From: Flavobacterium sp. MDT1-60 | GTDB taxonomy: Bacteria; Bacteroidota; Bacteroidia; Flavobacteriales; Flavobacteriaceae | Length of the DNA stretch: 64,000 nucleotides | Assembly: GCF_014844035.1 (NCBI RefSeq) | Contig: NZ_CP062159.1 | Coordinates: 682,001-746,000, forward strand | Reading direction: 5' to 3' | In this document: piece by piece, positions 1 to 64,000 of the stretch | Layout of the letters: every line of letters begins with the position of its first letter | Position numbering within the stretch: position 1 is the stretch's first letter | Translations under genes and position numbers: made by a program | The notes under the pieces: model-generated | Seen by the model: the letters and a program-made list of their open reading frames with translations, nothing else | The model's database searches: none | Told to the model about the DNA's origin: nothing

Positions 1-2217
1 AATGCACCTGGTGTAAATGATAATCCAATTTACAGATATACTTTAACAGGTACAGCTATTGGTAACGTACCCGTTAGCGTAGGTCCTCAGGATAGTAATG
101 TATTTGATAATTTATTACCGGGAGATTATACAGTTAGAGTAACTTCAGGAAGAGGTTGTAATGCTCAGGTAGATACCAGAATTACACAACCAACTCCAAT
201 TGTAGTTAATGCACCAACAATTACACCTTTCGGATGTACTGCAGGTACAAATACTACAAGCTTTGCAAGTATTACAGTTAATTCTGTAACTGGAGGAACA
301 AATCCTTACGTTCTATATGTGTTCAGTAAAAACGGAACTGTTGTTCAAAGCAGCGCTTCTAATGTTTACAACGAAACTGATCTTGCTGGAGGTTCTTACT
401 CAGTAAAAGTATTTGACAGTAAAGGTTGTGAAGGTTCTTCTACAGCTCCAATTGTAATTGCACCGTTCATTACTATGAATGATATCAATGTTACTGTAGT
501 AACTCCAATAACTTGTATCAATAATGAAACTATTCAGGTGTCTGTTGCTACAACTGGAGGAACTCCAACAGCTTTAGTTTATACACTTACTGGTACAAAC
601 GGAACTGTTTTCAATCAAACAAACCCAACTGGATTATTCTCAGGATTAGCTATAGGAAATTATGCAATTACTGTGTTTAACCCAACAACGGGATGTACAA
701 TAAAAGATTTCCACTACATATTCGACCCTAATACTTTCGCTATCGAAGTAGCACAAGTTAAAGGCGAAGTTTGTTATGGAGATGCTGATGGAAGCATAGA
801 CTTGACGTTTGTTGACAATCAATTGAATCCAACAAATGATGCAGGAGCATTTACGTATACTATTACAGGTCCGGTACCAAGTTCTGGAACTTCAGCAACA
901 GCTGGTCCAGTTAGAATCTCAGGTTTAAGAGCTGGTCAGTATTCAGTTACAGCTAAGTTGGTTAATAGACCGGAATGTACGGTTACGAATGTGTTCACCA
1001 TTAATCAGCCAACAGCTCCATTATTGGTTACTAAATCTCAATCTGAAATTACTTGTATTACAGGTAACAATGACGGTGTGATTTCTGCATCTGCTACAGG
1101 CGGATGGGGTACAAATTACCAATATGAATTAGTTGGTCCGGTAAATGTTGCTTACTCTGATAAATATGAATTTACTGGTTTAACTGCCGGAAGCTATACG
1201 ATCAATGTGAAAGATGAGAAAGGATGTATTGCAACAACAACTGCTCAATTAGTTGTTCCGACACCAATCGTGATTACTGCGACTGCAAACGCTTCAATGT
1301 TATCATGTTTTGGAGATAAAAACGGTATCATCACTGTAGCTCAGCCAACAGGTGGTCAGGGAAGTAATTATATGTATACTTTAAATATCGTTTCTGCGAC
1401 ACCGGTTATCGTGTCAGGTCCTCAGGCTGGCAGAGTGTTTACAGGCTTAAGCGCTGGAACCTATACAATAACAGTTACTGACGGATTTGCCTGTACAGCG
1501 ACTTCTGCAACTGTCGTGATAAGCGAACCTACAGAAGTGAAACCAACATTAGATGTGTCAAGAACTCAAACTTGTCTGACGTTATCACAAATTACGTTAG
1601 GTGCAACAGGCGGAACAGCTCCTTATACTTATAGTACAAGCGCTAATTTTGCAACGGTTATTGGATCATTTGCTTCTTCTGTATCATTTGATGTTCCGGT
1701 AGGTAAATATCAATACTACGTAAAAGACGCTAATGGTTGTGTTGGATTTGTTTCTAATGAGATTAAAATTGATCCATTAGTACCACTATCACTTGATTTA
1801 GATGTAACCAATGCGGTTGTAAAATGTCAAGGTGAGTCAACAGGAGTTATTGTTGCTGATGCCGTGGGTGGTTTAGGAAACTATAGTTATACATTACTAA
1901 ACGGTGCTGGTACAGCTATCCTTCCTGCTCAGGCTGAAGGTAGATTCGAGAATCTTGCAATAGGTACTTATAGAGTAAAAGTAGATAGTGGAGATTGTAC
2001 ATTTACATCAGGAATTATAACAATCTCAGAACCTGCAACAGCAGTTACTGCTCAATTTAACGTAACAAATGTGGCTTGTTTTGGAGAGAATAACGGTAAG
2101 TTAGAGATTATCGCTTCTGGAGGTACAGGTATAATTAAATATGCACTTTCACCAGACTTGAATCAATTTGATACCGTAACAATTTTGAGAAATTGGCTCC
2201 TGGTGACTATCAGGTAA
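1..2217 (+). CDS. sprB: SprB-like gliding adhesin, internal repeat region (5' end outside window; frame broken near 2180)
   Basis: The frame is open from base 1, so this is the middle of a much larger cell-surface protein. It consists of tandem modules of roughly 80-100 residues, each with a G-G-x-x-x-Y-x-Y-T start, an F-x-x-L-x-x-G-x-Y-x-V core and an acidic G-C-x-x-x end, which is the SprB-repeat pattern. SprB is the mobile surface adhesin that drives Flavobacterium gliding. The downstream neighbour is a SprF-type protein, as in F. johnsoniae, which supports SprB over another large adhesin. The reading frame leaves the repeat pattern after F-D-T-V near base 2178 and stops at 2217, while the pattern continues in another frame (next entry). 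One base appears to be missing in the A/T run around 2176-2186. The family call is firm; the exact orthologue is inferred. Confidence 0.8.
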   Translation, partial: NAPGVNDNPIYRYTLTGTAIGNVPVSVGPQDSNVFDNLLPGDYTVRVTSGRGCNAQVDTRITQPTPIVVNAPTITPFGCTAGTNTTSFASITVNSVTGGTNPYVLYVFSKNGTVVQSSASNVYNETDLAGGSYSVKVFDSKGCEGSSTAPIVIAPFITMNDINVTVVTPITCINNETIQVSVATTGGTPTALVYTLTGTNGTVFNQTNPTGLFSGLAIGNYAITVFNPTTGCTIKDFHYIFDPNTFAIEVAQVKGEVCYGDADGSIDLTFVDNQLNPTNDAGAFTYTITGPVPSSGTSATAGPVRISGLRAGQYSVTAKLVNRPECTVTNVFTINQPTAPLLVTKSQSEITCITGNNDGVISASATGGWGTNYQYELVGPVNVAYSDKYEFTGLTAGSYTINVKDEKGCIATTTAQLVVPTPIVITATANASMLSCFGDKNGIITVAQPTGGQGSNYMYTLNIVSATPVIVSGPQAGRVFTGLSAGTYTITVTDGFACTATSATVVISEPTEVKPTLDVSRTQTCLTLSQITLGATGGTAPYTYSTSANFATVIGSFASSVSFDVPVGKYQYYVKDANGCVGFVSNEIKIDPLVPLSLDLDVTNAVVKCQGESTGVIVADAVGGLGNYSYTLLNGAGTAILPAQAEGRFENLAIGTYRVKVDSGDCTFTSGIITISEPATAVTAQFNVTNVACFGENNGKLEIIASGGTGIIKYALSPDLNQFDTVTILRNWLLVTIR

Positions 2218-3266
2218 TTGTTCAGGATGAAAATGGATGTTTCATTTTACACGACTTTACAATTACACAACCAGAGTTATTAATAGCTAAAGAAGTTCCA
2301 AACTCTATGATTCCAGAGGTTTGTGTTGGAGATAAAGATGGAGCATTTAGTGTAGAAGTTAAAGGTGGTACTGCACCGTATAGTGTAAGCCTGGATAATG
2401 AGAAAGGTCCATTTATACAAGGTGCTGTAGGTCAGACAATATTTGATTTCACAAACCTGACTGGTGGTACTCACGTAGTCTATTATAAAGATGCTGCGGG
2501 ATGTATTAACTCAGTACAAATCAATATGCCATTGCCGGTAGTTCTTAATCCAACGGCCGTAGTAACATATGATTGTGTTAACAATACACAAGCAAACATG
2601 GTTACTATTACAGTTGATGAAAGCATTACAAATCTTGCAGATGTTGATTACCAACTTGACGGAACAGGTGCTTACCAACCAAGCAATATCTTTACAAATC
2701 TTGCTCCTGGTAACCACTATGTGACAGCCAGACATACAAATGGTTGTGAAGTTCCAACAGTTAGCTTCGAGATTAAGGCATACACTCCACTTGGAATTAA
2801 ACTGTCTGATGGACAACCTGAAATGAACGTAATTTCGGTTACGGGTACAGGTGGAGCTCCAGCTTACGAATACAGTTTCAACGGAGAGCCATTTACTTCT
2901 TCTAATACTTTTAAAATCTACAAATCTGGAGATTATGAGGTAATTGTTAGAGATCAAAATGGTTGTACGGCTACGATTATAGTGCCAATGGTTTACATTG
3001 ATGTTTGTTTAGACAATTACTTTACTCCAAACGGAGATGGTGTTTATGATACTTGGGGTCCTGGTTGTACGAATATTTACAACAACCTTGAATTCTCAAT
3101 CTTTGACAGATACGGTCGTGTAATTGCTAAATATCATTATGGTCAAAAATGGGATGGAAGATACAATAGTGAAGACTTACCTTCGGGTGATTACTGGTAT
3201 GTTCTTAAACTAAATGACGAGAAAGATGCAAGAGAGTTTGTTGGACATTTCACTTTATACAGATAA
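2193..3266 (+). CDS. sprB: SprB-like adhesin, C-terminal part with type B T9SS sorting domain (continuation after frameshift)
   Basis: This frame continues the preceding repeat protein. Upstream of base 2193 it already reads N-F-E-K-L-A-P-G-D-Y, the missing half of the interrupted repeat, so it is not an independent gene and has no proper start. About 250 residues of further repeats are followed by a C-terminal domain of about 90 residues containing NYFTPNGDGVYDTW, F-D-R-Y-G-R, W-D-G-R and LPSGDYWYVLKLND. That is the gliding-motility-associated (type B) C-terminal signal of the type IX secretion system. It means the protein is exported across the outer membrane and shown at the surface. The stop at 3266 is 43 bases before the chosen start of the SprF-like gene, which fits joint transcription. 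Confidence 0.8.
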   Translation: MAPGDYQVIVQDENGCFILHDFTITQPELLIAKEVPNSMIPEVCVGDKDGAFSVEVKGGTAPYSVSLDNEKGPFIQGAVGQTIFDFTNLTGGTHVVYYKDAAGCINSVQINMPLPVVLNPTAVVTYDCVNNTQANMVTITVDESITNLADVDYQLDGTGAYQPSNIFTNLAPGNHYVTARHTNGCEVPTVSFEIKAYTPLGIKLSDGQPEMNVISVTGTGGAPAYEYSFNGEPFTSSNTFKIYKSGDYEVIVRDQNGCTATIIVPMVYIDVCLDNYFTPNGDGVYDTWGPGCTNIYNNLEFSIFDRYGRVIAKYHYGQKWDGRYNSEDLPSGDYWYVLKLNDEKDAREFVGHFTLYR

Positions 3267-3309
3267 CAAAATAATGCCCCTTAGGATGTTGTCTAAAAAA
3301 ATTATTACA

Positions 3310-4284
3310 ATGAAAAAATTATTTTTATCCTTAGTACTCATGGCTGTAACAACTAGTTACAGCCAAGAGTTAAACCTACCAGTGTTTACCCAGTATTTAG
3401 CTGACAACCCTTTCGTGCTTTCGCCTGCCTATGCGGGTATTGGAGATAACCTTAGAATTCGTGCCAACGGTCTTACACAATGGGTCGGAATCAAAGATGC
3501 TCCCGAAAATCAATCGCTTTATGCTGATTTTAGAATCCTGGATCGTTCGGGAGTGGGAATTTCAGTTTATAATGATAAGAATGGTTATACAAGACAAACC
3601 GGTGCCAAAGTTTCATTTGCGCATCACATCATCTTGGATTATTATTCTAAACAATACTTGTCTTTTGGACTTTCGTATAACTTCAACAGTTTCCGAATTG
3701 ACATTGATGAATTCAATAACACAATTGAGCATCCTATTTTAGATCCCGCTGTTACAGATAATCGTTATACAGGTAATAATAACTTTGATATTAGTGCCTT
3801 GTATCGTAACAAGAGTTTCTATTTGAGTTTCAACGCGAATAACGTTTTAAAGAAAAACACAAATAAATACAGAGGTGTTGAGCCAAATTTACTTTCAAAC
3901 TATCAGGTTTATACAGGATATGTTTTTAAAGATGGGGAAAACAGTCGTATAGAATATGAGCCTTCAGTCTTCTACCAGTATTTTGCAAGTGACAAACGTT
4001 CTACTACCGATTTTAACTTTAAGTACAGACGTTACAACCGTTACGAAGATTATTATTGGATTGGAGTTTCGTATCGTATGCTAAACGACCAGTTTCCTAA
4101 ACCATTATCTGTTGGGCCAATGGCTGGTTTTATGAAGTCTAAATTCTATTTCGGATATTCTTATCAGGTAATGTTCAATGATCTTGGAAACTACAATACC
4201 GGTACACACGTAATTACTATCGGATTTGATTTCTTACAGTCTATCAGTAACTGTCCTTGTACGCAAAGTCCTGTTCACGACTAA
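3310..4284 (+). CDS. sprF: PorP/SprF family outer membrane protein, partner of the SprB-like adhesin
   Basis: Encodes 324 residues from the ATG at 3310, chosen because MKKLFLSLVLMAVTTSYSQ is a clean signal peptide; an in-frame ATG at 3274 would add a poor N-terminal tail. The body has the PorP/SprF pattern: L-P-V-F-T-Q-Y-L-A-D-N-P-F-V-L-S-P-A-Y-A-G near the mature N-terminus, then many short aromatic beta-strands typical of an outer membrane barrel, for example YLSFGLSYNFNSF. In F. johnsoniae SprF is needed to secrete or attach SprB, and proteins with type B sorting signals are commonly encoded next to a PorP/SprF protein. Position right after the adhesin supports that pairing. A 17-nt imperfect inverted repeat follows the stop. 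Confidence 0.85.
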   Translation: MKKLFLSLVLMAVTTSYSQELNLPVFTQYLADNPFVLSPAYAGIGDNLRIRANGLTQWVGIKDAPENQSLYADFRILDRSGVGISVYNDKNGYTRQTGAKVSFAHHIILDYYSKQYLSFGLSYNFNSFRIDIDEFNNTIEHPILDPAVTDNRYTGNNNFDISALYRNKSFYLSFNANNVLKKNTNKYRGVEPNLLSNYQVYTGYVFKDGENSRIEYEPSVFYQYFASDKRSTTDFNFKYRRYNRYEDYYWIGVSYRMLNDQFPKPLSVGPMAGFMKSKFYFGYSYQVMFNDLGNYNTGTHVITIGFDFLQSISNCPCTQSPVHD

Positions 4285-4294
4285 TAATTGCATA

Positions 4295-4364
4295 GTTGAA
4301 AGTACTGCAGTCTGGATTTTCATTTTTATTTTGAAAAGCAAATTTTTACTGCAGTACGTTTAAC
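4295..4364 (+). repeat. Imperfect inverted repeat downstream of sprF, possible terminator
   Basis: Arms 4295-4311 and 4348-4364 match at 15 of 17 positions when one is reverse-complemented, sharing GTACTGCAGT. The loop is 36 nt. There is no strong T-run after it, so a terminator role is only possible. It lies in the 252-base gap between sprF and pgk. Confidence 0.45.
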
Positions 4365-4497
4365 TTTCATAATGGTATAAGCAACCATTTTTAACTTTTT
4401 TAAATATAAATTTGTTTTTTTCATAATTTACATCGTTTTCGTTGTTATAGATAGGTTATTTTTACATATTTCAAATTTAATACTACTCTAAAAGTTC

Positions 4498-4505
4498 TAT
4501 ATTTG
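4498..4505 (+). promoter_or_regulatory. Putative -7 promoter element for pgk
   Basis: TATATTTG matches the Bacteroidota -7 consensus TAnnTTTG and lies 31 bases before the pgk ATG. No TTG was found at the usual 17-19 base spacing upstream, so only half of the promoter is supported. Confidence 0.4.
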
Positions 4506-4536
4506 TTTTTCTTTCAAAAAATTAAAAAATTATCAA

Positions 4537-5724
4537 ATGAAAACTTTAAACGATTTCGATTTTAAAAATAAAAAAGCAATTATCCGTGTTGACTTCAACG
4601 TACCACTGGATGAAAACTTTAATGTAACAGATGCAACTCGTATCGAAGCTGCAAAACCAACAATTGACACTATTCTTGCTCAGGGCGGAAGTGTTATTTT
4701 AATGTCACATTTAGGAAGACCAAAAGGTGCTGAAGAAAAATATTCGTTAAAACATATTTTAAAAACAGCTTCTGAAATTTTAGGGGTTGAAGTTAAGTTT
4801 GCTACTGATTGTGTTGGAGAACCATCTCAGACTGCTGCTGCAGCTTTAAAGCCAGGTGAAGTTTTATTACTCGAAAATTTACGTTTTCATGCTGAAGAAG
4901 AAGCTGGAGATGTTGCTTTTGCAAAAGAATTGGCATCTCTTGGAGATATCTATGTAAATGATGCTTTCGGAACAGCTCACAGAGCGCATGCTTCAACAAC
5001 AATTATTGCACAATTTTTTCCAACAGAAAAATGTTTCGGAACATTGTTGGCAAAAGAAATCGAGAGTTTAAATAAAGTACTTAAAAATAGCGAGAAACCG
5101 GTTACTGCTGTTCTAGGAGGTTCTAAAGTATCTTCAAAAATCACAGTTATCGAAAATATCTTAGATAAAGTAGATCACATGATCATTGGTGGTGGAATGA
5201 CTTTTACTTTCGTAAAGGCACTAGGTGGTAAAATTGGTAATTCTATTTGCGAAGATGACAAACAGGAATTGGCACTTGAAATTTTAAGATTAGCTAAAGA
5301 AAAAGGAGTTCAGATTCATATTCCGGTTGATGTTATTGCTGCTGATGATTTCTCAAATACAGCAAATACAAAAGTGGTAGATGTAAAAGAAATTCCTGAT
5401 GGATGGCAAGGTCTTGATGCAGGTCCTAAATCATTGGAAAATTTCAAAAAAGTAATTTTAGAATCTAAAACTATTTTATGGAACGGTCCTTTAGGTGTTT
5501 TTGAAATGGAAACATTTTCAAAAGGAACTATCGCTTTAGGCGATTATATTGCGGAATCTACGCAAAATGGTGCTTTTTCATTAGTAGGTGGTGGTGATTC
5601 TGTCGCTGCTGTAAAACAGTTCGGTTTTGAAGATAAAATGAGCTACGTTTCTACTGGTGGTGGAGCAATGCTTGAAATGTTAGAAGGAAAAATTTTACCT
5701 GGAATCGCTGCGATTTTAGACTAA
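4537..5724 (+). CDS. pgk: Phosphoglycerate kinase
   Basis: Glycolytic enzyme that converts 1,3-bisphosphoglycerate and ADP to 3-phosphoglycerate and ATP in the cytoplasm. At 395 residues it has the standard bacterial length. Visible signatures are RVDFNVPLD near residue 17, the SHLGRPKG motif near 55-62, [10 protein letters not shown] near 110, [10 protein letters not shown] near 188-197, WNGPLGVFE near 310 and the C-terminal nucleotide-binding loop GGGDSVAAV. Nothing is missing. The gene has its own upstream gap and appears to be a single transcription unit with a candidate -7 box. The next gene is in the same direction after 111 bases. Confidence 0.97.
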
Positions 5725-5835
5725 AAAATCACAATTAACATTTTTTTGCATATTTTTCATTGGTAATCTATTTAAGTTTGCAAAAATACGATTGCTATAA
5801 TTGTTTGAATTATAGGATTTTAAAAAAAATGTTAT

Positions 5836-7671
5836 ATGATTATAAAGAAAATCTCCTTAGCGGTTACAGCTCTTTTTTCGATAACGATGTTTGCGCAGGA
5901 AACTGCAACAACTTCGCTGGATATTAAACCAGAAGTAAAGCTGTCGTACTTAGATTCTGTGAAAAGTTCTTTCAAAAAAGATGAAGTGGCTACAAAAGTA
6001 GACAGTCTCTGGATGAATGAATGTTTGAGTTTAGATATCTACAATGATTTTTCAAAAGATATTCAGACCTTAAATACAGATCAGGATGTTAATGCCGAAT
6101 TGCCAACAGAGCTTTTAAAACAGCGTTTGCAGGCAATGAATGAGAAATCTCCTTTTAATATTGAATACAATCAGGGATTAGAAAATATAATAAAGTCATT
6201 TCTTAAGAATCGAAAAAAATCGTTATCCCGATTAATGGCTTTATCAGAATATTATTTCCCAATTTTTGAGGAAGCTTTTGCCAAACAAAATATTCCTTTA
6301 GAAATTAAATATTTAGCTATTGTAGAATCTGCTTTAAACCCTAAAGCAGTTTCTAGAATGGGCGCCACGGGTCTCTGGCAATTCATGTACGGAACTGGAA
6401 AACAATACGCACTTAAAATCGACTCTTATATCGATGAACGCAGCGATCCGCTTAAAGCAACTGCTGCAGCCTCAGATTATTTTTCTAAAATGTATACTAT
6501 TTTCGGCGACTGGGAGCTTGTTTTAGCTTCTTATAATTCAGGTCCGGGAAATGTTACCAAAGCAATTCGTCGCTCTGGCGGAAAGACAAAATACTGGGAC
6601 ATTAGAAATTATTTGCCAAAAGAAACGCAAGGTTATGTTCCGGCTTTCCTGGCAACAATGTATCTTTTTGAATACCATAAAGAACACGGAATTAATCCGG
6701 AAAGAGCTGTCGTTAAAAATTTCGAAACAGATACAGTAAACGTTAAAAGCGAAATGTCTTTCAAACAAATTGCCGATTTGTTAGACATGCCACAGTCACA
6801 AATACAGCTTTTAAATCCTTCTTATAAATTAAATGTTGTTCCGTTTTATCAGGGAGAAAATCATTTTATTCGTTTGCCAAAAGATAAAATCGCAACTTTC
6901 GTTACAAATGAAGATAAGATTTATGCTTACGTTAGACATCAGTCAGAAAATAAAACAATGTCAACTCGTTTGGCTTTAAAAGTTACACCTAAAGCAAAAG
7001 CACAATTAGACAAAACAATTTATTCAGATGTTAAATTGTATAAGGTTCAAAAAGGAGATAATTTGGGAGCTATTGCTGAAAAATATGATGTCAATATCGG
7101 TGACCTAAAGAAATGGAATAACCTGAAATCAAATTCGGTTGCACTAGGAAGAACATTGAAAATTAAATCGGATATTGATCTGGCTAAGATTTCTAAAGAA
7201 CCTAAAGCAATTCCAACATTAGAGAAAAAATCAGAAGAAGCTATTGCGGCTGTTGATGATAAAGAAAAAGGGGCTGGTCAGTCACAAGAATATGTAGTTG
7301 TTGCAGGAGATAATTTAGGAAGCATTGCTAAAAAATTCGGTACAACTATTGCTGATCTAAAAGAGCTTAATAATCTAACATCAAACAATATCGGTTTAGG
7401 GAAAACTTTAGTGATTTCTAAAGAAATTCCTGCGATTGAAGAAACGGCTACAGTTAATACGGCTATTGTTTCAAACGCTTCAATCGACTCTTTCAAAAAG
7501 AAAACAGCCTCTGCCAAAAGCATGAGTGAAGATTATTACGTTAAAAAAGGTGATTCATTATATAGCATTTCAAAAAAATACCCTGGAGTTACAATTTCGG
7601 ATATTAAAAAATGGAATGGCATTAAAAACGAAGATCTAAAACCGGGAATGAAGCTCAAAATAAACGGATAA
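5836..7671 (+). CDS. MltD-like membrane-bound lytic murein transglycosylase with three LysM domains
   Basis: A 611-residue exported cell-wall enzyme. The signal peptide runs to about residue 20 (MFAQ). The GH23 lytic transglycosylase domain spans about 150-280 with the catalytic glutamate in VESALNP (E164), followed by GATGLWQFM and ASYNSGPGNV, so it should cleave the MurNAc-GlcNAc bond of peptidoglycan to form anhydro-muropeptides. Three LysM peptidoglycan-binding modules follow at about 401-443, 485-528 and 566-609, separated by Lys/Glu-rich linkers. The arrangement is that of MltD (E. coli has two LysM modules). It is followed in the same direction after 46 bases by a DUF4837 lipoprotein gene. 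Confidence 0.92.
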   Translation: MIIKKISLAVTALFSITMFAQETATTSLDIKPEVKLSYLDSVKSSFKKDEVATKVDSLWMNECLSLDIYNDFSKDIQTLNTDQDVNAELPTELLKQRLQAMNEKSPFNIEYNQGLENIIKSFLKNRKKSLSRLMALSEYYFPIFEEAFAKQNIPLEIKYLAIVESALNPKAVSRMGATGLWQFMYGTGKQYALKIDSYIDERSDPLKATAAASDYFSKMYTIFGDWELVLASYNSGPGNVTKAIRRSGGKTKYWDIRNYLPKETQGYVPAFLATMYLFEYHKEHGINPERAVVKNFETDTVNVKSEMSFKQIADLLDMPQSQIQLLNPSYKLNVVPFYQGENHFIRLPKDKIATFVTNEDKIYAYVRHQSENKTMSTRLALKVTPKAKAQLDKTIYSDVKLYKVQKGDNLGAIAEKYDVNIGDLKKWNNLKSNSVALGRTLKIKSDIDLAKISKEPKAIPTLEKKSEEAIAAVDDKEKGAGQSQEYVVVAGDNLGSIAKKFGTTIADLKELNNLTSNNIGLGKTLVISKEIPAIEETATVNTAIVSNASIDSFKKKTASAKSMSEDYYVKKGDSLYSISKKYPGVTISDIKKWNGIKNEDLKPGMKLKING

Positions 7672-7717
7672 TAAAAAATCTTACCTAAATTTGGGTTTTA
7701 TTTCATAAATTAAGAAA

Positions 7718-8686
7718 ATGAATAAAACCCATTTTTTATTGGTAGTAATCCCGTTTCTGTTGATTTCGTGTTTAAAAACAGAAAAACAACCGCAACCTGT
7801 TTCGGGTAAACCCAACACCATTTCAATCATTATTGATGATCAGTTGTGGTATGGAGAAGTTGGCGACAGTATCCGAAATAAATTTGCCTCGCCAGTTTGG
7901 GGTCTTACCCAGGAGGAACCACTTTTCACCATCAATCAATATCCCGCCAGATTACTCGAAGGTTTTGTAACCGATAGCCGAAGTATTATTGTAGTGAAAA
8001 AAGCCGCTACAGATAAATTCGAAATTATCCGAAGCAAAGCACTGCCTCATAATACCTTTCGTATTTACGGAAAATCAGTAGATGATATTATTTGTAGTAT
8101 CGAGATGAACGGATCGCAAATCATTAAGCTCATTCGTGATGCCGAAATCGAAAAAATTCAACAAGACAACAGTAAAGCGCTTTTAAATCCAGCCGTACTT
8201 AAAAATAAATTTCATATTAATGTCCAAATTCCGATTGGCTATGAATATATGTTGCACAAAAAGAATTTTATTTGGCTGAAAAAAGAGATCATCAGCGGTA
8301 ATACAAGTCTTCTTATTTATCAGGTTCCCATTAAACAACTGACTAAAAGCTCAGACATTGTTGGAAATATTGTCAAAATGCGCGATTCAATCGGACTCTA
8401 CATCAAAGGTCGTGAACCCAATACACAGATGATTACCGGCGAAGCCTATGCACCGTATTTTTCTACTATTTCGTTAGATGGAAAAAAGACTTTTGAAACC
8501 AAAGGAACCTGGGAACTTAAAAACGATTTTATGACGGGTCCATTTATCAATTACGCTATTGTTGATGAACCAAACAAACGTATTTTAGTTATTGAAGGCT
8601 TTTGTTATTCTCCATCGAATCAGGAAAGAGATTTAATGCTGGAGTTGGAGGCCATTATAAAATCGGTAAAAATTGATAAAAGGTAG
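7718..8686 (+). CDS. DUF4837 family lipoprotein
   Basis: A 322-residue protein with a lipoprotein signal peptide ending in the lipobox LLIS-C (C18). The mature part begins with ISIIIDDQLWYGEVGDSIR and contains QEEPLFTINQYP, both characteristic of the DUF4837 family, which is restricted to Bacteroidota. No enzymatic motif is visible and the function is unknown. It is probably anchored in the outer or inner membrane facing the periplasm. It lies directly downstream of the lytic transglycosylase gene in the same direction, so co-transcription and an envelope role are plausible but not shown. Confidence 0.85.
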   Translation: MNKTHFLLVVIPFLLISCLKTEKQPQPVSGKPNTISIIIDDQLWYGEVGDSIRNKFASPVWGLTQEEPLFTINQYPARLLEGFVTDSRSIIVVKKAATDKFEIIRSKALPHNTFRIYGKSVDDIICSIEMNGSQIIKLIRDAEIEKIQQDNSKALLNPAVLKNKFHINVQIPIGYEYMLHKKNFIWLKKEIISGNTSLLIYQVPIKQLTKSSDIVGNIVKMRDSIGLYIKGREPNTQMITGEAYAPYFSTISLDGKKTFETKGTWELKNDFMTGPFINYAIVDEPNKRILVIEGFCYSPSNQERDLMLELEAIIKSVKIDKR

Positions 8687-8701
8687 TTTGATTATTTTTC
8701 A

Positions 8702-8709
8702 TACTTTTG
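8702..8709 (+). promoter_or_regulatory. Putative -7 promoter element for the DUF1579 gene
   Basis: TACTTTTG fits TAnnTTTG and lies 27 bases before the ATG at 8737. No TTG at 17-19 bases upstream was found, so the call rests on the -7 box alone. Confidence 0.35.
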
Positions 8710-8736
8710 TTTTAACAAACATTAAATCAGTTGATT

Positions 8737-9378
8737 ATGAAAAGTTTTTATTTAGGATTATCAATGTTAGTGGTGTGTTTTATTTCTTGTAAAAAAGAAG
8801 TAAAAACAGAAACGGAAGCCGTTACAGTTACGGATAGCGTTAAAACAGAAGAACCAATTGCAGAAACACCTTTAGATTCTGCAACACAAATGAAATTATG
8901 GGTAGCCTATGCAACACCTGGAAACGCTCATAAAATGATGGCAGATGAAACAGGAACATGGAATTGCGATATGACTTTTTGGGAAGAAGCTAACGGAAAG
9001 CCAAGTAAAGCTACTTCAACAGCAAATATTAAGATGATACTTGGAGGCCGTTATCAGGAAGCGATTTATAACGGAACTATGATGGGACAGCCATTTGAAG
9101 GTAAAAGTACGCTTGCTTACAATAATGTGAGTAAAGAATTTACCACTACTTTTATTGATAATATGGGTACCGGTATGATGGTTGCCAGTGGAAAATATGA
9201 CGAAGCAACCAAAAGCATGAATTTAAAAGGAGATATGGTGAGTCCGCTAAACGGCAAAAAAACACCTTATAGAGAAGTATACACCATTGTTGATGCCAAT
9301 ACGCGTAAAATGGAAATGTATGACACAAAAAATGGCGAGGAATATAAAAGCATGGAAATTATCATGAAGAGAAAATAA
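8737..9378 (+). CDS. DUF1579 domain lipoprotein
   Basis: A 213-residue protein from the ATG at 8737, preferred to a TTG two codons earlier because it starts a clean lipoprotein signal ending FIS-C (C18). After a Glu/Thr/Val-rich linker the DUF1579 domain starts near residue 60: H-K-M-M-A-D-E-T-G-T-W, ILGGRYQEAIYNG, PFEGKSTLAYNN and KEFTTTFIDNMGTGMM. The family is predicted to fold as a lipocalin-like barrel; its ligand and function are unknown. A strong hairpin terminator follows at 9415-9445, so it is probably monocistronic. Confidence 0.85.
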   Translation: MKSFYLGLSMLVVCFISCKKEVKTETEAVTVTDSVKTEEPIAETPLDSATQMKLWVAYATPGNAHKMMADETGTWNCDMTFWEEANGKPSKATSTANIKMILGGRYQEAIYNGTMMGQPFEGKSTLAYNNVSKEFTTTFIDNMGTGMMVASGKYDEATKSMNLKGDMVSPLNGKKTPYREVYTIVDANTRKMEMYDTKNGEEYKSMEIIMKRK

Positions 9379-9414
9379 ATATCGCCTTAGAGAAATGTAC
9401 GATTTAAATAATTA

Positions 9415-9445
9415 AAATCCCGATTGCAATTTGTGATCGGGATTT
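9415..9445 (+). terminator. Rho-independent terminator after the DUF1579 gene
   Basis: A perfect 10-bp stem (AAATCCCGAT with ATCGGGATTT) and an 11-nt loop, followed by CTATTTG. It separates the lipoprotein gene from the acetyltransferase gene. Confidence 0.75.
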
Positions 9446-9465
9446 CTATTTGATAATATTTGATG

Positions 9466-9473
9466 TAATTTTG
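9466..9473 (+). promoter_or_regulatory. Putative -7 promoter element for the ElaA-like gene
   Basis: TAATTTTG fits TAnnTTTG and ends 25 bases before the ATG at 9499, just after a terminator. No correctly spaced TTG was found. Confidence 0.4.
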
Positions 9474-9498
9474 CAGGTCGATATAAACAACAAACAGA

Positions 9499-9948
9499 AT
9501 GGAATTAAAATGGAAAATAAAGCCGTTTGAGGCACTAACGGTTCATGAGTTATATGATTTACTCAAAGTGAGAAGTGAAATCTTTGTAGTGGAGCAAAAT
9601 TGCGTTTATTTGGATCTTGACGGGAAAGACAAGAAAGCACTACACTTAATTGGTGAGTACGATGGCAAAATTGTAGCGTATTCCCGCTTGTTCGACGCCG
9701 GAATTAGTTTTGATAATGCCTCAATTGGAAGAGTGGTTGTTGATGCTAATTACCGTGATAAAAAATGGGGACACGATTTAATGCGTGAGGCCATCTCCGG
9801 AATTAAATCAAATTTTGGAAAAGATAAAATCACAATTGGTGCACAATTGTATTTGAAGAAATTCTATGAAACCCATGGATTTGTTCAAACTAGTGAAATG
9901 TATCTGGAAGATGATATTCCACATATTGAAATGATTCGCGGAGAATAA
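9499..9948 (+). CDS. ElaA-type GNAT N-acetyltransferase
   Basis: A 149-residue cytoplasmic protein of the usual ElaA length. It shows the ElaA N-terminal pattern (L-Y-D-L-L-K-V-R-S-E-I-F-V-V-E-Q-N-C-V-Y-L-D-L-D-G-K-D) and the GNAT core: A-S-I-G-R-V-V-V for motif A strand 4, then a diverged acetyl-CoA loop R-D-K-K-W-G-H-D-L-M, and Y-L-K-K-F-Y-E-T-H-G-F for motif B. The substrate is not known for the family. It stands alone between a terminator and a 158-base convergent gap that separates it from the minus-strand OmpA gene. Confidence 0.88.
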   Translation: MELKWKIKPFEALTVHELYDLLKVRSEIFVVEQNCVYLDLDGKDKKALHLIGEYDGKIVAYSRLFDAGISFDNASIGRVVVDANYRDKKWGHDLMREAISGIKSNFGKDKITIGAQLYLKKFYETHGFVQTSEMYLEDDIPHIEMIRGE

Positions 9949-10106
9949 ACAAAGAGGGATTTCAATTTAATGCCATAATGTTGCAATAAATAAGCCTGTA
10001 TTTTTTTTAATATATAATGAGCTGAAAAATAGAAAAATAGTAGTTTTGTTTAGAGTGAAACTTTAAGTAAAAAAATTATACTTATTGCTTTAAGTAGCAA
10101 AAGAAA

Positions 10107-10910
10107 TTAAATCTTAGTAATCAAAAATTCCACACGTCGATCTAAATTATCACCTTTTCCCAAGGGATATTTATTGCCACAACCTTGGTAAGTCATTCTG
10201 TTTCTAGAGATTTGTTTAGTGGCCAGATAGTTAAAAACGGTTTTGGCACGGTTCCAGGAAAGTCTTCTTTCTTTGGTGTCTTTGTCAATTCCGTCACTAT
10301 AAATTTCAGGAGTGCAGCAGACATGGCCTCTAATTTCGAACTGAAGATTTCTTTTTTCTTTTAATGTTTCAGCTATCTTTTCGAGCTCTTTTTTAGAAGC
10401 AGGAGTGAGTCTTGCGCTTCCAATATCAAACAAAATGTTATCCAGATAGATTTTATCTCCAACTTTTAAATTGTTTTTGAAGGAAGTTTTAATTCCTTTT
10501 CCAAAACTATTCCGTTTGACTACAATCAAATCAACCCGCCGATTTTTAGAACGCGTTTCATGAAGATTTTCTACAGTGTCCGGTTTTACAACAACACGGC
10601 CTTTTCCTTCTAAAATAACAATTTTGCTTTGATTAAAGCCGGCTGAGACTAAGAGGTTCTGAATCGTATTGGCACGATTATTTGATAATCTAAAATTATA
10701 GTCGTCGTTACCGCGATCATCACAATAACCGTAAATTTGTACAGACTCAACTTTCGTAGTGTCAATACTTTTAATAAAATTAGTTACAACTTCGGTTTGT
10801 TTGGGAGTAAGATCATACTTGTCAAACTCAAAATAAATGGTTTCAATTGGTTTTTGCTGCGCCGATAAATTGTAAATAACAAACAGAAATAGGGCTCTAC
10901 AAATATTCAT
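10107..10910 (-). CDS. Protein with two tandem OmpA-like peptidoglycan-binding domains
   Basis: A 267-residue exported protein with a signal peptide of about 18 residues (LSAQ). It has no beta-barrel. Domain 1 (about 24-130) has I-Y-F-E-F-D-K-Y-D-L-T, the Y-C-D-D-R-G loop, L-S-N-N-R-A and R-S-K-N-R-R-V-D. Domain 2 (about 152-267) has ILFDIGSARLTPASKKELE, I-R-G-H-V-C-C, L-S-W-N-R-A-K-T-V and N-L-D-R-R-V-E-F. Both look able to bind diaminopimelate in peptidoglycan, although the first has D-D in place of the more usual H-T-D. The gene ends the minus-strand group rnpA, DUF4349, S41 protease, starting 5 bases after the protease stop. A double OmpA domain without a barrel is less common than a single one. 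Confidence 0.88.
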   Translation of the reverse strand: MNICRALFLFVIYNLSAQQKPIETIYFEFDKYDLTPKQTEVVTNFIKSIDTTKVESVQIYGYCDDRGNDDYNFRLSNNRANTIQNLLVSAGFNQSKIVILEGKGRVVVKPDTVENLHETRSKNRRVDLIVVKRNSFGKGIKTSFKNNLKVGDKIYLDNILFDIGSARLTPASKKELEKIAETLKEKRNLQFEIRGHVCCTPEIYSDGIDKDTKERRLSWNRAKTVFNYLATKQISRNRMTYQGCGNKYPLGKGDNLDRRVEFLITKI

Positions 10911-10915
10911 TATTT

Positions 10916-12553
10916 TTAAATTTTTAAAATCGTCTTGTACTCGGTTTGATTGTTTAAAACATTAATTGCTTTTTTAATTTCAGAATTATTTTTAATGTAA
11001 AATTGATATAGCCCTTCCTGATATTGGTATCTTTTGATAAGCTCTTCCTGAATTAAACCTTTAATTTCTTTTTGGTTTTTATCCAATAAGATAGTTTCGC
11101 TTTTTTCAAGTGCTGCCAATAATTGTTGATATTCCGGTGCAATTGTTTCGTCTATTTTCTCCGTTTTGGCTGCTGTCAAAGTATTTCTCAACGCCACTTC
11201 GGTTTCAGTGTCAAAACTGATTTTATTAGCTTTTAAATATTGTTTAAAGCTGGTATAATCTGCATCTGTCAGTACCGGAATCTTATCTCCTAAATTTGGA
11301 TTTTTATAATAATAGGTGGTTGCATAATCAAAAATCCCATCGTTTTTCAATAATGCAGTGGTTATCGGACTCATTTTGGTTTCGTCTAATTCAATATCCG
11401 GTAAAACGCCTCCACCATCATAAACTGTTCTTCCTTTTCTTGTTTTAAAAGCATTGAAGTTTTTGGAATCAGTTTTTTGTGCGACACCATTTTTGTCCTT
11501 ATGTGAATAATCCAATGCCTGAATACAACGGCCAGACGGTGTATAATAACGAGAAATAGTAACTTTCAACTGTGTTCCGTATGTAAGATCCACAGAACGC
11601 TGAACTAAACCTTTTCCAAAACTGCGGCTTCCTAAAATAACAGCACGGTCTAAATCCTGCAAAGCTCCGGAAACAATTTCAGATGCCGAGGCACTTCTTC
11701 CATTCACTAAAATAGCAAGTGGAATTTGAGTGTCAACGGGTTCTTTGGTCGTTTTATAAGTGTTATTATGTTTCTCTATTCTTGATTTTGTTGTTACGAT
11801 AACTTCATTTTTCGGAACAAATAAATTACAGATATCAATTGCCTCGTTCAATAAACCTCCCGGATTTCCTCTCAAGTCAAGAACAATCTGCGTTGCGCCA
11901 TCAGCTTTTAATTTTTCTAAAGCTTCTTTTACTTCCGCAGCAGCTTTTCTGCTAAAATGCGCCAAAACAATATAACCTGTTTTATCATCAATTTTTCCGT
12001 AAAAAGGAACCGATTTTATATCAACTTCATCCAAAACCAATTCTGTTGTATTCGTTTTCCCCTGACGCAGGTATTTAATCTGGATCTTGGTATTTTTTGT
12101 TCCTTTTAATAATTGCGAAGCATCGTCTTTAAAATCAGCAATCAAAACATCGCCAATCTGAATAATTTCATCACCTGCTTTTAATCCGGCTTTATCAGCC
12201 GGATAGTTTTTATAAGGTTCGCGTACAATTAAACGATCTTTTTTACGAGAAATCAAAGCGCCGATTCCGGTATATTCTCCGGTATTGTTGATTTTGAAGT
12301 TGACGACATCTTGTTCGTTAAAGTAAACCGTGTACGGATCTAAACTTCCCAACATGCTTTTAATGGCTTTATCCATCAAATCGCCCGGATTGGTTTCGTC
12401 TACATAATTGGTATTTACGGCTTTGAATAAAGTCGTGAAAATTTCTATTTGCTTGGCGATCTCAAAGAAATCATCTTTGAAACTGGTTCCAATAAATAAA
12501 AATCCTGCGGCAACGGCTGGTATAACGAACTTCTTTTTGAGATAAGGATACAT
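10916..12553 (-). CDS. C-terminal processing serine protease, S41 family (CtpA/Prc type)
   Basis: A 545-residue envelope protease. A hydrophobic N-terminal segment (about 9-25) acts as signal or anchor. The PDZ domain is near 90-170 (Y-T-G-I-G-A, A-G-L-K-A-G-D-E-I-I). The catalytic core follows: DLRGNPGGLL near 226-235, SASASE with the nucleophile at about S289, and SFGKG with the general base K314. This Ser/Lys dyad cleaves envelope proteins near their C-termini. The C-terminal 150 residues are helical and lack a known motif. It starts 3 bases after the DUF4349 gene and precedes the double-OmpA gene by 5 bases, so the three are almost certainly co-transcribed. Confidence 0.92.
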   Translation of the reverse strand: MYPYLKKKFVIPAVAAGFLFIGTSFKDDFFEIAKQIEIFTTLFKAVNTNYVDETNPGDLMDKAIKSMLGSLDPYTVYFNEQDVVNFKINNTGEYTGIGALISRKKDRLIVREPYKNYPADKAGLKAGDEIIQIGDVLIADFKDDASQLLKGTKNTKIQIKYLRQGKTNTTELVLDEVDIKSVPFYGKIDDKTGYIVLAHFSRKAAAEVKEALEKLKADGATQIVLDLRGNPGGLLNEAIDICNLFVPKNEVIVTTKSRIEKHNNTYKTTKEPVDTQIPLAILVNGRSASASEIVSGALQDLDRAVILGSRSFGKGLVQRSVDLTYGTQLKVTISRYYTPSGRCIQALDYSHKDKNGVAQKTDSKNFNAFKTRKGRTVYDGGGVLPDIELDETKMSPITTALLKNDGIFDYATTYYYKNPNLGDKIPVLTDADYTSFKQYLKANKISFDTETEVALRNTLTAAKTEKIDETIAPEYQQLLAALEKSETILLDKNQKEIKGLIQEELIKRYQYQEGLYQFYIKNNSEIKKAINVLNNQTEYKTILKI

Positions 12554-12556
12554 GAT

Positions 12557-13357
12557 TTATGCTTTTTTTCTTTTAAATCGTTTTCTGATAAAATAAACCA
12601 GAACAACGAATAGGATAATAAATGGCCAAACACTAACGATAGAAATCAGAAAATCTGACAGACTAAAAAAACCGCTTTTAATAGCATTCCAGATTTTAGA
12701 TCCGTACGAAATTTTAACTCCTTCTTTTTGGGCTATTGTTTTATAAAACTCAATTGTAATAACACTTTCAGAAACTCTGCTCTCTAAATATTTAAGTTGA
12801 CCTTCTTTGGCTTCGATTTCTTCGCGGATGGTTGAAATTTGTTTCTCAATTTCTAAAATCTCGCTAATTTTAGTGGCTTTTTGTAATATTTCTAAGTAAC
12901 GGGCTTCAAGTTTTCGTTTTGTATTTAGTCTTGAATTTAAGTCAATATATTCTTCTGTAACATTTTGCGAAGAGATATTTTTTTCATCAAAATAAGCAAC
13001 TCCTTTTGATATAGCTTGTAAAAAAGAATCAAAGTTCTGGCTGGGAACACGAACCGTAAGGTTTCTGGTGATGTTGTTATAATTCTTTTCCTGATAATCG
13101 TTTTGAACACTTCCTTTGTTTGCTTTAATCGCAGTTTGAATTTGATCGAAAGTGCTTTCTAAATCATCGGTTTCAAATTTAAGATTACCTTGTTTGATTA
13201 TTTTTTGTGGAATAACCATTTCATCAGACGATGATCCGCTTGGCATTGGAGTATTAACAGACATAATTTTATCCTCAGAAACATAAGCACTTCCAGCTTT
13301 TTTTTCACAACCTGATAATGTCAAAGCAAAAAATAAAAAACAGAAAATATATCTCAT
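12557..13357 (-). CDS. DUF4349 domain lipoprotein with C-terminal membrane anchor
   Basis: A 266-residue protein with a lipobox L-S-G-C (C17). The DUF4349 domain (about 50-225) contains I-I-K-Q-G-N-L-K-F-E-T, L-T-V-R-V-P-S-Q-N-F-D and a long coiled-coil (about 150-205: IEKQISTIREEIEAKEGQ). A transmembrane helix near 232-258 ends in a strongly basic tail RKRFKRKKA on the cytoplasmic side. Its function is unknown; the same layout is common in bacteria. It lies between rnpA and the S41 protease gene on the minus strand with very short spacing to the latter. Confidence 0.85.
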   Translation of the reverse strand: MRYIFCFLFFALTLSGCEKKAGSAYVSEDKIMSVNTPMPSGSSSDEMVIPQKIIKQGNLKFETDDLESTFDQIQTAIKANKGSVQNDYQEKNYNNITRNLTVRVPSQNFDSFLQAISKGVAYFDEKNISSQNVTEEYIDLNSRLNTKRKLEARYLEILQKATKISEILEIEKQISTIREEIEAKEGQLKYLESRVSESVITIEFYKTIAQKEGVKISYGSKIWNAIKSGFFSLSDFLISIVSVWPFIILFVVLVYFIRKRFKRKKA

Positions 13358-13438
13358 AAAGTTCCAATTTAGAGCTAAAACTACAATTTTTTTACAATTT
13401 TTTCTCTAATTTGATAAACAAAGTTGTTTTTCGAGGAT

Positions 13439-13843
13439 TTAGATTTCTGTTTTAGTTTCAGAATCTGTCGTTTTGTTTATTTGTTGGATAAATTTCTCAA
13501 ACAACTGAATCGTTTTGGTGTTGATTTCTTCGTAAGATAATTTGTCTTTGGTCTGATAAAAAAACATCAGAGAATAAGGCTGTTCCAAGTTATTCCAAAG
13601 TAAATGTTTGTTTAATCGATAGGTTTCCCTAAGAATCCGTTTGAAGTAATTTCTATCAACAGCTCTCTTGAAATACTTCTTAGAAACCGAAACGCCCATT
13701 TTAATTTTTTCTTCTGAATCAGCTTCCGCTTGACGGTAAACCAAACGCAATGGATATTTAGAAACCGATTTTCCTTCAGAAAACAGTAAACCTATTGTCG
13801 TTTTGCTCTTTAAGCGTTCATTTTTTGGGTAAGTAAAATTCAT
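13439..13843 (-). CDS. rnpA: Ribonuclease P protein component
   Basis: A 134-residue basic protein that helps the RNase P RNA remove 5' leaders from pre-tRNAs. It has the family start F-T-Y-P-K-N-E-R-L-K-S, the F-x-x-G-K/S-x-S-x-Y-P-L-R-L-V-Y pattern, VSVSKKYFKRAVDRN and the RNR-like helix RNYFKRILRETYR. Length is in the upper normal range. It is not beside rpmH here; instead it heads a minus-strand group with envelope genes, 81 bases before the DUF4349 gene. A divergent 126-base gap separates it from the acyltransferase gene. Confidence 0.95.
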   Translation of the reverse strand: MNFTYPKNERLKSKTTIGLLFSEGKSVSKYPLRLVYRQAEADSEEKIKMGVSVSKKYFKRAVDRNYFKRILRETYRLNKHLLWNNLEQPYSLMFFYQTKDKLSYEEINTKTIQLFEKFIQQINKTTDSETKTEI

Positions 13844-13942
13844 TTAATTCAGAAAAAATTTGCAATTTTATAGGCAAAGGTACAATTAAACCATAAAAAC
13901 GGTTATTGTTTTCAATTTTTATACAGCTAAAAATTTATTTAT

Positions 13943-13950
13943 TACTTTTG
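13943..13950 (+). promoter_or_regulatory. Putative -7 promoter element for the acyltransferase gene
   Basis: TACTTTTG fits TAnnTTTG and lies 19 bases before the ATG at 13970. No matching -33 TTG at the usual spacing. Confidence 0.4.
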
Positions 13951-13969
13951 GCAATTAATTTTTTTAAGC

Positions 13970-14710
13970 ATGCAAAAGATAATTTCGTATCCCATATCCG
14001 TAATTTACTATTTATGTTTTGGATTGTGTCTGGTTGTTTTCCATCCCATACAATGGATTTGCCTAAATGTTTTTGGCTATCAGGCTCATAAAATTAGCGT
14101 TGATTATTTAAATTTTTTCCTTTTAAGATGTACAAATCTTGCGGGAACCAGATATACAATCGAAAATAGAGAGACAATTCCCACGGGAGTTCCTTTGATT
14201 TTTGTATCGAATCACCAAAGTATGTACGATATCGTGGCAATGATTTGGTACTTTAGACGTTTTCATTGTAAATTTGTAAGTAAGAAGGAGTTAGGTAGCG
14301 GAATCCCGAGTGTGTCTTTTAATTTACGTCATGGAGGTTCGGTACTAATTGACCGTAAAGACCCTAAACAAGCGATTCCTGTAATCAAAGGCTTGTCTGA
14401 ATATATTGAAAAGAATACAAGATCTGCAGTAATTTTTCCCGAAGGCACAAGAAGTAAAACCGGTAAACCAAAAGAATTCGCCCAAAGCGGTTTGAAGATT
14501 CTTTGTAAATATGCGCCATCTGCGTATATTGTTCCGGTAAGCATCAACAATTCATGGAAAATGGTAAAATACGGGTTTTTCCCGGTTGGTTTAGGAAATC
14601 ACCTTACCTTTACCGCACACAAAGCAATGGCTGTAAAAGATTTTGATTTTGCCGAGTTAATGAAGTTGACAGAAAAGGCAGTTGTAGAAGGAGTAAACGA
14701 GTATAAATAG
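13970..14710 (+). CDS. plsC: 1-acyl-sn-glycerol-3-phosphate acyltransferase (PlsC family)
   Basis: A 246-residue inner-membrane enzyme that should add the second acyl chain to lysophosphatidic acid in phospholipid synthesis. A hydrophobic segment spans about 7-27. The family motifs are present: N-H-Q-S-M-Y-D (HX4D, H82-D87), the F-P-E-G-T-R-S motif near 156-162, and I-V-P-V-S-I near 185. The ATG at 13970 starts MQKIISYPIS. The next gene in the same direction is an acyl-ACP desaturase 54 bases on, giving a lipid-synthesis pair. Other lysophospholipid acyltransferases share these motifs, so the substrate is inferred. Confidence 0.88.
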   Translation: MQKIISYPISVIYYLCFGLCLVVFHPIQWICLNVFGYQAHKISVDYLNFFLLRCTNLAGTRYTIENRETIPTGVPLIFVSNHQSMYDIVAMIWYFRRFHCKFVSKKELGSGIPSVSFNLRHGGSVLIDRKDPKQAIPVIKGLSEYIEKNTRSAVIFPEGTRSKTGKPKEFAQSGLKILCKYAPSAYIVPVSINNSWKMVKYGFFPVGLGNHLTFTAHKAMAVKDFDFAELMKLTEKAVVEGVNEYK

Positions 14711-14764
14711 ATTTTTGTTTTTCAGAAAAAAAACTGAAACAGAAATCGCAATCTTAAATAAGTA

Positions 14765-15757
14765 ATGTCTATAAAAAACATTAGATTAGAAGTAATGCAG
14801 TTTTTAGAAAAAAACGTAGATAGCTTCGTAGAACAGTATTTAATTCCAGTAGAAAAAATTTGGCAACCGTCAGATTTTCTGCCTAATTCTGAAGGAGATA
14901 ATTTCTTTGAGGAGGTTAGAGAATTACGCGAAATTGCTAAAGAATTACCATATGATTTCTGGGTTACGCTTGTTGGTGATACCATCACTGAAGAGGCTTT
15001 ACCAACTTACGAATCCTGGTTGATGGATGTTGAAGGAATAAATCAGGTTGAAAACGGTGGAAACGGCTGGTCTAAATGGATCCGTCAATGGACCGGAGAA
15101 GAAAACCGCCATGGAGATTTACTAAATAAATACTTGTATTTGTCTGGCCGTGTGAACATGCGTGAAATCGAAATGACAACACAGCATTTAATCAACGACG
15201 GTTTTGATATCGGAACTGGATCTGACCCATACAAAAATTTTGTATACACTAGTTTCCAGGAATTAGCAACATATGTATCACACAACAGAGTAGCTCAAAT
15301 GGCTAAGAAATTTGGGGATAATAAGTTGTCTAAAATGTGTAAAATGATTGCTGGTGACGAAATGCGTCATCACCATGCCTATAGCGAATTTGTTACCAGA
15401 ATTTTTGCGGTTGATCCTAGCGAAATGATGTTGGCGTTTCAATACATGATGAAACAAAAAATCGTGATGCCGGCTCACTTCTTAAGAGAATCTGGTCAAA
15501 AGATCAGTTCTGCTTTCGAGCAATTTTCTGATTCTGCACAACGTATTGGGGTTTATACTGCCAATGACTATGTCGATATCATGCAGAAATTAATTGACAA
15601 ATGGGAAATTGATAAAGTTTCTAATTTGACAGATGAAGCTGAAAAAGCGCGTGATTACTTAATGAAATTACCAGCTCGTATGGCAAGAATTTCTGAAAGA
15701 TTAGTAATCCCGCAGGAATCTCACATTTTTAAATGGGTTGAACCAGCGAGATTATAG
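14765..15757 (+). CDS. Acyl-ACP desaturase (soluble di-iron type)
   Basis: A 330-residue cytoplasmic enzyme that introduces a double bond into saturated acyl-ACP using O2 and ferredoxin. The two di-iron E-x-x-H motifs are visible: E-E-N-R-H-G (E113/H116) and D-E-M-R-H-H (E199/H202), with further ligands in the intervening helices (E166 in F-Q-E-L-A-T-Y). Length and order match plant-type stearoyl-ACP desaturases and their bacterial relatives. Paired with the upstream PlsC gene it would set membrane fluidity. A hairpin follows at 15765-15780 and a stronger terminator at 15830-15866. Confidence 0.93.
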   Translation: MSIKNIRLEVMQFLEKNVDSFVEQYLIPVEKIWQPSDFLPNSEGDNFFEEVRELREIAKELPYDFWVTLVGDTITEEALPTYESWLMDVEGINQVENGGNGWSKWIRQWTGEENRHGDLLNKYLYLSGRVNMREIEMTTQHLINDGFDIGTGSDPYKNFVYTSFQELATYVSHNRVAQMAKKFGDNKLSKMCKMIAGDEMRHHHAYSEFVTRIFAVDPSEMMLAFQYMMKQKIVMPAHFLRESGQKISSAFEQFSDSAQRIGVYTANDYVDIMQKLIDKWEIDKVSNLTDEAEKARDYLMKLPARMARISERLVIPQESHIFKWVEPARL

Positions 15758-15764
15758 ATTTTAG

Positions 15765-15780
15765 TCCCGAGACTTCGGGA
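15765..15780 (+). repeat. Small perfect hairpin after the desaturase gene
   Basis: TCCCGA and TCGGGA form a 6-bp stem with a GACT loop just after the desaturase stop. It could be a weak terminator or an RNA-stabilising 3' structure. Confidence 0.5.
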
Positions 15781-15829
15781 TAGATTTCAGATTGATATTG
15801 CAATTGACATTGAAAAATTTATAATATAT

Positions 15830-15871
15830 TGTTGATTGTTGAAGCGTCGAGCTTTGACAATCAACATTTTT
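15830..15871 (+). terminator. Rho-independent terminator upstream of the HD hydrolase gene
   Basis: TGTTGATTGT (15830-15839) pairs perfectly with ACAATCAACA (15857-15866), and the stem extends inward by six more pairs including two G-T wobbles to a 5-nt loop. It is followed by a TTTT/TATTT run. It ends the plsC-desaturase unit. Confidence 0.8.
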
Positions 15872-15950
15872 ATTTAAAAAAGAAAACTATCAGCGTAAAT
15901 CCGTTTAAACCCGTGTCATCCGCGTGCCATTCTCAACACAAAAAACAACT

Positions 15951-16604
15951 ATGAATAATCCAGAATTAATAAATAAAACAATTGCGTTCGTAAAAGAAAA
16001 ACTAAATGATGCCGAAGGCGGACACGACTGGTTTCATATTGAACGTGTGTATAAAAATGCTCTTCTAATTGCCAAAGACACAAATTGCGATTTGGTTGTA
16101 GTACAACTGGGAGCTTTGCTTCATGATATTGCCGACAGTAAATTTCATAATGGCGATGAAACCATCGGACCAAAAACGGCCAGATTATTTTTGGAATCTG
16201 AGAATGTTTCTGAGGATACAATTCAGCATGTGGTAAACATCATCGAAAACATTTCATATAAAGGCGGAAATTTCGAAAAGAGCTTCTCATCTATAGAATT
16301 AGATATCGTTCAGGATGCGGATCGTTTAGATGCGATAGGGGCAATTGGAGTAGCAAGAGCGTTCAATTATGGCGGATTTAAAAATCGTGCTTTACATAAC
16401 CCTGAAATTGCGCCTGTAACAAACATGAACAAGGAAGAATACAAAAAGAATAATGCGCCAACAATAAATCATTTCTACGAGAAGCTTTTACTCTTAAAAG
16501 ATAAAATGAATACCGAAACCGGAAAACAAATCGCTTCTGAAAGACATAAATTTATGGAAACCTTTTTAGCCCAGTTTTATGCAGAATGGGAGGGAGTGAA
16601 GTAG
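15951..16604 (+). CDS. HD domain phosphohydrolase (YedJ/COG1418-like)
   Basis: A 217-residue cytoplasmic protein. The start at ATG 15951 (MNNPELINK) is chosen over an in-frame ATG 27 bases earlier, which adds residues outside the family pattern. The metal-binding HD motif is complete: H-D-W-F-H near 31-35, L-L-H-D-I-A-D near 63-69, and Q-D-A-D-R-L-D-A-I-G near 123-132. Such proteins are metal-dependent phosphohydrolases acting on nucleotides or related phosphate esters; the substrate here cannot be read from sequence. It is flanked by terminators on both sides, so it is a single-gene unit. Confidence 0.88.
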   Translation: MNNPELINKTIAFVKEKLNDAEGGHDWFHIERVYKNALLIAKDTNCDLVVVQLGALLHDIADSKFHNGDETIGPKTARLFLESENVSEDTIQHVVNIIENISYKGGNFEKSFSSIELDIVQDADRLDAIGAIGVARAFNYGGFKNRALHNPEIAPVTNMNKEEYKKNNAPTINHFYEKLLLLKDKMNTETGKQIASERHKFMETFLAQFYAEWEGVK

Positions 16605-16631
16605 ATTTTTATTCCACAGAGATTCGCCAAG

Positions 16632-16684
16632 AAAACACAAAGCTTCACAAAGAAATTTTAAATCTCCGTGAAGCTTTGTGTTTT
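16632..16684 (+). terminator. Long palindrome between converging HD hydrolase and feo genes
   Basis: Perfect 17-bp arms at 16632-16648 and 16668-16684 with a 19-nt loop, core CACAAAGCTTCAC, ending in TTTTT on the plus strand and flanked by A-runs, so it can terminate in both directions. Outer words CACAGAGAT and ATCTCTGTG extend the palindrome. The same ATCTCTGTG word recurs near 39800. Confidence 0.7.
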
Positions 16685-16757
16685 TACTTCGTGTATCTCT
16701 GTGAAATGTTTTTTAAACCGTAGCAACTTAGAACCTCAGTACCTCAGCACCTTTCCT

Positions 16758-16880
16758 CTAAGAACACCCGCAATTACCATCACCACAATCTTTTTTCTTT
16801 TTAGATTTCCAAAAGAATTTTTTGATCAAAAATGTGACCGCAATAAGTAATATTCCAAACGCAATAATTTCTTGTATCAT
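16758..16880 (-). CDS. FeoB-associated Cys-rich membrane protein
   Basis: A 40-residue product read from the ATG at 16880 to TAG at 16758. Residues 3-23 form one hydrophobic helix (EIIAFGILLIAVTFLIKKF), followed by a basic stretch W-K-S-K-K-K-K and a Cys-rich tail D-C-G-D-G-N-C-G-C-S. This is the layout of the FeoB-associated Cys-rich family (FeoC-like in position, unrelated in fold), found downstream of feoB in many anaerobes and Bacteroidota. It starts 6 bases after the feoB stop. The three cysteines may hold iron or act as a redox sensor; this is inference. Confidence 0.85.
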   Translation of the reverse strand: MIQEIIAFGILLIAVTFLIKKFFWKSKKKKDCGDGNCGCS

Positions 16881-16886
16881 GGCCGT

Positions 16887-18986
16887 TTATTTTAAAAGTT
16901 GATAAGCCAGAAGTGCAACAAAATAAGCTAAACCGCTCATTAAGAATAATTGCATTGCGGGCCATTTCCAGGAATTGGTTTCTTTTTTGGTAATCGCCAA
17001 TGTACTGGCGCATTGCATTGCAAAGGCATAAAATAGCAATAGTGAAATTCCCGAGGCAAAATTGAAAATCTTTTGGCCCGTTTTCGGATTTACTTCTTTC
17101 TGCATTTTGCTTTTAATTGTTGCTTCGTTGTCGCTGTCTCCAACGCTGTATATTGTGGCAAGTGTTCCAACAAAAACTTCTCGTGCGGCAAACGAACTGA
17201 TAATCGCAATTCCGATTTTCCAGTCATAACCCAAAGGCGCAATTGCCGGTTCGATGGCTTTACCCATAATTCCGATGTAGGAGTTCTCTAATTTTTGAGA
17301 CGCCACTTCGTTTTCAAACTGAACTTCATTTAAAGTTGTATTCGCAAATCTTTCTTTTACGATTGTTTCTGCTTCATTAAAATCTTTTCCAGGACCAAAG
17401 GACGCTAAAAACCATAAAACAACAGATATTGCCAGAATAATTTTACCTGCTCCAACAACAAATGCTTTTGTTTTCTCTACTACGTTGATTCCAACATTCT
17501 TCAAAAGAGGCATTTTATAGCTTGGCATTTCAACTACAAAATACGTTTTAGTATTGAATTTTAGGATTTTATTCAAAATTAAAGCAGATAAAATGGCCGT
17601 TCCAAATCCCAATAAATAAAGCAGCATTAATGATAATCCCTGAAGGTTTAGAATCCCCAGAACACGTTGGTCCGGAATAACCAAAGAAATAATAATAGTA
17701 TAAACCGGAAGTCTTGCGGAACAAGTAGTGAATGGTGTTACCAAAATAGTGATTAAACGCTCTTTCCAGTTTTCAATATTTCGGGTTGCCATAATTGCCG
17801 GAATGGCACAGGCGGTTCCTGAAATTAAAGGCACAACACTTTTTCCTGAAAGCCCAAATTTTCGCATGATTTTATCCATCAAAAATACCACACGGCTCAT
17901 GTATCCGCTTTCTTCCAAAATAGAAATAAACAGAAACAAAAAGGCAATTTGCGGAATAAAAATCAAAATCCCTCCAATTCCCGGGATAATTCCCTGTGAA
18001 AGTAAATCGGTTAAGATTCCACTTGGTAATTCTGCGGCTGTCCAACTGCTTAAAGAAGCAAAAGTGCTGTCGATAAAATCCATGGGAATCGTTGACCAGC
18101 TGAAAATGGATTGGAAAATCACAAACAAAATGGCTAAGAAAATGACATAACCCCAAACTTTGTGTGTTAAAACACGATCAATTTTGGCTCGAATATCTTT
18201 TGCCATCGATTCATCAACTTGTAAACCTTCTTTCAAAACATCATTTATAAATTGATATCTTTTGATAGTCTCTTTTTGTTGTAAACGTTTCAGTTCCGAA
18301 TGTGATTTGGTAAAAGTACTTCGGATTTCATTTCGGTCTAAGTTTAAAAAGTTTACATCTTGAGTAATTACCAACCATAATTTATACAATAATTGGTTTG
18401 GAAAAGCATGTTGCAGTTTTTCAAAATAGGCAGCATCAATAACTGAAGCATTTAAACAAGGTTCGTGTGGAATCGTTTTATAGGAAACAATTAGTTCTTT
18501 TAATTCTTCAATTCCAAAACCTTTGCGTGAACTTACAAGAGCAATCTTGGTTTTTAGTTTTTCTTCTAAATAAGGAATATCAAGTGTAATTCCTTTGCTT
18601 TCCATACGATCAGACATATTGATAACTAAAATCGTCGGAATTTCAAGGTCTTTTATTTGAGTATAAATCAGTAAGTTTCGTTTCAGATTTTCAACATCTG
18701 TTACCACTACTGCAACATCCGGATATAATTTGTCATTTTTGTTCAGCAAAAGTTCAATTACAACACTTTCATCCATTGAACTGGCATTCAAACTATACGT
18801 TCCTGGTAAATCAAGAATGTTTGCTTTAATGTTATGAGGCAGTTTACAGAAACCAATTTTCTTTTCAACTGTAATTCCGGGATAGTTCCCAACTTGCTGA
18901 TTTAAACCTGTAAGCTGATTAAAAACAGAGGTTTTTCCTGTATTCGGATTCCCGATAAGGGCAACATTGATGTTTTGAATGCTCAT
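16887..18986 (-). CDS. feoB: Ferrous iron transporter FeoB
   Basis: A 699-residue inner-membrane Fe(II) importer. The N-terminal GTPase domain has G1 GNPNTGKTS (12-20), G3 DLPG (59-62) and G4 NMSD (123-126). A helical GDI-like linker follows (about 180-270), then the membrane part with two Gate regions, including SGTACAIPAIMATRNIENW and TTCSARLPVY, and a C-terminal core. All expected parts are present. Its start codon overlaps the feoA stop by one base, so translation is coupled. A complete promoter lies upstream of feoA. The small Cys-rich protein gene follows. Confidence 0.97.
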   Translation of the reverse strand: MSIQNINVALIGNPNTGKTSVFNQLTGLNQQVGNYPGITVEKKIGFCKLPHNIKANILDLPGTYSLNASSMDESVVIELLLNKNDKLYPDVAVVVTDVENLKRNLLIYTQIKDLEIPTILVINMSDRMESKGITLDIPYLEEKLKTKIALVSSRKGFGIEELKELIVSYKTIPHEPCLNASVIDAAYFEKLQHAFPNQLLYKLWLVITQDVNFLNLDRNEIRSTFTKSHSELKRLQQKETIKRYQFINDVLKEGLQVDESMAKDIRAKIDRVLTHKVWGYVIFLAILFVIFQSIFSWSTIPMDFIDSTFASLSSWTAAELPSGILTDLLSQGIIPGIGGILIFIPQIAFLFLFISILEESGYMSRVVFLMDKIMRKFGLSGKSVVPLISGTACAIPAIMATRNIENWKERLITILVTPFTTCSARLPVYTIIISLVIPDQRVLGILNLQGLSLMLLYLLGFGTAILSALILNKILKFNTKTYFVVEMPSYKMPLLKNVGINVVEKTKAFVVGAGKIILAISVVLWFLASFGPGKDFNEAETIVKERFANTTLNEVQFENEVASQKLENSYIGIMGKAIEPAIAPLGYDWKIGIAIISSFAAREVFVGTLATIYSVGDSDNEATIKSKMQKEVNPKTGQKIFNFASGISLLLFYAFAMQCASTLAITKKETNSWKWPAMQLFLMSGLAYFVALLAYQLLK

Positions 18987-19225
18987 TACAAATTGGTTTT
19001 GATAAGTTCAACTTCAATTGCACGAGCAGTTTCTATACGAATGGCAACATGAGAGCCATTAATATCCAAATATAAAGGATCTCCAAAGGGAGCAATTTGA
19101 AGTAATTCGACTAAGTTGCCCGGCAAACAACCCATTTCTAATAACTTTAAAGGAATAAGATCGATATCAAAATCTTTGATAATGGCTTTTTCGCCTTTTT
19201 TCAGAGTGTGAATTGTATTTTGCAA
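18986..19225 (-). CDS. feoA: Ferrous iron transport protein FeoA
   Basis: A 79-residue cytoplasmic SH3-like protein that assists FeoB. It shows the family pattern L-K-L-L-E-M-G-C-L-P-G, V-E-L-L-Q-I-A-P-F-G-D-P and the C-terminal G-S-H-V-A-I-R-I-E-T-A-R-A-I-E-V. It is the first gene of feoA-feoB-Cys-rich protein, and its stop overlaps the feoB start by one base. The leader between promoter and start contains a direct repeat that may be a metal-regulator site. Confidence 0.95.
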   Translation of the reverse strand: MQNTIHTLKKGEKAIIKDFDIDLIPLKLLEMGCLPGNLVELLQIAPFGDPLYLDINGSHVAIRIETARAIEVELIKTNL

Positions 19226-19229
19226 GCTT

Positions 19230-19250
19230 ATTTAGATTGAATTTAGATTG
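19230..19250 (-). promoter_or_regulatory. Tandem direct repeat in the feo leader, candidate metal-regulator site
   Basis: ATTTAGATTG occurs twice (19230-19239 and 19241-19250), 11 bases apart, which is one helical turn. It lies between the -7 box and the feoA start. The TTTAGA core is the same half-site as the palindrome before the AraC gene at 33857-33879, so Fur or a DtxR-type regulator could bind. The binding protein is not known. Confidence 0.5.
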
Positions 19251-19279
19251 CAAAAATAGGCAATAATTCTTTATTTCAA
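19251..19279 (-). promoter_or_regulatory. Complete Bacteroidota promoter for feoAB
   Basis: On the minus strand TTG (19279-19277), an 18-base spacer, then TATTTTTG (19258-19251). This matches the TTG-N17-19-TAnnTTTG consensus and sits 25 bases before the feoA start codon. Confidence 0.7.
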
Positions 19280-19328
19280 GGCAATTAACCGTTTTGATTG
19301 TGCCAAAATTTACTTAAATAAGCTAATT

Positions 19329-19994
19329 TTACTCTTGGGATAAGAAATCGATGTCTTCCAGAAGTCTTTTGATTTCTTCTTTATTTGTTCCGTCATAAAA
19401 TCCACGAACGCGACGTTTTTGATCGACTAAAACGAAATTCTCTGTATGAACCATATCATATAATTGATCAGGGCGACCCAATTTTACCGCTAAGTATGAT
19501 TTTCTGGCCATGGTGTAAATTTCTTTTTTATCGCCAGTAACCAAATTCCATTTGCTGTCTACAACACCATATTTTATAGCATAAGCTTTTAAAACCGAAA
19601 CACTGTCTACTTCGGGAAACACCGTATGGGAGAGGAGCATTACTTTAGGATTGTGTAGAACTGCTTTTTGAACTTCGGATAGATTTGTCGACATTTTTGG
19701 ACAGATTGATCCGCAAGTGGTAAAGAAAAAGTCGGCTACGTAAATTTTTCCTTCGTAGTTTTTTTGAGTAATAGTATCGCCATTTTGATTTACAAAAGAG
19801 AAATCAGCAATCGTATGGTATTTACTTTTGTATTGAATCGTACTGTCAACCAGTTCAGGATTTACGTCAGAAGGATTGTAAATGGGTAACGTTTTTTGTG
19901 GCTTTAAAGCCGAATAAAATAGGGATATAGTAACTACCGAAAAAACAATTAAAACAATAAAGAATTTGCGGTATTTGTATAGTAAAGATTTCAT
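19329..19994 (-). CDS. SCO1/SenC family copper chaperone or thiol protein
   Basis: A 221-residue protein from the ATG at 19994, preferred to a TTG 18 bases upstream since it starts directly with the anchor MKSLLYKYRKFFIVLIVFSVV. One N-terminal transmembrane helix (about 11-30) exposes a thioredoxin-like domain to the periplasm. The copper ligands are present: C94 and C98 in T-T-C-G-S-I-C-P-K-M and H183 in M-V-H-T-E-N-F. SCO proteins deliver copper to the CuA site of cytochrome oxidase or act as thiol oxidoreductases. A minus-strand TATTTTTG (20017-20010) is a likely -7 element. No oxidase genes are nearby. Confidence 0.9.
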   Translation of the reverse strand: MKSLLYKYRKFFIVLIVFSVVTISLFYSALKPQKTLPIYNPSDVNPELVDSTIQYKSKYHTIADFSFVNQNGDTITQKNYEGKIYVADFFFTTCGSICPKMSTNLSEVQKAVLHNPKVMLLSHTVFPEVDSVSVLKAYAIKYGVVDSKWNLVTGDKKEIYTMARKSYLAVKLGRPDQLYDMVHTENFVLVDQKRRVRGFYDGTNKEEIKRLLEDIDFLSQE

Positions 19995-20080
19995 AAACAG
20001 AATTTGGCGCAAAAATACGAAAAGCAGTTTTTAAAAGCCTAACGAACGTTAGCTTTTAACAGGAGATTAAAAAGGTTTGC

Positions 20081-20147
20081 CACGAATTTTCACTAATTCC
20101 TCTCTGCTTATGATTTCAAAAAACATATTGATTCGTGAAAATTCGTG
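20081..20147. repeat. Intergenic palindrome, CACGAATTTTCAC family
   Basis: CACGAATTTTCAC (20081-20093) and its exact reverse complement (20135-20147) are separated by 41 bases. A second outer arm pair, GTTTGCCACGA and TCGTGACAAAC, is nested around it. The word GCCACGAATT recurs at 46855-46864. It lies between the SCO1 and EamA genes. Confidence 0.65.
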
Positions 20148-20201
20148 TAATTGCTTCGCCTGTTCGCTAACGCTCGAGTCGTGACAAACTCATTTAATAC
20201 T

Positions 20202-21125
20202 TTAAGTTTTAACCTTTCTAATAGACTTGTTAACCAGATACAATCCAACTAAAGTTACGGCTGCGCCAATTGCAATGGCCTGCGTAAGCGTTTCTCCAAA
20301 AATGAATGATCCTAAAACCATTGCCACAATTGGATTTATGTAAACGTAAATACTGCTAATTTCCGTTGGAAGATGTTGTAAAGTATAAATAAAAGCGATA
20401 AACGTTAAGACAGAGCCAATAATAATTAAATAAGCAATTGCCCACCAGGAATTTGAAGAGATTTCACTCAAAGGAATATTAGTTCCTGAAGCTTCTGTAA
20501 TTCCAAACAAAAACACGCTCGAAATCAACATTTGCAATCCTAAACTGAAATACGGATTAAAACTGGCTGCTTTTTTCTTGGTTTCTAAAATTCCGAAAGC
20601 CCAGGTAATAGTTGATGCCGTCATTAAAATGATTCCGAATTGAAAATCAGGTTTTAAAAAATCAGATAAGTAATCCATGAAAATGATACAGATTCCACCA
20701 AAACTAATCAGAATTCCAAATAAAGCCACTCGGGCAATTTTTTTGCCATTAAAAAAATTGATAATAATAATCCAAATAGGAAAAAGAGCACTGATGATGG
20801 CACCTAATCCGCTACTGATATATTTAACTCCCCAGGTACTTAAACCATTGCTTAAGGCAAAATTTAGTATAGACAAAATAATAATTGTTTTCCATTGTTT
20901 ACCTTTTGGCCAGGGCTCTTTTTTAATTAGAAAATAACCAACATAAAGTAAACCTCCCAAAAACTGACGAATAGTGGCTACCTGAAGACCGGGCATATGA
21001 CTAACTGCTTCTTTTGATGCCAACCAGGTAGTTCCCCAAAAGAAACTTACCCAGCATAAAGCCAAAATTGGAAATCCTATCGCTTCAATTTTTCCTGAAA
21101 AGGCATTCTGAATTTTTGCTCTCAC
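20202..21125 (-). CDS. EamA/DMT family membrane transporter
   Basis: A 307-residue inner-membrane protein with about ten predicted transmembrane helices arranged as two EamA repeats (about 18-143 and 160-298). Family marks include the W-G-T-T-W-L-A motif near 30-36 and S-I-Y-V-Y-I-N-P-I-V-A-M-V-L-G in the second repeat. The C-terminus is basic, as usual for the cytoplasmic end. Members export amino acids, purines or other small metabolites; the substrate cannot be deduced. It is upstream of the SCO1 gene in the same direction but separated by about 200 bases with a palindrome, so joint transcription is unlikely. Confidence 0.88.
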   Translation of the reverse strand: MRAKIQNAFSGKIEAIGFPILALCWVSFFWGTTWLASKEAVSHMPGLQVATIRQFLGGLLYVGYFLIKKEPWPKGKQWKTIIILSILNFALSNGLSTWGVKYISSGLGAIISALFPIWIIIINFFNGKKIARVALFGILISFGGICIIFMDYLSDFLKPDFQFGIILMTASTITWAFGILETKKKAASFNPYFSLGLQMLISSVFLFGITEASGTNIPLSEISSNSWWAIAYLIIIGSVLTFIAFIYTLQHLPTEISSIYVYINPIVAMVLGSFIFGETLTQAIAIGAAVTLVGLYLVNKSIRKVKT

Positions 21126-21292
21126 TTTTATTTTTTTTCTTTTAACAAATATTCCAAAAACAATTTCAAATATTCCGAAAAACAGAACATAATATTCATG
21201 AAACTTTTCGCTTAAATCTATTCGAAAATTGAATGTTAAATTTCGAGACTAATTATTGGTAAATTTTAACATAGTATTCAAAATAATAACAA

Positions 21293-21300
21293 TATGTTTG
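21293..21300 (+). promoter_or_regulatory. Putative -7 promoter element for the M13 peptidase gene
   Basis: TATGTTTG fits TAnnTTTG and ends 26 bases before the ATG at 21327. No TTG at the usual spacing. Confidence 0.4.
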
Positions 21301-21326
21301 TGTATATACTAAAACTATAAAGAAAA

Positions 21327-23387
21327 ATGATTAAACAGCTTACTAAACCTATGTTTTGTGTGGTTTCTGCAATGTTCACTTTCACTGCAATTCAGGCTCA
21401 AAATGCAAAACCAAAAGAACCGGGTATCAATATTGCCAATATGGATACAAAAGTTAGTCCGGGTGACGACTTTTTTCGTTATGTAAACGGAACCTGGTTA
21501 GAAAAAACTGAAATTCCAAGTGATAGAAATTCATGGGGAAGTTTTAATGAACTACGTCAGAAAACAGACGAAAATTCATTGGTGATCTTAAAAGAAGCTT
21601 CAAAAGATCCGAAGTATAAATCAAATACAGATCAAGGTAAGGCAATTGCTTTATTTAATACGATCATGGACACTGTTGGAAGAAACAAAAGAGGTGTTAC
21701 ACCACTTCAGCCTTATTTGAAGAAAATCGACGCTATTAAAAATGTAGCCGATTTACAAAATTACCTAACTGAAATGCAATCTCAGGGTGGCGCTGGTTTC
21801 TTTGGAGTTTTTGTTGGAGCTGATGCTAAAAACAGTAATAAAAATTCAGTTAACTTAGGTCCTGGAACTTTAGGATTGTCAGATAAGGATTACTACAATT
21901 CTGATGATAAAGATTCTAAAGAAAAACGTGAAAAATATGAGGTTCACGTGGCTAGAATGCTGCAGTATATTGGAGAATCTCCTGCAAAAGCAAAAGAAAG
22001 TGCAAAACAAATTTTGGCTTTAGAGGTAGAAATGTCTGCTCCAAGATTAGATCGTGTTGAACGCAGAGATCGTAGAAAACAATACAATCCAACTGCGGTT
22101 GCCGATTTGAAAAAGAATACACCTTCTGTTCAATGGGATAAATATTTTGCCGGAATCGGAATGACAAAATTAGATACTGTGAATGTTGCTCAGCCTCGTT
22201 ATATGATCGCTTTAGAAAAAACGTTTACTGAAAAGAAAGTAGAAGCATGGAAAGAGTACCTAAAATGGTCTTTACTAAACAGAGCGGCATCAACGTTGAC
22301 TACAGAAATAGAAAATGCAAATTTTGATTTCTACGGAAAAACATTGACAGGAGCTTTAAAACAACGTCCGCGTGAAGAAGTTGCTTTACAGGTAATAAAC
22401 GGTGCAACTGGTGAAGCTTTAGGAAAACTTTATGTAGAGAAGTTATTCCCTGCTGAAGCTAAAGATAAGGCTAAAAATATGATTGCGAATGTAATGCAGG
22501 CATACAGAAACAGAATCAATGCTTTGCCTTGGATGTCGGCTGAAACTAAGACAAAAGCTATTGAGAAATTAAACAAACTAACGGTTAAAATTGGATATCC
22601 TGATAAATGGAAAGATTATTCAGCTTTAGAACTTAAAAACGTTAGCGAAGGCGGAACTTATTTTGATAACATGAAAAATTTATCAAAATGGTCTTATGCT
22701 GAAAATCTAGCTAAATTAGGCAAGCCAGTTGATAAAACAGAGTGGGGAATGTCACCACAAACGGTAAACGCTTATTTTAATCCATCTTATAATGAGATTG
22801 TTTTTCCTGCAGCGATTTTACAACCACCTTTCTACAATTACCAGGCTGACGAAGCTGTAAATTATGGTGGAATTGGAGCTGTTATTGGTCACGAAATCTC
22901 TCATGGTTTTGATGATTCAGGTGCACGTTACAATGCAGACGGAAATTTAGTTGACTGGTGGACTGCTGATGATTTAAAACAATTTACAACTCTTGGAGGT
23001 GAACTTGCTGCACAATACAGTGCTTTAGAGCCATTACCGGGAATTCACGTAGATGGTAAATTTACTTTAGGAGAAAATATTGGTGATTTAGGAGGTACAA
23101 ATGCAGCTTACGATGGTTTGCAATTGTATTTAAAAGCAAATGGAAATCCAGGTTTAATTGACGGATTTACGCCTGAACAACGTTTCTTTATTTCATGGGC
23201 TACAGTTTGGAGAACTAAATCAAGAGATGAGGCTATAAAAAGTCAGGTTAAAACAGATCCGCACTCTCCGGGAATGTACAGAGCGGTAGTGCCAATTCAG
23301 AATTTGGATACTTTCTATCAGGCTTTCGGAATTAAAGCAGGAGACAAAATGTACATAGAACCAGCAAAAAGAGTTAAAATCTGGTAA
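21327..23387 (+). CDS. pepO: M13 family zinc metallopeptidase (neprilysin/PepO-like)
   Basis: A 686-residue exported peptidase. The signal peptide ends near A-I-Q-A-Q (24-25). The N-terminal M13 domain begins P-G-D-D-F-F-R-Y-V-N-G-T-W, and the catalytic domain has HEISH (H522-H526) preceded by G-A-V-I-G, N-A-Y-F-N-P-S-Y-N-E-I for substrate backbone binding, and the third zinc ligand E583 in GENIGDLGG. The C-terminus ends in K-R-V-K-I-W, the expected ending for the family. It should degrade oligopeptides in the periplasm. A strong bidirectional terminator separates it from the converging GyrI-like gene. Confidence 0.95.
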   Translation: MIKQLTKPMFCVVSAMFTFTAIQAQNAKPKEPGINIANMDTKVSPGDDFFRYVNGTWLEKTEIPSDRNSWGSFNELRQKTDENSLVILKEASKDPKYKSNTDQGKAIALFNTIMDTVGRNKRGVTPLQPYLKKIDAIKNVADLQNYLTEMQSQGGAGFFGVFVGADAKNSNKNSVNLGPGTLGLSDKDYYNSDDKDSKEKREKYEVHVARMLQYIGESPAKAKESAKQILALEVEMSAPRLDRVERRDRRKQYNPTAVADLKKNTPSVQWDKYFAGIGMTKLDTVNVAQPRYMIALEKTFTEKKVEAWKEYLKWSLLNRAASTLTTEIENANFDFYGKTLTGALKQRPREEVALQVINGATGEALGKLYVEKLFPAEAKDKAKNMIANVMQAYRNRINALPWMSAETKTKAIEKLNKLTVKIGYPDKWKDYSALELKNVSEGGTYFDNMKNLSKWSYAENLAKLGKPVDKTEWGMSPQTVNAYFNPSYNEIVFPAAILQPPFYNYQADEAVNYGGIGAVIGHEISHGFDDSGARYNADGNLVDWWTADDLKQFTTLGGELAAQYSALEPLPGIHVDGKFTLGENIGDLGGTNAAYDGLQLYLKANGNPGLIDGFTPEQRFFISWATVWRTKSRDEAIKSQVKTDPHSPGMYRAVVPIQNLDTFYQAFGIKAGDKMYIEPAKRVKIW

Positions 23388-23407
23388 TATATATTGACAA
23401 GCATAAA

Positions 23408-23437
23408 AAAAACGGCGCTACTTTTAGCGCCGTTTTT
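23408..23437. terminator. Bidirectional rho-independent terminator
   Basis: Perfect 13-bp stem (AAAAACGGCGCTA with TAGCGCCGTTTTT) and a CTTT tetraloop, with A-run and T-run on the two sides. It is placed between the converging M13 peptidase and GyrI-like genes and can serve both. Confidence 0.9.
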
Positions 23438-23444
23438 GTTTTAT

Positions 23445-23894
23445 CTATTTAATTGCAATAAAAATATCCACTTCGGCATTTTCCGGATTCTGTGTTTTCT
23501 CTCCGTAAATTTCAAAATCTGCGGTAAAGCTTCTGTCCAGATCTGAATTCCAAATCTTCATCCATTCGTTAAAAACAATGTTTTCATGAAGATTTCCTTT
23601 TGCAATGAACTTTTCATAAGTTGCTTTTTCAATAGTTTTCCCTGTCATTTCTTCCGGAATAAAATCTAAAGAGCATACCAGACATCCTAAAATGGTTGTA
23701 TAAGGTTTTGTGTGATCTTTTTCGTAGTCGGTATAAACACAATAAAGAGAATTGTCGATTTTATTCGGAATTTTTTCAGCAATCCCTTCCGTCATAAATT
23801 TGTTCCAAAGAGCAGGAATATCTTGTCCTGATTGACCATTCTCATTCGTCGTTCGTACTGAAATCCCAATAATACTAAATTTTTGAATATCCAT
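23445..23894 (-). CDS. GyrI-like / AraC effector-binding domain protein
   Basis: A 149-residue stand-alone effector-binding domain without a DNA-binding part. It shows the pattern I-I-G-I-S-V-R-T near the start, I-P-A-L-W-N-K-F, L-Y-C-V-Y-T-D-Y-E, Y-T-T-I-L-G-C, and the final D-F-E-I-Y-G-E and V-D-I-F-I-A-I-K strands. Members of this superfamily bind hydrophobic cationic compounds or, in GyrI, DNA gyrase; the role here is unknown. It lies downstream of the hemB-cytochrome group in the same direction, with a 93-base gap. Confidence 0.82.
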   Translation of the reverse strand: MDIQKFSIIGISVRTTNENGQSGQDIPALWNKFMTEGIAEKIPNKIDNSLYCVYTDYEKDHTKPYTTILGCLVCSLDFIPEEMTGKTIEKATYEKFIAKGNLHENIVFNEWMKIWNSDLDRSFTADFEIYGEKTQNPENAEVDIFIAIK

Positions 23895-23987
23895 TTTTAG
23901 TTAAATTATTTTGTTTGATTTCAAATTTATGATGACAGTGCGACAACAGTGTGTCAGCAGGAAATTGAAAAAGCTAAATTTAAGACC

Positions 23988-24389
23988 TTATTTTGTGTTG
24001 CTGTAAATATAAGCTTCAATTGCTTTTAATTCCTCATCAGACATCGCCTGAGTTACCGGAAAATTGGTTTTCATAACAGAGAATTGACTCGGATCAACAA
24101 TTGGATCTGCATTTCCTTTTAAGAAAGTAATAATATCACCTTTTTTGTCTTTATATGTTTTTCCGATTTCCTGAATACTTGGGCCAATAATTTTTTGATC
24201 TACCTGATGACAGGAAACGCAATTTCCTCTTCCTTCAAAAATGTCTTTTCCTAAAGCTTCCGGTGTTTTGGCTTCCGCCGATTCACCTTCAGAATAGTTT
24301 TCTGTTGTGGTTGTATGAGGATTTTCAGTTGTTTCTTTTTTACAAGATGCGAAAGCTAAAACGGCAGATAAGAATAATACTTTTTTCAT
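23988..24389 (-). CDS. Class I cytochrome c lipoprotein
   Basis: A 133-residue protein with a lipoprotein signal ending F-A-S-C (C16), a Thr/Glu-rich spacer, and one cytochrome c domain with the heme site C-V-S-C-H (57-61). The sixth ligand is probably a methionine in F-S-V-M-K-T-N-F-P (M106) or A-M-S-D-E-E (M116). It would be a membrane-tethered electron carrier on the periplasmic side. It begins 4 bases after the hemB stop, so it is co-transcribed with heme synthesis, which suits a heme protein. Confidence 0.9.
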   Translation of the reverse strand: MKKVLFLSAVLAFASCKKETTENPHTTTTENYSEGESAEAKTPEALGKDIFEGRGNCVSCHQVDQKIIGPSIQEIGKTYKDKKGDIITFLKGNADPIVDPSQFSVMKTNFPVTQAMSDEELKAIEAYIYSNTK

Positions 24390-24393
24390 TTTC

Positions 24394-25392
24394 TTATTTC
24401 TTATTTAATAGTATTGCAGCCTCTTTAGCAAAATAAGTCGAGATTATACTGGCTCCCGCGCGCTTAATGCAATAAAGTTGCTCCATCATAATTTTGTCAT
24501 TATCCAGCCAGCCTCTTTCAGCAGCAGCTTTAATCATGGCGTATTCTCCTGAAACATGAAAAACAGTTACCGGAACATTTACGGCATTTTTTACCTCACG
24601 TACAATGTCAAGATAAGCAATTCCTGGTTTTACCATTACCATGTCAGCGCCTTCTTCCACATCCATAAGTGTTTCTCTGATGGCTTCGATACGATTGGCA
24701 TAATCCATTTGATAGGTCTTTTTGTCTTTCGGAACAACAACATCAGCTTCTCTTGGCGCACTGTCCAATGCATCACGAAATGGTCCGTAAAATGCAGAGG
24801 CATATTTAGCCGAATAACTCATGATACCCACATTATGAAAACCTGCAGCATCCAATCCTTGGCGAAGACGTAAAATACGTCCGTCCATCATGTCGCTAGG
24901 TGCTACAAAATCAGCTCCGGCTTGTGCGTGCGAAACGGCCATTTTTACTAATGCTTCGTTAGTTGCATCGTTGGCAATATCGCCATTTTCGATGATTCCG
25001 TCATGACCATAAATAGAATAGGGATCAAGAGCAACATCTGGCATTACAACCATTTCAGGGCAAGCTGCCTTTATAGCTTTAATAGCATTTTGCATTAATC
25101 CGTTTGGATTCCAGGCTTCTTTTCCGGTATTGTCTTTTAGTGATTCGTCTACTTTTACATAAATATTGACAGCGCGAATTCCTAAAGCAAAAATTTCTTT
25201 TACTTCTTCAACGGTTAAGTCGATTGAACGACGAAAAATTCCCGGCATGGACGGAATTTCTACTTTATAATTTTCGCCTTCTGCAATAAACATTGGAAAC
25301 ATAAAATCACTTGGACTCAATGTTGTTTCGCGAACTAAACTACGGATAGATTCATTTACTCGTAGCCTTCTGCCTCTTTGTAATGGGAACAT
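24394..25392 (-). CDS. hemB: Delta-aminolevulinic acid dehydratase (porphobilinogen synthase)
   Basis: A 332-residue enzyme that joins two 5-aminolevulinate molecules to porphobilinogen. The active-site lysines are K196 (Y-S-A-K-Y-A-S-A-F-Y-G-P-F) and the Schiff-base K255 (M-V-M-V-K-P-G). The metal loop reads D-V-A-L-D-P-Y-S-I-Y-G-H-D-G (119-132): aspartates replace the three zinc cysteines of the D-x-C-x-C type, so this is the cysteine-free, magnesium-type enzyme. Order on the minus strand is aldolase, hemB, cytochrome c, apart from the main hem operon by the aldolase gene and the relic region at 26.4-27.1 kb. Confidence 0.97.
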   Translation of the reverse strand: MFPLQRGRRLRVNESIRSLVRETTLSPSDFMFPMFIAEGENYKVEIPSMPGIFRRSIDLTVEEVKEIFALGIRAVNIYVKVDESLKDNTGKEAWNPNGLMQNAIKAIKAACPEMVVMPDVALDPYSIYGHDGIIENGDIANDATNEALVKMAVSHAQAGADFVAPSDMMDGRILRLRQGLDAAGFHNVGIMSYSAKYASAFYGPFRDALDSAPREADVVVPKDKKTYQMDYANRIEAIRETLMDVEEGADMVMVKPGIAYLDIVREVKNAVNVPVTVFHVSGEYAMIKAAAERGWLDNDKIMMEQLYCIKRAGASIISTYFAKEAAILLNKK

Positions 25393-25451
25393 ATTTTTTT
25401 GTTTAAAGTTTCATGTTTCAGGTTTTATCCTGAAGTTATTCTAATATTTTT

Positions 25452-26354
25452 TTATGTAATTGAAGCGTTATATATCGCTTTTATGGTTTTATCAAGCTTT
25501 TGGTTAAATTCATCATCAGACTGACCAGCAGAAAGACCTTCAGACAATGCTCGTGAGAAGCTGGCGATCAATCCGTGGTTTTGCATCAGTTTTGCATTGG
25601 CTTCTTCTTCTGAATATCCGCCAGACAATGCTACAACACGAACAACATGCGGATCAGAGATCAAATCTTTGTAAAAGTCATTCACAGTTGGGATAGATAA
25701 TTTCAGCATCACTTTTACTTCTTTATCTAACAAGCTAAGCTGTTTCTGGATTTCTTCTTTCAGAATTTCTTCCGATTTTTCTTTGTCAGTACTATAAATA
25801 TCAACTTCCGGTTCAATAATCGGCACGAGTCCTTTTTTAAAGATTTGTAAACCAACTTTAAATTGTTGCGCTACTACTTCACGAATTCCTTCAGCATTTG
25901 CTTCTTTAATAACAGAACGCATTTTGGTTCCAAAAACGTTTCGTTCTACAGCCCTTGTCAATAGTTCCTCTAAATTGGAAATAGGCTTCATCAATTGTAC
26001 GCCATTGGCCAGATCAGCAGGTCCTTTATCTACTTTTAAAAATGGAACTATGTTTTTCTTTTCCCACAAATAATCGGCAGTCCATTGTCCGTCGATTTTG
26101 CGATCCATGGTGTTTTCAAACAAAATAGCTCCCAGGATATATTCGCTTTTAAATGCAGGGCTCTTAATTATACGGGTTCTCATTTCATGTACGAGAGTGT
26201 ACATTTCCTCTTCATTGGTGTAACTATTTTCCTGAACGCCGTATTGTGCAAGCGCTTTTGGAGTACTTCCGCCACTTTGATCTAATGCTGCGATAAATCC
26301 TTTTCCGGAATGCATGCGATCTAATTGTGCAATGTTCATTTCTCTTTTTTCCAT
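25452..26354 (-). CDS. fda: Class I fructose-bisphosphate aldolase
   Basis: A 300-residue glycolytic enzyme splitting fructose-1,6-bisphosphate by a Schiff-base mechanism. Marks are [12 protein letters not shown] near 20-31, F-L-K-V-D-K-G near 105-111, I-I-E-P-E near 179-183 and the Schiff-base lysine in V-M-L-K-L-S-I-P (about K218), plus L-S-G-G-Y-S-x-E-E-A near 243-251. It belongs to the shorter bacterial class I group. It lies 59 bases upstream of hemB in the same direction. Why a glycolytic gene sits among heme genes is not evident. Confidence 0.93.
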
Positions 26355-26442
26355 AATAATGTTTTTAAGTGAAATTCAATCGTTTTATTTATTACCAACC
26401 AACTCCAGAGGATCGCAATATTATTGTCGATCCTAACTTACA

Positions 26443-26868
26443 TTAAATCTCATTAAACAAATATTCATCTTTTAATTCTACATTAAATAATTTCAAAAAT
26501 TCAATATATTCTTCTTTAAACGTTTTTATTTTATGATGTTCTTCCTGGCGTTGAATATAATTTATAACATTTGTTAATTGAGAATGACTGTATGAAAAAG
26601 CTCCAAAACCCGTTTGCCATTCGAACTTTCCATTAATCCATTTTTTATCATTTATGAACTTTGATGAATTTGACTTTATATCTCTAACTAAATCTGAAAT
26701 CGACTTGTCAGGCATTCAGTTAATGGTAATTAGTTTTTGTTCTTTATTTGTAACAATACCGGTAATATATTTATAAATTTCTTCCTTCCAATTTGCTGAA
26801 ATCAGGTTTTGCCTTCCCTTAACAGCAAAAATAATATGAATGTATAATTGCGAATATGTATTTGCCAT
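26443..26868 (-). pseudogene. Degenerate IS200-like/RAYT transposase lacking its HUH motif
   Basis: Reading the minus strand from ATG 26868, the frame gives MANTYSQLYIHIIFAVKGR and continues to a TGA at 26718-26716, then resumes in the same frame with M-P-D-K-S-I-S-D-L-V-R-D-I-K and N-G-K-F-E-W-Q-T-G-F-G-A-F-S-Y to the stop at 26443. The whole is a Y1 (IS200-like, REP-associated) transposase of Bacteroidota type. In intact relatives M-P-D is followed by the H-I-H-I metal motif and a K-P-D before K-S-I-S-D; here that segment of about 11 residues is absent, as if lost between the two P-D codon runs. With a stop and no HUH motif the enzyme is dead. REP-like palindromes lie just upstream. Confidence 0.85.
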
Positions 26869-26894
26869 AAAATTGTAGCTTTTAAAATGATGCC

Positions 26895-27091
26895 ACCCCG
26901 ATGAGGTTCAATAAAATAAATCTACAAAATTGCTATAAACATGTTGTCCCGATGGGACTTAATTATATTAAAATTAGTCAATTAATTTTGGAGTTTTAAT
27001 AAATAAAAACCACATTTTTAAATTAAAGCTCCGGAGGAGCATCATGTTTATAGATAAAATTTAGCGACTAGAATTTGAACTCCAGAGGAGC
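26895..27091. repeat. REP-like palindrome array (BIME-type) next to the transposase relic
   Basis: Four small hairpin units: 26895-26907 (ACCCCGATGAGGT, imperfect), 26946-26958 (GTCCCGATGGGAC, perfect), 27028-27040 (GCTCCGGAGGAGC, perfect 5-bp stem) and 27080-27090 (CTCCAGAGGAG). The inner pair is framed by an exact 11-nt inverted repeat, CTATAAACATG (26933-26943) and CATGTTTATAG (27043-27053), so two units face each other as in a BIME. These units resemble the TCCCGATGGGA and GCTCC-GGAGC elements common near IS200-like genes in Bacteroidota. With the relic they fill the 756-base gap between hemF and the aldolase gene. Confidence 0.8.
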
Positions 27092-27110
27092 GTAATATTC
27101 TTATTCAATT

Positions 27111-28016
27111 CTAACTAATCCATTCCCGCGGATTTTCTAATACATTTACCAATTTCTCTTCTTCGCTTCCTGCTTCTGCATGATGATCATAAACCCATTG
27201 TACGTGTGGAGGCAAACTCATTAAAATACTCTCAATTCTTCCGTTAGTTTTTAAACCGAATAATGTGCCTTTGTCGTGAACCAAATTAAACTCGACATAA
27301 CGGCCACGACGGATTTCCTGCCAGTTTCTGTTTTCCGGAGTATATGCTAAATTCTTTCTTTTCTCCACAATTGGAACATAGGCTTCTAAGAAACTATTTC
27401 CAACTTCGGATACAAAATTGAACCAGTTTTCCATTGACATTGACTCATTTGCTTTGCAATAATCAAAGAACAAACCGCCAATGCCTCGTGCTTCGTTTCT
27501 GTGAGCATTCCAAAAATAAGCGTCACATTGTTTTTTATATTTTGGATAAAACTCCGGATTGTGTTTATCGCAAGCGGTTTTACAGGTTTGATGAAAGTGT
27601 TTTGCATCTTCTTCAAACAAATAATAAGGTGTTAAATCTTGTCCGCCGCCAAACCATTGTTCGATAACTTTTCCGTGTTTATCGTACATTTCAAAATAGC
27701 GCCAGTTCGCGTGAACCGTTGGGTTCATTGGGTTTTTTGGATGCAAAACCAAACTTAATCCGCAGGCAAAAAAATCAGCTTCACCAACGTTAAACATTTT
27801 TTGCATCGCTTCAGGAAGTTTTCCGTGAACGGCCGAAATGTTTACACCACCTTTTTCGAAAACTGCACCGTTTTCAATAACGCGTGTTCTTCCGCCACCG
27901 CCTTCCGGGCGTTTCCAAAGATCTTCACGGAATTTTGCAGTTCCGTCAACAGCTTCTAATCCGGCACAGATTTGGTCTTGTAGATTTTGTATGTATGCGT
28001 AAAATTTATCTTTCAT
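27111..28016 (-). CDS. hemF: Oxygen-dependent coproporphyrinogen III oxidase
   Basis: A 301-residue cytoplasmic enzyme that decarboxylates two propionates of coproporphyrinogen III using O2 to give protoporphyrinogen IX. Characteristic stretches are W-K-R-P-E-G-G-G-G-R-T-R-V, GVNISAVHGKLP, S-L-V-L-H-P-K-N-P-M-N-P-T-V-H-A-N-W-R-Y-F, WFGGGQDLTPYYLFEEDAKHFH and G-R-Y-V-E-F-N-L-V-H-D-K-G-T-L-F-G-L. Length is as expected. Its start overlaps the preceding membrane-protein gene by 11 bases, so it is the last gene of the long minus-strand hem transcript. Confidence 0.97.
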   Translation of the reverse strand: MKDKFYAYIQNLQDQICAGLEAVDGTAKFREDLWKRPEGGGGRTRVIENGAVFEKGGVNISAVHGKLPEAMQKMFNVGEADFFACGLSLVLHPKNPMNPTVHANWRYFEMYDKHGKVIEQWFGGGQDLTPYYLFEEDAKHFHQTCKTACDKHNPEFYPKYKKQCDAYFWNAHRNEARGIGGLFFDYCKANESMSMENWFNFVSEVGNSFLEAYVPIVEKRKNLAYTPENRNWQEIRRGRYVEFNLVHDKGTLFGLKTNGRIESILMSLPPHVQWVYDHHAEAGSEEEKLVNVLENPREWIS

Positions 28017-28599
28017 GTATCTTAATTCTTAGTAATGAAATCAATATTAAAATAGTTCCAATTAAACATAACCAATCTCTAAATAAATAATGAATAACAA
28101 CAATTGGTGTGTCATTCCAATAATCCTCATATGAAGTATAAAAACATTTAAAATATAAAATCGTACCCATAATTAAGAATATTCCAATTGGAATAAATAT
28201 TTTTATTTTGACCGATTTAGGTTTTAATAGATCATTTAAAATAAAAGCAACCGGTAAAATATGAAGAGTAAAGATTATAAAATCAACTATTTGATTAAAC
28301 CAAAACATATAAAAAAAACGATTGATTATGTAGATCATTAATAGTAGATATATCACACTCGATATATTTAAAATACTCTTTAATTTGTGTTTTTTAATTT
28401 CAAAAAAGTAACTACTAATAGTAATTGTAAATAGACTTATTAAAACTCCAGTAAACAGAAAAATTCTTCCATAATCTCTAATTACTTCATGATTTGAATT
28501 TAAATATTGAGTTCTAGGATTTAATAACAAACTTAGAAAGCCCAAAAAAGCAATAATGTATGATAAATATTTTATATAGAATTGGGGACTATTTTTCAT
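28006..28599 (-). CDS. Uncharacterised multi-pass membrane protein in the hem operon
   Basis: A 197-residue protein that I do not recognise. About six hydrophobic segments are visible (near 10-23, 45-63, 75-92, 100-117, 130-147 and 175-190), separated by short basic loops such as E-I-K-K-H-K-L-K and L-K-P-K-S-V-K-I-K. No catalytic or heme-ligand pattern is clear. It overlaps the GNAT gene upstream by 11 bases and hemF downstream by 11 bases, so its translation is probably coupled to both. Base composition is more AT-rich than hemF, which suggests later arrival into the operon. Confidence 0.75.
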   Translation of the reverse strand: MKNSPQFYIKYLSYIIAFLGFLSLLLNPRTQYLNSNHEVIRDYGRIFLFTGVLISLFTITISSYFFEIKKHKLKSILNISSVIYLLLMIYIINRFFYMFWFNQIVDFIIFTLHILPVAFILNDLLKPKSVKIKIFIPIGIFLIMGTILYFKCFYTSYEDYWNDTPIVVIHYLFRDWLCLIGTILILISLLRIKIHER

Positions 28600-29140
28600 T
28601 TTCTACATATTCTGATTTAAGCAATCCGAAATAAACAGTGTTCTGCAACTCGCCATCACCATTTCTAAATTCGTCTCGTAAAATTCCTTCTTGTTTGAAA
28701 TTGTGCTTTAATGCAACTCGTTGGCTTGCAAGGTTAATTTCTGATGTACAGATGAAAACTTTGTTCATTTTCAATTCATTGAAACAAAAATCAAGTGCAT
28801 CTGAAACCATTTTTGATGTGATTCCTTTTCCCTGAAAATCTTCATCTGCGAAATAACCTAATTCACATTTTGAAATACGGTAATCTATAGTTTTGACACA
28901 TAAATAACCAATTAAATCATTGGATTTGATATCCCTGGCATAAAAGTAAAACCCTTCATTGTTTTTTTCTTTGTCACGACTGACTGTCAGAAAATCTTCA
29001 GCTTTCTTTAAAGAATCAGAATTGGCCAGCGTTACAGGAAAAGTTTTTTCAATGTGATTTCTATTTTTATCAATAAGTTTGAAAAACTCTTCGGGAGAAA
29101 CATTTTCTATTCTGTCTATTTTCCAATCTGTAAAACTCAT
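28589..29140 (-). CDS. RimJ/RimL-type GNAT N-acetyltransferase
   Basis: A 183-residue cytoplasmic protein with the GNAT_3 layout: E-E-F-F-K-L-I-D near the start, D-L-I-G-Y-L-C-V-K near 75-84, C-E-L-G-Y-F-A-D-E-D-F-Q-G-K-G-I-T for the acetyl-CoA-binding A motif, K-V-F-I-C-T-S-E-I-N-L-A-S-Q-R-V-A for motif B and H-N-F-K-Q-E-G-I-L-R-D-E-F-R-N-G at the end. Relatives acetylate ribosomal-protein N-termini or small molecules. It begins 2 bases after the upstream gene's stop and overlaps the next gene, inside the hemE-hemF operon. A heme-related role is not implied by its sequence. Confidence 0.85.
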   Translation of the reverse strand: MSFTDWKIDRIENVSPEEFFKLIDKNRNHIEKTFPVTLANSDSLKKAEDFLTVSRDKEKNNEGFYFYARDIKSNDLIGYLCVKTIDYRISKCELGYFADEDFQGKGITSKMVSDALDFCFNELKMNKVFICTSEINLASQRVALKHNFKQEGILRDEFRNGDGELQNTVYFGLLKSEYVENEK

Positions 29141-29142
29141 GG

Positions 29143-29520
29143 TTATTTGTTTTTAGCCGAAGTGATTTTAGCGTTTATTCCAAAAGAGAAAACCTTGCTT
29201 TCTCGTTGGATATAGTGATAAATAGCTAAAGCTTTATTTTCAAAATTATAGCTTTCCGCTTTCGAAAATTCCATTAAAAAATCAGCAAACTGCTCTAATT
29301 GATTGAAATCTAAATGACGACGAACTAATAAAGTTATTAATTCTTCATCTCGATAATCGACTAAAGTTTCAATGTTTAAACCGAATTCTTTTAATTGATT
29401 TCCAATATCAAATTTTTCATCATCGGTTAGAGGCTGAGGTACAAAGTCAAGAGAGCGTAACGTTTTGAGAACGTTATCAATTCTGATGCTTTCGTTGTCT
29501 CTTAAGCCTTTGTTGAGCAT
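29143..29520 (-). CDS. Conserved hypothetical protein in the hem operon
   Basis: A 125-residue soluble, acidic, helical protein that I cannot assign to a named family. The N-terminal half (L-R-S-L-D-F-V-P-Q-P-L-T-D-D-E-K-F) is followed by L-V-D-Y-R-D-E-E-L-I-T-L-L-V-R-R-H-L-D and a third helical block ending with basic residues. No cysteine is present and no signal peptide is seen. It follows hemE after a 77-base gap that holds a palindrome, and it is 2 bases from the GNAT gene. The tight packing supports a real gene. Confidence 0.7.
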   Translation of the reverse strand: MLNKGLRDNESIRIDNVLKTLRSLDFVPQPLTDDEKFDIGNQLKEFGLNIETLVDYRDEELITLLVRRHLDFNQLEQFADFLMEFSKAESYNFENKALAIYHYIQRESKVFSFGINAKITSAKNK

Positions 29521-29541
29521 TATCTTTTGAGTTTTCAGTCG

Positions 29542-29586
29542 CAGTCGCAGTTTTCAGCTTTGAAGTGAGACTGAAAACTGCGATTG
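29542..29586. repeat. Intergenic palindrome, TCGCAGTTTTCAG family
   Basis: Arms 29542-29557 and 29571-29586 pair at 15 of 16 positions plus one G-T wobble around a 13-nt loop. The word TCGCAGTTTTCAG is repeated outside the arms and again at 36624-36636. It sits between hemE and the next operon gene. Confidence 0.7.
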
Positions 29587-29597
29587 AAAACTGTATA

Positions 29598-30623
29598 CTA
29601 TTGTCCGTATTCTTTAACCGCGTCAATAAACGCTTTCGCGTGATCTACAGGGATATTTGGTAAAATTCCGTGACCTAAATTTACAACATATTTATCTTTT
29701 CCGAATTCGTCGATCATTTCGTGAACCATTTTTTTGATGGTTGGAATTGGAGAAAGCAATCTTGACGGATCAAAGTTTCCTTGTAAAGTAATGTTTCCAC
29801 CAGACAAGTAACGTGCATTTCTAGCTGAACAAGTCCAATCTACACCCAATGCCGAAGCTCTACTTTTACCCATTTCGCCAAGAGCAAACCAACATCCTTT
29901 TCCGAAAACAATAACCGGAGCATGATCAGCCAAAGCTTCAACGATTTGGTTGATGTATTTCCATGAGAATTCCTGATAATCAACCGGAGAAAGCATTCCT
30001 CCCCATGAATCAAAAATCTGAACAGCATCAACTCCTGCTTTTACTTTTTCTTTTAAGTATAAAATGGTTGTATCTGTGATTTTTTGTAGTAATGTATGTG
30101 CTGCTGCCGGGTTTGAGAAACAGAAACCTTTTGCAGTATCAAAACTTTTAGAACCTTTTCCTTCAACAGCATAACAAAAAATTGTCCAAGGCGAACCTGC
30201 GAAACCAATTAATGGTACTTCGTCATTTAACATTTCCTTAGTCAATTTAATGGCATCCATTACATAACCTAAACTTTCCTGAATATCCGGAACGTAAACT
30301 CTGTGTACATCTGCCAATGAACGAATAGGATTTGGTAAAAACGGACCAAAATTCTCTTTCATTAAAACTTCGATTCCCATTGCTTGCGGCACAACCAAAA
30401 TATCTGAGAATAAAATCGCTGCATCAGGCGCAATTCTGCGAATTGGCTGAACAGTAATTTCTGCTGCTAATTCCGGAGTTTGACAACGGGTAAAGAAATC
30501 GTATTTATCACGCAAAGCGATGAATTCTGGTAAATATCTTCCGGCTTGACGCATCATCCATACGGGTGGACGTTGAACAGTTTCTCCTTTTAATGCTTTT
30601 AAAAATAGGTCGTTTTTTAACAT
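29598..30623 (-). CDS. hemE: Uroporphyrinogen decarboxylase
   Basis: A 341-residue cytoplasmic enzyme that decarboxylates the four acetates of uroporphyrinogen III to coproporphyrinogen III. The family signature [17 protein letters not shown] lies at 18-34 with active-site arginines R25 and R29; [10 protein letters not shown] and the [16 protein letters not shown] signature follow, and G-N-F-D-P and [12 protein letters not shown] close the domain. It lies downstream of hemD, separated by a gap with an unusual repeat whose 30-nt core ends 8 bases before the hemE start and recurs before hemH. Confidence 0.97.
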
Positions 30624-30631
30624 TTTTTGTT

Positions 30632-30661
30632 GCTTTAGGCTTTAAGCTTTAGGCTTTAAGC
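30632..30661 (-). repeat. 30-nt leader repeat before hemE, identical to one before hemH
   Basis: On the minus strand this reads as two copies of the 14-mer GCTTAAAGCCTAAA plus GC and ends 8 bases before the hemE ATG. The same 30 bases, in the same orientation relative to the gene, end 9 bases before the hemH ATG (34979-35008). It also pairs with a related word at 30731-30746 (15 of 16) to form a larger palindrome across the hemD-hemE gap. Confidence 0.8.
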
Positions 30662-30739
30662 GTTTGTTTGTCTTATTTTTTTGATTATGGCTTATTGCTT
30701 AAGCCTGTGCTGTACTAATTTTAGCTTATTGCCTAAGGC

Positions 30740-31414
30740 TTAAAGCTTATTGCTGTATTCAGCAATTACATCTTCAATTACGTCCTCAACCGTTGGCTGA
30801 TCTGCTATGATGATATTTTTGGTAATTTTATGTAAAACGTCTGCAGTGGTTTCTCCAATGCAAAAGCAGGTTTCTTTTTTTATGGTATTGTCTTTCAAAT
30901 AACTTTCAACGCCAGAAGGACTGAAAAATAAGATCGCGTCAAAAGCTGTTTTTATTTTCTGAGGTGTTAATGATGTATCGTAAACCTGAATTTCATTGAA
31001 TTTTACATCTGCTTCTTTTAAAGCTTGTGGTAAAGTTTCTCTGCGAAGGTTTCCGCTGAAAAAAGTAAAGCTTTCGTTACGATAAATTAAAGTGATGATT
31101 TCGGCTAAATCTGAAGCATAACCGGTATAAGCGACAACATTGAAGCCGCTTTCGGATAATAAAATCTTAGTTTTTAATCCAACACAAAAAACGTTTTTAC
31201 TTTTAAGTTCTTCCGCTTTTGGATGCGATAAAATACTGTGAACAGCATTCTGACTGGTGAAAATTAGATTTTCGTTGAGGTCTTTTAGTTCGAAAGATTT
31301 ATTTTGAGTCTGAATGAAATCGATATCAACAACATCTAAATTGGTAGCTGTTAATGCTTGTCTTTGTTCGCCCGATAGCTTTTTGGTAGATAATATCTGA
31401 ATTGATTTTGCCAT
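30740..31414 (-). CDS. hemD: Uroporphyrinogen-III synthase
   Basis: A 224-residue cytoplasmic enzyme that closes and inverts ring D of hydroxymethylbilane. The family is poorly conserved; visible marks are L-S-T-K-K-L-S near the start, I-F-T-S-Q-N-A-V near 51-58, V-F-C-V-G-L-K-T near 75-82, E-I-Q-V-Y-D-T near 142-148, I-L-F-F-S-P-S-G-V-E-S-Y near 162-173 and C-F-C-I-G-E-T-T near 183-190. Its start overlaps the hemC stop by one base, which supports the call strongly. Confidence 0.92.
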   Translation of the reverse strand: MAKSIQILSTKKLSGEQRQALTATNLDVVDIDFIQTQNKSFELKDLNENLIFTSQNAVHSILSHPKAEELKSKNVFCVGLKTKILLSESGFNVVAYTGYASDLAEIITLIYRNESFTFFSGNLRRETLPQALKEADVKFNEIQVYDTSLTPQKIKTAFDAILFFSPSGVESYLKDNTIKKETCFCIGETTADVLHKITKNIIIADQPTVEDVIEDVIAEYSNKL

Positions 31415-32337
31415 TATTTTTTTAGAGATTCTTTAATAGATTGCATCAATTCGGTTCCGCCATTATTCAAAATTTCCTGAGCGGCAAAGAATCCTAGCTT
31501 TTTCCATTCTGAAATAGCAACGGTCTTGTCGATTTCCAGTTTTTGTTTTCCATCAACAGAAAGTAAAACACCTTGAAAGTGTAATGTGTCTTCGTCTTCA
31601 TTATAAGTAACCAAAGCTCCAATTGGCGCTGTACAGCCACCTTCCAGCGTTCTCAAAAACTGACGTTCGATATAAGTACAGATCTCCGTTTCAATATGAT
31701 TTAACTGCGAAAGTGCATCTAAAATATAATTGTCATTTTCCATTGCCACAACAAGCATTGCTCCTTGTGCCGGCGCGGGAATCATCCAATCAAGATTGAT
31801 ATAATTTTCTGGTTTTATGTTAATGCGCTCCAAACCTGCAGCCGCAAAAACAGCTCCGTCCCAGTTATTGTCCTGTAGTTTTTGCATGCGTGTGTTTACG
31901 TTTCCGCGTAAATCAACCACCGTATGATTTGGGTATTTATTGAACCATAATGCCTGACGACGTAAACTTCCGGTTGCAATTGTACTTGGTTGGTCAAAAT
32001 CCGGATTTCCTTTATGAACCAGGATGTCTAAAACATTGGCTCTTTCCAAAACAGCAGCCTGAACAATTCCTTTTGGTAAAGCTGTTGGAACATCTTTCAT
32101 CGAGTGAACTGCAATATCACAATCACCGTTAATCATGGCAACATCCAGCGTTTTAGTAAAAATTCCGGTAATGCCAAGTTCGTAAAGCGGTTTGTCCAAA
32201 ATGATATCGCCTGTAGATTTTACAGCAACAATCTTGGTTTTATAACCTAAATCGTTTAGTTTTTTCTCGACAGTATGTGCTTGCCAAAGTGCCAATTCGC
32301 TATCGCGAGTTCCTATTCTGATTGTTTTTTCAGCCAT
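31414..32337 (-). CDS. hemC: Porphobilinogen deaminase (hydroxymethylbilane synthase)
   Basis: A 307-residue enzyme from ATG 32337 (MAEKTIRIGTRDSELALWQA), preferred to an ATG 18 bases upstream because the family starts I-R-I-G-T-R-x-S. It polymerises four porphobilinogens. Seen are K-S-T-G-D near 40-44, A-V-H-S-M-K-D-V-P near 76-84, G-S-L-R-R near 123-127, and C235 in L-E-G-G-C-T-A-P-I-G, which carries the dipyrromethane cofactor. Gene order hemA-hemC-hemD is typical. Confidence 0.97.
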   Translation of the reverse strand: MAEKTIRIGTRDSELALWQAHTVEKKLNDLGYKTKIVAVKSTGDIILDKPLYELGITGIFTKTLDVAMINGDCDIAVHSMKDVPTALPKGIVQAAVLERANVLDILVHKGNPDFDQPSTIATGSLRRQALWFNKYPNHTVVDLRGNVNTRMQKLQDNNWDGAVFAAAGLERINIKPENYINLDWMIPAPAQGAMLVVAMENDNYILDALSQLNHIETEICTYIERQFLRTLEGGCTAPIGALVTYNEDEDTLHFQGVLLSVDGKQKLEIDKTVAISEWKKLGFFAAQEILNNGGTELMQSIKESLKK

Positions 32338-32350
32338 TTTGTTTGATTTC

Positions 32351-32434
32351 ACCATATAAGTTATATAAGTAATTTAAGCAGTTTGATTTAAAAGGCAACA
32401 ATTAACCGGCTGCTATTAAATGGACTTATATGGT
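32351..32434. repeat. Inverted repeat in the hemA-hemC gap
   Basis: ACCATATAAGT (32351-32361) and its exact reverse complement ACTTATATGGT (32424-32434) flank the 89-base gap between hemA and hemC. Function unknown; it may be an RNA processing or attenuation structure. Confidence 0.5.
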
Positions 32435-32444
32435 TTAAAATTTT

Positions 32445-33695
32445 TTAAGATGCTTTTATTTTGAAGACTTTCTCGATCCATTCGATGCTTTCATCGACCA
32501 TGGTGTCGTCGTCTTTTAAGTGGTTTGCGAAATGTGTAGTGATTTTTTGAATGATTCTGTTGCTGATGATTTCAGCCTGAGCTTCATTAAAATCAGTGAT
32601 TTTTTTGCTTTGAAAGTTTAATTCTGAATCTTTAATCGCGTTCAGTTTTTCTTTTAAAGCATTGATAGTTGGGGCAAATTTTCTGCCTTTCATCCAAACC
32701 ACAAATTCTTCTTTGATTTCTTCAATAATGGCTTCTGCAGCCGGAATGTGTAATTTTCTGTTTTCCAAAGTTTCATCTGTCAATTGCGACAAATAATCCA
32801 TGTGAATCAGTGTTACGCCTTCTAGATCCTCTACGTTTTCATGAACGTTTTTCGGAATAGATAAATCTAAAATCAATAAAGGTTTTTTAAGATTTAAGAT
32901 GGCTTTGTCAACTGTTGGGTTTTGCGCACCAGTAGCGACAACCACAACATCTGCTTTTTGAAGCTCTAAATGCAGTTCCGAATAATCTTTAACAATCAAA
33001 TTTAATTTTCCGGCCAACTTCTCAGCTTTGTCTTTCGTTCGGTTGATTAAAGTGATATGTTCGTTTTTGGTGTGTTTTACAAGATTTTCGCAAGTATTTC
33101 TTCCGATTTTTCCTGTTCCGAAAAGTAAAATATTTTTATTGCCAATGTCTTCTACATTTTTGATGATGTATTGTACCGATGCAAAAGAAACCGAAGTCGC
33201 TCCGGAACTAATCTCCGTTTCGTTCTTGATTTTTTTGCTCGCCTGAATCACAGCATTCACCAGTCTTTCCACGAAAGTATTGGCTAATCCCATTGCTTTT
33301 GAATGTGCAAAACTCGTTTTGATTTGAGAAATAATTTCGAAATCGCCCAGAATCTGACTGTCTAAACCAGTTCCTACGCGAAACAAATGATTAATGGCTT
33401 CCTGGTTTTTGTAAACGAATCCCACTTTTTGGAAAGCATCTACAGATCCGTTACTATTATCGCAAATAAGTTTTATTAATTGAAAAGGGTGTTCAGCAAA
33501 ACCGTAGATCTCGGTTCTGTTGCAAGTCGAAGTGACAATTAAACTTTCTATTCCTTCTGTTTTAGCCTGTTCCAGCAAACGCGTTTTGGCAACTGCATCC
33601 AAACTAAATTGACCTCTTACCTCAGCATCAGCTTTTTTATAACTCAGACCAACTGAATAAAAATAGAGGTGTTTCGGTACATTATTGTTTTCCAT
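32445..33695 (-). CDS. hemA: Glutamyl-tRNA reductase
   Basis: A 416-residue enzyme, first of the C5 heme pathway, reducing glutamyl-tRNA to glutamate-1-semialdehyde. The start at ATG 33695 (MENNNVPKHLYFYSVGLSY) is preferred to an ATG 105 bases upstream, whose extra residues are not family-like. The catalytic C58 is in T-S-T-C-N-R-T-E; G-L-D-S-Q-I-L-G-D near 120, the NADPH loop L-L-F-G-T-G-K-I-G-R and the C-terminal dimerisation helix are present. It heads the minus-strand hem operon. A minus-strand TACTTTTG (33750-33743) is a likely -7 box. hemL, the next step, is not in the window. Confidence 0.95.
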   Translation of the reverse strand: MENNNVPKHLYFYSVGLSYKKADAEVRGQFSLDAVAKTRLLEQAKTEGIESLIVTSTCNRTEIYGFAEHPFQLIKLICDNSNGSVDAFQKVGFVYKNQEAINHLFRVGTGLDSQILGDFEIISQIKTSFAHSKAMGLANTFVERLVNAVIQASKKIKNETEISSGATSVSFASVQYIIKNVEDIGNKNILLFGTGKIGRNTCENLVKHTKNEHITLINRTKDKAEKLAGKLNLIVKDYSELHLELQKADVVVVATGAQNPTVDKAILNLKKPLLILDLSIPKNVHENVEDLEGVTLIHMDYLSQLTDETLENRKLHIPAAEAIIEEIKEEFVVWMKGRKFAPTINALKEKLNAIKDSELNFQSKKITDFNEAQAEIISNRIIQKITTHFANHLKDDDTMVDESIEWIEKVFKIKAS

Positions 33696-33821
33696 AAATT
33701 CACTTTCATAAAAGTGCAACAAAATTATCATTATACTGTTTACAAAAGTAACGCTCAAAGTACTATTTGTATCGCTACATGTTTTTTTGTTTCTAAACAT
33801 CTGTTTTTATGCAAAAAGCAT

Positions 33822-33829
33822 TATTTTTG
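33822..33829 (+). promoter_or_regulatory. Putative -7 promoter element for the AraC-type regulator gene
   Basis: TATTTTTG fits TAnnTTTG. It lies 93 bases before the ATG at 33923, leaving a leader that contains the palindrome at 33857-33879. No correctly spaced TTG was found. Confidence 0.35.
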
Positions 33830-33856
33830 TAGCAAAATCAAGTTGTTTGAAATGAT

Positions 33857-33879
33857 TTGTTTAGAGTGATTCTAAATAA
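33857..33879. promoter_or_regulatory. Fur-box-like palindrome between hemA and the AraC gene
   Basis: A 23-base palindrome centred on G33868, with perfect inner arms TTTAGA and TCTAAA around GTGAT and outer bases TTGT/ATAA. It looks like iron-box sequences of Bacteroidota (TTTAGA-N5-TCTAAA type). It lies 43 bases before the AraC gene and between divergent genes, so it could control that gene and perhaps the hem operon. The binding protein is inferred. Confidence 0.55.
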
Positions 33880-33922
33880 CATTTCTCTTTGGCTATGATT
33901 TTAGTTTCAAAAAAATATCGCT

Positions 33923-34795
33923 ATGAGTTCTCAGGAAATTATAAAAATTGAAGACGACTTTACGCTTATCCGTTTTCAAAACGACAGTTTAGAACCGTTT
34001 TTTGGACAGCATGAAGTTGGTAGTGGTCTGATACAGTTTCACTTCGGGATAAAAGGCAATGCCAAATTTTTGTTCAATCAAGGGAGCTACGCTTTAGATT
34101 TGAAGGAAGAAAAATCGCTGCTTTTGTACAATCCACAGAAAGAATTACCGCTGAATTTAGAATTAGCTCCAAACTCGTGGGTCATTTCAGTTATTGTATC
34201 GATAAAGAAATTTCACGCGTTGTTTTCTGCGGAAGCAGATTATATTACTTTTTTAAGTCCTGATAATAAGGACAAAAAGTATTATAACGAAGGAAATATC
34301 AGTCCTTCTATGGCTATTGTGTTGAGTCAGCTGTTTCATTATAACCTTCACCCATCGATAAAAAACCTTTATTACAAAGGAAAAGGATACGAATTGTTGA
34401 GTTTGTATTTCAACAGAACCGAAGACCCAAACGCAGAACAATGTCCGTTTTTGATTGATGAAGATAACGTATTAAAAATAAGAAAAGCAAAAGAAATCAT
34501 CATTGCGAACATGGCCGAACCGCCTGGATTACAAGAATTAGCAGATGAAATTGGTTTGAATTTGAAGAAACTAAAAATGGGTTTCAAACAAATTTACGGC
34601 GACACGGTTTACGGTTTTCTATTCGATTACAAAATGGATTTTGCCCGAAAATTGCTTGATAGCGGATCTTATAATGTAAACGAAGTAGGGTTGAAAATCG
34701 GTTACAGTACCGGAAGTCACTTTATTGCGGCATTCAAGAAAAAATTTGCGACAACTCCTAAAAAGTATTTGATGTCGATTAATACGAATGTTTAG
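33923..34795 (+). CDS. AraC family transcriptional regulator (PchR-like)
   Basis: A 290-residue regulator. The N-terminal 170 residues form a cupin-like sensing domain (F-F-G-Q-H-E-V, G-L-I-Q-F-H-F-G-I-K-G, S-L-L-L-Y-N-P) and the C-terminal 100 residues carry the double helix-turn-helix: A-E-P-P-G-L-Q-E-L-A-D-E-I-G-L-N-L-K-K-L-K and G-Y-S-T-G-S-H-F-I-A-A-F-K-K-K-F-A-T-T-P-K-K-Y. The layout resembles PchR-type regulators that sense siderophores. It lies divergently between the hemA operon and hemH, with a Fur-box-like palindrome in its leader, which suggests iron or heme control. Target genes are unknown. Confidence 0.88.
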   Translation: MSSQEIIKIEDDFTLIRFQNDSLEPFFGQHEVGSGLIQFHFGIKGNAKFLFNQGSYALDLKEEKSLLLYNPQKELPLNLELAPNSWVISVIVSIKKFHALFSAEADYITFLSPDNKDKKYYNEGNISPSMAIVLSQLFHYNLHPSIKNLYYKGKGYELLSLYFNRTEDPNAEQCPFLIDEDNVLKIRKAKEIIIANMAEPPGLQELADEIGLNLKKLKMGFKQIYGDTVYGFLFDYKMDFARKLLDSGSYNVNEVGLKIGYSTGSHFIAAFKKKFATTPKKYLMSINTNV

Positions 34796-34800
34796 TTTTT

Positions 34801-34866
34801 GTTCGTCACGAATTTCACGAATTTCACGAATTTTCAAATCTGCCGAATCTGCGAAATCTGCGTGCG
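34801..34866. repeat. Short tandem repeats after the AraC gene
   Basis: ACGAATTTC is repeated in tandem (about three units from 34808), followed by AATCTGCC/GAATCTGCG/AAATCTGCG units. The stretch has codon-like periodicity by chance but no coding signal. It belongs to the low-complexity word families seen in other gaps of this window. Confidence 0.6.
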
Positions 34867-34978
34867 ACAAAACTCAGTAAATCGATTTTAGATATTCCAC
34901 AATAATTAAAAAGTAATAAATATCATATTTCCAAAAAGCAGCAAAAACTACTTTTGACGAAAATTAAAATAACAAAAT

Positions 34979-35008
34979 GCTTAAAGCCTAAAGCTTAAAG
35001 CCTAAAGC
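34979..35008 (+). repeat. 30-nt leader repeat before hemH, identical to one before hemE
   Basis: Two tandem copies of GCTTAAAGCCTAAA followed by GC, ending 9 bases before the hemH ATG. It is the exact reverse complement of 30632-30661, which holds the same place before hemE on the other strand. Confidence 0.8.
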
Positions 35009-35017
35009 AAAGAATAA

Positions 35018-36031
35018 ATGAAAGGCGTATTATTAGTAAACTTAGGATCTCCGGAAAGTCCAACTACAAAAGATGTAAAACCGTATTTAGACGAATTTTT
35101 AATGGATAAATACGTGATCGATGTTCCGTATTTGTTGAGAGCATTTTTAGTTCGTGGAATCATCCTAAGAAAAAGACCCGAAGAATCAGCACACGCTTAT
35201 GCGAAAATTTGGTGGGAAGAAGGTTCTCCGTTAGTAGTCCTTTCGGAAAGAATGCAGAAAAAAGTACAGCCTTTGGTAAACGTTCCTGTTTCTTTGGCAA
35301 TGCGCTACGGAAGCATGACTATTGAAAAAGGGCTGCAGGAATTGCACGAAAAAGGAGTTACAGAAGTAATGCTTTTTCCATTATATCCGCAATATGCAAT
35401 GGCTTCGACTTTGACCATTTTAGTGAAAGCAGAAGAAATTCGTAAGAAGAAATTTCCACACATGACTTTTACAGATGTTCCTGCGTTTTACAACAAACCA
35501 GATTACATCAAGAATTTAGCCGATTCAATTCAAAAACATTTAGTTGGTTTTGATTACGATCACTTATTATTCTCATATCACGGAATTCCCGAGCGTCATA
35601 TCCGCAAAACAGATGTAACCAAATCACATTGCAAAATTGATGGTTCTTGCTGTAACACGCCTTCGCCGGCGCATGATTTTTGTTACCGCCATCAATGTTA
35701 TGAAACAACAAGACAAGTCGTAAAATTATTAGGACTTCCTGCAGATAAATACAGCTTGACTTTTCAATCGCGTTTAGCGGGAGACAAATGGTTAGAACCT
35801 TATACAGATGTTGAAATTGATAACATGCCAGCAAAAGGAATCAAGAAATTAGCGGTTGTGACGCCTGCTTTTGTGTCTGATTGTTTAGAAACTTTAGAAG
35901 AAATCGCAATGCGCGCCAAAGAAGATTTTGAAGCAAAAGGAGGAGAAGACTTTTTAGCGATTCCGTGTTTGAATGATGATGATGAGTGGTGTCAGACTGT
36001 GAGTAATTGGATTAACGATTGGGCTAAATAA
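35018..36031 (+). CDS. hemH: Ferrochelatase
   Basis: A 337-residue enzyme that inserts Fe(II) into protoporphyrin IX, the last step of heme synthesis. It starts M-K-G-V-L-L-V-N-L-G-S-P-E-S-P; the catalytic histidine is H188 in S-Y-H-G-I-P-E-R-H, and L-E-T-L-E-E-I (290-296) carries the acidic metal path. Between them is a cysteine-rich stretch, residues 205-227, with C205, C211, C212, C222 and C227, which could hold an iron-sulfur cluster as in some other bacterial ferrochelatases; this is inference. hemJ follows 36 bases on. Confidence 0.96.
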   Translation: MKGVLLVNLGSPESPTTKDVKPYLDEFLMDKYVIDVPYLLRAFLVRGIILRKRPEESAHAYAKIWWEEGSPLVVLSERMQKKVQPLVNVPVSLAMRYGSMTIEKGLQELHEKGVTEVMLFPLYPQYAMASTLTILVKAEEIRKKKFPHMTFTDVPAFYNKPDYIKNLADSIQKHLVGFDYDHLLFSYHGIPERHIRKTDVTKSHCKIDGSCCNTPSPAHDFCYRHQCYETTRQVVKLLGLPADKYSLTFQSRLAGDKWLEPYTDVEIDNMPAKGIKKLAVVTPAFVSDCLETLEEIAMRAKEDFEAKGGEDFLAIPCLNDDDEWCQTVSNWINDWAK

Positions 36032-36067
36032 TAGAGAATAGAGGCAAGAGTAAAGAAAATAGACTTT

Positions 36068-36616
36068 ATGGAATATTACAATTATCTAAAATCATTACAT
36101 CTTATTTTTGTAATAACCTGGTTTGCAGGGTTGTTTTATATTGTGCGTTTGTTTGTATATCAAATTGAAGCCAACGAAAAACCATCTCCTGAAAAGGAAA
36201 TTTTACAAGCGCAATACAAAATAATGACCTACCGTTTGTGGTATATTATTACTTGGCCATCAGCAATTTTGGCCAGTATTTTTGCTTTTTGGATGTTACT
36301 TTTTACCGATTTAGGAAATGCCTGGCTTAAAATGCCATGGATGCACGTAAAATTGTGTTTTGTTTTCTTGCTGTATTTATATCATTTAAAATGCCATCAG
36401 ATTTTCAAACAATTGCAAAATGATGAGGTAAAATATTCCAACAATTTCATGCGTTTATGGAATGAAGGTGCAACGATAATACTATTTGCCGTAGTATTTC
36501 TGGTAGTTTTAAAAAGTGCCATCAACTGGATCTTCGGCGTTATCGGAATTGTTTTATTCTCGGTTTTAATTATGCTGGGATTCCGATTTTATAAAAGAAT
36601 TCGCGAGAAAAAATAA
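36068..36616 (+). CDS. hemJ: HemJ-type protoporphyrinogen oxidase (CopD/UPF0093 family)
   Basis: A 182-residue inner-membrane protein with four to five helices. It starts M-E-Y-Y-N-Y-L-K-S-L-H-L-I-F-V-I-T-W-F-A-G with the conserved histidine H11, and has R-L-W-Y-I-I-T-W-P-S-A and W-L-K-M-P-W-M-H-V-K-L-C-F, where the H and K are conserved in HemJ. HemJ oxidises protoporphyrinogen IX to protoporphyrin IX and fills the gap between HemF and HemH. No hemG or hemY is present nearby, and the position right after hemH supports this call over a general CopD role. Confidence 0.9.
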   Translation: MEYYNYLKSLHLIFVITWFAGLFYIVRLFVYQIEANEKPSPEKEILQAQYKIMTYRLWYIITWPSAILASIFAFWMLLFTDLGNAWLKMPWMHVKLCFVFLLYLYHLKCHQIFKQLQNDEVKYSNNFMRLWNEGATIILFAVVFLVVLKSAINWIFGVIGIVLFSVLIMLGFRFYKRIREKK

Positions 36617-36621
36617 TAGTC

Positions 36622-36673
36622 AGTCGCAGTTTTCAGTGTCACAGTTTCCACTCTGACACTGAAAACTGCGACT
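36622..36673. repeat. Long perfect palindrome, TCGCAGTTTTCAG family
   Basis: Perfect 20-bp arms at 36622-36641 and 36654-36673 with a 12-nt loop, between hemJ and the histidine kinase gene. The arm core TCGCAGTTTTCAG is the same word as in the palindrome at 29542-29586. It may terminate hemH-hemJ transcription, though no long T-run follows. Confidence 0.75.
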
Positions 36674-36692
36674 GCGACTGAAAACTAAAAAT

Positions 36693-38165
36693 ATGTTTAA
36701 CAACTTCAAAATGTCGATGCTTTCTCTTCGTGTTAGGATATTCCTTTCGATGATTGTATTGATTGTTGTGGCATCTTTTTTATTGGCTTCCATTTCGATT
36801 ATTCAGTTTAAAAATGAAGCCAAAGAATACCATCAGGAACGTTTGGAGCGTAAAGAAAATGCCGTAAAAGAACATATCAATTACGTGCTTTCTACCACAA
36901 CATATCCTTTAAAAACAGCCAATTTAGATTTGATTTTTAAAGATAAAATCCACGAATTGGCTCAAATTCACAAAATTGAAATCAATATTTACAGCCTTGA
37001 CGGAAAACTGCTGAAATCTTCAAAAGAATCTTTTGCGGTTGATAAAGTAGCACCTCCTGTTCCGGATTACATACTGAAATTGGTTCGGTCTTCGATCGAA
37101 AAACGTTTTGTGGATATTAAAACTATCGATGGAGTCAAAAACAGATCTTCCTATAGTTTGATTAAGGATGAAAAATTCAAACCACTCGGAATATTAAATC
37201 TCCCGTATTTAGAAGATGACGGATATTACGACAATGAGTTGAACACTTTCCTGATTCGTTTGAGTCAGGTATATTCCTTTATGCTGATTGTGGCTTTTGC
37301 CTTGGCGTATTTCCTTTCAACTTACATTACAAAATCACTTAAAACCATTTCTGATAAACTGGAAGAAACAAACTTAGATCAGAAAAATGAGAAGATTGTT
37401 TTAGAGGCAAATAGCAAAGAAGTTAACTTCCTGATCAGAGCTTATAACGGAATGGTGGACAAACTCGAAACCAGCGCCATAAAACTGGCTCAAAGCGAAC
37501 GTGAAGAAGCGTGGCGCGAAATGGCTAAACAGGTCGCGCACGAAATTAAAAATCCGCTTACGCCAATGCGTTTGACCGTACAGAGTTTTCAACGCAAGTT
37601 TGATCCGACCGCACCCGATGTCAAACAGAAATTAAACGATTATTCGGAAACTTTAATTCAGCAAATTGACACCATGACGGCGGTGGCTTCTGCTTTTTCA
37701 AATTTTGCTTCGATGCCGGCACAGCAAAATGAAACACTTAATGTTGTTGAGGTTGTAGAACTGGCTTTGGATATTTTCAACGAAGACTATATCGTTTTTG
37801 AAAGTGAAGAAGAGGAAATCATCTCCAAAATGGACCGTACGCAACTAATACGTGTGATTACCAATTTGGTTAAAAATGCAACACAGGCGATTCCGGAAAG
37901 CCAATTTCATAAATCTATTTTGGTCACAGTTAAACGTATAAACAATACGGTTGAAATTGCAGTTAAAGATAACGGAATCGGAATTCAGAAACTGGATATC
38001 GGCAGGATATTCGAACCAAAGTTTACGACCAAAACCAGCGGAATGGGTCTTGGACTCGGAATTATAAAAAACATCATCGAAAATTACAAAGGAACAATTA
38101 CCTTTGAATCAACTTTCGGAAAAGGAACCACATTTACTGTTTCTTTGCCTATCACAAACTCATAA
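36693..38165 (+). CDS. NtrY-like sensor histidine kinase
   Basis: A 490-residue membrane kinase. TM1 is at about 15-38, a periplasmic sensing part follows (39-190), TM2 is at about 191-210, then a HAMP-like linker. The phosphorylated histidine H283 is in V-A-H-E-I-K-N-P-L-T-P-M, the NtrY/NtrB-type H-box. The ATPase part has N-L-V-K-N-A-T-Q-A-I (N box), D-N-G-I-G-I (G1), F-E-P-K-F-T-T-K and G-L-G-L-G-I-I-K (G2). No response regulator is adjacent, so it is an orphan kinase. The next gene starts 10 bases after the stop. Confidence 0.92.
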   Translation: MFNNFKMSMLSLRVRIFLSMIVLIVVASFLLASISIIQFKNEAKEYHQERLERKENAVKEHINYVLSTTTYPLKTANLDLIFKDKIHELAQIHKIEINIYSLDGKLLKSSKESFAVDKVAPPVPDYILKLVRSSIEKRFVDIKTIDGVKNRSSYSLIKDEKFKPLGILNLPYLEDDGYYDNELNTFLIRLSQVYSFMLIVAFALAYFLSTYITKSLKTISDKLEETNLDQKNEKIVLEANSKEVNFLIRAYNGMVDKLETSAIKLAQSEREEAWREMAKQVAHEIKNPLTPMRLTVQSFQRKFDPTAPDVKQKLNDYSETLIQQIDTMTAVASAFSNFASMPAQQNETLNVVEVVELALDIFNEDYIVFESEEEEIISKMDRTQLIRVITNLVKNATQAIPESQFHKSILVTVKRINNTVEIAVKDNGIGIQKLDIGRIFEPKFTTKTSGMGLGLGIIKNIIENYKGTITFESTFGKGTTFTVSLPITNS

Positions 38166-38175
38166 AACCACGACC

Positions 38176-38958
38176 ATGAACTACGAAAATCTTTTAATTT
38201 CTATTGAAGAAAAAATTGCTACCGTAACCATAAACAGACCTACAAAACTGAACGCTTTAAACAAAGCAACTATCAGCGATCTGAATAAAGCGATCAAAAT
38301 ATTAGGTAAAAATGATGAGGTTGGCGTTATTATCCTGACTGGAAGCGGCGAAAAAGCTTTTGTGGCTGGTGCTGATATTTCGGAATTTGCCAATTATACA
38401 GTAGTTGAAGGTGCGCAATTGGCAGCTGAAGGACAAGAATCTCTTTTTGATTATATAGAAAATTTAAAGAAACCAGTAATTGCAGCCGTTAATGGTTTTG
38501 CTCTTGGTGGCGGATTAGAGTTGGCAATGGCCTGTCATTTCAGAGTAGCTTCAGATAATGCAAAAATGGGATTGCCGGAAGTAACTTTAGGATTGATTCC
38601 GGGTTATGGCGGGACACAGCGTTTACCCCAATTAGTAGGTAAAGGCCGTGCGATGGAAATGATTATGACTGCTGCTATGATTTCTGCCGAAGAAGCTAAA
38701 CAATACGGTTTAGTAAATCATGTAGTGCCTCAGGCTGAACTTCTTGATTTTACAAACGGAATCGCTCAAAAAATCATTAAAAATGCTCCATTTGCTATCG
38801 GAAAAGCGATAAAAGCCATCAATGCGAACTTTAAAGACGGAAAAGATGGTTTTGAAACTGAAATAAAATCATTTGGAAAATGTTTCGGAACTCAGGATTT
38901 TAAAGAAGGAACAACAGCATTTTTAGAGAAAAGAAAAGCTGAATTTACAGGGAAATAA
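38176..38958 (+). CDS. Enoyl-CoA hydratase/isomerase family protein
   Basis: A 260-residue enzyme from ATG 38176 (MNYENLLISIEEKIATVTIN); an in-frame ATG 72 bases upstream lies inside the kinase gene. The crotonase marks are A-F-V-A-G-A-D-I-S-E (oxyanion loop), N-G-F-A-L-G-G-G-L-E-L-A-M-A-C with E115, and L-P-E-V-T-L-G-L-I-P-G-Y-G-G with E135. With both glutamates it should be a hydratase of short-chain enoyl-CoA, as in fatty-acid oxidation. It follows the kinase gene by 10 bases, an unexpected pairing. A 31-bp palindrome follows. Confidence 0.92.
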   Translation: MNYENLLISIEEKIATVTINRPTKLNALNKATISDLNKAIKILGKNDEVGVIILTGSGEKAFVAGADISEFANYTVVEGAQLAAEGQESLFDYIENLKKPVIAAVNGFALGGGLELAMACHFRVASDNAKMGLPEVTLGLIPGYGGTQRLPQLVGKGRAMEMIMTAAMISAEEAKQYGLVNHVVPQAELLDFTNGIAQKIIKNAPFAIGKAIKAINANFKDGKDGFETEIKSFGKCFGTQDFKEGTTAFLEKRKAEFTGK

Positions 38959-38964
38959 TTTTTC

Positions 38965-39059
38965 TTAACCGCAAAGTTCGCTAAGATTTACGCAAGGTTC
39001 GCTAAGTTTTTAAATTTCCTTGTGTCCTTTGCGTAAATCTTAGCGAACTTTGCGGTTAA
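38965..39059. repeat. Very long perfect palindrome (31-bp arms)
   Basis: Arms 38965-38995 and 39029-39059 are exact reverse complements over 31 bases, with a 33-nt loop that itself repeats the word GGTTCGCTAAG. The core word is AAGTTCGCTAAGATTTACGC. It fills the gap between the enoyl-CoA hydratase gene and the next short gene and could form a very stable RNA hairpin or DNA cruciform. Confidence 0.85.
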
Positions 39060-39074
39060 ATAAAACACTACAAT

Positions 39075-39476
39075 ATGTCATACGAACCTATATTTGCCCT
39101 TTTTTGCGAACGCGTTAAAGAAAGTATTCAAGCCGGAACTTTCGCAAAATTGACTTTGGCTAAAACAATGGGCGATACTGAGCTTAAGAATATCTATTTT
39201 CGTTTGGTTTTAAACGAAGACAATACTTTCTCCATTTCATTGACTTCGCGTTATAAAACAGAAGAAATCGAAAGCATTCACACTTTAGATGAAGCTTTAA
39301 TGGTTTTAGGAACTTACATTAAAAATCCGTTTTTGACGGCACTTTTGTTTACGACGGATAACGATGTAACATTCAAGGTAAACAAGAAAAATGCAGGAAG
39401 CATCATTGAACAAGAGCCGACATTTAAAAACGCGTCGCCGGTAATGTTGGAAATGATAGAAAAGGGGATTGTTTAA
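39075..39476 (+). CDS. Short conserved protein, possibly the truncated N-terminal domain of a SAM methyltransferase
   Basis: A 133-residue soluble protein. L-T-L-A-K-T-M-G-D-T-E-L-K-N-I-Y-F-R-L-V, S-R-Y-K-T-E-E-I, N-P-F-L-T-A-L-L-F-T-T-D-N-D-V and Q-E-P-T-F-K-N-A-S-P are reminiscent of the N-terminal domain of a Bacteroidota class I SAM-dependent methyltransferase of about 390 residues. If so the catalytic part is missing: the frame ends at 39476 and the next 370 bases hold only repeats. I recall this likeness from memory and cannot test it, so the truncation is a hypothesis. The gene lies between two very long palindromes. Confidence 0.6.
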   Translation: MSYEPIFALFCERVKESIQAGTFAKLTLAKTMGDTELKNIYFRLVLNEDNTFSISLTSRYKTEEIESIHTLDEALMVLGTYIKNPFLTALLFTTDNDVTFKVNKKNAGSIIEQEPTFKNASPVMLEMIEKGIV

Positions 39477-39645
39477 TTTTTAGGAACTAATCCCGCTATC
39501 CGTTACAAACGAAGTTCAGTGAACTCCAAATTAAGATAAAAATAAAGTGAAGTAATCTTTTGTGTCCGCCGCAGCGAACATAAAGGGATTTCCACTACTG
39601 TCGGGGCTATAAATCTCGTTTTCAAAAGAAAATTTATCGGCTAGT

Positions 39646-39746
39646 TTGTCATTTCGACGAAGGAGAAATCTCCGCACGGACTCCGCAACGATAATCCAAT
39701 CTTTGTCGAGCTTCTCGCGGAGATTTCTCCTTCGTCGAAATGACAA
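39646..39746. repeat. Very long perfect palindrome (30-bp arms)
   Basis: Arms 39646-39675 and 39717-39746 are exact reverse complements over 30 bases, with a 41-nt loop. The core word is ATTTCGACGAAGGAGAAATC, a repeat known in many Flavobacterium genomes. It lies in the 371-base gap 39477-39847, which holds no gene; an open frame over it on the minus strand only translates the repeat. The rest of the gap includes ATCTCTGTG-type words near 39800. Confidence 0.85.
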
Positions 39747-39847
39747 TATTGTGTATTTTTGGAAGGATTTATCCTTCCAAATCAAAAAAACTATAAAATC
39801 TTAGTGTATCTCTGTGTCATTCTTTGTGAATCTCCGTGAAACAACCT

Positions 39848-40501
39848 CTAAATAAGCTTTACAAATAAGTTAGAAGCAATTTTATTAGAAATAGATAATT
39901 CCCTTCCGTCAATCTTAATTTTAACCGACAAATCGAAAGATTCTTTAGAAAGAAACTCGATTTTAGATCCCAAAGCAATTTCCTGTTTGTCCAGATATTT
40001 CAAAAACTCTGAAGAAGTATCTTTTACACCCACGCAAACACCAATTTGATGTTCCGTTAATTCTGAAAGAAGCTGTTTTTCGATCTTCACAATTCGGCCA
40101 TTCGCATCCGGAATTGGGTCACCGTGCGGATCTTCGGTCGGATTTCCCAGAAAATCATCCAAACGATTAATCAATTGCTCTGATTTGATGTGTTCTAATT
40201 GCTCGGCAATATCGTGAACCTCATCCCAGCTAAAGTTTAGTTTCTCTACCAGAAAAACTTCCCATAAACGATGTTTCCGAACAATCATTTTAGCGGCCAA
40301 TTTTCCGTTTTCGGTCAATGAAACGCCCTGGTATTTTTTATAATTTACCAAATCTTTGTCTGCCAGCTTTTTAAGCATATCTGTAACTGATGAAGCTTTG
40401 GTTTCCATCATTTCCGCAATAGCGTTAGTGCTGACTTCAGTATCATTTGAAGCAGTAAGATGATATATTGATTTAAGGTAATTTTCTTCTGAGAAAGTCA
40501 T
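39848..40501 (-). CDS. mntR: DtxR/MntR family metal-dependent repressor
   Basis: A 217-residue regulator from ATG 40501 (MTFSEENYLKSIYHL). The winged helix-turn-helix is at about 10-65 (T-N-A-I-A-E-M-M-E-T-K-A-S-S-V-T-D-M-L-K), the dimerisation and metal-binding helices at about 70-140 (H-R-L-W-E-V-F-L, H-D-I-A-E-Q-L-E-H-I-K-S), and an SH3/FeoA-like domain at 150-217. It represses metal uptake when Mn(II) or Fe(II) is bound. It is downstream of mntH on the same strand, and an MntR-like operator lies before mntH, so manganese is the probable effector. Confidence 0.9.
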   Translation of the reverse strand: MTFSEENYLKSIYHLTASNDTEVSTNAIAEMMETKASSVTDMLKKLADKDLVNYKKYQGVSLTENGKLAAKMIVRKHRLWEVFLVEKLNFSWDEVHDIAEQLEHIKSEQLINRLDDFLGNPTEDPHGDPIPDANGRIVKIEKQLLSELTEHQIGVCVGVKDTSSEFLKYLDKQEIALGSKIEFLSKESFDLSVKIKIDGRELSISNKIASNLFVKLI

Positions 40502-40514
40502 TTTTTTTCTTTTT

Positions 40515-40567
40515 AAGGGACAAAGGCTCAAAGGGACAGAGGTTCAAAGCAGAAACCTTTGTCCCTT
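40515..40567. repeat. Intergenic palindrome, GACAAAGG family
   Basis: AAGGGACAAAGG (40515-40526) and its exact reverse complement (40556-40567), loop 29 nt, between mntR and mntH. Further AGAGGTTCAAAG and CTTTGTGCC words extend it. Related words recur after the bacilliredoxin gene at 49200-49320. Confidence 0.65.
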
Positions 40568-40593
40568 TGTAACTCTGGACCTTTGTGCCTAGT

Positions 40594-42462
40594 TTATTTA
40601 ACAATCAACAAAGGTATCGAAATTTTATGTCTCAATTTGTCTACGGTTGTGCCAAAAAGAAGATCTTTTACTCCAGTGTGGCCGTGGGTTCCCATAACTA
40701 AAATATCAAAATTTCCTTGGTTGATAATCTTCGGAATCACACTGTTAGGTTTTCCAAAGCCAAGTTCTGTTTCTATCTTGAATCCCTTCTGCGAAAGCAT
40801 TTCTTTATATTCTAATAATAATTTTTCGTCGATAGTGGTTTCATGATCATCAACATTTCCTCCGTACATTAAGGCACCGACCGTTTCGACAATATGAATT
40901 AAGGTATATTGTGCGTTTATGCCGCCCAATTCAAATGCATTGTTTAGTGCTGCTTCGTCGGCCTTAGAAAAATCGACAGAAATTGCTATGTTTTTCTTAG
41001 TATACGTTTCTTTTGGTTGGTATTGTAATTTTAAATGGTGTGGAGAATGATTCTCAATATTCGATTTCGCTCTTGCAATAAATGGTTTGAATACAATATA
41101 AAGAAGCAATCCTAAGAATCCAAAGGCAAGCGGTACAACTGTAAACCAAAGAAACAAGGGATGATTAGAATTTTCAAGCCAGGAAGTGATCTCATCATAA
41201 ACCAATTTGGCATTCAACGAAACAATAATTAAAGCAATTAACCAGGCTGCAACCTGAGTGGTTTTAGAAATATGAAAACCTTTCATTTTGGTTTTATCGC
41301 TCACAAAATGAATAAGCGGAATAATCGCAAAGCCTAATTGCAAGCTCAAAATAACCTGACTTAAAATTAAAAGTTTTCCGGTTACGCTTTCACCATAAAT
41401 TAAAATCACAATAACAGCCGGAACAATGGCAATTAAGCGGGTAATAATACGACGAACCCAAGGCTGTATACGTAAATTCAAATAACCTTCCATCACTATT
41501 TGTCCTGCTAAAGTCCCCGTTACTGTTGAGCTTTGTCCAGCAGCAATCAGGGCAACGGCAAATAAAACAGGTGCCCATTTGGTTCCTAATAGCGGTTCTA
41601 AAAACTTGTGTGCATCCTGAATTTCTGCGACTTCAAACATTCCATTTCTATAAAATGTAGCTGCAGCCAAAATTAAAATGGCGGCATTTACAAAAAAGGC
41701 AAGATTTAAGGCGATTGTAGAATCGATGAAATTATACTTCAACGCTTGTTTGATTCCGGCTGGAGTTCTGTCAAATTTACGCGTTTGTACCAAAGAGGAA
41801 TGTAAATATAAATTGTGCGGCATTACAGTTGCACCGATAATACCGATTGCAATATATAAAGCGGCAGAACTTGGTATTGAAGGAACGAGTCCATAAATTA
41901 CTTTGTCAAGTTCCGGTTCAGCAAAAATCATTTCGAAAATGAAAGAGAATCCAATAATGGCAACCAAAACAATGATAAAAGCTTCCATTTTTCGGATGCC
42001 TTTATTAATTAGGAAAAGCAGTAAAAAAGTATCGAGAACCGTGATTAAAACACCTTCAATTAACGGAATATCAAAAAGAAGATTTATTCCGATTGCCATT
42101 CCTAAAACTTCGGCTAAATCACAAGCGGCGATAGCAATTTCGGCTAAAAAATATAATATATAATTGATCAGTTTAGAGTAAGTTTCCCTTGAAGCCTGGG
42201 CTAAGTCTCGTTGTGTTACGATTCCGAGTCTTGCACTTAAACTTTGAAGAAGTAAAGCCATTAAGTTACTCATTAGTAAAACCCAAAGTAAAGAATAGCC
42301 AAACTGACTTCCGCCCGCAATATCTGTTGCCCAGTTTCCGGGATCCATATAACCAACGCTTACCAGATATGCGGGGCCTAAAAAGGCTAATATTTTACGG
42401 AATCCTGTTTTTTTATGTTCTGTTGCAACCGATTGGTTAACTTCTTCTAAAGATTTGGTCAT
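40594..42462 (-). CDS. mntH: Nramp manganese transporter MntH fused to a UspA domain
   Basis: A 622-residue protein. Residues 1-430 are an Nramp transporter with the metal site D40-P-G-N43 in TM1 and A-T-V-M214-P-H216 in TM6, both complete, so proton-coupled Mn(II)/Fe(II) import is expected. Residues 489-622 are a universal stress protein domain ending G-T-H-G-H-T-G-V-K-D-L-L-F-G-T-T, which fits the ATP-binding pattern G-2x-G-9x-G-(S/T). The fused domain is cytoplasmic and may let ATP or stress regulate uptake. A full promoter and an MntR-like operator lie upstream, and mntR follows. Confidence 0.95.
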   Translation of the reverse strand: MTKSLEEVNQSVATEHKKTGFRKILAFLGPAYLVSVGYMDPGNWATDIAGGSQFGYSLLWVLLMSNLMALLLQSLSARLGIVTQRDLAQASRETYSKLINYILYFLAEIAIAACDLAEVLGMAIGINLLFDIPLIEGVLITVLDTFLLLFLINKGIRKMEAFIIVLVAIIGFSFIFEMIFAEPELDKVIYGLVPSIPSSAALYIAIGIIGATVMPHNLYLHSSLVQTRKFDRTPAGIKQALKYNFIDSTIALNLAFFVNAAILILAAATFYRNGMFEVAEIQDAHKFLEPLLGTKWAPVLFAVALIAAGQSSTVTGTLAGQIVMEGYLNLRIQPWVRRIITRLIAIVPAVIVILIYGESVTGKLLILSQVILSLQLGFAIIPLIHFVSDKTKMKGFHISKTTQVAAWLIALIIVSLNAKLVYDEITSWLENSNHPLFLWFTVVPLAFGFLGLLLYIVFKPFIARAKSNIENHSPHHLKLQYQPKETYTKKNIAISVDFSKADEAALNNAFELGGINAQYTLIHIVETVGALMYGGNVDDHETTIDEKLLLEYKEMLSQKGFKIETELGFGKPNSVIPKIINQGNFDILVMGTHGHTGVKDLLFGTTVDKLRHKISIPLLIVK

Positions 42463-42481
42463 TTTAAAAATGTTGTTTTAA

Positions 42482-42511
42482 CAAATGTATATAAAAATTA
42501 CATTCGCGCAA
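42482..42511 (-). promoter_or_regulatory. Complete Bacteroidota promoter for mntH
   Basis: On the minus strand TTG (42511-42509), 19-base spacer, TACATTTG (42489-42482), ending 19 bases before the mntH start. It lies within the short gap after the Fur-family gene, so mntH has its own promoter. Confidence 0.7.
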
Positions 42512-42518
42512 CAATATT

Positions 42519-42534
42519 TTTAGACGAGCCTAAA
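42519..42534. promoter_or_regulatory. MntR/DtxR-like operator upstream of mntH
   Basis: TTTAGACGAGCCTAAA is a near-palindrome with perfect TTTAG/CTAAA arms and a C-N2-G centre, resembling DtxR/MntR boxes (TTTAGGC...GCCTAAA). It lies 8 bases upstream of the -33 TTG of the mntH promoter and just inside the space after the Fur-family gene stop. The binding protein is probably the MntR encoded downstream. Confidence 0.6.
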
Positions 42535-42536
42535 TC

Positions 42537-42929
42537 TTATATGTTAGAATTAAAACAATTTGGACATATTCCTGACAATGTAAAGTTTATGTCATTCACT
42601 TTATAATTGTGCGGAATAATATAACTCGGCTTTACATTTTCAAGACAAGTTATTTCGAGACACTTTTCACAGCTGAAATGAGCGTGATTATGAATGTGAA
42701 CTCGCTGGGCATGATGATGGCATTTTGCGTATTTAATTGTTCCATCGAGGTCGACAATTTTATGGACAATATCGTCATTAACCAGACGGTCTAAGATTCT
42801 ATAAACGGTTACGCGATCACATAAACTTTCTATTTGTTTGTAAATCTCGGTGTGTGATAATGCAGTTTTGGTTTTCCCAAAAATCTCTAAAACGGCCGTC
42901 TTTGCTGTGGTGTTTCTCGTTGTTTTCAT
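42537..42929 (-). CDS. Fur family metalloregulator, probably Zur
   Basis: A 130-residue repressor. The winged helix domain (1-75) contains H-T-E-I-Y-K-Q-I and R-V-T-V-Y-R-I-L-D-R-L. The C-terminal part has the His-rich metal segment H-H-H-A-Q-R-V-H-I-H-N-H-A-H-F and two structural zinc pairs, C87-x2-C90 and C122-x2-C125. Zur is favoured over Fur by the divergent MerC-like gene and by the operator GCAACA-type palindrome between them, which differs from the TTTAGA iron box. Without a metal assay this is an inference. Confidence 0.85.
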   Translation of the reverse strand: MKTTRNTTAKTAVLEIFGKTKTALSHTEIYKQIESLCDRVTVYRILDRLVNDDIVHKIVDLDGTIKYAKCHHHAQRVHIHNHAHFSCEKCLEITCLENVKPSYIIPHNYKVNDINFTLSGICPNCFNSNI

Positions 42930-42950
42930 TTTTTAAAATAAAAAAATAAT

Positions 42951-42969
42951 AACGCAACATTGTTGCGTT
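42951..42969. promoter_or_regulatory. 9-1-9 palindromic operator, likely Zur box
   Basis: AACGCAACA-T-TGTTGCGTT is a perfect palindrome centred on T42960. Its right half contains the -33 TTG of the promoter for the MerC-like gene, so bound repressor would block RNA polymerase, and it lies 22 bases before the Fur-family gene, allowing autorepression. A second, looser copy TGCAA-N5-TTGCA is at 42990-43004, overlapping the end of the -7 box and the start of the leader. Confidence 0.7.
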
Positions 42970-42991
42970 TAATTTATTATGTATATATTTG
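42963..42991 (+). promoter_or_regulatory. Complete promoter for the MerC-like gene
   Basis: TTG (42963-42965), 18-base spacer, TATATTTG (42984-42991), matching the Bacteroidota consensus. The ATG follows 32 bases later at 43024. The -33 element is inside the 9-1-9 palindrome. Confidence 0.75.
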
Positions 42992-43023
42992 CAACAAAAT
43001 TGCATTAAGCAAATGTACATCAA

Positions 43024-43377
43024 ATGAAGAAAACTACAACACCTTTTTATGATATTTTAGGAATTTCAAGCGCGACGATTTGTTTGGTGCATTGTTTGCT
43101 TTTTCCGCTTTTAACCATTCTACCTTTGGGACTAAATCACAATCCTTTTATTGATTTGCTTTTCGCTATGGTTGGACTTTTTGCAATTCTTAAAATTATA
43201 AAAAAATCGGGACTTTTAATAGCCACAATTTTGGTTGTTTCTATGATGTTGATTTGGATCAGTGTTTTAAGTGAAATCATTTTAGATATTCATCTCGATC
43301 TGATTTTTATTGGAGGAATCGGAATGATCATAGGGCATTTACTTAATTATAAATCGCATAAGAGTAAAAATCATTAA
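43024..43377 (+). CDS. MerC domain membrane protein
   Basis: A 117-residue inner-membrane protein with four hydrophobic helices. The first begins I-S-S-A-T-I-C-L-V-H-C-L-L-F-P, with the C-x3-C pair of MerC. Other helices are near 42-56, 63-80 and 87-107, and the tail is basic and His-containing (Y-K-S-H-K-S-K-N-H). MerC moves Hg(II) in mer operons, but no mer genes are here. In Bacteroidota MerC-like proteins often sit beside Fur-family genes, and the promoter overlaps a Zur-like operator, so zinc movement is more likely. Confidence 0.85.
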   Translation: MKKTTTPFYDILGISSATICLVHCLLFPLLTILPLGLNHNPFIDLLFAMVGLFAILKIIKKSGLLIATILVVSMMLIWISVLSEIILDIHLDLIFIGGIGMIIGHLLNYKSHKSKNH

Positions 43378-43388
43378 TAAATACAGTT

Positions 43389-44303
43389 ATGATACAACAA
43401 AAATATTTTGAGGTAATCATTGTGGGAGGAAGTTACAGCGGACTTTCAGCGGCGATGAGTTTAGGGCGTTCCTTACGTCAGATTTTGGTTATTGATAGTG
43501 GTTTGCCTTGCAACAGACAAACGCCGCACTCTCATAATTTTATTACGCAGGATGGTGAAGTGCCGGCTGTCATTTCGGCGACAGCCAGATTACAAGTAGA
43601 CTTTTATAAAACAGTTCAGTTTTTTAACGGACTTGCTATCCAGGCTAATACAACCAAAGAAGGTTTCGAAATCAAAACAGACTCAGGTGAAATTTTTACC
43701 TCTAAAAAAGTATTATTTGCAACTGGAGTAAAAGATCTGCTTCCGAAAATTAAAGGTTTAGCCGAATGCTGGGGAATTTCAGTATTACATTGTCCGTATT
43801 GCCATGGTTATGAGGTTAAAACGGAGAAAACAGCTATTATTGCTAATGGCGAAATGGCTTTTGAATATGCAAAACTGATTTCGAATTGGACAAAAGATTT
43901 AAGATTGCTGACCAATGGAAAATCAACTTTGACATCGGAACAAAGGAAAATTCTTCAAAAGCATGAAATCGAAATCATTGAAGACGAAATTGAATCTTTA
44001 GAACATGAAAACGGAAATATTAAACAAGTAGTCTTTAAAAACCAATCAAAAGCGGCCGTTAAAGCGATTTATTTCAGGCCTCCGTTCAAACAACATTGTT
44101 CTTTGCCGGAATCTTTAGGTTGTGAATTGACAGAACAAGGCTTGATCAAAGTTGATATAATGCAGAAAACAAGTATTCCCGGAGTTTATGCAAGTGGTGA
44201 TTGTGTCATTCAGGCAAGATCTGTGGCGATGGCGGTTTCTTCAGGCTCATTTGCGGGTGCTTCTATCAATAAAGAACTTATTGATGAAGTTTTTAATATT
44301 TGA
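43389..44303 (+). CDS. Thioredoxin-reductase-like FAD-dependent oxidoreductase
   Basis: A 304-residue flavoprotein. FAD-binding marks are I-I-V-G-G-S-Y-S-G-L-S-A-A near 10-22, A-T-G-V-K-D near 111-116 and P-G-V-Y-A-S-G-D-C near 266. The redox pair is C-P-Y-C (C135/C138) followed by H-G-Y-E, as in this subgroup. The usual second nucleotide loop G-x-G-x-x-A is replaced by A-N-G-E-M-A, so NADPH binding may be altered and an alternative electron donor is possible. It starts 11 bases after the MerC-like gene and is likely under the same promoter. A terminator follows. Confidence 0.88.
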   Translation: MIQQKYFEVIIVGGSYSGLSAAMSLGRSLRQILVIDSGLPCNRQTPHSHNFITQDGEVPAVISATARLQVDFYKTVQFFNGLAIQANTTKEGFEIKTDSGEIFTSKKVLFATGVKDLLPKIKGLAECWGISVLHCPYCHGYEVKTEKTAIIANGEMAFEYAKLISNWTKDLRLLTNGKSTLTSEQRKILQKHEIEIIEDEIESLEHENGNIKQVVFKNQSKAAVKAIYFRPPFKQHCSLPESLGCELTEQGLIKVDIMQKTSIPGVYASGDCVIQARSVAMAVSSGSFAGASINKELIDEVFNI

Positions 44304-44336
44304 AACTTGTCGGATTTAGTAAGTTTTTTGTGTAGC

Positions 44337-44354
44337 CCCTAGCTTCAGCTAGGG
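44337..44354. repeat. Short perfect hairpin
   Basis: CCCTAGCT and AGCTAGGG form an 8-bp stem with a 2-nt loop, just upstream of the long terminator at 44372-44420. A related hairpin, CCAGCT-AA-AGCTGG, is on the far side at 44440-44453, so the region is a nested palindrome. Confidence 0.6.
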
Positions 44355-44371
44355 AAGTAACGTGCTAATTG

Positions 44372-44420
44372 AAAAAGGGGCTTTAGCCAAATTTTGCAGA
44401 TTTGGCTAAAGCCCCTTTTT
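44372..44420. terminator. Strong bidirectional terminator, 21-bp stem
   Basis: Perfect arms 44372-44392 and 44400-44420 with a 7-nt loop (core GGGGCTTTAGCC), A-run before and T-run after. It ends the MerC-like/flavoprotein unit and isolates the TonB receptor gene downstream. Confidence 0.88.
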
Positions 44421-44552
44421 GTTTTCGCTATATCTTCATCCAGCTAAAGCTGGGCACTATTCAAGCAGAGATAAAAACAAAAATCTAACATATTGATTTA
44501 AATTGATTTAAAATTTTTAGTTTTAGAATCATTATTTATCAAATTTAATTTT

Positions 44553-44560
44553 TAGTTTTG
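44553..44560 (+). promoter_or_regulatory. Putative -7 promoter element for the TonB-dependent receptor gene
   Basis: TAGTTTTG fits TAnnTTTG and ends 21 bases before the ATG at 44582. It lies inside TTTAG-N6-CTAAA, a loose relative of the metal-box half-sites elsewhere in the window. Confidence 0.35.
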
Positions 44561-44581
44561 TCTAAATTTAATTTTACAATA

Positions 44582-46843
44582 ATGAAAAATTCAATAGTAA
44601 TATTGATTCTGTTTACTTTACAATTTTCTTATGCGCAGGAAAGTACCACTATTTCTGGTTTTGTTTCTGGCGAAGGAAGAAAAATACAAGCCGCGAATGT
44701 GCATTTATTAGGCACGAAACATAAAGCAGTTACGGATAGTTTAGGTTATTATTTCTTAGAAAATGTTGTTGTTGGAAATTACACTCTTCAGGTTTCTCAG
44801 ATGGGGTTTCAAACTTTAAAAAAGAAAATTCAAGTAATAAAAGATTCCATTCAATCGTATGATTTTGAATTGACTGACAATGAAAATCAACTTAATGAAG
44901 TTGTGGTTTCCGGAACTTTAAAAGCAGTAAAACGATTGGAAAGTGCTGTTCCGGTTGAAGTTTATTCACCCGTTTTCTTCAGGAAAAACCCGACACCAAG
45001 TATTTACGAAGCACTTCAAAACATCAATGGCGTTCGGCCACAGCTTAATTGTGGCGTCTGTAATACGGGCGATATTCACATCAACGGTTTGGAAGGACCG
45101 TATACTTTGGTTTTAATTGATGGAATGCCAATTGTGAGCAGTCTTTCAACGGTTTATGGATTATCGGGAATTCCCAACTCGTTGGTTGAACGAATTGAAA
45201 TCGTAAAAGGCCCGGCTTCGTCTTTATACGGAAGTGAGGCAGTTGGTGGTCTAATCAATATTATCACTAAAAACCCAACGAATGCTCCGGTTTTTGCTGC
45301 CGATGTTTTTACAACAACCTACTTAGAAACCAATGTTGATTTGGGAATGAAATTCAATCCAACCAAAAAATCGACTACACTTTTAGGAATCAATTATTTC
45401 GGTTATAATCAGGTAATAGATAAAGACAAAGACAATTTTACCGACGTTACTTTGTCTGAACGAATTTCGGTTTTTAATAAATGGAGTTTTCTGCGAAATA
45501 ATAACAGACTATTTACCATCGCAGCTCGCGGAATGTATGAAGATCGTTGGGGTGGAGATGTGCGTTGGGAGAAAAAATACCGCGGTGGTGACGAAATTTA
45601 TGGAGAAAGCATATACACAAAAAGAGGTGAATTAATTGGAAGTTATCAGTTGCCTTTTGAAGAAAAATTAATGCTTTCGTTTTCCGGAAATGTTCATTAT
45701 CAGGATAGTCGTTATGGAACAACATCTTATATCGCGAATCAGAAAATTGGATTTTTACAATTGACCTGGGATAAAAAGCTTGGAAGAAACGATTTGCTTG
45801 CCGGAATTGCGAATCGTTATTCGTATTATGACGACAATACAACCGCGACAAAAGAAGCGGAAAATACCTGGCTGCCCGGAATTTTTGTTCAGGATGAAAT
45901 TACGCTTTCACCGAAAAGTCAGGTTTTGCTTGGAATGCGGTATGATTATAACTCGATTCATGGTTCGATTTATACGCCGAGAGTCGCTTATCGATGGAAG
46001 AAAAATGAAAATACGATTTTCAGATTGAATGCCGGAACCGGATTTCGTGTCGTGAATTTATTTACCGAAGATCACGCCGCCCTTACAGGTTCTCGCGATG
46101 TTGTAATTAAGAATGACTTGAAACCGGAGCAATCTGTAAATGCGAATCTGAATTACATTCAAAAAATAAACTTTGGGAACGGAACTTTTATCGGAATTGA
46201 AACGACTGCTTTTTATACCAGATTCAGTAATAAAATCATTTCTGATTATGAAACGGATCCGAACAAAATCATCTATGATAATATCAATGGTTATGCGATA
46301 AGCCAGGGAATCAGCACGAACGTTGATGTTAATTTTCCTTCGGGATTAAAAATGATTTTGGGAGCTACTGTTTTAGATAATAAAAATGTAGAAAACGGAA
46401 TTTCAGAAAGACCTTTTTTAACGGAAAATTTTACCGCAACCTGGAGTGTTTCGTATAAAATAGAATCCTTAAATTTATTGGTGGATTATACCGGAAATGT
46501 TTACAGTCCGATGAATTTGCCTTTGTTGAGCGAATTAGATCCAAGAAGTCCGAAATCCCCTTGGTTTAGTATTCAGAATATTCAATTTACCTATTTTGGA
46601 TGGAAGAATTTTGAGCTTTATGGCGGCATTAAGAATCTGTTGAATTTTACACCAATGCAGAAGAATCCGTTTTTGATTTCGAGAACGAAAGATCCTTTTG
46701 ATAAAAATGTACAATATGATTCGGCTGGAAAAGTTTTAGTAACACCAGATAATCCGTACGGCTTGACTTTTGATACAACTTATGTTTATGGGCAAAACCA
46801 GTCGATTCGTGGGTTTTTTGGGTTGCGATATACTTTGAGATAA
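44582..46843 (+). CDS. TonB-dependent outer membrane receptor with carboxypeptidase-like N-terminal domain
   Basis: A 753-residue receptor from ATG 44582, whose signal peptide ends S-Y-A-Q (16-19). Residues 22-100 form the carboxypeptidase-regulatory-like domain (I-S-G-F-V-S-G-E-G). The plug is near 115-230 (N-G-V-R-P, H-I-N-G-L-E-G-P-Y, V-L-I-D-G-M-P, E-I-V-K-G-P-A-S-S-L-Y-G) and the rest is the 22-strand barrel ending F-G-L-R-Y-T-L-R. The plug carries a C-x-x-C pair (C157, C160) in L-N-C-G-V-C-N-T-G. Its neighbours suggest a metal or metallophore as substrate, possibly zinc; the substrate is not provable here. Confidence 0.9.
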   Translation: MKNSIVILILFTLQFSYAQESTTISGFVSGEGRKIQAANVHLLGTKHKAVTDSLGYYFLENVVVGNYTLQVSQMGFQTLKKKIQVIKDSIQSYDFELTDNENQLNEVVVSGTLKAVKRLESAVPVEVYSPVFFRKNPTPSIYEALQNINGVRPQLNCGVCNTGDIHINGLEGPYTLVLIDGMPIVSSLSTVYGLSGIPNSLVERIEIVKGPASSLYGSEAVGGLINIITKNPTNAPVFAADVFTTTYLETNVDLGMKFNPTKKSTTLLGINYFGYNQVIDKDKDNFTDVTLSERISVFNKWSFLRNNNRLFTIAARGMYEDRWGGDVRWEKKYRGGDEIYGESIYTKRGELIGSYQLPFEEKLMLSFSGNVHYQDSRYGTTSYIANQKIGFLQLTWDKKLGRNDLLAGIANRYSYYDDNTTATKEAENTWLPGIFVQDEITLSPKSQVLLGMRYDYNSIHGSIYTPRVAYRWKKNENTIFRLNAGTGFRVVNLFTEDHAALTGSRDVVIKNDLKPEQSVNANLNYIQKINFGNGTFIGIETTAFYTRFSNKIISDYETDPNKIIYDNINGYAISQGISTNVDVNFPSGLKMILGATVLDNKNVENGISERPFLTENFTATWSVSYKIESLNLLVDYTGNVYSPMNLPLLSELDPRSPKSPWFSIQNIQFTYFGWKNFELYGGIKNLLNFTPMQKNPFLISRTKDPFDKNVQYDSAGKVLVTPDNPYGLTFDTTYVYGQNQSIRGFFGLRYTLR

Positions 46844-46853
46844 AAATGTTTTA

Positions 46854-46914
46854 TGCCACGAATTGCATGAATTAGCACAAATTGAATTCGTAAAAATTGG
46901 TGTAATTAGTGGCA
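46854..46914. repeat. Intergenic palindrome, GCCACGAATT family
   Basis: TGCCACGAATT (46854-46864) and AATTAGTGGCA (46904-46914) pair at 10 of 11 positions. The word is shared with the palindrome at 20081-20147. It lies in the gap between the TonB receptor and thioredoxin genes. Confidence 0.55.
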
Positions 46915-46972
46915 AACCTTTTTTAAAATAATCCTTTTAATCTGTGAAATCTGTGGCAAAAGAAAAAAACGA

Positions 46973-47437
46973 ATGAAAAAGCTAGCAATACTTATCTTCT
47001 TTTTTGGAATTACTTCAAATGGATTCTGCCAACTTCAAAGCAGATCCTTTGAAGCAATGGATAGTTTACAGCAAATTCAAAAGCGGAAAATAATCGTTTT
47101 TATTCATACCGATTGGTGTCAGTATTGCCAAAAAATGAAAAGTACAACTTTTAAAAATCCGGAAATTATTCAAAGTTTGAATTCGGATTTCTATCTTATT
47201 GATTTTAATGCCGAGGAAAAACGCGATATCAAATTTAATGATCAGCTGTTTAAATATCAGCCTTCCGGAAATAATGTTGGTATTCATGAATTAGCGTTGC
47301 AACTCGGAACAATGAACAACCAAATTGTTTATCCGGTTTTATGTGTTTTGAATGAGAAAAACGAAATCATTCTGCAATACAATAATTATCTAAGTCCAAA
47401 AGATTTTAAACTTCTTTTAGAAAAGTTGAAAGAATAA
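46973..47437 (+). CDS. Exported thioredoxin-like protein
   Basis: A 154-residue protein with a signal peptide ending near N-G-F-C-Q (19-20). The thioredoxin fold has F-I-H-T-D-W-C-Q-Y-C-Q-K-M (C49/C52) and the cis-proline stretch I-V-Y-P-V-L-C-V-L. C-Q-Y-C differs from the C-G-P-C of thioredoxin and suits periplasmic disulfide or cytochrome maturation work. It lies downstream of the TonB receptor gene in the same direction but across a palindrome, so it may share its physiological role without sharing a transcript. The lycopene cyclase gene starts 18 bases after its stop. Confidence 0.87.
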   Translation: MKKLAILIFFFGITSNGFCQLQSRSFEAMDSLQQIQKRKIIVFIHTDWCQYCQKMKSTTFKNPEIIQSLNSDFYLIDFNAEEKRDIKFNDQLFKYQPSGNNVGIHELALQLGTMNNQIVYPVLCVLNEKNEIILQYNNYLSPKDFKLLLEKLKE

Positions 47438-47444
47438 AATTCCT

Positions 47445-47452
47445 TATTTTTG
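47445..47452 (+). promoter_or_regulatory. Putative -7 element for the lycopene cyclase gene
   Basis: TATTTTTG fits TAnnTTTG and ends only 3 bases before the ATG at 47456. If used, transcription would start at or just inside the coding sequence, giving a leaderless mRNA. The match could also be chance. Confidence 0.25.
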
Positions 47453-47455
47453 AGA

Positions 47456-48619
47456 ATGAATTCTTCGCAAATAAAACATTTCAACTACGTTTTTACCGGA
47501 TCGGGCTTGGCTTCTTTGATGACCGTTTACAAAATGGTTTTATCCGGGAGATTTGCTGATCAATCTATTTTGCTTTTAGATGAAAATCAAAAGAAAACCA
47601 ATGACAGAACCTGGTGTTTTTGGGCAAAAGAAGATACAGTCTGGGATTCGATCATCTCCAAAAAATGGGATGTGGCTTTGTTTGCCAATGAAGATTTCAA
47701 AAGAGATTTGGACTTAACGCCTTATCAATACAATCAAATTCGGGGAATTGATTTTTATAACTTTGTTTTTGAAGCCATTTCTAAAGAATCTAACATTACT
47801 TTTTTAAAGGAAAAAGTAACCGATATAAATGAACTCGAAACTCATGTTTTTGTTGGTACCGAGGAAAACAGATATACTTGTGACTATTTATTCAACAGTA
47901 TTTATACCAAGGCTTTCTTCGAAAGACAAACAAAATATCCGGTTTTGCAACAGCATTTTGTGGGTTGGTTTGTGAAAACTGAAGAAGAGATTTTCAATCC
48001 TGAACAAGCGACATTTATGGATTTTTCAGTTGAACAAAGAGGGAATACAAGATTTATGTATGTTTTGCCAACATCTAAAACGGAAGCTTTGATTGAATAT
48101 ACACTGTTTTCTGAAAAGCTTCTGCTGAAAGAAGAATATGAAAATGAGATTCAGCTTTATCTTAAGAAACTCGGGGCTGATAAATTTGAAATTCTGGAAA
48201 AGGAGCAGGGAAGTATTCCAATGACTTCACATCCTTTTTGGAAGAAAAACACCAAAAGAGTCCTGAATATTGGAACTGCCGGCGGATGGACCAAAGGAAG
48301 TACCGGTTATACATTTAGAAATTCGGATAAAAAATCTTCGGAATTAGTAGAATTTCTTCATTCTTCGACTTCGCTTAGCATGACAACCTTTCATAAAAAG
48401 AACCGATTTTGGTTTTATGATTTACTGCTTTTGAATATACTGTACCGTCATAATGAATTGGGAAGCGGTATTTTTTCTTCTTTATTCCGAAAAGGAAATA
48501 CGAAGTTAATTTTTAAATTTTTGGATGAAGAAACTAGTTTGTTTGAAGATGCTAAAGTTATTTTAAAGTGTCCAAAAATGCCATTTATTAAAGCTTTGTT
48601 TCGAGTTTTATTCAAATAG
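47456..48619 (+). CDS. crtY: Lycopene cyclase (CrtY type)
   Basis: A 387-residue flavoprotein from ATG 47456; a TTG two codons earlier is less likely. It begins with a dinucleotide-binding loop F-T-G-S-G-L-A-S-L-M (G15-x-G17), followed by L-L-L-D-E-N-Q-K-K-T-N-D-R-T-W-C-F-W, the Bacteroidota lycopene cyclase hallmark, and G-T-A-G-G-W-T-K-G-S-T-G-Y-T-F near 272. It cyclises the ends of lycopene to beta-carotene for the zeaxanthin-type pigments of these bacteria. No other crt gene is nearby, so the pathway is dispersed in this genome. Confidence 0.92.
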   Translation: MNSSQIKHFNYVFTGSGLASLMTVYKMVLSGRFADQSILLLDENQKKTNDRTWCFWAKEDTVWDSIISKKWDVALFANEDFKRDLDLTPYQYNQIRGIDFYNFVFEAISKESNITFLKEKVTDINELETHVFVGTEENRYTCDYLFNSIYTKAFFERQTKYPVLQQHFVGWFVKTEEEIFNPEQATFMDFSVEQRGNTRFMYVLPTSKTEALIEYTLFSEKLLLKEEYENEIQLYLKKLGADKFEILEKEQGSIPMTSHPFWKKNTKRVLNIGTAGGWTKGSTGYTFRNSDKKSSELVEFLHSSTSLSMTTFHKKNRFWFYDLLLLNILYRHNELGSGIFSSLFRKGNTKLIFKFLDEETSLFEDAKVILKCPKMPFIKALFRVLFK

Positions 48620-48740
48620 GAATGAATTTATAAAGCTCTGATTCTGACTTTCGACTTTCCTACTTTAAAACTTTCGACTTTTCCAATCGAACTATAACAA
48701 AACTTTATACTTCAAATTAAGTAGTTGCGAGTAAACTTTG

Positions 48741-48748
48741 TAACTTTG
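48741..48748 (+). promoter_or_regulatory. Putative -7 promoter element for the bacilliredoxin gene
   Basis: TAACTTTG fits TAnnTTTG and lies 32 bases before the ATG at 48781. A TTG is present upstream but at only 13 bases, shorter than usual. Confidence 0.45.
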
Positions 48749-48780
48749 CAGTTCAAAAGTAAAATTTAAAAATCAAAAAT

Positions 48781-49191
48781 ATGTATCCAGAAGAAATGGT
48801 AAAACCAATGCAAGCTGAATTGACTGCTGCAGGTTTTCAAGATTTACATAGTGCTGAAGCTGTAGATAATGCTATCAAAGCTGAAGGTACCACTTTAGTT
48901 GTTGTAAACTCTGTTTGTGGTTGTGCTGCAAGAAACGCACGTCCGGGAGCAAAAATGAGTTTAGAAGGCGCTAAAAAACCAGATCACTTAATTACAGTTT
49001 TTGCTGGTGTTGACAAAGAAGCTGTTGATGCTGCAAGACAACATATGTTTCCTTTTCCTCCATCATCGCCATCTATGGCTTTGTTCAAAAACGGAGAATT
49101 GGTTCACATGTTAGAGCGTCACCACATCGAAGGCCGCCCAGCTGAATTAATCGCTGAGAATTTGCAAGATGCGTTTAATGAATTCTGCTAA
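48781..49191 (+). CDS. BrxA/BrxB family bacilliredoxin
   Basis: A 136-residue cytoplasmic thiol protein of the YphP/YqiW (DUF1094) family at the usual length. It starts [10 protein letters not shown] and has the C-G-C active site (C46-G-C48) in [15 protein letters not shown], then [12 protein letters not shown] and H-H-I-E-G-R-P-A. In Firmicutes these remove bacillithiol from oxidised proteins; several Bacteroidota also make bacillithiol. It is a single-gene unit with a good terminator. Confidence 0.94.
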
Positions 49192-49234
49192 TTCGCTAGG
49201 TTCAAAGAGACAAAGGTACAGAGGTACAGAGGTT

Positions 49235-49264
49235 AAAAAAGCACTATGAAAATAGTGCTTTTTT
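49235..49264 (+). terminator. Rho-independent terminator after the bacilliredoxin gene
   Basis: Perfect 13-bp stem (AAAAAAGCACTAT with ATAGTGCTTTTTT), GAAA tetraloop, then a T-run. It is nested inside a longer imperfect palindrome with GGTACAGAGG and CCTCTCTGTGCC words (49200-49320). The A-run also allows termination of the converging efflux operon. Confidence 0.88.
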
Positions 49265-49322
49265 TGTTTTTTATAATATGCTGAGAAACCTTTGAGTTTT
49301 TGCCTCTCTGTGCCTTTGAGCC

Positions 49323-50690
49323 TCATAAGCTCCATCCCCCGCCAAGTGCTTTGTATAACTCAACCATTGAACTTAATTGTCTCTCAGATAATTGTGCCAG
49401 GCTTAATTGTGCATTAAACAAATTGGTTTCTACATCTAAAACTTCCAAGTAAGAAACGTAGCCGCTGTCATATCTTTCGCGGGAAAGATTAAAGTTTATA
49501 AGAGCAGCCTGAACTTGTCTGTTTCTGGCTTTCCATTCTTCTTTATACGTTCTGATGTTTTGTATGGATTGTTCTACTTCAGACACAGCGCCAATATAGG
49601 TTTTTTGATATATAAATTTGAATTGTTCCGCTTGTTGTCTGTTGATTTCAACTCTCCTTTTGTTTTTTCCAAAGGCAAAAATTGGGCCTGCAATTCCAGC
49701 AGATGCATTTTGCGAATAAGAACTTCCCAGAAATAAATTGCTTAAATCAGCACTTGCAAATCCGGCAATTGCAGCCAGATTTAAAGACGGAAAACGCATT
49801 GCCTGAGCTACACCAATTCTTTCATTTGCTGCTTTGTATCTTAATTCTGCAGCTTTCACATCAGGTCTGTTTTCTAACAAGGCTGATGGAAGCGAAAGTG
49901 GAATTTCACTGACAATTCGCAGTTCTGTATTGCTTTTCCCTCGGGGAATTTCAGTAGGAAGCTGACCAGTAAGCAATGCAATTGTATTTTCCTGATACGT
50001 TATTTGTCTTTGAATGTTTGGAATTGCAGCTTCGGCAATTGCAACCTGCTGCTCAATTTGTACCTTATCTACTTCTGAGATATAACCATTTTTAAATCTT
50101 TGATTTATAATATCATAGTATTTCTCTCTGGTAGAAAGTGTTGACTTTGTAATTTCCAGCTGTTCATCCAGATTTCGCATTTGAAAGTAGGCGACGGCGA
50201 TATTGGTTACAATTTCAGAAAGCACCACTTTACGGGCTTCTTCAGTAGCCAGGAGTTCGTTTTGAACAGCATTGTTTTCATGACGATATTTTCCCCAAAA
50301 ATCAAGTTCCCATGACATACTTGCTCCAACATTTGAGGGTGTAAAGTTTTTCTCGTTGCTGTTTATAGTTGCTCCATATTGAAAAGTAGGGAACAAATCG
50401 GCTTTCGCATAACCTAATTCAGCACGAAGCTGATCGATTCTGGAAACTGCGATTTTTAGATCATAATTGTTTTCCAGTCCTTTTTTTATCAGGTCTTTTA
50501 AAACATCATCATTAAACAGATCAAACCATTTTAAATTGGTTACGTTCGCCAGACTGTCTAAGTTTCTTTCATTTTTATAAGAATCTGATTTTTGCTGTTC
50601 AGGTTTGCTATATTTTGGCCCCACCATACAGCCCAAAGGGAATAGGATGAGAATAAATATAACAAAGATTATTTTATGTCTCTTAATCAT
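49323..50690 (-). CDS. RND efflux outer membrane lipoprotein (NodT/OprM family)
   Basis: A 455-residue TolC-like protein from ATG 50690 (MIKRHKIIFV), which gives a lipobox F-P-L-G-C (C21); an ATG 24 bases upstream is less suitable. It has M-V-G-P-K-Y-S-K-P near the mature start, two outer membrane efflux repeats with W-E-L-D-F-W-G-K-Y and R-P-D-V-K-A-A-E, and ends S-M-V-E-L-Y-K-A-L-G-G-G-W. It forms the outer membrane channel of the pump. The start overlaps the stop of the inner-membrane pump gene by 8 bases, so translation is coupled. Confidence 0.92.
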   Translation of the reverse strand: MIKRHKIIFVIFILILFPLGCMVGPKYSKPEQQKSDSYKNERNLDSLANVTNLKWFDLFNDDVLKDLIKKGLENNYDLKIAVSRIDQLRAELGYAKADLFPTFQYGATINSNEKNFTPSNVGASMSWELDFWGKYRHENNAVQNELLATEEARKVVLSEIVTNIAVAYFQMRNLDEQLEITKSTLSTREKYYDIINQRFKNGYISEVDKVQIEQQVAIAEAAIPNIQRQITYQENTIALLTGQLPTEIPRGKSNTELRIVSEIPLSLPSALLENRPDVKAAELRYKAANERIGVAQAMRFPSLNLAAIAGFASADLSNLFLGSSYSQNASAGIAGPIFAFGKNKRRVEINRQQAEQFKFIYQKTYIGAVSEVEQSIQNIRTYKEEWKARNRQVQAALINFNLSRERYDSGYVSYLEVLDVETNLFNAQLSLAQLSERQLSSMVELYKALGGGWSL

Positions 50691-53600
50691 GGTCAGAAGT
50701 ATTTGATTCCACATTATGTCCTTCAGTCAGAGTTGTATCATCTTTCTTTTTTCCGATGTTTTCAATCATTACAAATAGACCTGGTACAATTAATACACCT
50801 AATACTGTGGCGATTAACATACCGCTGAATACCGCCATTCCCATTACGATACGTGCCTGAGAACCGGCACCTGTTGCGGTAAGTAATGGTACAACTCCAA
50901 GAATAAAAGCAAAAGCAGTCATCAAAATTGGTCGAAAACGAAGCTTAGCTGCAGTCATAGCTGATTCGTAAAGCGGTTTTCCTTTTTCATATTCTTCTTT
51001 GGCGAACTCCACAATAAGAATGGCGTTTTTGGCTACTAATCCAATTAAGAGAACCAAACCAATTTGCGCAAATACATTGTTTACGTAAGCGTCACTTCCA
51101 ATTCTTGCGAGGAATAATCCTAAGAAGGCTCCAAAAACCGCAAAAGGTGCTCCGAGTAATACGCTAAAAGGTAGTTTCCAGCTTTCGTATTGTGCAGCAA
51201 GAATTAAAAACACAAATACCAACGCCATCAAAAATACAGTTCCTCCACCGGGAGAATGTTTCTCCTGATACGAAAGGTTGATGTAATCGTAGCTCATATC
51301 GGCGGGTAAAGTTTCCTTGGCTACTTCTTCCAAAGCATCCAGAGCTTGTGCGCTACTGAAGCCGTCATTAGGGCTTCCTCCAATTTCTGCTGATCGGAAT
51401 AAATTAAGACGATTGGTAAAATCAGGACCTGCGACTTTGGTAGCGGTTACCAGAGTTGATATCGGCAACATGTCTCCATTATCATTTCTGACATAAATCT
51501 TATTTAAATTTTCAGGTTTTAATCGGTCAACGGCTTCACCTTGGAGATATACTTTGTACTGACGACCAAAACGGTTGAAATCATTCACATAAGTTCCTCC
51601 TAAAAAGGCACCTAATACTTCGGTAACCCTAGAAACCGGAACGCCAAGTTTCATAGCTTTTTCATTGTCAATGTCCAGCTTTATCTGAGGTGTTCCTGCA
51701 TTAAATGTGGTATAAATCCTTTTTATTTCCGGGCGTTTTTGAGCTGCGGCAATAAAGGCTTGAGTTTGTTGCGCAAGATACTGTGGTGTATTCCCGCCCC
51801 TGTCCTGTAACATCAAACTAAAACCTGCAGATGCTCCTAAACCTTGAATGGCTGGTGGACCAAAAGCAAAAGCAGTTGCCGTGGTAATTTGTGTGGATAG
51901 TTTTTTATTTAATCGATCAACCAGTTGTTTTGCCGTTTCAGCTCTTTCTTCCCAAGGTTTTAGCGAGATAAAAACAAACGCATTATTAGGTTGGTAAGAA
52001 TTGGTAAGCATACTAAATCCATTAATCGTAGTATAAGAAAGTATTGATTCTTCTTCTTTTAAAAACCCATCTACTTTTCTTGAAATTTCATCGGTACGCT
52101 GAAGTGATGAAGCAGGAGGCAAGGCAATGTTGACCAACGCATAACCCTGATCTTCTTCAGGAATAAATCCTAGTGGGATTTTTTTGCCCAATAATACAAC
52201 AGCAAGTAAAATTATAACCAATAAGGAGACAATGCGCAATGATTTTTTGGCAAAAAAAGTAGCTCCCTTTATATATCCGCCAGTAACTTTTTCGAAAATT
52301 CTGTTGAATCCAGTAAAAAATTTAGCTAGCCAGCCTGTTTGCTGATCCACTGGTTTTGTGGGTTTTAATAACATGGCACAGAGTGCGGGACTTAAGGACA
52401 ACGCACTAAAAGCCGAGAAGGCGACCGAGACTGCGATCGTTATGGCAAATTGTTGGTAAAAACGACCTGTAATTCCTGGCGTCATCGCAACCGGTACAAA
52501 TACCGCAATCAAAATCAGTGCAATTGCAATTACAGGTCCTGAAACTTCCCGCATCGCTTGTATGGTTGCGTCTTTTGGAGATTTACCATGTTCGATATGA
52601 TGCATTACGGCTTCAACAACAACGATGGCATCATCAACCACAATTCCAATTGCAAGTACTAATCCTAATAATGATAAAGTGTTTATTGAAAAACCTAACA
52701 ATGGGAAAACAGCTATTGTACCAATTAAAGATACCGGAACTGTGATTAATGGAATCAAGGTTGCACGCCAGTTTTGTAGAAATATAAACACCACCAGAAT
52801 AACCAGAATAACGGCCTCAAAGAGTGTGTGAACAATATCTTCAACACCAGCAGTAATCGCAAGTGTTGTATCTAGTGATTCCTGATAAACTACGTCTTTC
52901 GGAAACTTTTCAGACATTTTTTTCATCGCCTCTTTGGCAAGAGTTGCTACTTCTAAAGCATTACTTCCCGGCATTTGGAATACGGTAATTGCTGCTGTTG
53001 CATTTCCGTTTCTTCGGGCGCTTGAACTATAGTTTTCTGTTCCTAATTCAATTCTGGAAATGTCGCTTAGTAATACCTGTGCACCATCTGATTTACTTTT
53101 GACTACAATTTGACCAAACTGTTTTTCAGTAACCAAACGATCCTGTAGTGTAACTCCATAGGTAAAATCTGTTCCTGGCGGCGTTGGTTCTGCGCCAAAT
53201 TTTCCACCGGGACTAATCATGTTTTGTGCATTCAGGGCATTTTTTACATCATCGACGGTTACGCCAAGTTTGCTCATAACATCGGCCTTGAGCCAAACTC
53301 TCATCGAATAATCACTTCCTCCAAAAAGTGAAACTTCACCAACACCTTTGATACGTGCCAATTGATCTACTATGTTGATATTCGCATAGTTATTCAGAAA
53401 TTTTGAATCGTATTTTGGATTTGTTGAGGTAAGTGTAAACAACATCATTGGGAATGAGAGTGATTTTTTTACCACGACTCCCTGTTGTTTTACACTTGGC
53501 GGCATAAATGGAGCCGATTGTGCCTGACGGTTTTGAGTCAGCATATTGGCATTATCCAAATTGGTTCCTACATCAAAAGTTACTTCAATGGTACAAGCTC

Positions 53601-53856
53601 CGTCAGATGTGTTGGTTGATTTTATATAAAGCATTTGCTCAACTCCATTTACCTTTTGCTCAATTGGTGTTGCAACAGCCTGCTCAACATTTAAGGCATT
53701 TGCCCCTGTAAAAGAAGTTGTGATTTTCACTACAGGCGGATTGATATCTGGATATTGTGATATTGGCGTTTTTTGTAATGCAAGTAATCCTAGTATCACA
53801 ATAATGATACTGATTACCATGGCTACGATTGGTCTTCTAACAAAAAATTCTCCCAT
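50683..53856 (-). CDS. RND efflux pump, HAE1 family inner-membrane transporter (AcrB/MexB-like)
   Basis: A 1057-residue transporter of normal length with twelve transmembrane helices and two large periplasmic loops. It begins M-G-E-F-F-V-R-R-P-I-V-A-M-V-I-S; TM4 has the proton-relay aspartates in G-I-V-V-D-D-A-I-V-V-V-E; G-F-I-P-E-E-D-Q-G-Y and G-L-V-A-K-N-A-I-L-I-V-E-F are the other family marks. The drug-type relay, not the heavy-metal one, indicates multidrug or small-molecule efflux driven by the proton gradient. It is the middle gene of the tripartite operon. Confidence 0.96.
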   Translation of the reverse strand: MGEFFVRRPIVAMVISIIIVILGLLALQKTPISQYPDINPPVVKITTSFTGANALNVEQAVATPIEQKVNGVEQMLYIKSTNTSDGACTIEVTFDVGTNLDNANMLTQNRQAQSAPFMPPSVKQQGVVVKKSLSFPMMLFTLTSTNPKYDSKFLNNYANINIVDQLARIKGVGEVSLFGGSDYSMRVWLKADVMSKLGVTVDDVKNALNAQNMISPGGKFGAEPTPPGTDFTYGVTLQDRLVTEKQFGQIVVKSKSDGAQVLLSDISRIELGTENYSSSARRNGNATAAITVFQMPGSNALEVATLAKEAMKKMSEKFPKDVVYQESLDTTLAITAGVEDIVHTLFEAVILVILVVFIFLQNWRATLIPLITVPVSLIGTIAVFPLLGFSINTLSLLGLVLAIGIVVDDAIVVVEAVMHHIEHGKSPKDATIQAMREVSGPVIAIALILIAVFVPVAMTPGITGRFYQQFAITIAVSVAFSAFSALSLSPALCAMLLKPTKPVDQQTGWLAKFFTGFNRIFEKVTGGYIKGATFFAKKSLRIVSLLVIILLAVVLLGKKIPLGFIPEEDQGYALVNIALPPASSLQRTDEISRKVDGFLKEEESILSYTTINGFSMLTNSYQPNNAFVFISLKPWEERAETAKQLVDRLNKKLSTQITTATAFAFGPPAIQGLGASAGFSLMLQDRGGNTPQYLAQQTQAFIAAAQKRPEIKRIYTTFNAGTPQIKLDIDNEKAMKLGVPVSRVTEVLGAFLGGTYVNDFNRFGRQYKVYLQGEAVDRLKPENLNKIYVRNDNGDMLPISTLVTATKVAGPDFTNRLNLFRSAEIGGSPNDGFSSAQALDALEEVAKETLPADMSYDYINLSYQEKHSPGGGTVFLMALVFVFLILAAQYESWKLPFSVLLGAPFAVFGAFLGLFLARIGSDAYVNNVFAQIGLVLLIGLVAKNAILIVEFAKEEYEKGKPLYESAMTAAKLRFRPILMTAFAFILGVVPLLTATGAGSQARIVMGMAVFSGMLIATVLGVLIVPGLFVMIENIGKKKDDTTLTEGHNVESNTSDHD

Positions 53857-53890
53857 AATGATGTTTGTAAATTATTAAGTTAGCACAGAA

Positions 53891-55045
53891 TTATTTAACT
53901 ACTTGTGATTGTCCCGGAGTCCATTCTTTAATTTGAGGAGTGATAACACTACCGCTTTTTAGTAATGAGGTTCCTCCAAGAGCAATTTTGTCATTAGCAG
54001 TTAATCCATCAGTAACAATGTAGGAGTCTTTGAATGCCGGACCAATTTGCACCGCTTTCATTTCGACTTTATTGTCATTGCCCAATACATACACTTGAGA
54101 AATTCCCTGCATTTCAATTACAGAACGTTGTGGTATAATCAAGGCATCTTTGCGGACATCAGTAGTGACAAGGATTTTTACATATTGACCAGGGCGAATC
54201 AATCTATCTGGATTCGAGAATCCTGCCTCAAAAGTTACAGCACCGGTTGTTGGATCAATTTGTCTGTCGGCAAAACTGATTTTTCCTTTTTGTGGATAAA
54301 GAGAGCCATCTGATAATAGAATAGTAATGGATTGACCCGCTCCTTTTAAGTTAGAATTTTTCTTAGCTAATTCTCTGAAAATTCGAAGATATTCCTGCTC
54401 GCTCATAGTAAAACGAACTCTGACATCACCTAAATCAGAAACTGTATTTAGTACTGATGCTGCGCCGGGACGAACATAATCGCCAACTCTTACTTTTGAT
54501 ATTCCTATCAATCCGGATATAGGCGCAACAATATTGCAATAACTTAACTCTATTCTTGAATTCTTTACATTGGCCGATGCTGCTTTAATAGAAGCCTGAG
54601 AAGCATTATAAGAAGATCTTGCCGCTATCAATTCTCTTTGACTGACGGCGTTCATCTTAGCTAATGGTTCCATCATTTCGTAATCTGATTTGGTTTTAGC
54701 TAATCTTGCCTGCATTTCGGCTAACTTTCCTTCTGCCTCGCTTACTTTATTTTGAAATGGTAAGGGATCAATAGTGTATAATAATTGTCCTTTGGTTACC
54801 AAACTACCTTCTTTGAAGTTAAGGCTTTCAATAACACCATCAACTCTCGGATTAATCTGAATATCGGATTGTCCAAAGGTTTCGCCTGTAAATTCTGATT
54901 CAAGATTTACATCTTGCTGTAGCACTTTTACAATTTGAATTTCGAGTGCTTTTGGTTGAGGTGGTGCTTCTTTTTTACAGGAAATATAACACGAAGACAG
55001 AACTATAACAAAAAATAATATTTTAACCTTTTTTAACGTAGTCAT
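53891..55045 (-). CDS. RND efflux periplasmic adaptor lipoprotein (AcrA/MexA-like)
   Basis: A 384-residue adaptor protein. The lipoprotein signal ends at S-S-C (C19) or I-S-C (C23). The barrel-sandwich hybrid begins Q-I-N-P-R-V-D-G-V-I-E near 67, the coiled-coil hairpin is at about 100-165, and the lipoyl half-motif is V-A-P-I-S-G-L-I-G near 172. The family beta-barrel mark G-Q-Y-V-K-I is near 285. It links the pump and the outer membrane channel. It is the first gene of the operon, 34 bases before the pump gene, with a minus-strand TAAATTTG (55078-55071) as a likely -7 box. No regulator gene is adjacent. Confidence 0.94.
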   Translation of the reverse strand: MTTLKKVKILFFVIVLSSCYISCKKEAPPQPKALEIQIVKVLQQDVNLESEFTGETFGQSDIQINPRVDGVIESLNFKEGSLVTKGQLLYTIDPLPFQNKVSEAEGKLAEMQARLAKTKSDYEMMEPLAKMNAVSQRELIAARSSYNASQASIKAASANVKNSRIELSYCNIVAPISGLIGISKVRVGDYVRPGAASVLNTVSDLGDVRVRFTMSEQEYLRIFRELAKKNSNLKGAGQSITILLSDGSLYPQKGKISFADRQIDPTTGAVTFEAGFSNPDRLIRPGQYVKILVTTDVRKDALIIPQRSVIEMQGISQVYVLGNDNKVEMKAVQIGPAFKDSYIVTDGLTANDKIALGGTSLLKSGSVITPQIKEWTPGQSQVVK

Positions 55046-55394
55046 ACAATTATTATTAAAGTTAGTCTCACAAATTTAATAAATTAAATTATTCATTAAC
55101 AGTTAATTATGAAAAACAAGTGCGGATTTTATAAAAATATTTGAGAAATATTTCAGTATATTAACGCGAGAGAGTATTTTTTGCAACATGCTGTTTGTTA
55201 GTTACTTATCTTTTTGCTTAATTTTAAGGTTTTTCCCGTTTTCGTTATTAAAAGGTTATCTTGTTAAAAGACAATAAAATCCTAATATTTCTTAATTTAC
55301 CTTTTAAAAATCGCAAAAGTTCCTTAGTTTTGCGCCCGAATTCATTAACTATGAATTCATAAATATTTATTCTCAACTTAAATTAGTTTATAGC
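55046..55394. other. Divergent 349-base regulatory gap between efflux operon and trhO
   Basis: No gene is seen. The gap is extremely AT-rich. It holds a minus-strand TAAATTTG (55078-55071) for the efflux operon and a plus-strand TAGTTTTG (55325-55332) for trhO, both fitting TAnnTTTG. Most other gaps here contain palindromes, but this one does not; its length suggests regulator binding sites that I cannot identify. Confidence 0.5.
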
Positions 55395-56753
55395 ATGCAA
55401 CTGTACAACACTTTAAGCGCAGAAGAAAGAGCCATCATGATCGATGATGCAGGTAAACAACGTCTTACGTTGTCTTTCTATGCGTACGCCAAAATTCAAG
55501 ATCCCAAAAAATTTCGCGATGATTTATTTTTAGCCTGGAATAAGCTCGATGCTTTAGGCCGAATTTATGTTGCTACCGAAGGAATAAATGCTCAAATGAG
55601 TATTCCGGAAGAAAATTTGGAGGCTTTTAGAGCAACCCTTGAAGTTTATGATTTCATGAAAGGCATACGATTGAACGAAGCTGTAGAACATGATGACCAT
55701 TCCTTTTTAAAATTGACCATTAAAGTTCGTGATAAGATCGTTGCTGACGGTTTGAATGACGATACTTTTGATGTAACCAATATAGGTGTTCACCTGAAAG
55801 CCAAAGAATTCAATGAAATACTTGACGATCCAAACACAATTGTAGTCGATTTCAGAAATCACTACGAAAGTGAAGTGGGGCATTTCAAAGGGGCCATTAC
55901 TCCGGATGTTGAAACGTTTAGGGAGAGTTTACCAATAATCAACGAACAGCTTCAAAATCACAAGGAAGACAAAAAACTGGTAATGTATTGCACTGGTGGG
56001 ATTCGTTGTGAAAAAGCAAGTGCTTATTTTAAACATCAGGGTTTTAAAAATGTTTATCAATTAGAAGGCGGAATCATTAATTACGCCAAACAAATTGAAG
56101 CTGAAGGTTTAGAAAGTAAATTCATTGGTAAAAACTTTGTATTCGATAATCGTCTGGGTGAAAGAATTACAGATGATATTATTTCGCAATGTCATCAATG
56201 TGGAAAACCTTGTGATAATCACACCAATTGCGAAAATGACGGATGCCATTTGTTGTTTATTCAATGTGATGAATGTAAAGCCGCAATGGAAAACTGCTGT
56301 TCTACAGAATGTCTTGAAATTATCCACATGCCTTTGGTAGATCAGGTTCGTTTGAGAACAGGAAAACAAGTTGGTAATAAAGTTTTTAGAAAAGGAAAAT
56401 CAGACAGTTTAAAATTCAAACATTCTGGAGAGTTAACTGATACTGCTTTGGCTGCGGCCGACAAACCAGCAGATATTCGTCAAAAAATAAAAGTTAAAAA
56501 AATACTACTTGGAAAAGCTGAACATTATTATGTAAAAGCACAAGTTGGACTTTTTACTATAGAAAACCACGAACTAAATAGTGGCGATAAAATCTTAATT
56601 TCCGGACCCACTACTGGTCATCAGGAATTAATTTTAGATAAAATGATTGTTAACGAGGTACAGGCATCAACAGCAACAATTGGGGATAAAGTTACTTTTG
56701 AAGTACCTTTTAGAATTAGATTATCAGATAAAATTTATAAGATTTTAGAATAA
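55395..56753 (+). CDS. trhO: tRNA uridine(34) hydroxylase TrhO with an extra TrhP-like C-terminal domain
   Basis: A 452-residue protein. The N-terminal ferredoxin-like part (Y-V-A-T-E-G-I-N-A-Q near 58-67) and rhodanese domain (about 130-235, active C199 in Y-C-T-G-G-I-R-C-E-K-A) are those of TrhO (YceA), which uses O2 to form 5-hydroxyuridine at tRNA position 34. A cysteine-rich zinc-like region follows (C266 to C306, ten cysteines). Residues about 367-452 are additional to E. coli TrhO and match the C-terminus of the next gene product closely: H-Y-Y-V-K-A-Q-V-G-L-F, G-D-K-I-L-I-S-G-P-T-T-G and P-F-R-I-R-L-S-D-K-I-Y-K-I. trhP follows after 108 bases. Confidence 0.93.
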   Translation: MQLYNTLSAEERAIMIDDAGKQRLTLSFYAYAKIQDPKKFRDDLFLAWNKLDALGRIYVATEGINAQMSIPEENLEAFRATLEVYDFMKGIRLNEAVEHDDHSFLKLTIKVRDKIVADGLNDDTFDVTNIGVHLKAKEFNEILDDPNTIVVDFRNHYESEVGHFKGAITPDVETFRESLPIINEQLQNHKEDKKLVMYCTGGIRCEKASAYFKHQGFKNVYQLEGGIINYAKQIEAEGLESKFIGKNFVFDNRLGERITDDIISQCHQCGKPCDNHTNCENDGCHLLFIQCDECKAAMENCCSTECLEIIHMPLVDQVRLRTGKQVGNKVFRKGKSDSLKFKHSGELTDTALAAADKPADIRQKIKVKKILLGKAEHYYVKAQVGLFTIENHELNSGDKILISGPTTGHQELILDKMIVNEVQASTATIGDKVTFEVPFRIRLSDKIYKILE

Positions 56754-56861
56754 TTATAAAAATCAAGTGTTTTTTAAACATATTTAGTGCGAAACTTTAG
56801 CACGTTCAAATACCACATAAAGTTAATTTTTAGAGAAAACAATAGGCTTTAAAATTAATTT

Positions 56862-58106
56862 ATGATGACAATAAATAACAAAATTGAACTCATGGCTCCC
56901 GCAGGGAGCTTTGAGTCACTTCAGGCTGCAATCGATAATGGCGCAGATTCTATCTATTTTGGAGTAGAACAACTTAATATGCGTGCGCGTTCAACGGTTA
57001 ATTTTACCATTGATGATTTAAAAGAAATTACAAATCGCTGTGAAGCTAAGAATGTTAGAAGTTATTTAACACTGAACACGATAATTTACGATCATGATTT
57101 ATCTGTCGTTAAAACACTTTTGAACAAAGCCAAAGAAGCTGGTATCACTGCTGTAATTGCTTCTGATCAGGCCGTTATTGCCATGGCTAGAAATATCTCG
57201 ATGGAAGTTCATATTTCGACGCAGTTGAATGTAACAAATATCGAAACCATTAAATTCTATAGCTTATTTGCTGATACTATGGTTTTAAGTCGGGAATTAA
57301 GCTTGCGCCAGGTAAAGAAAATCACAGGTCAAATTGAAAAAGAACAAATTAAAGGACCAAACGGAAATTTAGTTGAAATCGAAATTTTTGGTCACGGAGC
57401 TTTGTGTATGGCCGTTTCCGGAAAATGTTATTTGAGTCTGCATTCGCATAATTCATCTGCGAATCGTGGTGCGTGCAAACAAAATTGCCGAAAAAAATAT
57501 ACCGTTATCGATCAGGAAACGGGTTTTGAAATCGAATTAGATAACGAATACATGATGTCGCCAAAAGATTTATGTACACTGGATTTCTTAGATCAGGTTA
57601 TAGATTCCGGAATTCAGGTGCTAAAAGTTGAAGGTAGAGGTCGTGCACCGGAATATGTAGCAACAGTAACCAAAACATATCGTGAGGCAATTGATGCTTA
57701 TTACGATCAAACTTTCTCTAAAGAAAAAGTCAAAGTCTGGATGGAGGCCTTGAGTACTGTTTACAACCGTGGTTTTTGGTCAGGCTATTATCTGGGTCAG
57801 GAATTAGGTGAATGGAGTGCTATTCCGGGATCTGCTGCAACTCAAAAGAAAGTTTATGTTGGAAAAGGGACACATTATTTTCCAAAAGCGAAAGTGGGGC
57901 AATTCAAAATTGAAGCTTACGACATTAAAATAGGAGATAAAATTTTGGTAACTGGCCCAAGTACAGGCGCTCAGGAAATGATTATTGATGAAATGTTTGT
58001 GGATGATATTGCTGTTGAAAAAGCGACAAAAGGTGACGATTGTACTTTTAAATTGCCTTTCAGAATCAGGATGTCTGATAAATTATATAAAATTGTAGAG
58101 GCGTAA
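56862..58106 (+). CDS. trhP: Prephenate-dependent tRNA uridine(34) hydroxylase TrhP (U32 peptidase family)
   Basis: A 414-residue protein of the U32/YegQ family, which makes the same tRNA 5-hydroxyuridine without O2, using prephenate. It begins E-L-M-A-P-A-G-S-F-E-S-L-Q-A-A-I and has the U32 signature E-I-F-G-H-G-A-L-C-M-A-V-S-G-K-C. Cluster-binding cysteines are C182, C189, C205 and C209. The C-terminal domain at 329-414 (P-K-A-K-V-G-Q-F, G-D-K-I-L-V-T-G-P-S-T-G, P-F-R-I-R-M-S-D-K-L-Y-K-I) is homologous to that of TrhO upstream. The stop overlaps the ferredoxin start in TAATG. Confidence 0.92.
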   Translation: MMTINNKIELMAPAGSFESLQAAIDNGADSIYFGVEQLNMRARSTVNFTIDDLKEITNRCEAKNVRSYLTLNTIIYDHDLSVVKTLLNKAKEAGITAVIASDQAVIAMARNISMEVHISTQLNVTNIETIKFYSLFADTMVLSRELSLRQVKKITGQIEKEQIKGPNGNLVEIEIFGHGALCMAVSGKCYLSLHSHNSSANRGACKQNCRKKYTVIDQETGFEIELDNEYMMSPKDLCTLDFLDQVIDSGIQVLKVEGRGRAPEYVATVTKTYREAIDAYYDQTFSKEKVKVWMEALSTVYNRGFWSGYYLGQELGEWSAIPGSAATQKKVYVGKGTHYFPKAKVGQFKIEAYDIKIGDKILVTGPSTGAQEMIIDEMFVDDIAVEKATKGDDCTFKLPFRIRMSDKLYKIVEA

Positions 58107-58336
58107 TGGTGATTATAACATTACAAAGAGACAAATGCATCGGCTGTAATTATTGCGTTGAAATGGATCCGATACATTTTCAAATGTCAAAAAAAGATGG
58201 GAAATCGGTTTTGCTTCATTCGCAGAATGCAAAAGGTTTTTTTACTTTAAAATCTCCAAATCATACGATTGTCGAAAGTTGTGAATTGGCGGCAAAGGCA
58301 TGTCCGGTTAAGATTATTACGGTTAAGGAAACGTAG
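58106..58336 (+). CDS. Small [4Fe-4S] ferredoxin in the trhO-trhP operon
   Basis: A 76-residue cytoplasmic ferredoxin with C11-x2-C14-x2-C17 and the distal C66-P motif for one [4Fe-4S] cluster; C59 is an additional cysteine that may pair with another residue. Its ATG overlaps the trhP stop, so translation is coupled. TrhP depends on an iron-sulfur cluster, so this ferredoxin may supply electrons to it or help in cluster upkeep; that is inference from gene order. A gap of 165 bases without clear features follows. Confidence 0.9.
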   Translation: MVIITLQRDKCIGCNYCVEMDPIHFQMSKKDGKSVLLHSQNAKGFFTLKSPNHTIVESCELAAKACPVKIITVKET

Positions 58337-58501
58337 TTATTTGTTCTAATAATTCAGTATCTAAAACGTCTCAAAAACAGTTCAGGAAAAGAAGCTTTTT
58401 AATACACAATAGTTATATTTGTTTAAATACTTTCATCATGAGATTTCATACTTTGGTGATTACTTATTGAAGAGGGCAGATAAAATAGAAATAGAGTATT
58501 T

Positions 58502-59488
58502 ATGGAGAATGATTTAAAGAAGTTTATACTTTATACTGCACCAAGCGGAGAAATACGTGTTGATGTTTTGCTTCAAAATGAATCAGTGTGGTTAACTCAA
58601 AAAACAATTGCAGAATTATTTGGTGTCCAAGTGCCTGCAATAAGTAAGCATTTCAAAAACATTTTTGAGGAAGGAGAATTAGTTGAATCCTCAGTTGTTT
58701 CCAAAATGGAAACAACTGCTTCAGATGACAAAAATTATATTACAAGTTATTATAACCTCGATGCCATAATTTCTGTTGGATACAGAGTAAACTCTACTAA
58801 AGCTACGCAATTCAGGATCTGGGCAACCCAAACCTTAAAAGAATATATTATAAAAGGTTTTGTTTTAGATGATAATCGTTTAAAACAAGGTCAGGCAATT
58901 TTTGGTAAAGATTATTTCAAAGAATTATTGCAAAGAGTTCGATCTATTCGGACGAGTGAAAGGAGAATTTACCAACAAGTAACTGATATTTTTGCCGAAT
59001 GCAGTATTGATTATGATAACAATTCGGAAATAACTAAAAATTTCTACGCAATCGTTCAAAACAAATTTCACTTTGCTATTACAGGAAAAACAGCTGCTGA
59101 GATAATATTTGAAACAGCGGATGTCAAAAAAGAAAATATGGGATTGACCACGTGGAAGAATAGTCCAAACGGACGGGTTTTAAAATCGGATGTCGTCGTT
59201 GCCAAAAATTATTTGGAAGAAAAAGAAATTAAACAATTAGAGCGTACTATAACCGGATATTTTGATTATATAGAAGGATTGATAGAACGTGAGAACACTT
59301 TTACAATGGAAGAACTGGCAACAAGCGTTAATAAATTTTTATCTTTTAATGATTATAAAGTGATGGATGGAAAAGGGAAAATGACGAAAATACAAGCAGA
59401 TAAAAAAGCAATTGCCGCATACGAAGTCTTCAATAAAACACAAAAAATAATTTCTGATTTTGATAAAGAAATAAAAAGACTAAAATAA
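58502..59488 (+). CDS. RhuM family accessory protein
   Basis: A 328-residue protein of the virulence RhuM family. It opens with V-D-V-L-L-Q-N-E-S-V-W-L-T-Q-K-T-I-A-E-L-F-G-V, a winged-helix DNA-binding pattern (A-I-S-K-H-F-K-N-I-F), and has Y-N-L-D-A-I-I-S-V-G-Y-R-V-N-S, F-R-I-W-A-T-Q-T-L-K-E-Y and G-K-T-A-A-E-I-I in the order expected. The gene was first seen on a Salmonella pathogenicity island; its role is unknown, and it is scattered among bacteria by transfer, often near toxin-antitoxin or restriction genes. Here it is alone between the trh operon and housekeeping genes. Confidence 0.92.
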   Translation: MENDLKKFILYTAPSGEIRVDVLLQNESVWLTQKTIAELFGVQVPAISKHFKNIFEEGELVESSVVSKMETTASDDKNYITSYYNLDAIISVGYRVNSTKATQFRIWATQTLKEYIIKGFVLDDNRLKQGQAIFGKDYFKELLQRVRSIRTSERRIYQQVTDIFAECSIDYDNNSEITKNFYAIVQNKFHFAITGKTAAEIIFETADVKKENMGLTTWKNSPNGRVLKSDVVVAKNYLEEKEIKQLERTITGYFDYIEGLIERENTFTMEELATSVNKFLSFNDYKVMDGKGKMTKIQADKKAIAAYEVFNKTQKIISDFDKEIKRLK

Positions 59489-59507
59489 TAGATTAAAAAA
59501 ATGTTTT

Positions 59508-59544
59508 AAAAATCCTATTTTGCAGAATGTGAAATAGGATTTTT
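59508..59544 (+). terminator. Rho-independent terminator after the RhuM gene
   Basis: Perfect 13-bp stem (AAAAATCCTATTT with AAATAGGATTTTT), 11-nt loop, then a T-rich run, 20 bases after the stop. Confidence 0.85.
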
Positions 59545-59658
59545 TATTTAACAAGCATTTAGTTTTAATGCATAAAAAGCAAACTAAAAAAAATACTATC
59601 TTTACCGATTAAACGTTTATGAACTTAAGTTGCTTCTTGCAACACTACATATATAATT

Positions 59659-61002
59659 ATGGCATGTACAAGTTGTTCAACCTCAGATGGTGGCGCACCA
59701 AAGGGTTGTAAAAATAATGGGACTTGCGGCACCGATAGCTGCAATAAATTAACGGTTTTTGATTGGCTCGCGAACATGAGTCCGTCTAATGGAGAGGCTA
59801 TTTTTGATTGTGTTGAGGTTCGTTTTAAAAACGGCCGCAAGGAATTTTTTAGAAATTCAGAAAAATTAACTTTAAGTATTGGTGATATTGTAGCAACTGT
59901 TGCATCACCAGGACATGATATTGGAATTGTTACTTTGACAGGCGAATTGGTAAAAATTCAAATGAAGAAAAAAGGTGTAAACCATGAAAGCAACGAAATT
60001 CCAAAAATCTACAGGAAAGCATCTCAAAAAGACATCGATATTTGGTCTGTTGCGCGTGATCGCGAAGAGCCAATGAAGGTTCGTGCGCGCGAATTAGCGA
60101 TTCAGCACAAATTAGAAATGAAAATTTCTGATATTGAATTTCAGGGAGATGGGTCAAAAGCGACGTTTTATTACACGGCAAATGACAGAGTCGATTTTAG
60201 ACTTTTGATTAAAGATTTTGCAAAGGAATTCAGCACAAGAGTTGAAATGAAGCAAGTTGGTTTCCGTCAGGAAGCGGCTCGTTTAGGTGGAATTGGTTCT
60301 TGCGGACGTGAGCTTTGTTGTTCGACCTGGTTAACTGATTTTAGGAGTGTCAATACTTCTGCAGCGCGTTACCAACAACTTTCTCTAAATCCTCAAAAAT
60401 TAGCCGGACAATGCGGTAAATTGAAGTGTTGCTTAAATTATGAGCTTGATACTTACATGGATGCGTTGAAAGATTTTCCGGATTACGATACTAAATTAGT
60501 AACCGAAAAAGGAGATGCAATCTGTCAAAAACAAGATATTTTTAAAGGTTTAATGTGGTTTGCTTACACGAATAATTTTGCAAACTGGCATGTTTTGAAA
60601 ATTGATCAGGTAAAAGAAATTATTGCCGAAAACAAACAGAAAAATAAAGTGTCTTCATTAGAAGATTTTGCAATCGAAATTGTTTTAGAGCCTGAAAAAG
60701 ACTTTAACAACGCAATGGGTCAGGAGAGTTTAACCCGTTTTGATCAGCCGAAGAAAAAGAAAAAACCAAATCGCAAACGCAAACCAAATGCGGAAGGCGC
60801 GGTTGCAGTTGCTCCAACACCAAATAAACCTCAACAAGGAAATAATAACAATAGTAATAAACCGGCTGGCGGAAATCCGAATAAATCGAATAAACCGCAC
60901 AACAAACAAAATCAATCGAATAAGCCAAATAATTCGAATGAGAACAAGTCGGCTGAACCTAGAAAACCTATAATTATTACTAAAAATGAGAATAAAAAAT
61001 AG
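59659..61002 (+). CDS. PSP1 domain protein (RicT/YaaT-like)
   Basis: A 447-residue cytoplasmic protein. The N-terminus is cysteine-rich (C3, C6, C17, C23, C28), then the PSP1 domain (about 60-200) and the signature G-R-E-L-C-C-S-T-W-L and G-Q-C-G-K-L-K-C-C-L-N-Y-E (about 215-265). In B. subtilis the relative RicT joins RicA and RicF in an iron-sulfur complex acting on RNase Y. The last 80 residues are a low-complexity Asn/Lys/Pro tail, common in flavobacterial homologues. It overlaps gldH by 17 bases, so the two are translationally coupled. Confidence 0.92.
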   Translation: MACTSCSTSDGGAPKGCKNNGTCGTDSCNKLTVFDWLANMSPSNGEAIFDCVEVRFKNGRKEFFRNSEKLTLSIGDIVATVASPGHDIGIVTLTGELVKIQMKKKGVNHESNEIPKIYRKASQKDIDIWSVARDREEPMKVRARELAIQHKLEMKISDIEFQGDGSKATFYYTANDRVDFRLLIKDFAKEFSTRVEMKQVGFRQEAARLGGIGSCGRELCCSTWLTDFRSVNTSAARYQQLSLNPQKLAGQCGKLKCCLNYELDTYMDALKDFPDYDTKLVTEKGDAICQKQDIFKGLMWFAYTNNFANWHVLKIDQVKEIIAENKQKNKVSSLEDFAIEIVLEPEKDFNNAMGQESLTRFDQPKKKKKPNRKRKPNAEGAVAVAPTPNKPQQGNNNNSNKPAGGNPNKSNKPHNKQNQSNKPNNSNENKSAEPRKPIIITKNENKK

Positions 61003-61465
61003 CGGAATTCTTCTTTTGGCAACAATACTTCTTTTTTCGTGTGATAAAAAAAGAGTATTCGATGAGTACAAATCTGTTGGAAGTGCCTGGCATAAAGACA
61101 GTATTATAACTTTTGATTTGCCCGTTTTAGACTCTACCAAAAAATACAATTTATTTGTAAATTTGAGAGACAATAACGATTATCCGTTCAATAATTTGTT
61201 TTTAATTGTAGCTCTTGAAATGCCAAATGGTTTTACAAAAGTGGATACATTAGAATACCAAATGGCAAATCCGGACGGAACTTTATTAGGAAACGGTTTT
61301 ACAGATATAAAAGAAAGTAAACTGTTTTATAAAGAAGACGTTAAGTTTAGAGGAAAATATAAAGTATACATCAAACAAGCCGTTAGGCAATCTGGAAAAA
61401 TCCCAGGTGTTCAGGAATTAGATGGTATTACAGACGTAGGTTTTAGAATAGAACAAAAAGATTAG
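60986..61465 (+). CDS. gldH: Gliding motility lipoprotein GldH
   Basis: A 159-residue lipoprotein with the lipobox L-L-F-S-C (C19). The mature protein has F-D-E-Y-K-S-V-G-S-A-W-H-K-D, L-F-V-N-L-R-D-N-N-D-Y-P-F-N-N-L-F-L-I and a C-terminal I-P-G-V-Q-E-L-D-G-I-T-D-V-G-F-R-I-E, all as in GldH. GldH is needed for gliding and surface adhesin movement in F. johnsoniae. Its gene lies between the PSP1 gene (17-base overlap) and the PBP1A gene (13-base gap), as I recall for F. johnsoniae. Confidence 0.93.
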   Translation: MRIKNSGILLLATILLFSCDKKRVFDEYKSVGSAWHKDSIITFDLPVLDSTKKYNLFVNLRDNNDYPFNNLFLIVALEMPNGFTKVDTLEYQMANPDGTLLGNGFTDIKESKLFYKEDVKFRGKYKVYIKQAVRQSGKIPGVQELDGITDVGFRIEQKD

Positions 61466-61478
61466 AAAATAGTTATTT

Positions 61479-63785
61479 ATGGCCACCAAAAAAAACAATC
61501 AACCTAATAGTAATAAGGATATTAACTATTATAAAAAGAAATTCTGGAGAGTTTTTGCTTATACTCTATTGGGTATTTTAGCTTTCTTTTTATTTGCCTC
61601 TTGGGGATTATTCGGTTCCATGCCTTCATTTGAAGATTTAGAGAATCCTGATTCTAACTTAGCTACTGAAATTATTTCTTCTGATGGAGTAGTTTTGGGT
61701 AAGTACTTTAAAACCAATAGATCACAGCTTAAATATTCAGATTTACCAAAAAGTTTGGTTGAAGCATTAGTTGCTACTGAAGATGCTCGTTTTTACGAAC
61801 ATTCAGGAATTGATGGGCGAGGAACTTTAAGAGCTGTTTTTACGTTAGGAACTAACGGTGGCGCGAGTACATTAACACAACAATTAGCAAAACAATTATT
61901 CCATGGAGAAGGATCTAAATTCCTTCCTTTCAGAATTGTACAAAAAATAAAAGAATGGATTATTGCCATTCGTCTGGAAAGACAATATACCAAGAATGAA
62001 ATCCTGGCAATGTATTGCAACGTTTATGATTTCGGAAATTATTCGGTTGGAGTAAGTTCTGCAGCACAAACGTATTTTTCTAAAGATCCAAAAGATTTAA
62101 CGATGGATGAATCGGCGATTTTAGTCGGGATGTTCAAAAATTCAGGATTATACAATCCGGTTCGTAATCCGCAAGGCGTAAAAAATCGTCGTAATGTAGT
62201 TCTTGGACAAATGGAAAAAGCTAAAATGATAACTACTGCTGAGAAGCTAAGATTACAGGCTTTACCAATTACTTTGAAATTCAAATTAGAAAGTCACCGT
62301 GAAGGAACTGCAACTTATTTCAGGGAATATCTTCGTGATTATATGAAAAAATGGGTAGCGGAGAACAAAAAACCAGATGGTTCTGATTACGATATCTATA
62401 AAGATGGTCTGAAAATTTATACGACAATCGATTCAAGAATGCAGTCTTATGCAGAAGAAGCGGTTTCAGAACACATGAAAAATCTGCAACAGCAATTTTT
62501 TATTGAAATGAAAACCAATAAAAATGCGCCGTTCGTAAATATTACACAAGCAGAAACTGAAAGAATCATGATGCAGGCGATGAAAAACTCTACGCGTTGG
62601 GCAATCATGAAAGATATGGATAAAAGTGAAGATGATATCATTGCTTCATTCAAAGTAAAAACACAAATGCGCATCTTTACTTGGAAAGGGGAACGTGATA
62701 CTATTATGACTCCACTGGATTCTATTCGTTATTACAAACACTTTTTGCAATCTGGTTTAATGGCAATGGAGCCTCAAACCGGAAATATCAAAGCTTGGGT
62801 TGGCGGTATCAATTACAAATATTTCCAATACGATCACGTAGGACAAGGAGCAAGACAAGTAGGTTCTACTTTCAAGCCATTCGTTTATGCAACAGCGATC
62901 GAACAATTAAATATGTCTCCTTGTGATTCTATTTTAGATGGACCATTTATGATTCACAAAGGTCGTCATCACGTAACAGAAGATTGGGAGCCAAGAAACT
63001 CAGATAACAGATACCGCGGAATGGTAACCTTAAAACAAGGTTTGGCGAACTCTATTAATACAGTTTCGGCTAAATTGATTGACAGAACTGGTCCTGAAGC
63101 CGTTGTTGAATTGACACAAAAATTAGGAGTTAAAACTGAAATTCCAGTACAGCCTTCAATCGCATTAGGTGCTGTTGATATTACGGTTGAAGATATGGTT
63201 GCTGCTTACAGCACATTTGCAAATCAGGGAGTTTATGTAAAACCTCAATTTTTAAGCCGAATTGAGAATAAAAGCGGTGAGGTTATTTATGAGCCAATTC
63301 CCGAATCTCATGATGTTTTAAATAAAGATATTGCCTTTGCAGTAATCAAATTATTAGAAGGAGTTACTGAAACCGGTTCTGGAGCGCGTTTGCGTACAGA
63401 AGGTGGAGGAAGCGGAGATAACCGTTGGACAGGATATCCATATATGTTCAGGAACCCAATTGCAGGTAAAACCGGAACAACGCAAAACCAGTCAGATGGT
63501 TGGTTTATGGGAATGGTTCCGAATTTAGTAACCGGAGTTTGGGTTGGATGTGAAGACCGTTCCGCACGTTTTAAAAGTTTAACTTACGGTCAGGGAGCTA
63601 CAGCGGCATTGCCGGTTTGGGCTTATTTTATGAAGCTTTGTTATAAGGATGAAAACCTTCAGATTTCTAAATCAGAATTTGAGCGTCCGGCAAATCTTTC
63701 TATAAAAGTAGATTGTTACAGCAGACCAGCAGTAGTAAAAGACACTACTCAAACAGAACAAAATACAGACGAATTCGAATTGTAA
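61479..63785 (+). CDS. Penicillin-binding protein 1A (bifunctional peptidoglycan synthase)
   Basis: A 768-residue inner-membrane enzyme with one N-terminal transmembrane helix (about 24-44). The GT51 glycosyltransferase domain has the catalytic E101 in T-E-D-A-R-F-Y-E-H and G-A-S-T-L-T-Q-Q-L-A-K. The transpeptidase domain has S463-T-F-K, the S-I-N motif in L-A-N-S-I-N-T-V-S and K664-T-G-T-T. It polymerises and cross-links peptidoglycan strands. It is the last gene of PSP1-gldH-PBP1A. The spacing from gldH is 13 bases, which suggests one transcript joining motility and cell-wall genes. Confidence 0.95.
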   Translation: MATKKNNQPNSNKDINYYKKKFWRVFAYTLLGILAFFLFASWGLFGSMPSFEDLENPDSNLATEIISSDGVVLGKYFKTNRSQLKYSDLPKSLVEALVATEDARFYEHSGIDGRGTLRAVFTLGTNGGASTLTQQLAKQLFHGEGSKFLPFRIVQKIKEWIIAIRLERQYTKNEILAMYCNVYDFGNYSVGVSSAAQTYFSKDPKDLTMDESAILVGMFKNSGLYNPVRNPQGVKNRRNVVLGQMEKAKMITTAEKLRLQALPITLKFKLESHREGTATYFREYLRDYMKKWVAENKKPDGSDYDIYKDGLKIYTTIDSRMQSYAEEAVSEHMKNLQQQFFIEMKTNKNAPFVNITQAETERIMMQAMKNSTRWAIMKDMDKSEDDIIASFKVKTQMRIFTWKGERDTIMTPLDSIRYYKHFLQSGLMAMEPQTGNIKAWVGGINYKYFQYDHVGQGARQVGSTFKPFVYATAIEQLNMSPCDSILDGPFMIHKGRHHVTEDWEPRNSDNRYRGMVTLKQGLANSINTVSAKLIDRTGPEAVVELTQKLGVKTEIPVQPSIALGAVDITVEDMVAAYSTFANQGVYVKPQFLSRIENKSGEVIYEPIPESHDVLNKDIAFAVIKLLEGVTETGSGARLRTEGGGSGDNRWTGYPYMFRNPIAGKTGTTQNQSDGWFMGMVPNLVTGVWVGCEDRSARFKSLTYGQGATAALPVWAYFMKLCYKDENLQISKSEFERPANLSIKVDCYSRPAVVKDTTQTEQNTDEFEL

Positions 63786-63803
63786 TTTCAATTCTCTTTA
63801 AAT

Positions 63804-63859
63804 AAAAAATATCCTTTTGTGGCTTCTGAAATTCGGAAGGATACAAAAGGATATTTTTT
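63804..63859 (+). terminator. Terminator after the PBP1A gene
   Basis: Perfect 17-bp arms 63804-63820 and 63843-63859 (core ATATCCTTTTGT) with a 22-nt loop that contains an inner CTTC/GAAG hairpin, then a T-run. Confidence 0.85.
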
Positions 63860-63954
63860 TGAAATGTGTTTGTTTTATTTTTTACGAAATCGTTATAATT
63901 TAATCTAAAAATCTTATTTTTATCAAAAATATACCGCAATAAAGACAGTTTGTT

Positions 63955-64000
63955 ATGATTACAAAAAAAGTAAATAACGTTCAGGAGGCCATTGAAGGAA
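63955..64000 (+). CDS. Start of a probable CoA-transferase subunit A (3' part outside window)
   Basis: The ATG at 63955 opens M-I-T-K-K-V-N-N-V-Q-E-A-I-E-G, a run that fits the start of flavobacterial succinyl-CoA:3-ketoacid CoA-transferase subunit A. Only 15 codons are present, so the call is provisional. Confidence 0.5.
   Translation, partial: MITKKVNNVQEAIEG

Follow-up and report, generated by a model that had tools for sequence, protein, structure and literature searches.

A C-terminal barrel shared by TrhO and a neighboring U32 oxidase-like protein in Flavobacterium, probably captured in one lineage and possibly a tRNA-recognition module

In the window, the 64,000-nucleotide stretch of the Flavobacterium sp. 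MDT1-60 genome (a single 5.56-Mb contig) analyzed here, the gene for the tRNA hydroxylase TrhO lies beside a gene for a U32 oxidase-like protein, and the two proteins end in homologous barrel domains. The explanation that we favor, with somewhat better than even confidence, is that, in one lineage, an ordinary TrhO gained the U32_C barrel of an RNA hydroxylase of the flavobacterial U32 type found beside it, where it would act as a tRNA-recognition module, and that the ferredoxin encoded behind the U32 gene would serve the U32 enzyme. The features of the locus are as follows.

55395..56753, + strand: trhO gene, 452 amino acids, stop codon included (NCBIfam NF001133, 267.7 bits, cut-off 170; 335 positions aligned with E. 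coli TrhO at 53% identity)
55395..56402, + strand: TrhO core, residues 1-336, with UPF0176_N (25-115), Rhodanese (136-231) and Rhodanese_C (245-306) (Pfam; end of the E. coli match)
55989..56009, + strand: rhodanese active loop CTGGIRC, residues 199-205 (same sequence as in E. coli TrhO)
56403..56489, + strand: linker between core and barrel of TrhO, residues 337-365, of low pLDDT (structure model)
56493..56750, + strand: C-terminal barrel of TrhO, probably captured, residues 367-452 (BLASTP against the U32 protein; fold)
56862..58106, + strand: U32 oxidase-like gene (TrhP-like), 414 amino acids, stop codon included (Pfam PF01136, E 1.8e-69; profile of relatives colinear with a YegQ/TrhP profile)
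57405..57488, + strand: CX6CX15CX3C motif of the U32 protein (C182-C209), with E174 eight residues before it (motif in fetched U32 proteins; described in PMC11574389)
57846..58103, + strand: C-terminal barrel of the U32 protein, residues 329-414, at the Peptidase_U32_C position (BLASTP; profile comparison)
58106..58336, + strand: single-[4Fe-4S]-type ferredoxin, 76 amino acids (Pfam Fer4_13, 46.3 bits, cut-off 24.5; CxxCxxC...CP)

The window protein scores well above the cut-off of the TrhO family and shares with E. coli TrhO (YceA) 53% identity over residues 3-336, the same three Pfam domains, the CTGGIR(C) loop and the K112/R114 surface pair (K-V-R). In the E. coli enzyme, C200, T201, G203 and R205 of the loop are essential, as are K112 and R114, and binding has been described for tRNA-Ala1 and not for tRNA-Leu3 (PMC6599085). 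The extra domain described for TrhO is a true addition: the match to E. coli K-12 TrhO covers residues 3-336 and stops there. Whereas the E. coli protein ends at residue 350, residues 337-452 of the window protein form the linker and the barrel. As part of the favored explanation, and held with the same slight leaning, the protein would be an ordinary O2-dependent tRNA U34 hydroxylase to which a barrel has been added. In frame before the trhO ATG (55386-55394) stand codons for V-Y-S. They are kept in the window and throughout the 19 other rows of alignment A1 except L025, which has L-Y-S, and in most rows they come one codon after a stop; they may be a conserved leader or may point to a misplaced start.

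Homology between the two C termini, which the original prediction had claimed, is borne out by a gapless BLASTP alignment of the two window proteins, in which TrhO 368-452 and U32 329-413 are identical at 46 of 85 positions (54%, E 1e-29); GDKIL and PFRIRxSDK are common to both tails. No further copy turned up in a search of the same genome, where the TrhO domain's next match has an E value of 0.55. The structural similarity implied by that claim is likewise found, at the level of a model: the predicted TrhO barrel, folded from an alignment that mixed TrhO and U32 barrels, has the fold of the solved Peptidase_U32_C domain (PF16325; PDB 4he5, 4he6), and the U32 copy is 54% identical to it. Identity between the TrhO barrel and that solved domain is 15%, and the domain is seen here on a rhodanese-type enzyme as well. 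Among the matches listed, the nearest folds after U32_C are translation-factor domains, many of them solved on the ribosome; the predicted barrel resembles the C-terminal domain of IF2 and domain 2 of EF-Tu but comes without a GTPase, and it is a putative tRNA binder. The full-length TrhO model is too poor for domain packing to be read from it (pLDDT 59.7, pTM 0.34, residues 322-365 under 50), and the linker varies in length and sequence among relatives.

The Pfam model of the domain detects these barrels poorly. PF16325 (gathering score 28.2 bits) has no match at E<=1 in either full-length window protein; at that threshold it matches 13 of 38 barrels (best 2.6e-4), and its best score among eight Bacteroidota U32 proteins is 18.4 bits. 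A barrel profile compared with the single E. coli domain also gave a weak result (E 0.003, probability 10%), and a comparison of full-length profiles was used instead. Among the four E. coli U32 proteins scanned, PF16325 is found in the tRNA enzyme and was not seen in UbiU, UbiV or RlhA. The barrel is mildly basic (median net charge +2 in 51 TrhO copies), and G39, G43, F74, R77, S79 and D80 are among the residues invariant in 77 barrels of both the TrhO and the U32 kinds.

The neighboring gene had been labeled trhP. That it encodes a U32 protein stands, but the name itself is likely rather than proven, as the protein scores 196.4 bits with the TrhP equivalog model NF011996, far below the cut-off of 534 (the UbiU model gives 170). 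The window protein and E. coli TrhP (YegQ) both have the U32 domain, the CX6CX15CX3C motif, a glutamate eight residues before the first cysteine and a domain at the U32_C position, with 28% identity over 350 positions. A profile of 31 Bacteroidota U32 proteins is colinear with 16 YegQ-type rows through the C-terminal U32_C (377 columns, E 2.1e-50, hhalign), and the cysteine motif is present in the window protein and in every U32 protein fetched (71/71), which places it among the U32 oxidases. Unlike YegQ, it lacks the long insertion seen after the cysteines in the YegQ alignment, and a ferredoxin gene follows its own gene, whereas none is annotated beside E. coli trhP. Far from the window, the same genome encodes a second U32 protein (L124:2555-4453), which is RlhA-like, with 633 amino acids and DUF3656.

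The ferredoxin gene was correctly described as overlapping the U32 stop codon, with one base of TAATG (58104-58108) common to the stop and the ferredoxin ATG, and its expected tie to the U32 gene extends to relatives. We fetched 57 loci whose U32 protein is close (core score over 400 bits). The ferredoxin is present in 54 of them, always downstream on the same strand (L100, L109 and L113 are without it); the gap between open frames is at most 100 bases in 51, and 44 open frames overlap, although fewer genes will do so given that the frames were taken from stop to stop. The CxxCxxC...CP pattern is kept in all 54 ferredoxins, the window's included. No ferredoxin was found at 14 loci with more distant U32 proteins (0/14), and it is present in all 27 named loci with a U32 gene, a set whose species probably overlap with the first. 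The roughly 300-kb genome G404 (locus L093), which does not figure among those with a TrhO match, has kept a U32 gene with barrel and ferredoxin. In Flavobacterium circumlabens (L182, 5300-6140), an unrelated small ORF, which we take to be an IS200-type transposase, occupies the place of the U32 gene. What is left of the ferredoxin is interrupted by an internal stop, and the fused trhO is open. The 54 loci, the retention in G404 and the joint loss in L182 together indicate that the ferredoxin goes with the U32 gene. Downstream of it (58502-61465) lie a RhuM-family gene (PF13310, E 9.8e-102) and then PSP1-domain and GldH genes.

U32 oxidases with two clusters, with which the window protein shares the U32 domain and the four-cysteine motif, include UbiU/UbiV, TrhP1/TrhP2 and RlhA (PMC11574389). 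U32 oxidases may need a second Fe-S center, which a partner chain (UbiU/UbiV, TrhP1/TrhP2) or an extra cysteine domain (RlhA) would contribute in other systems; here, by contrast with the systems in that account (PMC11574389), the second site would come from the separate small ferredoxin, acting as a relay or as an electron donor. The ferredoxin could accordingly be the redox partner of the U32 enzyme, to judge from gene order and the one joint loss.

We surveyed the distribution of these genes in 247 evenly drawn Bacteroidota genomes and in an order sample of 196. In the phylum sample, the barrel profile has matches in 121 genomes and TrhO exceeds its cut-off in 134; in the rows compared, the barrel follows a U32 domain or stands in a long TrhO of the window's genus, g1 (15 genomes), or of f2, the Weeksellaceae (3 genomes); named loci of that family include Chryseobacterium (L134) and Epilithonimonas (L154). 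Extra barrel matches comprise a fragment with stops in G117 and a weak one in G006 (E 5.5e-5). In the order sample, TrhO exceeds its cut-off in 134/196 genomes, and a short trhP-type U32 protein occurs in 43/196, counted from 66 U32 places of which the other 23 are the long RlhA type or fragments of it. Both genes are present in 25 genomes, TrhO alone in 109, the U32 gene alone in 18 and neither in 44; 40 genomes have no TrhO match at all, and the 20 of these that were listed all belong to f56 and measure 300-600 kb. The adjacency noted in the window is general: in all 25 two-gene genomes, the genes lie on one contig and one strand within about 4 kb. Among close species of Flavobacterium, the spacing of the trhO and U32 open frames ranges from overlap to 1.6 kb.

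The shared domain is not supported, however, as the mark of a joint two-enzyme module, and it is not limited to genomes with an adjacent trhP. A long TrhO (open frame of 451-527 amino acids) occurs in 56 genomes, namely 23 of g1 including the window's, G409 and 32 of f2, with the barrel confirmed directly in the 51 that were fetched and the other 5 counted by open-frame length; a trhP-type U32 gene is present in 21 of the 56 and absent from 35. Regions were fetched for 75 TrhO genes, the window's included (51 fused, 24 plain), and 21 of the 51 fused genes have a U32 gene in the locus. Conversely, five of the fetched TrhOs without the barrel have a U32 gene in their locus, adjacent in L032, L033, L035 and L037 and 8.8 kb away in L096. 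All 80 named loci are fused, and 27 have a U32 gene within about 4 kb, but these are the best 80 of at least 589 matches to fused queries and so do not gauge the extent of the fusion. A trhP-type gene is also absent from 11 of 15 Flavobacteriaceae genomes with a plain TrhO, which gives no hint that trhP became dispensable through the fusion. Among the papers listed, no published account of the fusion or of the ferredoxin link was found in titles or the openings of abstracts.

In a tree of the TrhO core, from which the barrel was excluded, the 51 fused proteins group together to the exclusion of the 24 plain ones (support 99/90), corresponding to one change. In the barrel tree, the TrhO barrels also form one group (84/83), beside the flavobacterial U32 barrels. 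Since the barrel is general on close U32 proteins (57/57, and 9/14 of the more distant ones) and confined to one clade of TrhO, the direction of transfer is from U32 to TrhO. Ongoing gene conversion between the tails was considered and rejected: identity within genomes is generally not above that between genomes, and the pair from a single genome ranks first in 3 of the 21 genomes compared, so the copies appear old and separate. Five Flavobacterium TrhOs (L009, L011, L012, L017 and L026) differ from the others in their linker, and their barrels are nearer to the U32 copy; a constraint that groups these barrels with the U32 barrels of Flavobacterium is not rejected (p 0.29 and 0.435), and they possibly reflect a second capture. 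In the test of transfer between Flavobacterium and Weeksellaceae, the Flavobacteriaceae TrhO clade has p 0.034 with the nested f55 row included and p 5e-94 with that row left out; the TrhO clade of genus g1 alone has p 0.0325, and that of g1 plus g124 p 0.072. In the donor test, holding the order's U32 barrels together without those of TrhO gives p 0.009, and f1 and f2 only p 0.054; for the latter, p is 0.048 with L108 added and 0.41 with L092 also left out.

Pairwise dN/dS was computed for 131 TrhO and 84 U32 genes from both sets (dS 0.1-1.2; pairs non-independent, some species probably counted twice). Medians are 0.033 for the TrhO core, 0.032 for the U32 core and 0.049 for the U32 barrel, and the TrhO barrel gives 0.131 where both loci have trhP (350 pairs) and 0.161 where neither does (528 pairs). 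In TrhO, the barrel is under purifying selection that is looser than on the U32 copy and depends little on trhP.

The tRNA complement of the genome bears on the expected substrates. Scoring of 150 of 508 first-look candidates gave 57 tRNA matches, and ARAGORN found 57 distinct genes in the fetched stretches. Among these 57, the boxes for Ala, Pro, Ser (UCN), Thr, Val and Leu (CUN) are without a C34 anticodon, and Pro is read only by UGG and Val only by UAC, with two genes each. In E. coli, the tRNAs for Ala, Pro, Ser, Thr, Val and Leu carry the cmo5U-type modification (PMC6599085), and modification of the U34 wobble base should therefore matter here. CmoB was not found over its cut-off in the genome (best 26.1 bits, cut-off 275), so that the pathway may end at ho5U or at a methylated derivative. 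The sole PF01596 methyltransferase match in the genome (L214:1462-2103) has four NCBIfam matches, all below cut-off and none naming a tRNA hydroxyuridine methyltransferase; it might be the enzyme that methylates ho5U.

According to the explanation that we favor, the barrel of a U32 hydroxylase like the one encoded next door was captured at the C terminus of TrhO in one lineage, where it would serve as a substrate-recognition (tRNA-contact) module within TrhO itself, raising its affinity or widening its tRNA range, probably on a flexible linker. We infer the tRNA-contact role from the translation-factor fold (IF2, EF-Tu domain 2), from the presence of the domain on only the tRNA enzyme among the four E. 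coli U32 proteins scanned, and from the fact that the sole other acquirer found works on tRNA U34. Translation-factor barrels hold the acceptor end, far from U34, so the contact site of this barrel need not be the same. The same likeness could mean that the target of the barrel is the ribosome, a translation factor or an RNA other than the tRNA substrate, for instance coupling modification to translation, given that the closest folds after U32_C are so often solved on the ribosome; the E. coli domain sits on a tRNA enzyme (PMC6599085), however, and we think this unlikely. Still less probable is the idea that the two hydroxylases use the barrel to dock on a common partner (one another, the ferredoxin or a complex that handles tRNA), which would fit the constant linkage of the two genes and their common barrel but not the 35 long-TrhO genomes without a trhP-type gene, the four plain TrhOs that adjoin a U32 gene, or the similar constraint on barrels without trhP in the locus.

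It is just as improbable, in our estimate, that the neighbor is some other U32 oxidase and not a tRNA hydroxylase, in which case the shared domain would be silent on U34. The low TrhP score, the score with the UbiU model and the placement of yegQ-type trhP in gamma-, beta- and some delta-proteobacteria (PMC6599085) would agree with such an identity; its linkage to trhO, the colinear match with YegQ, the domain's absence from the scanned E. coli UbiU, UbiV and RlhA, the separate RlhA-like protein with DUF3656 and the 18 order-sample genomes with a trhP-type U32 but no TrhO over the cut-off speak against it. Least probable of all, we believe, is a passenger that was fixed by chance and aids only folding or stability. 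Although the TrhO copy is under roughly threefold weaker constraint than its U32 counterpart and the linker is variable, the dN/dS medians are well below 1, the barrel is kept in 51 of 51 survey members of the fused clade (and in the 80 named loci, themselves found with fused queries), and residues such as R77 and D80 do not vary in 77 copies. Beyond the capture of a tRNA-contact module by TrhO, a bolder form of our explanation, which we regard as possible but doubtful, is that U32_C would be a portable tRNA-recognition barrel, moved from an anaerobic-type Fe-S hydroxylase to the chemically unrelated TrhO acting on the same anticodon position and conferring on it the tRNA range of TrhP, and that the flavobacterial enzyme would be a one-chain TrhP with the ferredoxin as its obligatory second Fe-S center. 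To our knowledge, the role of the U32 C-terminal barrel has not been established, although its structure is solved. The natural transplant of this barrel onto an unrelated enzyme, apparently directed at the same substrate position, would offer a clean test of what the barrel does.
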